23,928 nucleotides of DNA, taken from positions 1-23,928 of IMG/VR virus record IMGVR_UViG_3300005853_000019; one strand, 5' to 3'. Made by a program: the position numbers and the translations under genes. A model generated the notes under the pieces. The model saw only the letters and a list, made by a program, of their open reading frames with translations. It was not told where the DNA came from and ran no database searches. Shown here in pieces: positions 1-23,928 of this stretch. Within the stretch, counting starts at the first letter, position 1; every line of letters starts with the position of its first letter. The DNA is from a virus.

Positions 1-84
1 CCCGCGCTAGACACCTAAAAACTTTAGATACGCCTGTAATAAGATTTTCCTCCAAAACCAATATACACCCCTATTAAACTAACC

Positions 85-516
85 CTCTCAATTCCCTTTG
101 TGGGATTTCTTTGAATGCAACCTATGAGCAGGCTCTCAAAGAATATCTGGAGATGATTTGTGGCTCTCAATTCCCTTTGTGGGATTTCTTTGAATGCAAC
201 TGGAATAGGCTGGTGTCAGGGGTAAGAAGGATTGATAGTTTCTCTCAATTCCCTTTGTGGGATTTCTTTGAATGCAACATGGTGAGGTGTTTGTGGTGAG
301 CAAAGTAATGAACCTGTTTGACTCTCAATTCCCTTTGTGGGATTTCTTTGAATGCAACCCTCGGAAATGTCCAAAGTGCAAGAACTATCCTACGGCTAGC
401 TCTCAATTCCCTTTGTGGGATTTCTTTGAATGCAACTGGTTCTCTGTTATTGTTTGTGCTATCTGCTCTAGGTATGTTTCTCTCAATTCCCTTTGTGGGA
501 TTTCTTTGAATGCAAC
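85..516 (-). CRISPR. CRISPR array, 6 identical 37-nt repeats and 5 spacers
   Basis: Six identical 37-nt repeats lie at 85-121, 164-200, 242-278, 322-358, 400-436 and 480-516. On the plus strand each begins CTCTCAATTCCC and ends TTTGAATGCAAC. The spacers are 42, 41, 43, 41 and 43 nt. Read on the minus strand, the repeat starts GTTGCATTC and ends GGAATTGAGAG, so the last eight bases give an ATTGAGAG handle like the ATTGAAA(G/C) tags of archaeal type I and III crRNAs. That places the leader to the right of 516. The repeat contains a short CCC-ACAAA-GGG stem-loop. No cas gene is in the window. I saw no match of any spacer elsewhere in the window. Spacers 1 and 4 have open plus-strand frames that look like protein-coding sequence, spacer 4 with a CPKC motif. 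Confidence 0.97.
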
Positions 517-620
517 TTTGATATTTAGGCATTCCTTCGTTCATTCATTTAGATTTTTTGGTGTACTCTTGGGTTGGCGGGCCGTTTAGATCGGGCTAGC
601 ACTGTTCATTTTAATTAAGA
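517..620 (-). promoter_or_regulatory. Probable CRISPR leader
   Basis: This AT-rich stretch touches the first-transcribed repeat, judged by the ATTGAGAG-type handle. Read leftward it contains TTAATTAAAATG and AAAAAATCTAAATG, which are plausible TATA-like elements, and a short ATTCATTC tandem at about 538-547. Beyond about 575 the composition turns GC-rich. The call rests on position and composition; no conserved leader motif was recognised. Confidence 0.5.
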
Positions 621-722
621 TGGGGTTTGGCCTAGGGGGTTCTAGGCGGGGGCCCTGCTTTTCCCCCGTGGCGGGCGGTCTTAGGCTAGGCTGCCGGGGC
701 CGCAGCACTACTCAGCCGTATT

Positions 723-773
723 ACTCGGGCCCCTGCTCTGGAGAATCGGTTAAACCGATGGACTCGGGCCCCT
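723..773. repeat. Palindrome flanked by 12-bp direct repeats
   Basis: ACTCGGGCCCCT occurs at 723-734 and again at 762-773. Between them, at 745-759, is a perfect inverted repeat with 7-bp arms (ATCGGTT and AACCGAT) around a single A. The whole lies in the gene-free stretch 517-882. The layout resembles an operator or recombination site, but no partner protein can be assigned. The remainder of 621-882 is GC-rich, with several GGGCCC words and no convincing gene. Confidence 0.55.
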
Positions 774-882
774 CGGCATGTTCACCTGCGGCATGTGCGG
801 CCCCGCATTTTGCACAGAAATATGTCTGTGGTTTATCGGAGAAAAAGTCAAGCGTTGACTGGATCTCCTCGGCCAAGGGCCC

Positions 883-1122
883 CTACCTCTTGATCAACCC
901 GTTCACAAGCATCATGTGTACGCCGGCCCTAACAGCCCTTACTGTGTCCTCGTTCCACCTGTAGACGTGTCTGCAGTACTCGATCTCTTCATCTATCTTA
1001 TCGGCCGGCATGTCACGGGCCTGCTCAAGGAACCACTCAACCTCACCACGTTGAGCCCTAGGGTTATGGCGTAGGGCCCTCGATATGATCTTGTCAATCA
1101 AGTAGGGCTCGGACACGCTCAC
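883..1122 (-). CDS. Hypothetical protein, 79 aa
   Basis: I do not recognise this protein. It starts with ATG at 1122 and overlaps the stop of the upstream gene by 4 bases (ATGA), so it is translationally coupled as the second gene of a leftward operon. The sequence is mostly predicted helix with mixed charge (EVEWFLEQARDMPADKIDEE), and its C-terminal half (YRWNEDTVRAVRAGVHMML) is amphipathic. There are no cysteines suggesting a metal site, no membrane segment and no signal peptide. Its size and coupling fit a partner of the 155-aa upstream protein, which is inference. Confidence 0.75.
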   Translation of the reverse strand: MSVSEPYLIDKIISRALRHNPRAQRGEVEWFLEQARDMPADKIDEEIEYCRHVYRWNEDTVRAVRAGVHMMLVNGLIKR

Positions 1123-1586
1123 ACCCCGGACTCCTCCAGCTCCTCTAAGGTGAACTCCCCGAGGTACCGGCCCCGCCTGTCCCGGGCCTCCTCGAAGACG
1201 TGCACGACCTCTCCGAGCTTTATGTAGAACCTGATCTCGCCTCTAAACATGCCCATGAATCCGTATTGCTGTGCGTCGGCCCTAACGCTATTGGGCCGTA
1301 TGCCCTGCCGCTCAAGGTATGCCCTTATGCCGTGCATGCCCAACGCCTTAGCCGCCTCAAACGCTTTCCTCCGGCCCTCGATCTCTTCGTCATAATCCTT
1401 TGCAGCGTAGTAGGACACGCCTTCCAGCCCCTTCCGGAACTCCGTCACGTGGCCCACCAGCCAGCATATTGCGTCGACCTCCTTATCGCTTAATGCGACG
1501 GTCTCCCTGACGGGAGAAGGGCCGCCCTGTTTGGCTGCGCCCGGCCGGGCCGCCCCCGCACCGCCGACAGTCTCAGCCGCACACAT
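1119..1586 (-). CDS. Hypothetical protein, 155 aa
   Basis: The family is not recognised. The first ~25 residues are Ala/Gly/Pro-rich and probably disordered. A helical part follows (DKEVDAICWLVGHVTEF), then a C-terminal part with beta character (FRGEIRFYIKLGEVVHVFEE). The ATG at 1586 lies about 26 bases downstream of a TATA-like TATATATGATA, so the transcript is probably leaderless. The gene is divergent from the coiled-coil membrane protein at 1692 and shares a start-proximal CTACTATAT element with it. The promoter is nearly identical to that of the operon starting at 13646, which suggests co-regulation. It is coupled by a 4-base overlap to the 79-aa gene downstream. Confidence 0.8.
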   Translation of the reverse strand: MCAAETVGGAGAARPGAAKQGGPSPVRETVALSDKEVDAICWLVGHVTEFRKGLEGVSYYAAKDYDEEIEGRRKAFEAAKALGMHGIRAYLERQGIRPNSVRADAQQYGFMGMFRGEIRFYIKLGEVVHVFEEARDRRGRYLGEFTLEELEESGV

Positions 1587-1588
1587 GG

Positions 1589-1624
1589 CGGATATAGTAG
1601 GGTAAAGGTATCATATATACCTAT
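1589..1624 (-). promoter_or_regulatory. Conserved promoter block, copy 1
   Basis: Read leftward, this 36-bp block holds GGTATATATGATACC, a TATA element with inverted GGTAT/ATACC ends, followed by CTACTATATCCG two bases before the ATG at 1586. Almost the same block lies at 13654-13688 before another leftward operon. The TATA is at the usual archaeal distance from the start. Confidence 0.75.
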
Positions 1625-1658
1625 AAGACCTCCTCGGCCCGCATGTCATGGGGTAAGG

Positions 1659-1691
1659 CTTATATGTGAGACAAAAGCACTACTATATGCC
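1659..1691 (+). promoter_or_regulatory. Promoter of the 1692 gene, with CTACTATAT element
   Basis: CTTATATG at about 1658-1665 serves as the TATA box, roughly 30 bases before the ATG at 1692. CTACTATATGCC (1680-1691) directly abuts the start codon. The 9-base core is shared with the promoters at 1586 and 2879, and CACTATAT occurs at 13646. Confidence 0.65.
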
Positions 1692-2636
1692 ATGCCAAGC
1701 ACAATAGACATGAACCGGATAAATAAGTATGCACGACGCATTTACGAAGACACGGGCCGCAAAATACCGTACAACAGAATCACAGGCCTGCTGATCCGAT
1801 TCGTGTCACGTAATGGATGGGACGACGTCGACCTAATCGACTGGACAAACATTTTAGAGAGCGGCCTTGAGATGGATGAACTTGTTGAAGTATTCAGGAG
1901 AGAATACCCGCAGTATAGATGGGATGATAAGGAAATAGACGAAGACACCTACAACCACATGCTTGAGGCACATGCCGAGACACTTGAACATGCGGATCCA
2001 GTCAAGCAGCTAGAGGACTCTATTGTTGACTTAGACTTTAGGCTAAGCAGGCGTATAGAGGAATTGGAGAAACTAATCAGCAGCATGAACGGGCAAGGAC
2101 CTCGGCCCGAGGCCATGCCGCACGACCTCGGGCCCCTCAAGACAGAGCTAGCCACGCTCAAAACGTACGTAGAGGGCTTGAGGGCCGCACACAAGGAAGT
2201 AGTCGACCGCATGGCCGAAGTCGAGAGGGCCGCTAAGGAGAACACGGAATTCGTAGCAAGCCTATGGTCTAGGGCCGTTAACAACGCAAGGGCCGCAACC
2301 CATGACGTCGGGGCCCCGGCCCCGAGGGCCCCGCCAAGGAAAACCACGGCGCAGAAGGGCCCGAGAAGAGGCGGCGGCACTATACGGCTAATCCTAGGCG
2401 GCGCAATAGCTGTAGTGTTCAACACAATAGCCATGCCGATGTTAGCGTATAGTAACGGTTGGTCGGACACGACAACGTTTTTAGCGTCAATGTTCACCAC
2501 AATGGCCATGATCGGACTCATGATACTGGAGGGCTTATGGGTAAACACCGTTTTCACCGGCTCAAGGGCCGCAGCCAAGGGCTTTGTCGCAGGCTATGTC
2601 TATTCGCAACACGTCAACCCCTACAAGCAAAGGTAG
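1692..2636 (+). CDS. Coiled-coil protein with two C-terminal membrane segments, 314 aa
   Basis: The family is not recognised. Residues ~1-90 form a folded acidic N-terminal domain. Residues ~100-195 are a long heptad-like coiled coil (for example RRIEELEKLISSMNG and MAEVERAAKENTEF). Residues ~200-228 are a basic Pro/Ala/Arg-rich linker. Two hydrophobic segments follow at ~229-252 and ~260-285, separated by a short polar turn (SNGWSDTTT). The protein should be anchored in the membrane by its C-terminal hairpin with the coiled coil exposed. A membrane-remodelling, envelope or egress role is possible but is inference. The ATG at 1692 fits a leaderless transcript. An out-of-frame ATG lies 5 bases upstream. 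Confidence 0.85.
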   Translation: MPSTIDMNRINKYARRIYEDTGRKIPYNRITGLLIRFVSRNGWDDVDLIDWTNILESGLEMDELVEVFRREYPQYRWDDKEIDEDTYNHMLEAHAETLEHADPVKQLEDSIVDLDFRLSRRIEELEKLISSMNGQGPRPEAMPHDLGPLKTELATLKTYVEGLRAAHKEVVDRMAEVERAAKENTEFVASLWSRAVNNARAATHDVGAPAPRAPPRKTTAQKGPRRGGGTIRLILGGAIAVVFNTIAMPMLAYSNGWSDTTTFLASMFTTMAMIGLMILEGLWVNTVFTGSRAAAKGFVAGYVYSQHVNPYKQR

Positions 2637-2668
2637 GGTAGGCGGGCCGCCGCCCTAGAGGCTGAAGG

Positions 2669-2686
2669 GGGGCCCCGAAGGGCCCC
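2669..2686 (+). terminator. GC-rich stem-loop after the 1692 gene
   Basis: GGGGCCC (2669-2675), loop CGAA, and GGGCCCC (2680-2686) form a perfect 7-bp stem 33 bases past the stop codon. No T-run follows, so it may stabilise an RNA 3' end rather than terminate by itself. Confidence 0.4.
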
Positions 2687-2845
2687 GGCCCCGCAGCCCA
2701 AATATGCAGAGTCGGCTAGGTGCAGAGTCCGCCTTGTGTGCGGGGGGTGTGTGGCGGGGCTTGGCCGGCCCGTTTTCAGACATATATCCGTTACCTTGTT
2801 GCGGGATAATGCTTATCTATTGGCAGAGTCGGACACTCGGTTAGG

Positions 2846-2876
2846 TATATTAGGTGCCTTGTAGCTACTATATCCG
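2846..2876 (+). promoter_or_regulatory. Helicase promoter with CTACTATATCCG element
   Basis: GTATATTAG at about 2845-2853 is a TATA box roughly 28-30 bases before the ATG at 2879. CTACTATATCCG (2865-2876) ends two bases before that ATG, the same spacing as at the 1586 start. Confidence 0.65.
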
Positions 2877-2878
2877 AT

Positions 2879-3967
2879 ATGGATTGGCGGTATGGCTGGC
2901 AGGAAGAGGCATATGAGGCATGGGTTGAGGCGGGCAGAGTCGGGCTCGTGATAGCCCCAACGGGTACGGGTAAGACCGAGCTCTTCATCAGGGTTATGCG
3001 GGAGTACAGGCGGAGCTACTACATCGCACCCACAAGGGCCGCAATAGAGGACATGGAGAAAAGGCTCAGGGCCCGGCGGGTCTCAGGAGCCGTCCTCATG
3101 ACCTATGTGGCGGCAGCCGAGTACCAGCCCTGGCTCATGGAGTCGCAGGAGACGCTTACAGGGGAGAGGCCGAGGGCCCTCGTCGTCCTCGACGAAGCCC
3201 ATCACCTCAGCGCACCCACATGGTCTAGGATACTGATAACCCTCGGCGACGTGGATGTAATAGGCGGGACCGCCACAGCCGAGGGCATACCCGCATGGCC
3301 CCCGGTCGTATACGAGATAGGCATGGACAGGCTTAGACACGTACTCCCGCCCGTCGACGCCGTCCTAGACATAGCGCCCGCAACAGCCCGCCAGCTAGCG
3401 GAGTACCGGGACCTCACGGAGAGGATAGAGGCCCTGAGAAAACGGCTTGGGGCCCTGCTTGCGGAAGGCGCACCCGAGGAGGCCGTCAGACGTGTCCTGA
3501 TCCAGATAGCCCACCTCGAGAGCGTGAAAAGGGCCGTAAGCATGCAGAACACCCTAAAGCTCGGGGCCGCAATAAGGCGGATGGCCCAGCACGGAAAGAC
3601 GATAACCTTCGTCGAAAACATAGAGCAGGCGAAGGCGCTTGAGAAAATGGCTAGGGACGCCGGCCTCGACGCCTTGGCGGTCTACAACGGGGGTCCCGGT
3701 CTAGCTGAGGCACGGCTGCACCGGCACATAATAGCTGTTAGAATCCTTGACGAAGGCGTCAACATGCCCGAGGTCGAGGCCCTCATATTCCTCACAAACC
3801 CGAAGAGGATGAGGCGGGCCGTCCAGAGGGTCGGCAGAGGGCTGCGGGGCGACAAGGTCCTCAAAGCCTACGTCGTCACAGTCTTCGACGAATGCCAAAG
3901 CGTCAAAACATACCTAGAGCAGATAGCACAAACAATAACAGAGAACCACATATATTCATACAAGTAA
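2879..3967 (+). CDS. Superfamily 2 DEAH-box helicase, 362 aa
   Basis: This is an ATP-dependent nucleic-acid helicase or translocase with two RecA-like lobes. Visible motifs in order are a YGWQEEA segment upstream of the P-loop, Walker A APTGTGKT (26-33), motif Ia PTR (51-53), motif II DEAH (105-108), motif III GTAT (130-133), motif V RILDEGVNMPEVE and motif VI QRVGRGLR (316-323). At 362 residues it is a compact helicase core with no obvious accessory domain; a charged helical insert (ERIEALRKRLGALLAEGAP) joins the lobes. The order and spacing resemble the XPB/UvrB-like DEAH helicases of archaea and viruses. It is a single gene beside the putative origin region, so a role in replication initiation or repair is plausible but inferred. 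The ATG is supported by the leaderless promoter. Confidence 0.93.
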   Translation: MDWRYGWQEEAYEAWVEAGRVGLVIAPTGTGKTELFIRVMREYRRSYYIAPTRAAIEDMEKRLRARRVSGAVLMTYVAAAEYQPWLMESQETLTGERPRALVVLDEAHHLSAPTWSRILITLGDVDVIGGTATAEGIPAWPPVVYEIGMDRLRHVLPPVDAVLDIAPATARQLAEYRDLTERIEALRKRLGALLAEGAPEEAVRRVLIQIAHLESVKRAVSMQNTLKLGAAIRRMAQHGKTITFVENIEQAKALEKMARDAGLDALAVYNGGPGLAEARLHRHIIAVRILDEGVNMPEVEALIFLTNPKRMRRAVQRVGRGLRGDKVLKAYVVTVFDECQSVKTYLEQIAQTITENHIYSYK

Positions 3968-4189
3968 ATACCGCCCCCACAGGTAAATATTTCAAAGGGT
4001 ATATAAGCAAAAACGGTAATACGTTTTTTGATACCTTGTATCAGCATAAGGCGTAAGAAAATCTCATTGCGGAAAACACAATTGTCAAGTGCTGTGAAAG
4101 GTATTACCCCCTAAACTGCCGTCATAATGCCGGACACTATTTATACCACATTACGGAATCCACAAAAAAATCCGCACACGACCAAGTCG

Positions 4190-4216
4190 CCCTTTTCAGA
4201 AAGGGGGTATACCCCC
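4190..4216. repeat. Overlapping hairpin and 14-bp palindrome
   Basis: CCCTTT (4190-4195), loop TCAG, AAAGGG (4200-4205) overlaps the perfect palindrome GGGGGTATACCCCC (4203-4216). A C-rich and T-rich run follows. Either stem, but not both, can form, so the pair could switch conformation. Confidence 0.7.
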
Positions 4217-4313
4217 CCTACCCCCCATTTTTTTGCGGAATCCGAAGACATATTTAAGTTTCAGAGGCGAAAAGCTTATATATGTACCGAAAGCTTATAT
4301 TCGTCATACCGAG

Positions 4314-4432
4314 GTGTAGGACATTGTCCTACACTTCCTTTATAAAGTGTAGGACAAAGTAATACGATGTCCTACACAAACTTTAAATATGTAGGACAAA
4401 TGTCCTACAGCCTATATAAAGCCGTCCTACAC
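4314..4432. repeat. Array of seven TGTAGGAC half-sites in inverted pairs
   Basis: Pair 1 is GTGTAGGACA at 4314-4323 and TGTCCTACAC at 4325-4334, separated by one T. Pair 2 is the same arms at 4347-4356 and 4368-4377, 11 bp apart. Pair 3 has 9-bp arms at 4390-4398 and 4401-4409, 2 bp apart. A single half-site GTCCTACAC is at 4424-4432. TATA-like ATATAAAG elements lie between pairs 1 and 2 and after pair 3. Variable spacing of identical dyads is typical of operators or initiator-binding sites for a dimeric protein. Confidence 0.9.
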
Positions 4433-4555
4433 CCCTCAGAACCAATACTTAAGCTTTGTATATACGAGTATTACCATTATTTAAAGGTCGTTCTAAAAAT
4501 CGAACAGAATAGTCAGACCGCCAACAGAAAGAAAGATAAACATGCAGAATACAGA

Positions 4556-4747
4556 ATGTGCATGGTAGGCGGGGTAGGGGAGAGGCCCGGCTTCGACAAA
4601 CAGGCGGAGGAAAGACTCAGGGAAATCAAGTCCGTAGACCATGTCGAAATAAGGCTTGACGAGGGGGTGTTTGTTAAGCTGGATGAGGGCCTGTACGTTA
4701 GGAAGACAAAGGACGGGTCCATAGATTTCTACGAAGAAGAACAATAG
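4556..4747 (+). CDS. Small acidic hypothetical protein, 63 aa
   Basis: The frame is open from 4367, but its first codons coincide with the TGTAGGAC repeats, so they are unlikely to be translated. The first in-frame ATG after the array is at 4556, with another at 4562. The resulting protein is charged and contains a duplicated beta-hairpin-like phrase, IRLDEGVFVKLDEGLYVRK. A TATA-like GTATATACG at about 4457 would give a leader of some 65 bases. No family is recognised. It is the first gene of the long rightward cluster, so the TGTAGGAC array probably controls it. Confidence 0.6.
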   Translation: MCMVGGVGERPGFDKQAEERLREIKSVDHVEIRLDEGVFVKLDEGLYVRKTKDGSIDFYEEEQ

Positions 4748-4762
4748 ACAGATAAGCCGCCG

Positions 4763-4900
4763 ATGACTACGTTACACATGACAGGGGTTGCTGACAGGGT
4801 AAAATGCCCGTTCTGTAGGGGTGAGGGGGAGATGACCATGGAGGACTACAGAAACTGGATTAGTGGTCTAGCGAACCTGATCAGGCGATGTGACCCCTAG
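4763..4900 (+). CDS. Small zinc-ribbon protein, 45 aa
   Basis: This short frame has an ATG at 4763 and a TAG ending at 4900. It encodes a CPFC knuckle at residues 15-18 in the context VKCPFCRGEGEM, a typical zinc-knuckle turn found in small phage and archaeal zinc proteins. One more Cys lies at residue 43. With only three Cys it would need a histidine (His5) or a dimer to complete a site. It sits 15 bases after the 4747 stop in the same direction. Regulation or nucleic-acid binding is inferred from the zinc knuckle alone. Confidence 0.6.
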   Translation: MTTLHMTGVADRVKCPFCRGEGEMTMEDYRNWISGLANLIRRCDP

Positions 4901-4922
4901 AAGTAAAACATAAATAAAGCCC

Positions 4923-4932
4923 GTTTATATAC
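4923..4932 (+). promoter_or_regulatory. TATA box before the 4959 gene
   Basis: GTTTATATAC sits about 30 bases before the ATG at 4959. The surrounding GCCCGTTTATAxACAA also occurs before the HTH gene at 10903 (GCCCGTTTATACACAA at about 10876-10891), so the two promoters match over 15 of 16 bases. Confidence 0.6.
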
Positions 4933-4958
4933 AATAAGCGGTATGGCAGGGATAAGAG

Positions 4959-5255
4959 ATGTACAGCGTCCCTGATCTCGTGGAAAAACTCAGGCAGAAC
5001 GGATGGCGGATATACTATCAAGCAGGTAACCACAGCTACGGCCTAACCAGTCCCTACGGCCCCGGCCTGAGGCTGCTGGTGGGGCTGGACGGTGTCACAC
5101 TTATCGACGATGCCGAGGGTGATGAGTACGTGTTCGACGACGAAGGCCATGTCTTCAAACTCACCCGTGTCAAGAAGCGTATCATGGTTGCGGAGTGCAA
5201 CAACGTGTACGATGCCATAGTGAGGGTGGCGGCTTTACTGAGGAGGCGGAAATAG
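4959..5255 (+). CDS. Hypothetical protein, 98 aa
   Basis: The family is not recognised. Residues 1-20 form a helix (VPDLVEKLRQNGWRIYYQAG). A strand-rich middle (LRLLVGLDGVTLIDD, GDEYVFDDEGHVFKLTRV) suggests an alpha/beta or beta-barrel fold, and the C-terminus is helical and basic, ending LLRRRK. An out-of-frame ATG lies at 4943; the ATG at 4959 fits the TATA at 4923-4932. The next gene's ATG follows immediately after the stop codon, so the two are co-transcribed. Confidence 0.75.
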   Translation: MYSVPDLVEKLRQNGWRIYYQAGNHSYGLTSPYGPGLRLLVGLDGVTLIDDAEGDEYVFDDEGHVFKLTRVKKRIMVAECNNVYDAIVRVAALLRRRK

Positions 5256-5747
5256 ATGCCTACCTGCCCCAACTGCGGCCATGAGCTGCCCGGCACCTCG
5301 CATTTCGGACTAAAAGCCAATGCAAAAAACTACATCTACAACCCCATCGGCCTCAAGCCCGGCAGGAAATACGACAGACGCTTCGCACTGCTCTACTACC
5401 CGCCTAAAAAAGTTGACAACGCCATGATCCTCGGCTCCTGCCTAGTAATAGCATCTGAAGAGTTGCCGAAGGGGGAGAAAACATACTTCTTCATATCTGG
5501 TTCAAAGTTCTACGACGACGAGCTGGTGAAGCTGGAAGAGGCGGTCCATCAAATTATAGCGGCGGACATAGCGTTCACAGCCCACGCCACGGGACAGGCC
5601 CTACACAGCGTCTACATGAGGACGCTCAACAGCCTGTATCAAAGCAGGTACAGCAGGGAGACGATTAAGTCGATGGCGATAAGCATGTATGACAGAATGT
5701 GTGACGTGGACAGGATAACTGAGCAGGAGGAAGAGTCCCTTGGGTAG
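5256..5747 (+). CDS. Hypothetical protein with N-terminal zinc knuckle, 163 aa
   Basis: The N-terminus reads PTCPNCGHELPG, a CPxC zinc knuckle at residues 4-7 followed by a His. No second CxxC pair is nearby, so the site may use His9 and a distant ligand, or may be half of an intermolecular site. A beta-rich middle (RFALLYYPPKKVDN, MILGSCLVIASEEL, KTYFFISGSKFYDDE) and a helical C-terminus follow. The ATG directly abuts the upstream stop and is preceded by GAGGAGG, a strong ribosome-binding site. Its end overlaps the next gene by 8 bases. No function is assigned. Confidence 0.75.
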   Translation: MPTCPNCGHELPGTSHFGLKANAKNYIYNPIGLKPGRKYDRRFALLYYPPKKVDNAMILGSCLVIASEELPKGEKTYFFISGSKFYDDELVKLEEAVHQIIAADIAFTAHATGQALHSVYMRTLNSLYQSRYSRETIKSMAISMYDRMCDVDRITEQEEESLG

Positions 5748-5973
5748 GCTGGCGGACGACCTAGAGCGCTGGCTCGGATGGATGTTGCCACAGGTGCTGG
5801 CCGACCCGCAGGCACGTGAGTGGTACAGACTCGTGAAGGAGAAGGACATCGACGCATGGAAGCTGATAGAAGGTGAGGAGCCGACTACCCCAGCCGCAGT
5901 ACTCGTCAAGACAGGCGTATCAAAGCTAGTGGAATGGTATAGGCGAGGACGTGATGGCAAAGTACAGGTGTAA
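5740..5973 (+). CDS. Hypothetical helical protein, 77 aa, TTG start
   Basis: TTG at 5740 is the likely start. It follows AGGAGG at 5725-5730 and overlaps the previous stop by 8 bases, which indicates coupled translation. The protein is helical and rich in Trp and charged residues (DDLERWLGWMLPQVLADP, VEWYRRGRDGKVQV). The family is not recognised. Its end is overlapped by the zinc-finger gene at 5954. Confidence 0.7.
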   Translation: MGRLADDLERWLGWMLPQVLADPQAREWYRLVKEKDIDAWKLIEGEEPTTPAAVLVKTGVSKLVEWYRRGRDGKVQV

Positions 5974-6094
5974 GCTCTGCAACCTGCCCATACGTGATCC
6001 CGACGAACACCTAAAAGCTAGCCACAGGCTGTTAGCATTCTCAGAGAACGCTCACGAGTTAATTGAGGCGGTCGAAAATGGTACGGGTGCTTGA
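5954..6094 (+). CDS. Single C2H2 zinc-finger protein, 46 aa
   Basis: ATG at 5954 to TGA at 6094, overlapping the upstream gene by 20 bases and the methyltransferase start by 17. Residues 6-24 spell a C2H2 finger: C-x2-C-x9-H-x4-H in CKLCNLPIRDPDEHLKASH. A short helical tail (ENAHELIEAVENG) follows. One-finger C2H2 proteins of this size are common in archaeal viruses, usually as DNA-binding regulators. Its nested position directly before the C5 methyltransferase suggests it may regulate or assist that enzyme, which is inference. The full set of metal ligands makes it more credible than its length suggests. Confidence 0.75.
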   Translation: MAKYRCKLCNLPIRDPDEHLKASHRLLAFSENAHELIEAVENGTGA

Positions 6095-7691
6095 TCTCTT
6101 CTGCGGGATGGGCGGCCTCAGCCTCGGCATAGCACTAGCATTAAAAGATGTAGAGGTGTACGGTGTGGACATCGACCTGCATGCGGTGGACACCTACAAC
6201 ATGAACCTGCAAAGGCTTGGATGTAGGGCCGAGAAGGCCGACCTGCTCACATGGCTCATAGACGGGAGATACGATGTAATAGTAGGCGGGCCACCCTGCC
6301 AGCCCTGGTCTCTCGCCAACACAAAAAATGTTGGGGAGAAACATCCCCTCTACCCGACCTTCCAACGATACTTCGACATAATCAAGGCCACTATGCCAAC
6401 GGCCTTTATCTTCGAGAATGTGAGGGGGTTGATAACACGGAAATTCAAACACCTACTCGACAACCAGCTCAGCTCGATGGCGGAGACTTACCGTGTCAAA
6501 ACCGCCATCCTCAACGCCGTGGACTACGGTGTACCCCAGAAGAGGCAGAGGGTTATAGTGGTCGGCATCAGGCAGGACATCGATGTGAAGCCTGTGTTGC
6601 CGCAACAGACGCATGCCGAACACGAGGTCCCGAGACTAGATGGCGGGACCTACCACAGGTGGCTCACGGTCCGTGAGGCCATAGGCGATCTCCTAGAGGC
6701 CCCTCCGATAATCGTCCACAGGGGACACTCCGGCGGGCGGAAAACATCGCTGGTGTCCGATAGCCCGTCATACACGATCGGCACCATGTCCGGGGGTGGC
6801 AGGAGCAGGACCACGATGTACCTGCTAGTACTCGACCACGACATGGGGGAGAAGAAGTTGCTCCAGACCAACCCGAGGCACGGCAAGCCGCTGGACCTCG
6901 ACAGCCCATCGAGGACGGTCAAGGTGGACGGACGGGGCGGGGATTTTTGCTTCGACACCATGCTGTTGCCGGTGGGGATGCCCGTGTCCGACCACGTCAT
7001 GACGGAGAAGGGCGGCAGCACGTACGGCCCATGGGACTGGGGGTGCAGGGTGATGCCGACCGATAAACCGGCGAACACAATAACGGAGAAGCACCGCTCC
7101 GGGCAACTGGTCGGGGTTCCATGGACATCGTATCAGGAAAAGCACCCACCTTTAGATCCCGATAAACCCGCACGAGCCGTAGTGTCGCACATCGCAAAGA
7201 ATTTCCGTGACATGTTGTTGCCGTTGGACATGCCATCGACCGCCATCCTCGGCGACCCACGCCTGTCAACACACGACCATCACTACAGAAGAAACAGCTA
7301 CTACCTGATACCGAGGCATCCGATCAGGGAGGATGCTATGGAGCAACCGTCGGCCACAGTCGTTGCCGATGCTAGGATATACCCGTCGGGAGGCAGGGAG
7401 CATGGCTCCGACTTCGAAAAAGGCGTATACCGTCGGCTGACGGTCCGTGAATGCATGAGGCTTCAGGGCTTCCCCGACTGGTGGGGGTTCCCCAGAAACA
7501 TCTCCACATCCAAGAAATACAAGCTCGTCGGCGAGGCCGTACCGCCGTTACTCGCATACCGCATAGCCATCTGTCTCGGAAAGGCCCTCGGCATCCCTGT
7601 GAAGGAGCCTCCCCGTGAGGAGGACTGGGGCCTGCCCTACTTCCGCAGGGCCTTCGCAGACTATTTCGACGGGGTGGGAGGAAATGGCTGA
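6078..7691 (+). CDS. DNA (cytosine-5) methyltransferase, 537 aa
   Basis: It transfers methyl from S-adenosylmethionine to cytosine C5 in DNA. From the ATG at 6078: motif I VLDLFCGMGGLSLG (4-17), motif IV GGPPCQPWS with catalytic Cys74, motif VI ENV (113-115), motif VIII QKRQRVIVVG (154-163), motif IX RLTVRECMRLQGFP (453-466) and motif X VGEAVPPLLAYRIA. All catalytic motifs are intact. The segment between VIII and IX is about 290 residues, far longer than usual, and holds five copies of (D/E)xPxxxT(I/V)-type phrases at 228, 275, 329, 362 and 422. GAGGCGG precedes the ATG; a TTG 15 bases upstream is also in frame. No restriction endonuclease is adjacent, so this is probably an orphan enzyme protecting element DNA. 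Confidence 0.95.
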   Translation: MVRVLDLFCGMGGLSLGIALALKDVEVYGVDIDLHAVDTYNMNLQRLGCRAEKADLLTWLIDGRYDVIVGGPPCQPWSLANTKNVGEKHPLYPTFQRYFDIIKATMPTAFIFENVRGLITRKFKHLLDNQLSSMAETYRVKTAILNAVDYGVPQKRQRVIVVGIRQDIDVKPVLPQQTHAEHEVPRLDGGTYHRWLTVREAIGDLLEAPPIIVHRGHSGGRKTSLVSDSPSYTIGTMSGGGRSRTTMYLLVLDHDMGEKKLLQTNPRHGKPLDLDSPSRTVKVDGRGGDFCFDTMLLPVGMPVSDHVMTEKGGSTYGPWDWGCRVMPTDKPANTITEKHRSGQLVGVPWTSYQEKHPPLDPDKPARAVVSHIAKNFRDMLLPLDMPSTAILGDPRLSTHDHHYRRNSYYLIPRHPIREDAMEQPSATVVADARIYPSGGREHGSDFEKGVYRRLTVRECMRLQGFPDWWGFPRNISTSKKYKLVGEAVPPLLAYRIAICLGKALGIPVKEPPREEDWGLPYFRRAFADYFDGVGGNG

Positions 7692-7752
7692 TGTGTTCAG
7701 AAAGGAGTACAGGCAAATAATACTATTGCTGGTCGGGTGGGGGGCCGCATGA
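7684..7752 (+). CDS. Coupled 22-aa hydrophobic microprotein
   Basis: ATG at 7684 follows GGGAGG by 4 bases and overlaps the methyltransferase stop. Its own TGA (7750-7752) overlaps the ATG of the next methyltransferase at 7749. The product has a charged N-terminus (ADVFRKEYRQ) and a hydrophobic end (IILLLVGWGAA). It could be a true microprotein, or a leader frame that carries ribosomes from one methyltransferase gene to the other. The strong ribosome-binding site and the double overlap are the evidence. Confidence 0.45.
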   Translation: MADVFRKEYRQIILLLVGWGAA

Positions 7753-9026
7753 TGCAGGAGTTTAGGTCTAGGATCGAGGACTTGGTTGAAACAGAGGAGT
7801 TGCACATACGCCAGGAAGTGGCGTTCGGTAAATATGCCGCACTCATGCCGGATGAGGCCCGCCAACACCCAGCCAAGTACAACACAGAACTCGTTGAATT
7901 CCTCATTGAGAAATACACGCAACCCGGTGACATGGTGGCCGACATAATGGCCGGCACAGGCGTGCTGGGCGTTATAGCGGCCCTCAAAGGCAGGAATGCG
8001 GTGCAGGTCGAGATAGAACCCAAGTATATGGAGTGGATGGAGAAGGCCCGGGAAAATGTTGAGAAACTGAACACACTCACCCCGAAGGGCCGCATAGTCA
8101 ACATCCTCGGCGACAGCCGTAGGCTGACCGAGTTGCTGGCGGAGCGTGTCGGCACAATTATTACCAGCCCACCCTTCGGTGACACAAACCTAGCCGCAGG
8201 CGATATAGAGAGGAGGAGGGAGAGGTTGCTTCAGGCGGGACACGATCCCTCGGATTTTTTAGGCGGCTCGGCTAGGAACGCCATCCTCAAGCACTACGGG
8301 CAGGCCGATGCCGTTATTGTATCGCCCCCCTACTCAGACTCCAACCCCTTCGACAAAAAAGACACTGAGTTCTGGAAAAGGGCCCACGAGTTGGGTAACA
8401 GGTGGACACCTGATCCACCGCTGGGGGTACGTAACAAGAATCTCTCACAAGACAACATCGGCAACCTACCGCTCGGCCCCGTGGATGCCGTGATAACATC
8501 ACCTCCGTTCGGTGAGGCCAACCGTGGCGGGGGGATAGCCGTCAAGGGCTACGAGGGGAAACATGGAAGAGATCCTGAGCTGCACCTGCGGCATGACAGG
8601 CCGCTCAGCGACAACCCCGACAACATAAGCAACCTAACATTCGGAGACACCGCACAACTAGGCCAGTCACAGGAAGACCTGAAACAGCACTACAAGAGGT
8701 TGCTGACGAAGAAGGGCAAGCCGACGTACCTGAGCGAGATGTTGCTCATCTACAAAAACATGTACGATGTTCTGAAACTAGGCGGTGTGGCCTGTGTCGT
8801 GGTAAAGCCCTTCATCAAAGATAGAAAGGTAGTGGATCTCCCATACATAACATGGTGTCTGCTTGAATCAATCGGTTTCACCCTAGAAAAGACATATAAG
8901 TGGAGGATAGAGAGGCCAAGCTTCTGGCGGATACTATATGCTAAGAAAAACCCCGGCGTACCATTGGTGGCACATGAATACGTCGTGGTCGTCAGAAAAC
9001 CCGGAGGTAGCGGGCTATGGGGGTGA
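7749..9026 (+). CDS. DNA amino-methyltransferase with three SPP(F/Y) motifs, 425 aa
   Basis: This is an S-adenosylmethionine-dependent N6-adenine or N4-cytosine DNA methyltransferase. The AdoMet-binding motif is DIMAGTGVLG (~65-74) and the acidic strand-2 motif is VQVEIEPKYMEWM. The catalytic-type motif IV occurs three times: TSPPFGDTN (~139-147), VSPPYSDSN (~191-199) and TSPPFGEAN (~250-258). Each is preceded by a hydrophobic strand, and the last two by DAVI. Normally one SPPY-type loop is present. The C-terminal GGVACVVVKPF and a final strand complete the fold. ATG at 7749 is coupled to the microprotein stop; a GTG at 7737 is in frame. Its end overlaps the ATPase gene by 10 bases. Confidence 0.9.
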   Translation: MMQEFRSRIEDLVETEELHIRQEVAFGKYAALMPDEARQHPAKYNTELVEFLIEKYTQPGDMVADIMAGTGVLGVIAALKGRNAVQVEIEPKYMEWMEKARENVEKLNTLTPKGRIVNILGDSRRLTELLAERVGTIITSPPFGDTNLAAGDIERRRERLLQAGHDPSDFLGGSARNAILKHYGQADAVIVSPPYSDSNPFDKKDTEFWKRAHELGNRWTPDPPLGVRNKNLSQDNIGNLPLGPVDAVITSPPFGEANRGGGIAVKGYEGKHGRDPELHLRHDRPLSDNPDNISNLTFGDTAQLGQSQEDLKQHYKRLLTKKGKPTYLSEMLLIYKNMYDVLKLGGVACVVVKPFIKDRKVVDLPYITWCLLESIGFTLEKTYKWRIERPSFWRILYAKKNPGVPLVAHEYVVVVRKPGGSGLWG

Positions 9027-10297
9027 AGTTCAACCTAGCCGATAGCCTTGTACTAGACTACTCAGACTACGCTGTGGAGGGCATGAGGGTAGCAGTCCTA
9101 GCGAGAAGCGGTGGGGGAAAGTCCAACCTAGCGGCCCTCTTCGCCGAGGCCGTCCTCGATGCGGGTTACCAGCTATGCGTAGTAGAGCCGATAGAGGAAT
9201 GGTACACGCTTAAGTCTGCATACGACAGCGTGGTATGGGTTGGGGAGGACGGGGATCTGCCGCTCGTGACGGAGTTGCCCAGCCAGTACGTCCGGATAAT
9301 TGAGAACGGAGCAAGCCTAGTAATCTCTGTCTCAACAGGCGACGAGTACGCTAACAAGCAGTTTGTGGCGGATTTCTTGTGGAGCCTCTACATCGGCTGG
9401 AAGAGGGTTAGACGTCCCTTGTTTCTCCTTGTCGAGGAGGCTGACACCTATGCCCCCCAGATGTGGAGCCGTGAGGACAGGCCCAGCCTCTCAAGGATGG
9501 CACTTTTAGCCAAGAGGGGCCGCAAACTCGGCATCAACATGCTGGTCGTAAGCCAGAGGCCGGCCGACATACACAAGTCCGTCATAAGCCAGTCCAACAT
9601 TTTCTTCATAGGCGGCTTCCGCTCCACGCAGGACCTCAATAGTGTCGAACAACTGTCAAAACTTCTACATTTGCCAATACCCACCGACGAGATAGCCCGG
9701 CTAGAGCCGGGGGAGTTTTTCGCCATCACACGAGGCGAAATAACTAGGATCAAGGCATACATGCGGAAAACACCGCATGGCGGGGCCACTCCCGAGCTAA
9801 TGCCCGTCAGAGCGGACTTGGATGGCACACTAAACGATGTCAGGGCCGCTGTCGAGAGGGAGATGGAAAGGTTGAGGGCCGAGCGTGACGAGCTGTCTAG
9901 GCTCAGACGTGAAAACGATGCCCTGAAAAGCCGCATAGAGGAGCTGGAGAGACAACTTGAGACATACAAAGTCGTCAAGGAGATACCTATCGAAATCAAG
10001 GCAGCAGGCCCAATCGAGGTAGCAAACCCAGCGCCATCGGCTCAACAGACAAGCCAGCAACTCCCCGAGGCGGTCCGGAAAAGCCCGTACCCCGAGACAA
10101 TGAAGGTGTGGATCTATTTGTCTCAGAGACTAGAGCCTGTGACACTAAAGGACTTGAGGGCGGCAACAGGCTTCAGCGAGGACAAGGTCAGGCGTGTGGT
10201 GAAATATCTCAGGAATAAGGGGTTAGTGAAGGCGGACACAGCCCGTGTAGCAGGGGTTGGCGAGGTGATCCGGCGTGTCACAGCCAAGCTCGTGTAA
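9017..10297 (+). CDS. HerA/FtsK-type ATPase with coiled coil and C-terminal winged helix, 426 aa
   Basis: This is a hexameric-type DNA-translocating ATPase of the HerA/DUF87 clade. Walker A reads ARSGGGKS (29-36), with Ala in place of the usual first Gly. Walker B is LFLLVEEAD (135-143), and the sensor phrase VSQRPADI (~178-185) is characteristic of HerA. After the ATPase core come a coiled coil of ~45 residues (RLRAERDELSRLRRENDALK), a Pro/Gln-rich linker, and a C-terminal winged-helix domain (VTLKDLRAATGFSEDKVRRV). The wing should bind DNA or dictate loading sites. Genome packaging, resolution or segregation are all possible. The ATG follows GGAGGT and overlaps the methyltransferase stop. 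Confidence 0.93.
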   Translation: MGVKFNLADSLVLDYSDYAVEGMRVAVLARSGGGKSNLAALFAEAVLDAGYQLCVVEPIEEWYTLKSAYDSVVWVGEDGDLPLVTELPSQYVRIIENGASLVISVSTGDEYANKQFVADFLWSLYIGWKRVRRPLFLLVEEADTYAPQMWSREDRPSLSRMALLAKRGRKLGINMLVVSQRPADIHKSVISQSNIFFIGGFRSTQDLNSVEQLSKLLHLPIPTDEIARLEPGEFFAITRGEITRIKAYMRKTPHGGATPELMPVRADLDGTLNDVRAAVEREMERLRAERDELSRLRRENDALKSRIEELERQLETYKVVKEIPIEIKAAGPIEVANPAPSAQQTSQQLPEAVRKSPYPETMKVWIYLSQRLEPVTLKDLRAATGFSEDKVRRVVKYLRNKGLVKADTARVAGVGEVIRRVTAKLV

Positions 10298-10331
10298 ACA
10301 CATAATAGTAGCCGGTAGGCGTGTATAGGCC

Positions 10332-10922
10332 GTGTCCAGCCGAAAAACCTCGGTCATAAGGGTGCGCATGTCGGTGGACGATCTTCAGATCCTGAAAAAG
10401 CTGGCTGAGAGGGATGGCGTGACGGTCAGCGAACTCGTACGCAGGGCCCTACGCAGGCTGGCGGATCAGGGTGAGGGAGAGGAAGGTGAGCAGGCCCCAG
10501 CCAACCCGCCTAACCCATCCATACATCCAACACACAGGCTCGACGACACCGACATAGAGGCGATATACCTAGCGGACAGGTTGGTGGCACGGCTGGCGAC
10601 CGAGAGCCGGGACATCGTGACCTTCGACAAGATAAGGTCCCACCTTAAGGCGATAAAGCCCGCAGTATGGCCCTTCATGGAGCAGAACGTGGTGTATATG
10701 TTGCAGGGGCTGGGCCTCCTCGAACCGGTCGGCAGTGCTAGCCTAGTCACAGATCCGACCAGGCGTGTAGGCGTCTTCAGGATCAAGCTGAGCGACGAGG
10801 TACTGGAGAAGGGGGTGGCGTGGGCCCTCAACCCGAACAACGGCCACGAGGAGATCAACAGAAAAATATATAACAGGCCCGTTTATACACAAATGGGAAG
10901 TAATGTCCAGAAAACGCTTTAA
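10332..10922 (+). CDS. Ribbon-helix-helix DNA-binding protein with extra C-terminal domain, 196 aa
   Basis: Residues ~4-45 form a ribbon-helix-helix (CopG/Arc-like) motif: a short strand (TSVIRVRMS), helix A (VDDLQILKKLAERDG) and helix B (VSELVRRALRRLAD). A disordered acidic/Pro linker (EGEEGEQAPANPPNPS) follows. The C-terminal domain of ~115 residues (DDTDIEAIYLADRLVARLA) probably folds as helices with a winged-helix look and mediates sensing or assembly. GTG at 10332 is about 28 bases past CATAATAG, fitting a leaderless transcript. Ribbon-helix-helix proteins bind short inverted repeats as dimers, so this is one candidate for the TGTAGGAC or CTACTATAT sites; that link is inference. Confidence 0.85.
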   Translation: MSSRKTSVIRVRMSVDDLQILKKLAERDGVTVSELVRRALRRLADQGEGEEGEQAPANPPNPSIHPTHRLDDTDIEAIYLADRLVARLATESRDIVTFDKIRSHLKAIKPAVWPFMEQNVVYMLQGLGLLEPVGSASLVTDPTRRVGVFRIKLSDEVLEKGVAWALNPNNGHEEINRKIYNRPVYTQMGSNVQKTL

Positions 10923-11127
10923 CACGGAAGATGTGGAGAAGGCGATAGCTGACCTGATAAACGAGCGAAACGGCATCGTCCACTACACGGAGCTAGCCGC
11001 ACGTCTGGGTATGGCACCCAGCACTGCGGCCCTATACATGAAGGTGTACGCCAAGAAGCACGGCATCAGATACGACCTAGGCCATCTCTGGAACGAGCCG
11101 GTAGAGGTGGCGTCGACAGCGGGCTAG
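10903..11127 (+). CDS. Small helix-turn-helix protein, 74 aa
   Basis: A helix-turn-helix is visible at ~25-52 (VHYTELAARLGMAPSTAALY): helix, tight turn at LGM, then a recognition helix ending in MKVYAKKHG. A basic N-terminus and a short acidic tail complete it. It is probably a transcriptional regulator. The ATG at 10903 overlaps the end of the ribbon-helix-helix gene by 20 bases. It has its own promoter, GCCCGTTTATACACAA, a near copy of that before the 4959 gene. It ends in a stem-loop shared with the opposing gene. Confidence 0.8.
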   Translation: MSRKRFNTEDVEKAIADLINERNGIVHYTELAARLGMAPSTAALYMKVYAKKHGIRYDLGHLWNEPVEVASTAG

Positions 11128-11143
11128 TGCTACTCAAGCACTA
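11125..11143. terminator. Bidirectional stem-loop at convergent stops
   Basis: TAGTGCT (11125-11131), loop ACTCA, AGCACTA (11137-11143) is a perfect 7-bp inverted repeat. It contains the TAG of the HTH gene (11125-11127) and the stop of the leftward gene (11130-11132), so one hairpin can end both transcripts. Confidence 0.6.
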
Positions 11144-11891
11144 ATCGCTGGAAATTGAACCGCACCGTCCTCGGCGCTAAGTCTAATGCCGTTATTTCGG
11201 CCCTATACCCGTACTTCTCAAGCTTCTTCGGCAACCTGATGACAGGTGGTTTGCCCGGCTCATGTGGGAGCAGGCTGACATCCTCCTCTCCAGCGTTCAG
11301 CACCGTCCACGGGCCGTCGGGGCTTAGCTTCTCATACTCGACTATCCTGATGCGGTCCGGCGACCCTAGGGGTTCCACCTCAACCCTGCCCTCGACTTCC
11401 TGAACCTTGTCGGATGTGAACTCCACTAGGACGTATGGCGTGTCCGTCTCATCGATCGCCAGCTCGCCCTCATGCGGGATCACCTGAAACTTGGCTACTG
11501 CAACTGTGGGCATGATCTCCTCTATTACGACTTCGAGGCTAAAAAGTCTAGCGATGGCGGTCAGGAGAACCACATCCAGCCCCCTACGGATCCACATGGC
11601 TGCCTCCGCTGTGGCCATCTTTGTTGCGGCCAGCCCCTCGTAGTCACGTGAAATCCTGTAAAGCCGTTCAGCGGCGCTTAGGTAGGGCATCTTCATAAAC
11701 GGGTTGGTGATGTTTTCGTCGACGAGTGCTTTGGCACGCATGAAAACCTCCTGATGCCGCATCTGCTCTAGGCCCCCTAGCTCGGCCTGCACGGGCCTTG
11801 AGAGGCTGTAGGCCCTCGCAACGGCCTCGGGTTCGGTCTTCTTCAGCCACTTCCTAAGCCTCTTGGCGGCTGCCGCCATAGCAATACACAT
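11130..11891 (-). CDS. Two-domain virion-like protein, 253 aa, with shared helical module
   Basis: The N-terminal ~125 residues are helical and clearly related to the 122-aa protein at 14114-14482. Both have the pattern TNPxxxxxYLxxAxxLYR, a gap containing Gly, then AxWxxRGLD. The C-terminal ~125 residues are beta-rich (VAVAKFQVIPHEGELAID, YVLVEFTSDKVQEVEGRVEV, PPVIRLPKKLEKYGYRAEI) and have no counterpart in the 14114 protein. A plausible reading is a structural protein with a core helical module plus an exposed beta domain. The start may be ATG at 11891 or ATG at 11879; TATA-like ATAAAA at ~11911-11916 favours 11891. The gene is convergent with the HTH gene and divergent from the FkbM gene. 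Confidence 0.75.
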   Translation of the reverse strand: MCIAMAAAAKRLRKWLKKTEPEAVARAYSLSRPVQAELGGLEQMRHQEVFMRAKALVDENITNPFMKMPYLSAAERLYRISRDYEGLAATKMATAEAAMWIRRGLDVVLLTAIARLFSLEVVIEEIMPTVAVAKFQVIPHEGELAIDETDTPYVLVEFTSDKVQEVEGRVEVEPLGSPDRIRIVEYEKLSPDGPWTVLNAGEEDVSLLPHEPGKPPVIRLPKKLEKYGYRAEITALDLAPRTVRFNFQRLVLE

Positions 11892-11914
11892 AATTAGCAG
11901 TGTTTAAACATTTT

Positions 11915-12577
11915 ATGCGGAACATGGTGGGATACGTCAGCCACAGCGGATACCTGTGGTACAACGGGCCGGACGCAGTCGAGAACCTGCCAATAGGTTC
12001 ACATGAGCAGGGGATAATCGAGGCGGTAGAGCAGTTGTTGCCACACATACAGTGCCGTGTACTAGTCGATGTAGGGGCTCACTACGGCCTATACACTGTC
12101 AGGCTCGCAAAACACTTCAGAGAGGTCTGGGCCTTCGAACCCCACCCACACAACTTCAGCATACTGCTCACAAACATCGGCTTAAACAGCATTAAAAACG
12201 TCAAGGCACACCGTGTGGCCCTGTGGGACAAGGACGACGAAGCAGGGCTGGAGGTGGAGCCGGGGAATGATCCTGCAAAGGTCTCAGGCAGGTTCAGGGT
12301 TGCTGAAACGGCTGGAACAATAGCTGTCCCGGTGCGGCGGCTGGACACATTGGATCCGCCCGAGGTCTCCTACATAAAGGTGGATGTTGAGGGATATGCA
12401 CACAGAGTGCTTCGGGGAGCGCTGAACACCTTGAAGAAACACAGGCCCGTGATCCAGATAGAGTACTATGGCGAGGAGGAGATACAGGGATGCCTACAGG
12501 TGTTGGACATGTTCGGGTACAGAGAATATAGGCGCTTCCCCTATCCACCCTACTTCCTGTCGATATACATGCGGTGA
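11915..12577 (+). CDS. FkbM-family methyltransferase, 220 aa
   Basis: This is an AdoMet-dependent methyltransferase of the FkbM type, a family that usually methylates sugar hydroxyls on glycans or small molecules. Visible motifs are VLVDVGAHYGLYTVRLA (motif I, AdoMet loop), VWAFEPHPHNFSILLTN (acidic residue after strand 2), RRLDTLDPPEVSYIKVDVEG and HRVLRGALNTLKKHRPVIQI, all typical of the family and in the expected order. Length is usual. ATG at 11915 is about 24 bases after CATAATTAG; a GTG at 11900 is in frame but probably upstream of the transcript start. Together with the glycosyltransferase at 14555 it suggests decoration of a surface glycan on the virion or host. Confidence 0.92.
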   Translation: MRNMVGYVSHSGYLWYNGPDAVENLPIGSHEQGIIEAVEQLLPHIQCRVLVDVGAHYGLYTVRLAKHFREVWAFEPHPHNFSILLTNIGLNSIKNVKAHRVALWDKDDEAGLEVEPGNDPAKVSGRFRVAETAGTIAVPVRRLDTLDPPEVSYIKVDVEGYAHRVLRGALNTLKKHRPVIQIEYYGEEEIQGCLQVLDMFGYREYRRFPYPPYFLSIYMR

Positions 12578-12891
12578 CAGCCGTGGCGATCATCATATAC
12601 CGCAGAGTCATGGAGAAGATCAGACGCAAAGAGATACGCTTCCACCTAGGGGGGTTGGGTAGGAAAATATACCTGATAAGGGGTTACAAATACGGCTTCA
12701 AGTACTGCCGCACATGTAGCAGGATGTACTACCTACCAGAAGACGTAAAATGTCCCTTCGGCCACCGCCTACGCCACAAGCCACGGAACCGCACCCAGCA
12801 CAAGCTCATGCTGAAGACGGTGAAACGGGTGGCGCTGTCTCGAAGGGTGGGGAAACATGCCGCAGTACTCCCTCCGGCCCGATCTCCATGA
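12574..12891 (+). CDS. Small basic zinc-binding protein, 105 aa
   Basis: GTG at 12574 overlaps the FkbM stop (GTGA), pointing to coupled translation; ATG at 12610 is an alternative start. The core CRTCSRMYYLPEDVKCPFGH provides C-x2-C and C-x3-H ligands about 14 residues apart, so a compact zinc ribbon is likely. The flanking sequence is strongly basic (KIRRKEIRFHLGGLGRK, RLRHKPRNRTQHK), which favours nucleic-acid binding. The last ~28 codons overlap the 3' end of the opposite-strand resolvase gene, so the tail is constrained in two frames. The family is not recognised. Confidence 0.7.
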   Translation: MTAVAIIIYRRVMEKIRRKEIRFHLGGLGRKIYLIRGYKYGFKYCRTCSRMYYLPEDVKCPFGHRLRHKPRNRTQHKLMLKTVKRVALSRRVGKHAAVLPPARSP

Positions 12892-13279
12892 TCGTGCAGA
12901 TGCTGCCGAGAGCGTTTCTGAGAAGCATCAGCGTACCCGCCTCGGGCCTCGCTACACCGTAGCACATCGCCCACTCCCACACAGCCCCGTCCCGCTTGAC
13001 CACCGACACAGACGGTATGTTGTAGCGTTCGAATAATTCAACGGCTAGCTTTGCGGGGTTGACATCCTGCTCCGCCTTACACTCAACGATTATCACATCA
13101 TGCTTCGACACATAGGGTACGACCGCAACGAGGTCTATCGGCTTACTGCCTGCACATCTGAAAACATGCATGCCGACTTTGTCGAGGGCCTTCTTCACGT
13201 TCAGCTCTAGGCGGTAGCCCTTCAGGTATGTCCGCCTGAGCCGCCTACTGCCCCTGCCCTGCTCCGCCTGCTCGCTCAC
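12806..13279 (-). CDS. Hjc-like Holliday-junction resolvase / PD-(D/E)XK nuclease, 157 aa
   Basis: It matches the archaeal Hjc pattern: KGYRLELNVKKALDKVGMHVFRCAGSKPIDLVAVVP with Glu25, Asp49, then IIVECKAEQ with Glu66 and Lys68, forming the E...D...ExK active site. The basic N-terminus (RRLRRTYLKGYR) agrees with the family. Hjc homodimers cut four-way junctions, so it may resolve replication or recombination intermediates before packaging. Past ~100 residues the C-terminus (LMLLRNALGSICTIMEIGPEG, ending in a Pro/Ser tail) extends beyond the core and overlaps the zinc-protein gene. The start overlaps the upstream gene by 35 bases in another frame. Confidence 0.88.
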   Translation of the reverse strand: MSEQAEQGRGSRRLRRTYLKGYRLELNVKKALDKVGMHVFRCAGSKPIDLVAVVPYVSKHDVIIVECKAEQDVNPAKLAVELFERYNIPSVSVVKRDGAVWEWAMCYGVARPEAGTLMLLRNALGSICTIMEIGPEGVLRHVSPPFETAPPVSPSSA

Positions 13280-13646
13280 CGTCCATCACCTTCGCCGCTA
13301 CCTCTCTTAGGTCGGCTAGGAGTTCGCCTAGGTGTTCCAGCGGGGGTGCTAGGTAGCCTCGAACAAACCCGTTATGGAACACACGGGCCATGAACACCCT
13401 TTTCTCGCCACGGAAAACGTTTATGCCCGTCACTATCCATGACCTGCCGTCCTTGACGCTCACATGTACCTCGGTAGCACCCATGGCCGCAAGAAACTCC
13501 ACGGAATTAGCTGGCAACGGCCCAAGCCCCCTCTCATCCACGATGTGCAACCTGCTCGTGTCCACTTTGCCTGAGATTGTTGACCGCACTGTGGCGGCTT
13601 CAGACCCTGCTTCCTGCGGTATTTCTTCACTATTACTCAACCGCAC
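13245..13646 (-). CDS. Hypothetical protein, 133 aa
   Basis: The family is not recognised. After a polar N-terminus, residues ~30-95 look strand-rich (VDTSRLHIVDERG, ATEVHVSVKDGRSWIVTGIN, RVFMARVFHNGFVRGYLAPP). A helix (LGELLADLREVAAKVM) and a Gly/Ala tail follow. GTG at 13646 is the likely start, a few bases after GAGGTGA; the overlapping ATG at 13648 runs into a stop after three codons. It is the first gene of the operon with the resolvase and shares its promoter block with the 1586 operon. It may be a resolvase accessory protein, which is inference. Confidence 0.72.
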   Translation of the reverse strand: MRLSNSEEIPQEAGSEAATVRSTISGKVDTSRLHIVDERGLGPLPANSVEFLAAMGATEVHVSVKDGRSWIVTGINVFRGEKRVFMARVFHNGFVRGYLAPPLEHLGELLADLREVAAKVMDGERAGGAGQGQ

Positions 13647-13653
13647 ATCACCT

Positions 13654-13688
13654 CGGATATAGTGGGATAAGGTATCATATATACTTAT
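13654..13688 (-). promoter_or_regulatory. Conserved promoter block, copy 2
   Basis: This block carries the same GTATATATGATACC TATA element and CACTATATCCG as the block at 1589-1624, with one gap and a few substitutions over ~35 bases. It lies just before the GTG at 13646. A second GTATC-type cluster (CAGTATCGCATATAGTATC) follows at about 13691-13709. Confidence 0.7.
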
Positions 13689-13708
13689 CTCAGTATCGCA
13701 TATAGTAT

Positions 13709-14014
13709 CTAACCCGGCGGCTCCTCACTCGCCACAACAGGCTCTTCAGGTGGCTTGAGCATGATCTGTATCTTTATCCACGGGTTATCATCTCCAAAGT
13801 CGTACTCATACCTCACAAGGCCGGAGGTCACCTGTCCATCGATAAACCTTAAAGCCCGCTTCAGGAGCTGGATGGCCTGCCAACGTTGGAGTTTCAGTTT
13901 CTCCTCACGGGTCTTCGTCCTCGAAGCTGCCTGTATGAACCAGTCAGGCATGATCATCGTACTCGATATGTAGTCGCCGGTGATGGTTGGCCTCGGATGT
14001 TTCCGCCTCGGCAA
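13709..14014 (-). CDS. Hypothetical basic protein, 101 aa
   Basis: The family is not recognised. The N-terminus is basic (PRRKHPRPTITGDYI), a helical middle is rich in Lys and Arg (RTKTREEKLKLQRWQAIQLL), a strand pair follows (VRYEYDFGDD, WIKIQIMLK), and the tail is Pro/Glu-rich. TTG at 14014 is the first start; a downstream in-frame ATG gives MIMPDWF. An 8-bp inverted repeat with a C7 loop sits directly on the TTG start. The gene is divergent from the 14114 gene. Confidence 0.65.
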   Translation of the reverse strand: MPRRKHPRPTITGDYISSTMIMPDWFIQAASRTKTREEKLKLQRWQAIQLLKRALRFIDGQVTSGLVRYEYDFGDDNPWIKIQIMLKPPEEPVVASEEPPG

Positions 14015-14034
14015 ATAGTCCCCCCCACTATTTG
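14012..14034. repeat. Inverted repeat over the start of the 13709 gene
   Basis: CAAATAGT (14012-14019), seven Cs, ACTATTTG (14027-14034). It includes the TTG start on the minus strand and part of the expected transcript start, so it could be an operator or an RNA hairpin that limits translation. Confidence 0.6.
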
Positions 14035-14113
14035 ATACTAACCGATAATAAAAAAATTTTTGTGACCGTTTTTATTTATAGGGTGGCACATAATCCACCG
14101 AGGTAGAACGTAA

Positions 14114-14482
14114 ATGGTAAGAGCTGCATCGATCCGAATACGGAAGTACACGCAGAAGTTCGACCCGACAGTAGTCAGCGCTAGGTTCACAGCCCTGAAG
14201 GATCTGGCGGTAGAGCAGTTCCAGACACATGCAGCCGACCTAGAGGGGATGGAGGTGCTTGTCAAGACAGCGATCAGCGACAGAGTGACCAACCCACTTG
14301 AGGTCCCGCAGTACCTAGACTTCGCAAGGGAGCTGTACAGACTCACGAAGACCCACAGCGGTAGGGTGTTGGTGGCTGAGGCGAACGCTTATAAGGCGAA
14401 GTGGACAGCGAGAGGGCTCGACCCAGACATCCTCGACCTGATCATCGGCCTCTTCGGCATAGGTGGAGTGGTCTACGCCTAG
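14114..14482 (+). CDS. Helical-module protein, 122 aa, candidate major structural protein
   Basis: No named family is recognised. It is basic at the N-terminus (VRAASIRIRKYTQK), then entirely helical, ending in a hydrophobic stretch (ILDLIIGLFGIGGVVYA) that could insert in a membrane or pack in a particle. It shares TNPxxxxxYLxFAxxLYR and AxWxxRGLD with the N-terminal half of the 253-aa protein at 11130-11891, and FAREL...GR...AE...GLD with the C-terminal end of the 387-aa protein at 15576. A strong AT-rich promoter (TTTATTTATAG at ~14070), a CCGAGGT ribosome-binding site and a dedicated stem-loop/T-run terminator suggest high expression from a single-gene transcript. A major capsid or coat role is inference. 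Confidence 0.8.
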   Translation: MVRAASIRIRKYTQKFDPTVVSARFTALKDLAVEQFQTHAADLEGMEVLVKTAISDRVTNPLEVPQYLDFARELYRLTKTHSGRVLVAEANAYKAKWTARGLDPDILDLIIGLFGIGGVVYA

Positions 14483-14497
14483 GCGGCATAGCTGACA

Positions 14498-14529
14498 GCC
14501 GGTAGGATACCGGCCCCAACACTTTTTTA
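14498..14529 (+). terminator. Stem-loop plus T-run after the 14114 gene
   Basis: GCCGGTA (14498-14504), loop GGA, TACCGGC (14508-14514), then TTTTTT at 14523-14528. The T-run is also part of TTTTTTATAC, the TATA box for the glycosyltransferase at 14555. Confidence 0.75.
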
Positions 14530-14554
14530 TACTCCCCCACCCTATTTTTTTGAT

Positions 14555-15574
14555 GTGCTTGTTGTCGCCGGTCTAGTAAATCATCCTAGCTTCAAAAACG
14601 TGGCCGAGGACATTATCGAAGTGGCACAGAAATACAACATCAAATCGTTCTGGGGGCCGAAATACCTAGGCGGGAGGCGGAGAGACTACAGTCTCAGACC
14701 CGTCATCATCGGCTCGTTGATCGACTCAAACATGCATTTCTACCTCACCCTGTTCCAAGCACAGCCCGTGAGAAGACTCGCATACCTAACTGCGGAGGGC
14801 CCGCTCGACACCGGGTGGTGGAATCCCCACATCTTTAACGGATACATGGTGTTGGCTAACAGCTACTGGACAGCCCGTTGGCTCACAGAGGCAAAGATCG
14901 ATGTCCATGCAATTATACATCACGCATACAACCCGGCGGCAGTCGAGAAGGCTCTTGAAAAACCGCTAACCCCGCAGGGTAGTGACCGACGAACAGTCTG
15001 GCTAAGCTATATAGGGCAAACAGGACCACGTAAAAGGATTGAGATTGCGCTAGATGCGTTGCGGATAGCTCAAAGGCGGACAGGATACGGCATCGGCCTA
15101 GTCACAAACGCTGCGGTCGACGCATATCTAAAGCCTGACGACAGGAAGATCGTCAAGACGGGGCAGTTCGGCAACATGCCCCGTGACAGGGCCCTAGCCC
15201 TGATAGCCGGATCCCAGTACTACATGCACCTAAGCCGGTCAGAGGGGTTCGGCATGACTGCGTTGGAGGCCCGGGCCCTCGGCATACCGTTAATAGCCGT
15301 CGACATGCAGCCGACAACAGAGTTCGTGCCGAGAAAGGCCGCATACTGGGTTCCTGTGAGGGACACGGTGAGGGTGGACGGGTACGGCATGATGTCCTTC
15401 ATAGAACACGTCTACGACGTGGACGAGGCAGCCGACCTCATGGTTCAGGCATACGACACATACCTAAACCACCGTGACGACTATGAGGAAATGAAGCATG
15501 CCTGCCGAGTCGGTGTGGAGGAATATGCTCACACAAGGATGTATCGGCGGATCATAAGCCTGCTGGGGTTCTGA
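14555..15574 (+). CDS. GT4-type (GT-B fold) glycosyltransferase, 339 aa
   Basis: This is a retaining nucleotide-sugar glycosyltransferase. The C-terminal domain shows EGFGMTALEARALGIPLIA, the ExFGxxxxE signature (Glu230 and Glu238) that binds the donor, preceded by a family-typical YMHLSRS. A linker phrase WLSYIGQTGPRKRIEIALDAL corresponds to the usual start of the donor domain. The N-terminal acceptor domain is short, consistent with the total length. GTG at 14555 is 26 bases after the TATA, so leaderless; the overlapping ATG at 14553 is out of frame. Placement between candidate structural genes suggests it glycosylates virion proteins. The FkbM methyltransferase may modify the same glycan. 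Confidence 0.92.
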   Translation: MLVVAGLVNHPSFKNVAEDIIEVAQKYNIKSFWGPKYLGGRRRDYSLRPVIIGSLIDSNMHFYLTLFQAQPVRRLAYLTAEGPLDTGWWNPHIFNGYMVLANSYWTARWLTEAKIDVHAIIHHAYNPAAVEKALEKPLTPQGSDRRTVWLSYIGQTGPRKRIEIALDALRIAQRRTGYGIGLVTNAAVDAYLKPDDRKIVKTGQFGNMPRDRALALIAGSQYYMHLSRSEGFGMTALEARALGIPLIAVDMQPTTEFVPRKAAYWVPVRDTVRVDGYGMMSFIEHVYDVDEAADLMVQAYDTYLNHRDDYEEMKHACRVGVEEYAHTRMYRRIISLLGF

Positions 15575-15575
15575 A

Positions 15576-16739
15576 ATGCTCCTATTCGCTAGGGAGGAGG
15601 ATGTGCTGAGGGCTAAGCTGGCGTACGAGGCGAAGACAGGGCTTGAGGGGGCCCTGCCGCTCTTCGACCTCTACAACCTGCTCCGCCTAGACATGCTGTT
15701 CGACTTCAAGCTGGCCCTAGAGTTCAAGTTCCTGCTGGACTTCCACCTAGTGTTCAACCTCGACTTCGACCTAGAGATAACCATACCACCCATCATGTTC
15801 CCGAAGGCCCTCTACGGCTTCGCCATCTACGGAACCGACGTATACGATCCGGAGATACCGCCGCCGAGATACGAACCCATCAGGATAGAGGTCTTCAAGG
15901 GTCCCGACGCATGGAAGGAGAAGGCTGTCTGGAACCTGACCTATAAATACACCATGCACGACAGGTACTTCTACAACCAGTCCCTCACAGAGGCCGAGAG
16001 ACGGTCTAGGGCCTACTCGGAGTACTTCACACGCTCCCCTGAGTCTGAGGTACCCGGAGAAGCCTTGCACTTCGTCAGCAGGGCCACAGAGTTCATCTAC
16101 ACAGCGTCGTGCTGGTTCGACTTCAACAGCTTCGACATAGGCCGGTTCTGGCCGGGTAAGGTCCCCATGCGGGTTCCGAGAGACGGCCTCGCCACCGACG
16201 AACCATACCACGACCTAGACATGTTCGACTCAGCGAGGTTCGACGAAATGCTCAGGCTCGACGCAGTGATCTGGGTTACCGATCCCTACATGACCGCCAT
16301 GCGGTTCGACTTAGCGGAATACGACTACGCCAAGTTCGACCTAGTGCAGATAGGCCCCGAGCAGGGACTCACCCACCTGACAAACTACCTACGGACGGCC
16401 AACATCGGTGAGAAGATGCAGACCGAGATGGAGGACTACGCCGTCAGGAGCGATCCGCTGGTGGCCGGCGTGATATGGGCGGTCACATCGGACAGGTTCG
16501 GCCCCAACTGGGTCCGCCACGGCGTCAGAATGCATAGAAACGCCATCAGGATAGCCTCCGTCCTCGACCAGTACAGCCTACTGGAGAGGCTTGGATATCA
16601 GGGCTTCGCAAGGGAGCTGAGGACACGGGACACAACGCTCGGCAGGGCCTCAGCCGAGAAAATCATAGCCAAATACGCTAAGTTGGGGCTGGACGAGGCC
16701 GTGCTGAGGAGAATAGCTGTCATGGTAGAGAAGCTGTGA
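15576..16739 (+). CDS. Candidate virion protein with alternating hydrophobic/acidic segment, 387 aa
   Basis: No family is recognised. Residues ~30-66 alternate large hydrophobic and charged residues (FDFKLALEFKFLLDFHLVF), which would form long amphipathic strands. Next comes YGFAIYGTDVYDPE, then a mixed region rich in Phe, Tyr, Trp and Asp (WFDFNSFDIGRFWPG, FDSARFDEMLRLD). The last ~75 residues are helical and resemble the module of the 14114 protein. There is no signal peptide or membrane segment. ATG lies one base after the glycosyltransferase stop, so the two are in one transcript. Location and aromatic-rich composition point to a particle component, which is inference. Confidence 0.8.
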   Translation: MLLFAREEDVLRAKLAYEAKTGLEGALPLFDLYNLLRLDMLFDFKLALEFKFLLDFHLVFNLDFDLEITIPPIMFPKALYGFAIYGTDVYDPEIPPPRYEPIRIEVFKGPDAWKEKAVWNLTYKYTMHDRYFYNQSLTEAERRSRAYSEYFTRSPESEVPGEALHFVSRATEFIYTASCWFDFNSFDIGRFWPGKVPMRVPRDGLATDEPYHDLDMFDSARFDEMLRLDAVIWVTDPYMTAMRFDLAEYDYAKFDLVQIGPEQGLTHLTNYLRTANIGEKMQTEMEDYAVRSDPLVAGVIWAVTSDRFGPNWVRHGVRMHRNAIRIASVLDQYSLLERLGYQGFARELRTRDTTLGRASAEKIIAKYAKLGLDEAVLRRIAVMVEKL

Positions 16740-16748
16740 CCGCCAACA

Positions 16749-16757
16749 CTTATATAC
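16749..16757 (+). promoter_or_regulatory. TATA box before the 16779 gene
   Basis: CTTATATAC lies about 26 bases before the GTG at 16779, which supports a leaderless transcript and that start. Confidence 0.65.
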
Positions 16758-16778
16758 GTTGCCACGGATACGGCCTCC

Positions 16779-17303
16779 GTGGTCGACGTATCCTCGGTGA
16801 GGAACATACTCTCACAGATCAGGCGGGTCGTGACAGGGGACGTAATACTGCCCGAGGACCACAACCTACAGACCGACGCACTCACAGCCCTCACCGATGT
16901 TGTCGAAGCCATACCTGAGCCTCCGCCTCCGCCAACGCCCCCACCGCCACAGGTACTAATCCTTTCCGGCGGCGATGCCGTAAACTCGCTGTGCTGGGTC
17001 GGCATCGGAAACATCATCGGCTTCTTCACGTTACCGTTCGATGCCAAAATCAAGCGATTCGTATTCTACGTTGGGTTCAACAACAGAAACGGGCCTGCGC
17101 TAATCAGCCTGAGACATGCGGGGGGTCCCGTCATCGACAACATCACCATACCAGCCGGCGGTACAGGAGCGTATTCGACGGCCCTGATCGAATACCTATT
17201 GCCAGCAGACAACGCCCTAACCGTCGTACTGGCCGATCTTGGGGGGACACTTGGAGACATATTCCAGTGGTTCTACAACATACATGTGGAAAGAAGTACA
17301 TAG
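16779..17303 (+). CDS. Beta-sandwich virion-like protein, paralogue 1, 174 aa
   Basis: Residues 1-47 form a helical stalk (VSSVRNILSQIRRVVTGDV). A Pro-rich hinge follows (PEPPPPPTPPPPQ, ~48-60), then a beta-sandwich domain of ~110 residues. That domain is clearly related to the one in the 18967 protein: both have LPxxxKxK followed by a strand, an RH pair, then IPAGxTGxY/F and an EY/DY-x-x-P segment. Such head-stalk proteins often decorate capsids or form fibre tips. There is no signal peptide. GTG at 16779 fits the upstream TATA. It is convergent with the beta-propeller gene. Confidence 0.8.
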   Translation: MVDVSSVRNILSQIRRVVTGDVILPEDHNLQTDALTALTDVVEAIPEPPPPPTPPPPQVLILSGGDAVNSLCWVGIGNIIGFFTLPFDAKIKRFVFYVGFNNRNGPALISLRHAGGPVIDNITIPAGGTGAYSTALIEYLLPADNALTVVLADLGGTLGDIFQWFYNIHVERST

Positions 17304-17342
17304 CACGGGACGGTTAAATGTACACATCCCCCTACAACCCGC

Positions 17343-18905
17343 CTACGGCCTGAGCGGCGGCGTCTCTATCCAGCTCGCATCCTCCTCGACCTCGTTGCAG
17401 ATCAGGACGCACGCCGCTGTCGGGTCTGAAGTCGGTTGCCTAACATGAAGCTTGACTTCCACGCCAAGTGCATATTCCGAGAAGGGCCATGGACTAGGCG
17501 AATCAAAACCTATCTCCGGGAGGGGGGTGTTCCACGCCGCCGTTATAGTGGTGTCTGGGGGAATCGTCACCGGTTCCGGGGCCATCACATCAGCCGCCGT
17601 TCTATATATTGTAGGATACCCCGGCAACATCCTATATAGGCGTAGCATCGGACGAACAACCAGTGTCTGCGACGACGGGTTATGTAGCTTCAGGCTGAAC
17701 ACCCAGTCCCCGGCTTCAAACCTCCACTTAATGGGGCATGCTGTCTTCCAACCACTAAATATCGAGTCCGAAATCTGTGAGATCCTACCAGGGGATGTAT
17801 AGGATCCCGCATATAGATCCGATCTGGATGCGGCTAGACTGAACGTATAGCCCCCGTCTATATCAAGTCGCACAAAACCTAAGATTTCTAATGTATCTGG
17901 ATCAACCTTCACAACCCCGCCGAGGTCTCCATACTTGGTCGCATACACACGCCCCCTGAACACCTCGATCCTGTACGTCGTCGATTCTCCGGGTACGAAC
18001 CTAACCTCGCCGACATAGCTGAGACTCGGGGCATGTACCTTGAAGACACCGCCGACGTAGGTGCCGACGCCGCCGAACAGATAGTCCCCCAGAATATCTA
18101 TGTCATAGCATACATTCACACTATCCGGCATGTACGCCAAGTCAACAAATGTGAATGTGGACAGTTCCACCTTTACAATCTTTACGGGAAAATGATCAGC
18201 CGCAACATAGAGGTAGTTGTCCGAGACTGCCAGCGCAGCTATTCCGGGCGAACCTAACTGAAATGTTATCGGCAAGTAGACCTCGTCAACCCTTGTGAGC
18301 GTGTTCTTGTCAAGCCTGACGATCTTCACATCACCCGCCCCTATGCCTGCGTACAGGTAGGTATCGTCAACTGCTAGGGAGTTAATTCTGTTCTCACCCG
18401 GATAGCCCGTGTCACTATCCGCCGGTCTGAAGACCACACTACCAACCACGGCTAGTGACAGCGGTTCAACCTTGTAGAGGGTCGCCGGATATGTGCTGCA
18501 ACCAACATACAGGTACTCGCCATCGGAAACGATGCGGTATGGGGCGGTAATAGGCAAAGCATCAACTCTGGTAAATGTCTCAAGATCGATCCTGACAATG
18601 CTTCCCCCGAAGACATTGGCAATAGCGAACAGGTAGGGCGGGGCCACAGCGAGGTCATACACCCTGTTTTCACCACTGGCTAGGACTAGGCCGTTAACCC
18701 GTTCAAAGCCCCCATAGTCCCCCGGCTCCGTCACATAGGAGCCGGGCATGAACTTAAGGAAGGTACACCGAGGATTCGTTCCCACAACAACCGATGTAGA
18801 GGTGTTGGTTGACGGTGCAAGGGTGTACTGCCGTAACTCCCACCACCTCGGCTCAACCTCACGGGCTAGGAGAAAATATCTGCGCCTAGGCAGGGTCACG
18901 GACAT
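17343..18905 (-). CDS. Seven-bladed beta-propeller protein, 520 aa
   Basis: The middle ~350 residues repeat a blade unit of about 45-50 residues ending in (L/Y)LYxG...KVxxxTLxxVxxV, for example LAVDDTYLYAGIGAGDVKIV and LAVSDNYLYVAADHFPVKIV. I count six clear blades and a seventh near LAASRSDLYAGSYTSPG. The C-terminal ~140 residues form a separate beta-domain (WVFSLKLHNPSSQTLVVRPM, YALGVEVKLHVRQP). Propellers of this type bind glycans or proteins, so a receptor-binding spike is likely but inferred. GTG at 18923 is in frame, but the TATA (TTTATAACA at 18931-18939) lies too close; ATG at 18905 is about 30 bases from it and is preferred. The gene is antisense to its neighbours. Confidence 0.85.
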   Translation of the reverse strand: MSVTLPRRRYFLLAREVEPRWWELRQYTLAPSTNTSTSVVVGTNPRCTFLKFMPGSYVTEPGDYGGFERVNGLVLASGENRVYDLAVAPPYLFAIANVFGGSIVRIDLETFTRVDALPITAPYRIVSDGEYLYVGCSTYPATLYKVEPLSLAVVGSVVFRPADSDTGYPGENRINSLAVDDTYLYAGIGAGDVKIVRLDKNTLTRVDEVYLPITFQLGSPGIAALAVSDNYLYVAADHFPVKIVKVELSTFTFVDLAYMPDSVNVCYDIDILGDYLFGGVGTYVGGVFKVHAPSLSYVGEVRFVPGESTTYRIEVFRGRVYATKYGDLGGVVKVDPDTLEILGFVRLDIDGGYTFSLAASRSDLYAGSYTSPGRISQISDSIFSGWKTACPIKWRFEAGDWVFSLKLHNPSSQTLVVRPMLRLYRMLPGYPTIYRTAADVMAPEPVTIPPDTTITAAWNTPLPEIGFDSPSPWPFSEYALGVEVKLHVRQPTSDPTAACVLICNEVEEDASWIETPPLRP

Positions 18906-18930
18906 TTCTGACGCTACCGGCACAACACTA

Positions 18931-18947
18931 TGTTATAAAGTATATTA
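18931..18947. promoter_or_regulatory. Overlapping divergent TATA boxes
   Basis: TTTATAACA on the minus strand (18931-18939) and GTATATTA on the plus strand (18940-18947) are back to back. They serve the propeller gene (ATG 18905) and the beta-sandwich gene (ATG 18967), so transcription of the two should compete. Confidence 0.6.
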
Positions 18948-18966
18948 GCGTCGATACCGAGCTATT

Positions 18967-19473
18967 ATGGAGATGCCGTTCACACTCCCGCCGAGGCGGA
19001 ATCCCGGCGATGTCATCAGGTCTGGCGAGTGGAACCAGATAATAGACGACCTCGACGACCTTAACACACGGCTACAGGCTGTTGAAGGGGCAACAGCAGG
19101 CTACATATTCGTCTTCCCCCTAGAGGGTGTTGAGCTAATTCCGGGGGATGTAGTGGATCTCCAGCCCTTCGGGACGTGGTACTGGACGGGCCGTGGCCTA
19201 GTGTTGCCGGTTGGGGTGAAGCTGAAGAAGTTAGTCATCGATGTGGAGTCCAACACCACTGATGGGGATGTGGTCGTAACCGTCAGGCATAACGAGACCA
19301 CTGTGGCGGCTACCGTGAACATCCCCGCAGGAGCCACAGGTGTCTTCACAGCCACGATAGCCGACTACTACATTCCGGAGGGAGATCGGCTCAGTCTCAC
19401 GATAGATGTGTCTGCCCCCACAGCAGGCAGTATAAAGTTTGGCTCCGGCTCCCTACTCGGCTCGCTCGGCTGA
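18967..19473 (+). CDS. Beta-sandwich virion-like protein, paralogue 2, 168 aa
   Basis: The N-terminus PPRRNPGDVIRSGEWNQIID is the kind of attachment phrase seen at the start of phage and archaeal-virus fibre proteins (PGDV...W). A short helix (DLDDLNTRLQAVEG) follows, then a beta-sandwich of ~115 residues paralogous to the 16779 protein (LPVGVKLKKLVIDV, VTVRHNETT, VNIPAGATGVFTATIADYYI). It lacks the long Pro hinge of its paralogue. ATG at 18967 lies 24 bases after the TATA; a second ATG two codons later is possible. It probably assembles on the particle surface with the propeller protein encoded opposite. Confidence 0.8.
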   Translation: MEMPFTLPPRRNPGDVIRSGEWNQIIDDLDDLNTRLQAVEGATAGYIFVFPLEGVELIPGDVVDLQPFGTWYWTGRGLVLPVGVKLKKLVIDVESNTTDGDVVVTVRHNETTVAATVNIPAGATGVFTATIADYYIPEGDRLSLTIDVSAPTAGSIKFGSGSLLGSLG

Positions 19474-19540
19474 GAAAACTTATATTGGGTCTGAAAATAA
19501 AGCACAAAAAGATATATGCGGGTACATGCCATCATACTAC

Positions 19541-19828
19541 ATGGCTGAACAGGCTTTAAAGACCGTTATGGAGCAGGTGACAGCTCAGGCCACACAACCA
19601 CGTCCAACACTACCAGAGGCCGAGATGCGACAACTAACCAATGCCGTCAACGAACTGATAACCACAGTGGTCAGAATAATCATAACACACGATGCCGACG
19701 AATGTGCCTCGGAAAACAAGTACAACAGGCCATGCGAGACATGTCAGGCGATAAGCGAGCTGAAGGGGCCGGCGAAGACCATCATACGGCTCAGCGAGAA
19801 GATGCGGAAGCTGGGGGGTGGGGGGTAA
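19541..19828 (+). CDS. Small helical protein with C-rich centre, 95 aa
   Basis: The family is not recognised. Two helices (AEQALKTVMEQVTAQA and EMRQLTNAVNELITTVVRII) flank a centre containing a Cys-x9-Cys-x2-Cys arrangement (DECASENKYNRPCETCQ), which may bind a metal with a His (ITHDADEC). The tail is Gly-rich. ATG at 19541 is about 27 bases after AGATATATG; ATG at 19526 adds five residues. It begins a three-gene operon ending in the giant repeat protein, so a chaperone or tail-assembly role analogous to the small proteins preceding phage tape measures is possible, but is inference. Confidence 0.72.
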   Translation: MAEQALKTVMEQVTAQATQPRPTLPEAEMRQLTNAVNELITTVVRIIITHDADECASENKYNRPCETCQAISELKGPAKTIIRLSEKMRKLGGGG

Positions 19829-20200
19829 GTGGCGACACCCGTCATCCCTGACGAGGCTATACCGAAAAACCCGCCAAACATAAAAGAGGTAACATTCGGC
19901 GGGCAGGTTGTCGTAGTACATGAGATAAACGTGTTGCAGGAGATATATGGCCGCAAGCTGTTCATGGTCGCCTACCACATAACCGACAACACTAGGCGTG
20001 ACGCTCAGGGCCAGCCGCTTAAGACACCTGTTGCACACCTCTTCGTCGCAGAGCCTGAGATAACGCCGGAGGAGAAGAGGGGGAAGACCCTAGCCGACAT
20101 AGCCAAGCTCTGGCAGGACAAGCTCACTGAGGCGGTGAAGTCCGAGCTAGAGAAAGCTGTGAAAATATACCGTGCAAACGTCTCCGTCTTCATGAGGTAG
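19829..20200 (+). CDS. Hypothetical protein preceding the giant gene, 123 aa
   Basis: The family is not recognised. Strand-rich residues ~15-75 (IKEVTFGGQVVVVHEINVLQ, KLFMVAYHITDN, VAHLFVAEPEIT) are followed by a helical, charged C-terminus (WQDKLTEAVKSELEKAVKIY). GTG at 19829 follows the TAA of the previous gene by no bases and has a long G-rich ribosome-binding stretch. The giant gene begins one base after its stop. In tailed phages, small proteins just before the tape-measure gene act as assembly chaperones; the position here is similar, but sequence similarity is not claimed. Confidence 0.72.
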   Translation: MATPVIPDEAIPKNPPNIKEVTFGGQVVVVHEINVLQEIYGRKLFMVAYHITDNTRRDAQGQPLKTPVAHLFVAEPEITPEEKRGKTLADIAKLWQDKLTEAVKSELEKAVKIYRANVSVFMR

Positions 20201-20201
20201 C

Positions 20202-23200
20202 ATGGAGGCCGTAACAGTAGTCATAGCTGGCGAGGAGGTCCCGCTCGTCAGGCTAGGCTACGACGATGTAGAGCGGGCTATACAGGACTGGCGGATAGCG
20301 GGTATAACGGATCCACTCGGGCAACTAATAGCATGGCTCCGTGATCAGGTGGCGGCCCTCATCGGGGCCGTCAGGGATGCGATACTCGGGGCCCTCAGCA
20401 CCGTCTCCTCAGCTATAACATCCGCAATCTCCGGGGCAATAACAGCGATAACCAACGCAATTAGCTCAGGCGTCAGCAGCCTAGTCAACACAATAACCTC
20501 GGGACTCACGGGGCTTGTCGGGACGATCAGCGGCATCCTATCATCAGCCTTCAACACCCTCTCATCAGCCCTCACAGCCGCAATATCCGGAATAGCGAAC
20601 GCACTCAGCACAGCAGTGACAGCGATAACCAACGCCATATCCGCAATAACCGGGGCAATATCGTCCGCCATATCCGGGGCCGTCAACGCAATCACTGGAG
20701 CTATATCCGCAATAGCGAGTACAATATCGTCCGCCATAACGGGTGCAGTAAATGCGATAACCGCCGCAGTATCCGGGATAGCTAACGCCATCACATCGGC
20801 CCTCAACTCCATAGTAAACACGTTGACATCAGCACTCTCAGGTCTGGCTAGTGCGGTTTCCTCAGCCATCAGCTCGATAGCGAACACCATCACATCGGCC
20901 CTGAGCGGGCTTGCGAACACAATAGCCTCTGGGCTAAACTCCGTTATCAACGCCATAACCGGGGCTCTCGGCACAGTCGTCGCCTCGATAACAGCCGCAA
21001 TCTCCGGGCTGGTCTCGCAACTCAGCGGTCTATTGTCCTCGCTCGCCGACCGCATAACCTCCACGATACGGTCCATCATAAAGGGGGTGTCCGATGCCGT
21101 CACATCGCTGGGCCAGAGGATTGTTGAGGGCTTCACAGGGGCCTTCACAGCCCTGACCAACACCCTCCTGAGCATATTCAGCAACATAACAAGCAACCTA
21201 GCCAAGGTTGCGGTCGCCTTCGAGGGATTCGTCAACAGCATTGCACGGTTAGGCGACCTCATAGCAGGGCCGTTGAAGGGCATAGCCGACGCCCTCAAAG
21301 GCTTCTTCAAGGATCCTGTGGGGGTTCTGACAAAGGCCCTCAGCGACGCATGGAAGGGCCTCGTGGAGCTGACCAAACCGATATGGCAGCCGCTTGTGCA
21401 ATTCCTCGACACCGCATTGAATTTCTTCCAGCAGGTGTGGACAAACTTCGCAAAGGCCATCGGGGACGCATGGGCCTCGTTCGTCAAATTCACCGAGCCA
21501 ATATGGAAACCCATCAAGGACTTCATAGACTTCGTCTCCAAGACCGTCTGGGATGGCATAAACAGCTTCATCAAGCTCTTCACCGAGAGGCTTGAGGCTT
21601 TCTTCAAGGACCCGATAGGGTTCTTAACATCGCAGATAGCCGCCGCATGGTCCGGATTCGTCGAATTCACACGTCCGATATGGGAGCCAATCAAAAAGTT
21701 CCTAGACGATGCGGGCAAGTTCCTCACAGACCTGTGGAACGGGTTTACCAGGGCCCTCGGAGACGCATGGAACGCACTCATCGAGTTCACTAGGCCCGTC
21801 TGGGAGCCGATCAGAAACTTCTTCGACACCGCTTTGAAAAACCTTCAGGAATTGCTGAGAGACCCGATCGGTGCACTCTCAAGCGTGCTGTCCTCCATGT
21901 GGTCGGGCTTCGTCGAATTCACAAAGCCTATCTGGGAGCCGATTGGGAAATTCCTAGACAATGCCAACAAGTTCTTCAGCGACCTGTTCAAGGCACTCTC
22001 CGAATGGGGCGGTGTGATTACAAAATTTATCGCAGAAGACATACCGAGGTTCTTCACACAGAGCTTGCCGAAATTCCTAGTCGAAGACTTGCCGAATATC
22101 CTGTTCAACATCGGCAAAACCGTCCTCAGCGGCCTACAGACCATAGGTGACGCAATATTCAACGCCATCAAGTTCGTCGGCGAGCTGTTGCTGAGGGCTG
22201 TCGTGGCCCTGATAGATGTCGGCAGGGCCGTCTTGGAGCCGCCGGTCAGAAGCCTGCTGAACCCTGCGATAGACGCCATGAAAGAAGCTGTTAAACCCGC
22301 CTCACCGCCGCCGGAGGTAAAAGAGCTCGTAACCGTCTACCAGAAACTGGTCATGGAGCAGATTGAGAAGACTGTGAAGCAGGTAAGGAAACATGATCAG
22401 GTGGCGCCAGCACTGGTAGGTAGCTTCACAGGGCTGGCAATATCGCTGGGCCTGATATATGCGTCTGCACAGACCGGCGGCCTGCTGGCGGACGCAGTCC
22501 ACCCGCTGAAGAACCTAGGGGTGAGGAAGACGGTCAAATCGCTCATAGACAACCTTGGCGGCTTCTTCATCATGTCCTCGCTCTCGGCGTCATTCACCTT
22601 CTTCGTCATACACCCGATGCTGAGGCGTTTCTACCAGAAGCTGCTGACACCTGTAATACCCGGCCCCGACACAATGACAACCATGTACTTCAGACAAACC
22701 TTCACCGAGCAATACTACCACGAACACATGCTTGAACTCGGCTACAACGACACCTTCATCAACGGCTTCATCGACGTAAACGCCAACATACCGACCGTGG
22801 AGCAAATGATCCGCCTAGTCGGCTCAGGGATGATGGAGAGAAGTGAAGCACTTAAACAACTGAAGAAGGCGGGCTGGATAGGGGATAGGGGCTGGCTCGG
22901 CCCTGAAACAGTCTTCGAGGGCTTCAAGGACCCACCATCAATAGAACGGGCCTTCGAAATGCTCTTTCTCGGCCTGCTGACACAGGAGGAGGCAAAACGC
23001 ATCTATATGTGGCGGGGCCGTCACGAGGACTACTTTGAACAGGAGCTGAAAAGCAGCTACAAGATGCCGCCCATCAGCGACCTCATAACCTTCGTCATCA
23101 GGGAGGTCATAGAGCCGGAGGACTTCAGAACCCTCGTCCTCAGACAAGGGCTACAACCCAAGGAAGTGATCAAAGAGGTGCTGGGCAGGGCGCCGCAGAT

Positions 23201-23928
23201 GCCGCTCATAGGCGGCGGCAAGGGTGAGGGTGACTGGGCTGACGCATACTGGGAGGCCCACTGGCGGTTGCCATCCCTAGAGCAGGTGTTCGAGTTCTAC
23301 AACAGGGCCGTTGTCGGCATGGTCAGCGTCGGGGGTACACCGTTCAACATATCCCCCACAGAGGCGGAGAAGATAGTGATGGCGTACACGACCATCCAAG
23401 ACTACAAGCCGGAGCCGAGGGAGCTGACAGGCTTCATCAAATCCAAGACCGGCATCAGCAAGATACCTGTGGCCGACGAGCAACTGGTCCGCTCACTCAG
23501 GTTCAGGATACTGACACGGATCGAGAGCAGATTCGTCAGGCGGTGGGGCCTCATATCCACAGAAGACTACATCAGACTCGGCACAGCACAGGGCATAGAC
23601 CCATACATCAAGATCAAGACACTCGACGGCTCTGAGATAACCATGCTGGACGCACTAACCACAGCCGAATTCCTACAAGACCTGCTGGAAGAGAGGACAG
23701 CACTAAGAACACAGCTAATCAACAGCTTCGTCAAAGGCTTCAACATCAAGTCCAAGATAATCTACATCAAGGACAAGCCGGGACAGGTGGAGGAAAGAGA
23801 GTTTGAGTCCCTGAATCTGGCCGACGCACTCAAAATCCTCCGGTTCAGGCCCGAGGAGGTCTCATGGCTTGTGGCACAGGCCCTCATAAGGCGGGAGATA
23901 GAGATCCGAGAGGACAGGATAAAGGGTG
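20202..23928 (+). CDS. Giant repeat protein, tape-measure-like, incomplete at the right edge (more than 1242 codons)
   Basis: The frame is open from ATG 20202 to the last base of the window with no stop, so the true length is unknown. Domain order: ~1-53 N-terminal cap; ~54-339, consecutive 11-residue repeats such as ISGAITAITNA, ITSALSGLANT and LSGLLSSLADR; ~382-600, five modules with FVEFT(K/R)PIWEPI-type cores; ~733-757 and ~786-806, hydrophobic segments likely to cross a membrane; ~860 to the end, helical repeats starting P(S/T)(I/L/V)E(Q/R). Hendecads make extended right-handed coiled coils, and regularly spaced Trp/Phe repeats plus membrane segments are typical of tail tape-measure proteins. 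I therefore call it tape-measure-like, without naming a family. It starts one base after the 123-aa gene. Confidence 0.85.
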   Translation, partial: MEAVTVVIAGEEVPLVRLGYDDVERAIQDWRIAGITDPLGQLIAWLRDQVAALIGAVRDAILGALSTVSSAITSAISGAITAITNAISSGVSSLVNTITSGLTGLVGTISGILSSAFNTLSSALTAAISGIANALSTAVTAITNAISAITGAISSAISGAVNAITGAISAIASTISSAITGAVNAITAAVSGIANAITSALNSIVNTLTSALSGLASAVSSAISSIANTITSALSGLANTIASGLNSVINAITGALGTVVASITAAISGLVSQLSGLLSSLADRITSTIRSIIKGVSDAVTSLGQRIVEGFTGAFTALTNTLLSIFSNITSNLAKVAVAFEGFVNSIARLGDLIAGPLKGIADALKGFFKDPVGVLTKALSDAWKGLVELTKPIWQPLVQFLDTALNFFQQVWTNFAKAIGDAWASFVKFTEPIWKPIKDFIDFVSKTVWDGINSFIKLFTERLEAFFKDPIGFLTSQIAAAWSGFVEFTRPIWEPIKKFLDDAGKFLTDLWNGFTRALGDAWNALIEFTRPVWEPIRNFFDTALKNLQELLRDPIGALSSVLSSMWSGFVEFTKPIWEPIGKFLDNANKFFSDLFKALSEWGGVITKFIAEDIPRFFTQSLPKFLVEDLPNILFNIGKTVLSGLQTIGDAIFNAIKFVGELLLRAVVALIDVGRAVLEPPVRSLLNPAIDAMKEAVKPASPPPEVKELVTVYQKLVMEQIEKTVKQVRKHDQVAPALVGSFTGLAISLGLIYASAQTGGLLADAVHPLKNLGVRKTVKSLIDNLGGFFIMSSLSASFTFFVIHPMLRRFYQKLLTPVIPGPDTMTTMYFRQTFTEQYYHEHMLELGYNDTFINGFIDVNANIPTVEQMIRLVGSGMMERSEALKQLKKAGWIGDRGWLGPETVFEGFKDPPSIERAFEMLFLGLLTQEEAKRIYMWRGRHEDYFEQELKSSYKMPPISDLITFVIREVIEPEDFRTLVLRQGLQPKEVIKEVLGRAPQMPLIGGGKGEGDWADAYWEAHWRLPSLEQVFEFYNRAVVGMVSVGGTPFNISPTEAEKIVMAYTTIQDYKPEPRELTGFIKSKTGISKIPVADEQLVRSLRFRILTRIESRFVRRWGLISTEDYIRLGTAQGIDPYIKIKTLDGSEITMLDALTTAEFLQDLLEERTALRTQLINSFVKGFNIKSKIIYIKDKPGQVEEREFESLNLADALKILRFRPEEVSWLVAQALIRREIEIREDRIKG
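20361..21218 (+). repeat. About 24-26 tandem hendecad-encoding units
   Basis: From codon 54 the protein advances in exact steps of 11 residues (33 bases). Codons 76-339 give 24 units without a phase break: a hydrophobic residue at position 1, usually Ser/Thr at 2, Ala/Gly at 4, hydrophobic at 5, and often Asn/Thr/Ala at the end. The DNA units vary in codon use, so selection acts on the protein pattern. Confidence 0.9.
21345..22010 (+). repeat. Five Trp-rich protein modules
   Basis: Cores read LVELTKPIWQPL, FVKFTEPIWKPI, FVEFTRPIWEPI, LIEFTRPVWEPI and FVEFTKPIWEPI, each after an (A/M)W dipeptide and each followed by a helical spacer. DPIG(A/F)L-type phrases link some of the modules. The spacing varies from about 40 to 60 residues. 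Confidence 0.9.

Follow-up and report, generated by a model that had tools for sequence, protein, structure and literature searches.

The window analysed here, the whole of public virus record IMGVR_UViG_3300005853_000019 (23,928 b, without end repeats), closes at its 3' end with a single giant reading frame predicted to encode a long helical rod. The question raised by this locus is whether such a protein is the tail tape measure of an unexpected head-tailed virus, as an earlier note on this DNA had suggested, or whether it belongs to a virus of another kind and serves a different purpose there. The evidence set out below points to a tip protein related to the rudivirus protein P1070 rather than to a tail ruler.

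Capsid proteins and genome type

Only one relative of the window was found, the 32,667 b contig IMGVR_UViG_3300025067_000003, which was retrieved both by residues 701-1242 of the rod protein and by a capsid protein; searches of the phages collection, of viral contigs (with single sequences and with alignments) and of genome contigs gave no others. Most of the window genes tested match this relative at E 1e-3 or better, some of them only along short stretches. The relative carries exact 4,296-nt inverted repeats at both ends and is therefore probably a whole linear genome; terminal inverted repeats of this kind, a trait of the order Ligamenvirales, are read from the relative, the window being a fragment. 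A CRISPR array in window 1-600 may belong to the viral molecule; its repeat core was sought in genome contigs, with no match. The genes of the window that bear on the nature of the virus and on the surroundings of the rod gene are as follows.

11130..11891, minus strand: major capsid protein 2, a paralogue of major capsid protein 1 with a C-terminal extension of ~130 aa (alignment to MCP1)
14114..14482, plus strand: major capsid protein 1 (MCP1), 122 aa, predicted adnavirus helical fold (Pfam, PHROG, Foldseek)
18967..19473, plus strand: 168-aa protein in the rod gene's cluster, with the N-terminal motif GDVIRSGEWNQIIDDLDDL
19829..20200, plus strand: 123-aa protein whose gene immediately precedes the rod gene; the relative's copy is 71% identical

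MCP1 matches the Pfam family Sulf_coat_C at 4e-4, which is below the Pfam cut-off, and phrog_7510 at 7e-5, while the capsid proteins of SSRV1 and SIRV2 match it marginally by sequence. When the predicted model of MCP1 (pLDDT 72) was used in Foldseek, the top seven matches were capsid proteins of SIRV2, SSRV1, AFV1 and YSIRV, with probabilities of 0.77-1.00, and no subsequent match exceeded 0.1; MCP1 is thus predicted to adopt the helical-bundle capsid fold of the Adnaviria (Tokiviricetes) represented by SIRV2 and AFV1. The relative's capsid protein 2 is found by MCP1 at 3e-12, and the two copies of capsid protein 2 share 64% identity. Two paralogous adnavirus capsid proteins are encoded in each of the two genomes, a pairing that marks several adnavirus families (PMC10848311) and that, judged by these alignments, would again place the virus within the Adnaviria. 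The window is best explained as a fragment of an unclassified adnavirus, one of the tailless, filamentous viruses of archaea whose genomes are linear; the lineage is known here from its genes, and A-form DNA in a filamentous virion is an adnavirus trait.

These capsid proteins bear directly on the head-tailed lineage and true tail tape-measure protein of the earlier note. That proposal is favoured by PHROG tape-measure profiles, which match the rod protein down to 1e-48, and by a HerA-like ATPase encoded at 9017-10297, which at 3e-17 hits a PHROG annotated as terminase large subunit. The Pfam match of this ATPase is however to HerA DUF87, and the relative yielded no ortholog of it. The earlier note had given a lack of head-tail genes in the full genome as grounds for refutation, and this is the outcome in the relative: when most of its larger proteins were scanned against Pfam and PHROG, none was a portal, a terminase, an HK97 capsid protein or a tail protein, the tail tube included. 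Given the adnavirus capsid pair and the absence of any head-tail protein among the scanned proteins of the relative, a head-tailed lineage is therefore not supported, and with the relative bounded by its inverted repeats we consider it ruled out in practice, with next to no probability remaining to it. The other option of the earlier note, an independent protein that either fixes a length or forms a membrane channel, may yet apply. A cell-surface adhesin was likewise rejected as a candidate, since the only such match is to HiaBD2 below threshold (E 0.005) and the gene belongs to a cluster of virion genes.

Anatomy of the giant rod protein

The rod gene and the segments that can be distinguished within it are listed below.

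20202..23927, plus strand: giant rod protein, open for 1,242 codons, its 3' end leaving the record
20334..21206, plus strand: hendecad rod of 26 in-register repeats (aa 45-335)
21234..22016, plus strand: Trp-module rod, aa 345-605, Trp spacing 11/18/33
22401..22457, plus strand: first hydrophobic segment, aa 734-752, a possible membrane segment (Kyte-Doolittle 1.88)
22554..22610, plus strand: second hydrophobic segment, aa 785-803, a possible membrane segment (Kyte-Doolittle 1.78), conserved in the relative
23049..23693, plus strand: C-terminal domain, aa 950-1164, common to the tailed-virus protein P0010 (BLASTP, hhalign)

The single open frame described in the earlier note is borne out, running without a stop until the record itself ends; the stop codon it had hoped to reach by extension is seen in the relative, whose full-length copy has 1,620 aa, the window copy lacking about the last 335 residues. 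Both copies share the same architecture with 62% identity. Residues 1-392 of the protein align without gaps at 60% identity even though 60% of third codon positions differ, and the sole difference in rod length is one block of exactly 44 residues, equal to four hendecads or 12 helical turns.

Hydropathy across aa 41-330 shows one sharp period of 3.67 residues (11/3) with a power of 90, against a shuffle maximum of 10 (n=200), and continues across aa 331-700 with a period of 3.68 and a power of 36. The claim of at least 24 phase-perfect hendecads therefore stands as regards phase, with 26 repeats in one register, and is slightly overstated as regards residues, the three core positions being hydrophobic with occupancies of 0.89, 0.77 and 1.00 and all three being filled in 17 of the 26 repeats. 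No D, E, K or R occurs in aa 60-282. As a straight helix aa 41-605 would extend for ~85 nm (1.5 Å per residue) compared with ~23 nm for the rudivirus rod discussed below. A lipid-binding amphipathic 3-11 helix coating a viral envelope, in the manner of apolipoproteins or perilipins, would be in keeping with weak Pfam matches to ApoLp-III, Apolipoprotein and Perilipin (each below cut-off) and with the two capsid paralogues, as in enveloped adnaviruses. Such a role is nevertheless very unlikely, given that the polar face of aa 60-282 is devoid of any charge and that the same kind of rod is present in rudiviruses, which are not enveloped.

The five PIWEP modules reported previously are present as five PIWEP-type motifs, two exact and three variant, at aa 393, 433, 492, 532 and 576. 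Their spacing of 40/59/40/44 residues corresponds to 10.9/16.1/10.9/12.0 turns at 3.667 residues per turn, which is near whole turns. Successive tryptophans across aa 384-602 are spaced by 11,18,11,11,15,33,11,18,11,11,33,11,24 residues, such that 11 of the 13 adjacent spacings fall in the set {11,18,22,29,33}, a number equalled by none of 20,000 random Trp placements. The two membrane segments of the earlier note are recovered as hydrophobic segments whose membrane nature is possible; they were scored by Kyte-Doolittle alone, and further stretches of the protein reach almost the same values (1.76, 1.68). Its helical-repeat C-terminus is predicted to be helical, although AlphaFold modelled the 877-aa C-terminus of the complete copy in the relative poorly (pLDDT 41), and this model was left out of fold searches.

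Resemblance to tape-measure proteins

In the tape measures of phages TP901-1 and p2 aromatic residues obey an 11/18 rule, with a 40-residue repeat that is read as 11-11-18, and for that of TP901-1 a role in DNA transit has been stated (PMC5099701). The same 11/18 aromatic spacing is found in the rod protein, and the relative's copy has a match at 6e-10 to the tape measure of 80alpha, whose structure has been solved. A scan of viral contigs for [KR]PIWEPI retrieved the relative and 24 other contigs (two of which, L058 and L064, are near-identical); in about seven of the 24 the motif lies within tape-measure-like proteins, and most of the 24 are not tape measures. The hendecad part scores 76 bits against tape measures, whereas register-preserving shuffles give a median of 59 and a top score of 74. 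For the Trp part the real scores are 81 and 94 bits against top shuffle scores of 67 and 70, but the targets had been picked by the [KR]PIWEPI motif, and once this motif is masked the real score is matched by 1-4 of 500 shuffles. The tape-measure idea of the earlier note thus holds as a strong resemblance in aromatic spacing, motif, PHROG profiles and the 80alpha match, much of whose score is reproduced once the register is preserved. The tape-measure matches of the rod are largely driven by its pattern, and convergence on that pattern may account for the likeness.

A further link to tailed viruses is provided by the C-terminal domain. A scan for WAxxYWxAHWxLP found one other contig, the 9 kb L052, in which portal and HK97-type capsid genes are identified by Pfam and a terminase-like C-terminus by eye. 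Between its portal and capsid genes is encoded the 437-aa protein P0010, which matches aa 950-1164 with 53.5 bits by BLASTP (decoys up to 31.6) and P 6e-9 by hhalign; this match is partly owed to the motif used for finding L052, and with the motif masked E is ~0.01. It is conceivable, though rather unlikely, that one DNA-delivery module is common to adnaviruses and tailed viruses, with the P1070-type tip protein being a tape-measure homolog or an acquired copy whose C-terminal domain also occurs beside a tailed-virus portal; if true, two realms would use one kind of delivery device.

These resemblances also raise the possibility of a DNA-delivery device. The rod would be kept at the virion tip as a conduit of tape-measure type and be released at attachment, its hydrophobic parts entering the host membrane and the genome passing through, a mechanism that has been proposed for phage tape measures. 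Such a device would fit the 11/18 Trp rule and the hydrophobic regions, which the TP901-1 tape measure has too (PMC5099701), as well as the 80alpha match and the domain common to a protein encoded beside a tailed-virus portal. The reproduction of much of the tape-measure similarity by register-preserving shuffles argues against it. We also know of no lumen in adnavirus virions able to hold such a rod. We regard this reading as a possibility of limited weight, which overlaps with the tip protein considered next and may describe a second role of the same protein.

A probable tip protein, possibly related to rudivirus P1070

Rods of the same kind are present in established adnaviruses. All seven rudivirus P1070 proteins examined open with a hendecad rod (~aa 11-160, power 33-41), the N-terminal hallmark of the P1070 family that is likewise observed in the giant protein, and so does ORF56 of SIFV (power 39.6 across aa 1-200); SIFV ORF56 and SIRV10 P1070 both start MSFLLNLG. 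Among 450 ORFs from 39 loci, a non-random sample, a power >22 was confined to the P1070 proteins, SIFV ORF56, both rods described here and tailed-phage tape measures, with the exception of one antisense shadow of a tape-measure gene. In the rods of the rudiviruses ARV3 and MRV1 the Phe spacings favour 11, 18, 22 and 40, and the rudivirus profile matches the 80alpha tape measure via its rod (1e-5). AFV1 and AFV9 possess no comparable long rod, and AFV1 ORF807 and AFV9 ORF1170 were rejected as counterparts, having neither rod nor similarity.

The conservation of rod length might be taken to indicate a strict ruler, by which a tail-like or tip appendage would be given its length; this agrees with the strictly conserved length and phase and with rods that differ by exactly 44 residues (12 turns) from one genome to the other. 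Any coiled coil would however be equally expected to conserve phase, and no tail tube or other tail gene is seen among the scanned proteins of the relative bounded by inverted repeats. As for the virion body, the rudivirus rods align without internal indels across genomes of 20.3-35.5 kb, and in helical adnaviruses virion length follows genome length; a rod that remains constant would therefore not set the length of the virion. By analogy with the rudiviruses the virion-length ruler implied by the tape-measure idea is contradicted and was discarded, and a strict ruler of any kind appears improbable.

Outside the rod, a relationship to P1070 is suggested by the C-terminal half. The relative's complete copy of this half aligns with rudivirus P1070 at 41.2 bits, where the highest of 1,000 local-shuffle decoys reached 34.3, and hmmsearch gives 2e-4 (best decoy 0.019) over three collinear segments and hhalign 5e-4 (reversed controls 0.2-0.3). 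On its own, the C-terminal half nevertheless gives no match to phrog_7334, the P1070 family, with E allowed up to 10, so that the homology rests on weak scores, and the window copy, which lacks about the last 335 residues, does not score above decoys against P1070. Homology of the C-terminal region to P1070 is accordingly no more than suggestive.

P1070 is thought to form the terminal filaments that recognize the host (PMC10848311), and SIRV2 attaches to pili via terminal fibers (PMC4456609). On balance we favour reading the giant protein as an enlarged equivalent of P1070, the terminal protein of rudiviruses, acting in attachment or DNA entry. Its hendecads and Trp modules would together make up one extended helical rod, probably an oligomer like the rods of tape-measure proteins and present as a fibre or stored conduit at the virion tip. 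The two hydrophobic segments may touch a membrane, either that of the virus or that of the host, and at the nucleocapsid end the protein would be anchored through its helical C-terminal domains. Most likely the protein builds a tip structure for host attachment and helps DNA entry. Its location in the virion, its oligomeric state and this role are what we infer, whereas the adnavirus capsid proteins, the anatomy and conserved length of the rod and the occurrence of such rods in rudivirus P1070 and SIFV ORF56 are observed.

DNA delivery by filamentous archaeal viruses is still puzzling (PMC4456609), and we suggest that the adnavirus tip protein bears a tape-measure-type hendecad rod whose length is strictly conserved and which is largest in the present clade; no description of such a rod in a tip protein was found in the literature searched. 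The tip protein becomes testable in the SIRV2 laboratory system, and the present case illustrates that a tape-measure annotation made from a profile alone can mislead in tailless viruses.

Comparison with the siphophage tape measures (TP901-1, p2, 80alpha gp57, L057, L058 and L078) shows that the hendecad period, 11/18 Trp spacing, [KR]PIWEPI motif and hydrophobic segments are shared with the rod protein, whereas its C-terminus differs and its virus has adnavirus capsids. SIFV ORF56 (Lipothrixviridae) also presents an N-terminal hendecad rod, but at 591 aa it lacks the Trp modules and has another C-terminus. Chiyouvirus, an adnavirus of the proposed Chiyouviridae, likewise has two capsid paralogues and mini-CRISPR arrays with self-targeting spacers, and possesses a P1070 homolog (PMC10848311), a likeness drawn from its description rather than from its sequence. 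The closest counterpart is rudivirus P1070 (phrog_7334; SIRV2 ORF1070), which is similarly encoded by an adnavirus and combines an N-terminal hendecad rod of period 3.65-3.67 with a long helical-repeat C-terminus showing weak collinear similarity. The P1070 rod spans ~150 residues compared with ~560 (aa 41-605) in the rod protein, and the whole protein 1,058-1,115 aa compared with 1,620 aa in the relative. P1070 contains neither PIWEP modules nor a pair of hydrophobic segments in its C-terminal half, such that the Trp modules and hydrophobic segments of the giant protein, which has both, find no obvious equivalent in P1070.

Genes beside the rod gene and a shared domain

At the N-terminus, small proteins adjoining the rod gene, in the window and in its relative IMGVR_UViG_3300025067_000003, have a short motif in common, either GDxIxPEDHNxQT or GDVIRSxEWNQIIDDL, which is perhaps a common anchor of virion surface proteins; those of the GDxIxPEDHNxQT type stand as three copies in tandem in the relative. 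The relative also encodes a trypsin-like serine protease about 1.3 kb downstream of its rod gene, and in the window a long open frame opposite the rod gene is most likely a shadow of the rod's repetitive codon pattern.

Features near the rod gene (L002, a stretch of the relative)
Window 16779-17303, 18967-19473: small proteins with the shared motif
L002 4166-5074, 5074-5976, 6009-6467, 6531-7046: small proteins with the shared motif
L002 13935-14576: the serine protease (matches PF00089 in Pfam, and phrog_20754)
Window 20345-21829 (-): open frame of 494 aa

A domain of the adnavirus rod protein recurs in a tailed-virus protein, whose gene is flanked by portal and capsid genes on a 9-kb contig and for which the phages collection, PHROGs and Pfam gave no match.

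L052 (tailed-virus contig) 3972-5285 (-): protein with the common domain

Capsid and ATPase genes, P1070 length and termini

Window 11130-11891 (-): second capsid paralogue, extended at its C-terminus by about 130 aa
Window 9017-10297: HerA-like ATPase

Alignment shows this extension to be kept in the relative and missing in MCP1, the window major capsid protein 1. The ATPase matches a PHROG named terminase large subunit (3e-17) despite the virus being an adnavirus; no ortholog was found in the relative.

Across seven rudivirus loci (L008-L014) a larger genome goes with a shorter P1070, the tip protein to which the rod was likened (r -0.95, n=7), these points not being independent because the sequences are related.

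The relative carries exact inverted terminal repeats, which may be an assembly effect; rudiviruses are not known to have terminal repeats as long.

L006 1-4296 and L007 8373-12668 (stretches of the relative): inverted terminal repeats, 4,296 nt

A self-matching CRISPR spacer

Window 85-516: CRISPR array, six repeats of 37 nt and five spacers

The fifth spacer (437-479) is identical, over 43/43 bases, to window 3906-3948, inside the helicase gene. In the orientation where the CRISPR repeat ends ATTGAGAG, TCA lies directly 5' of the protospacer, plausibly a TCN PAM. The core of the repeat had no match in the genome contigs collection. Self-targeting CRISPR spacers are likewise present in the adnavirus Chiyouvirus (PMC10848311).
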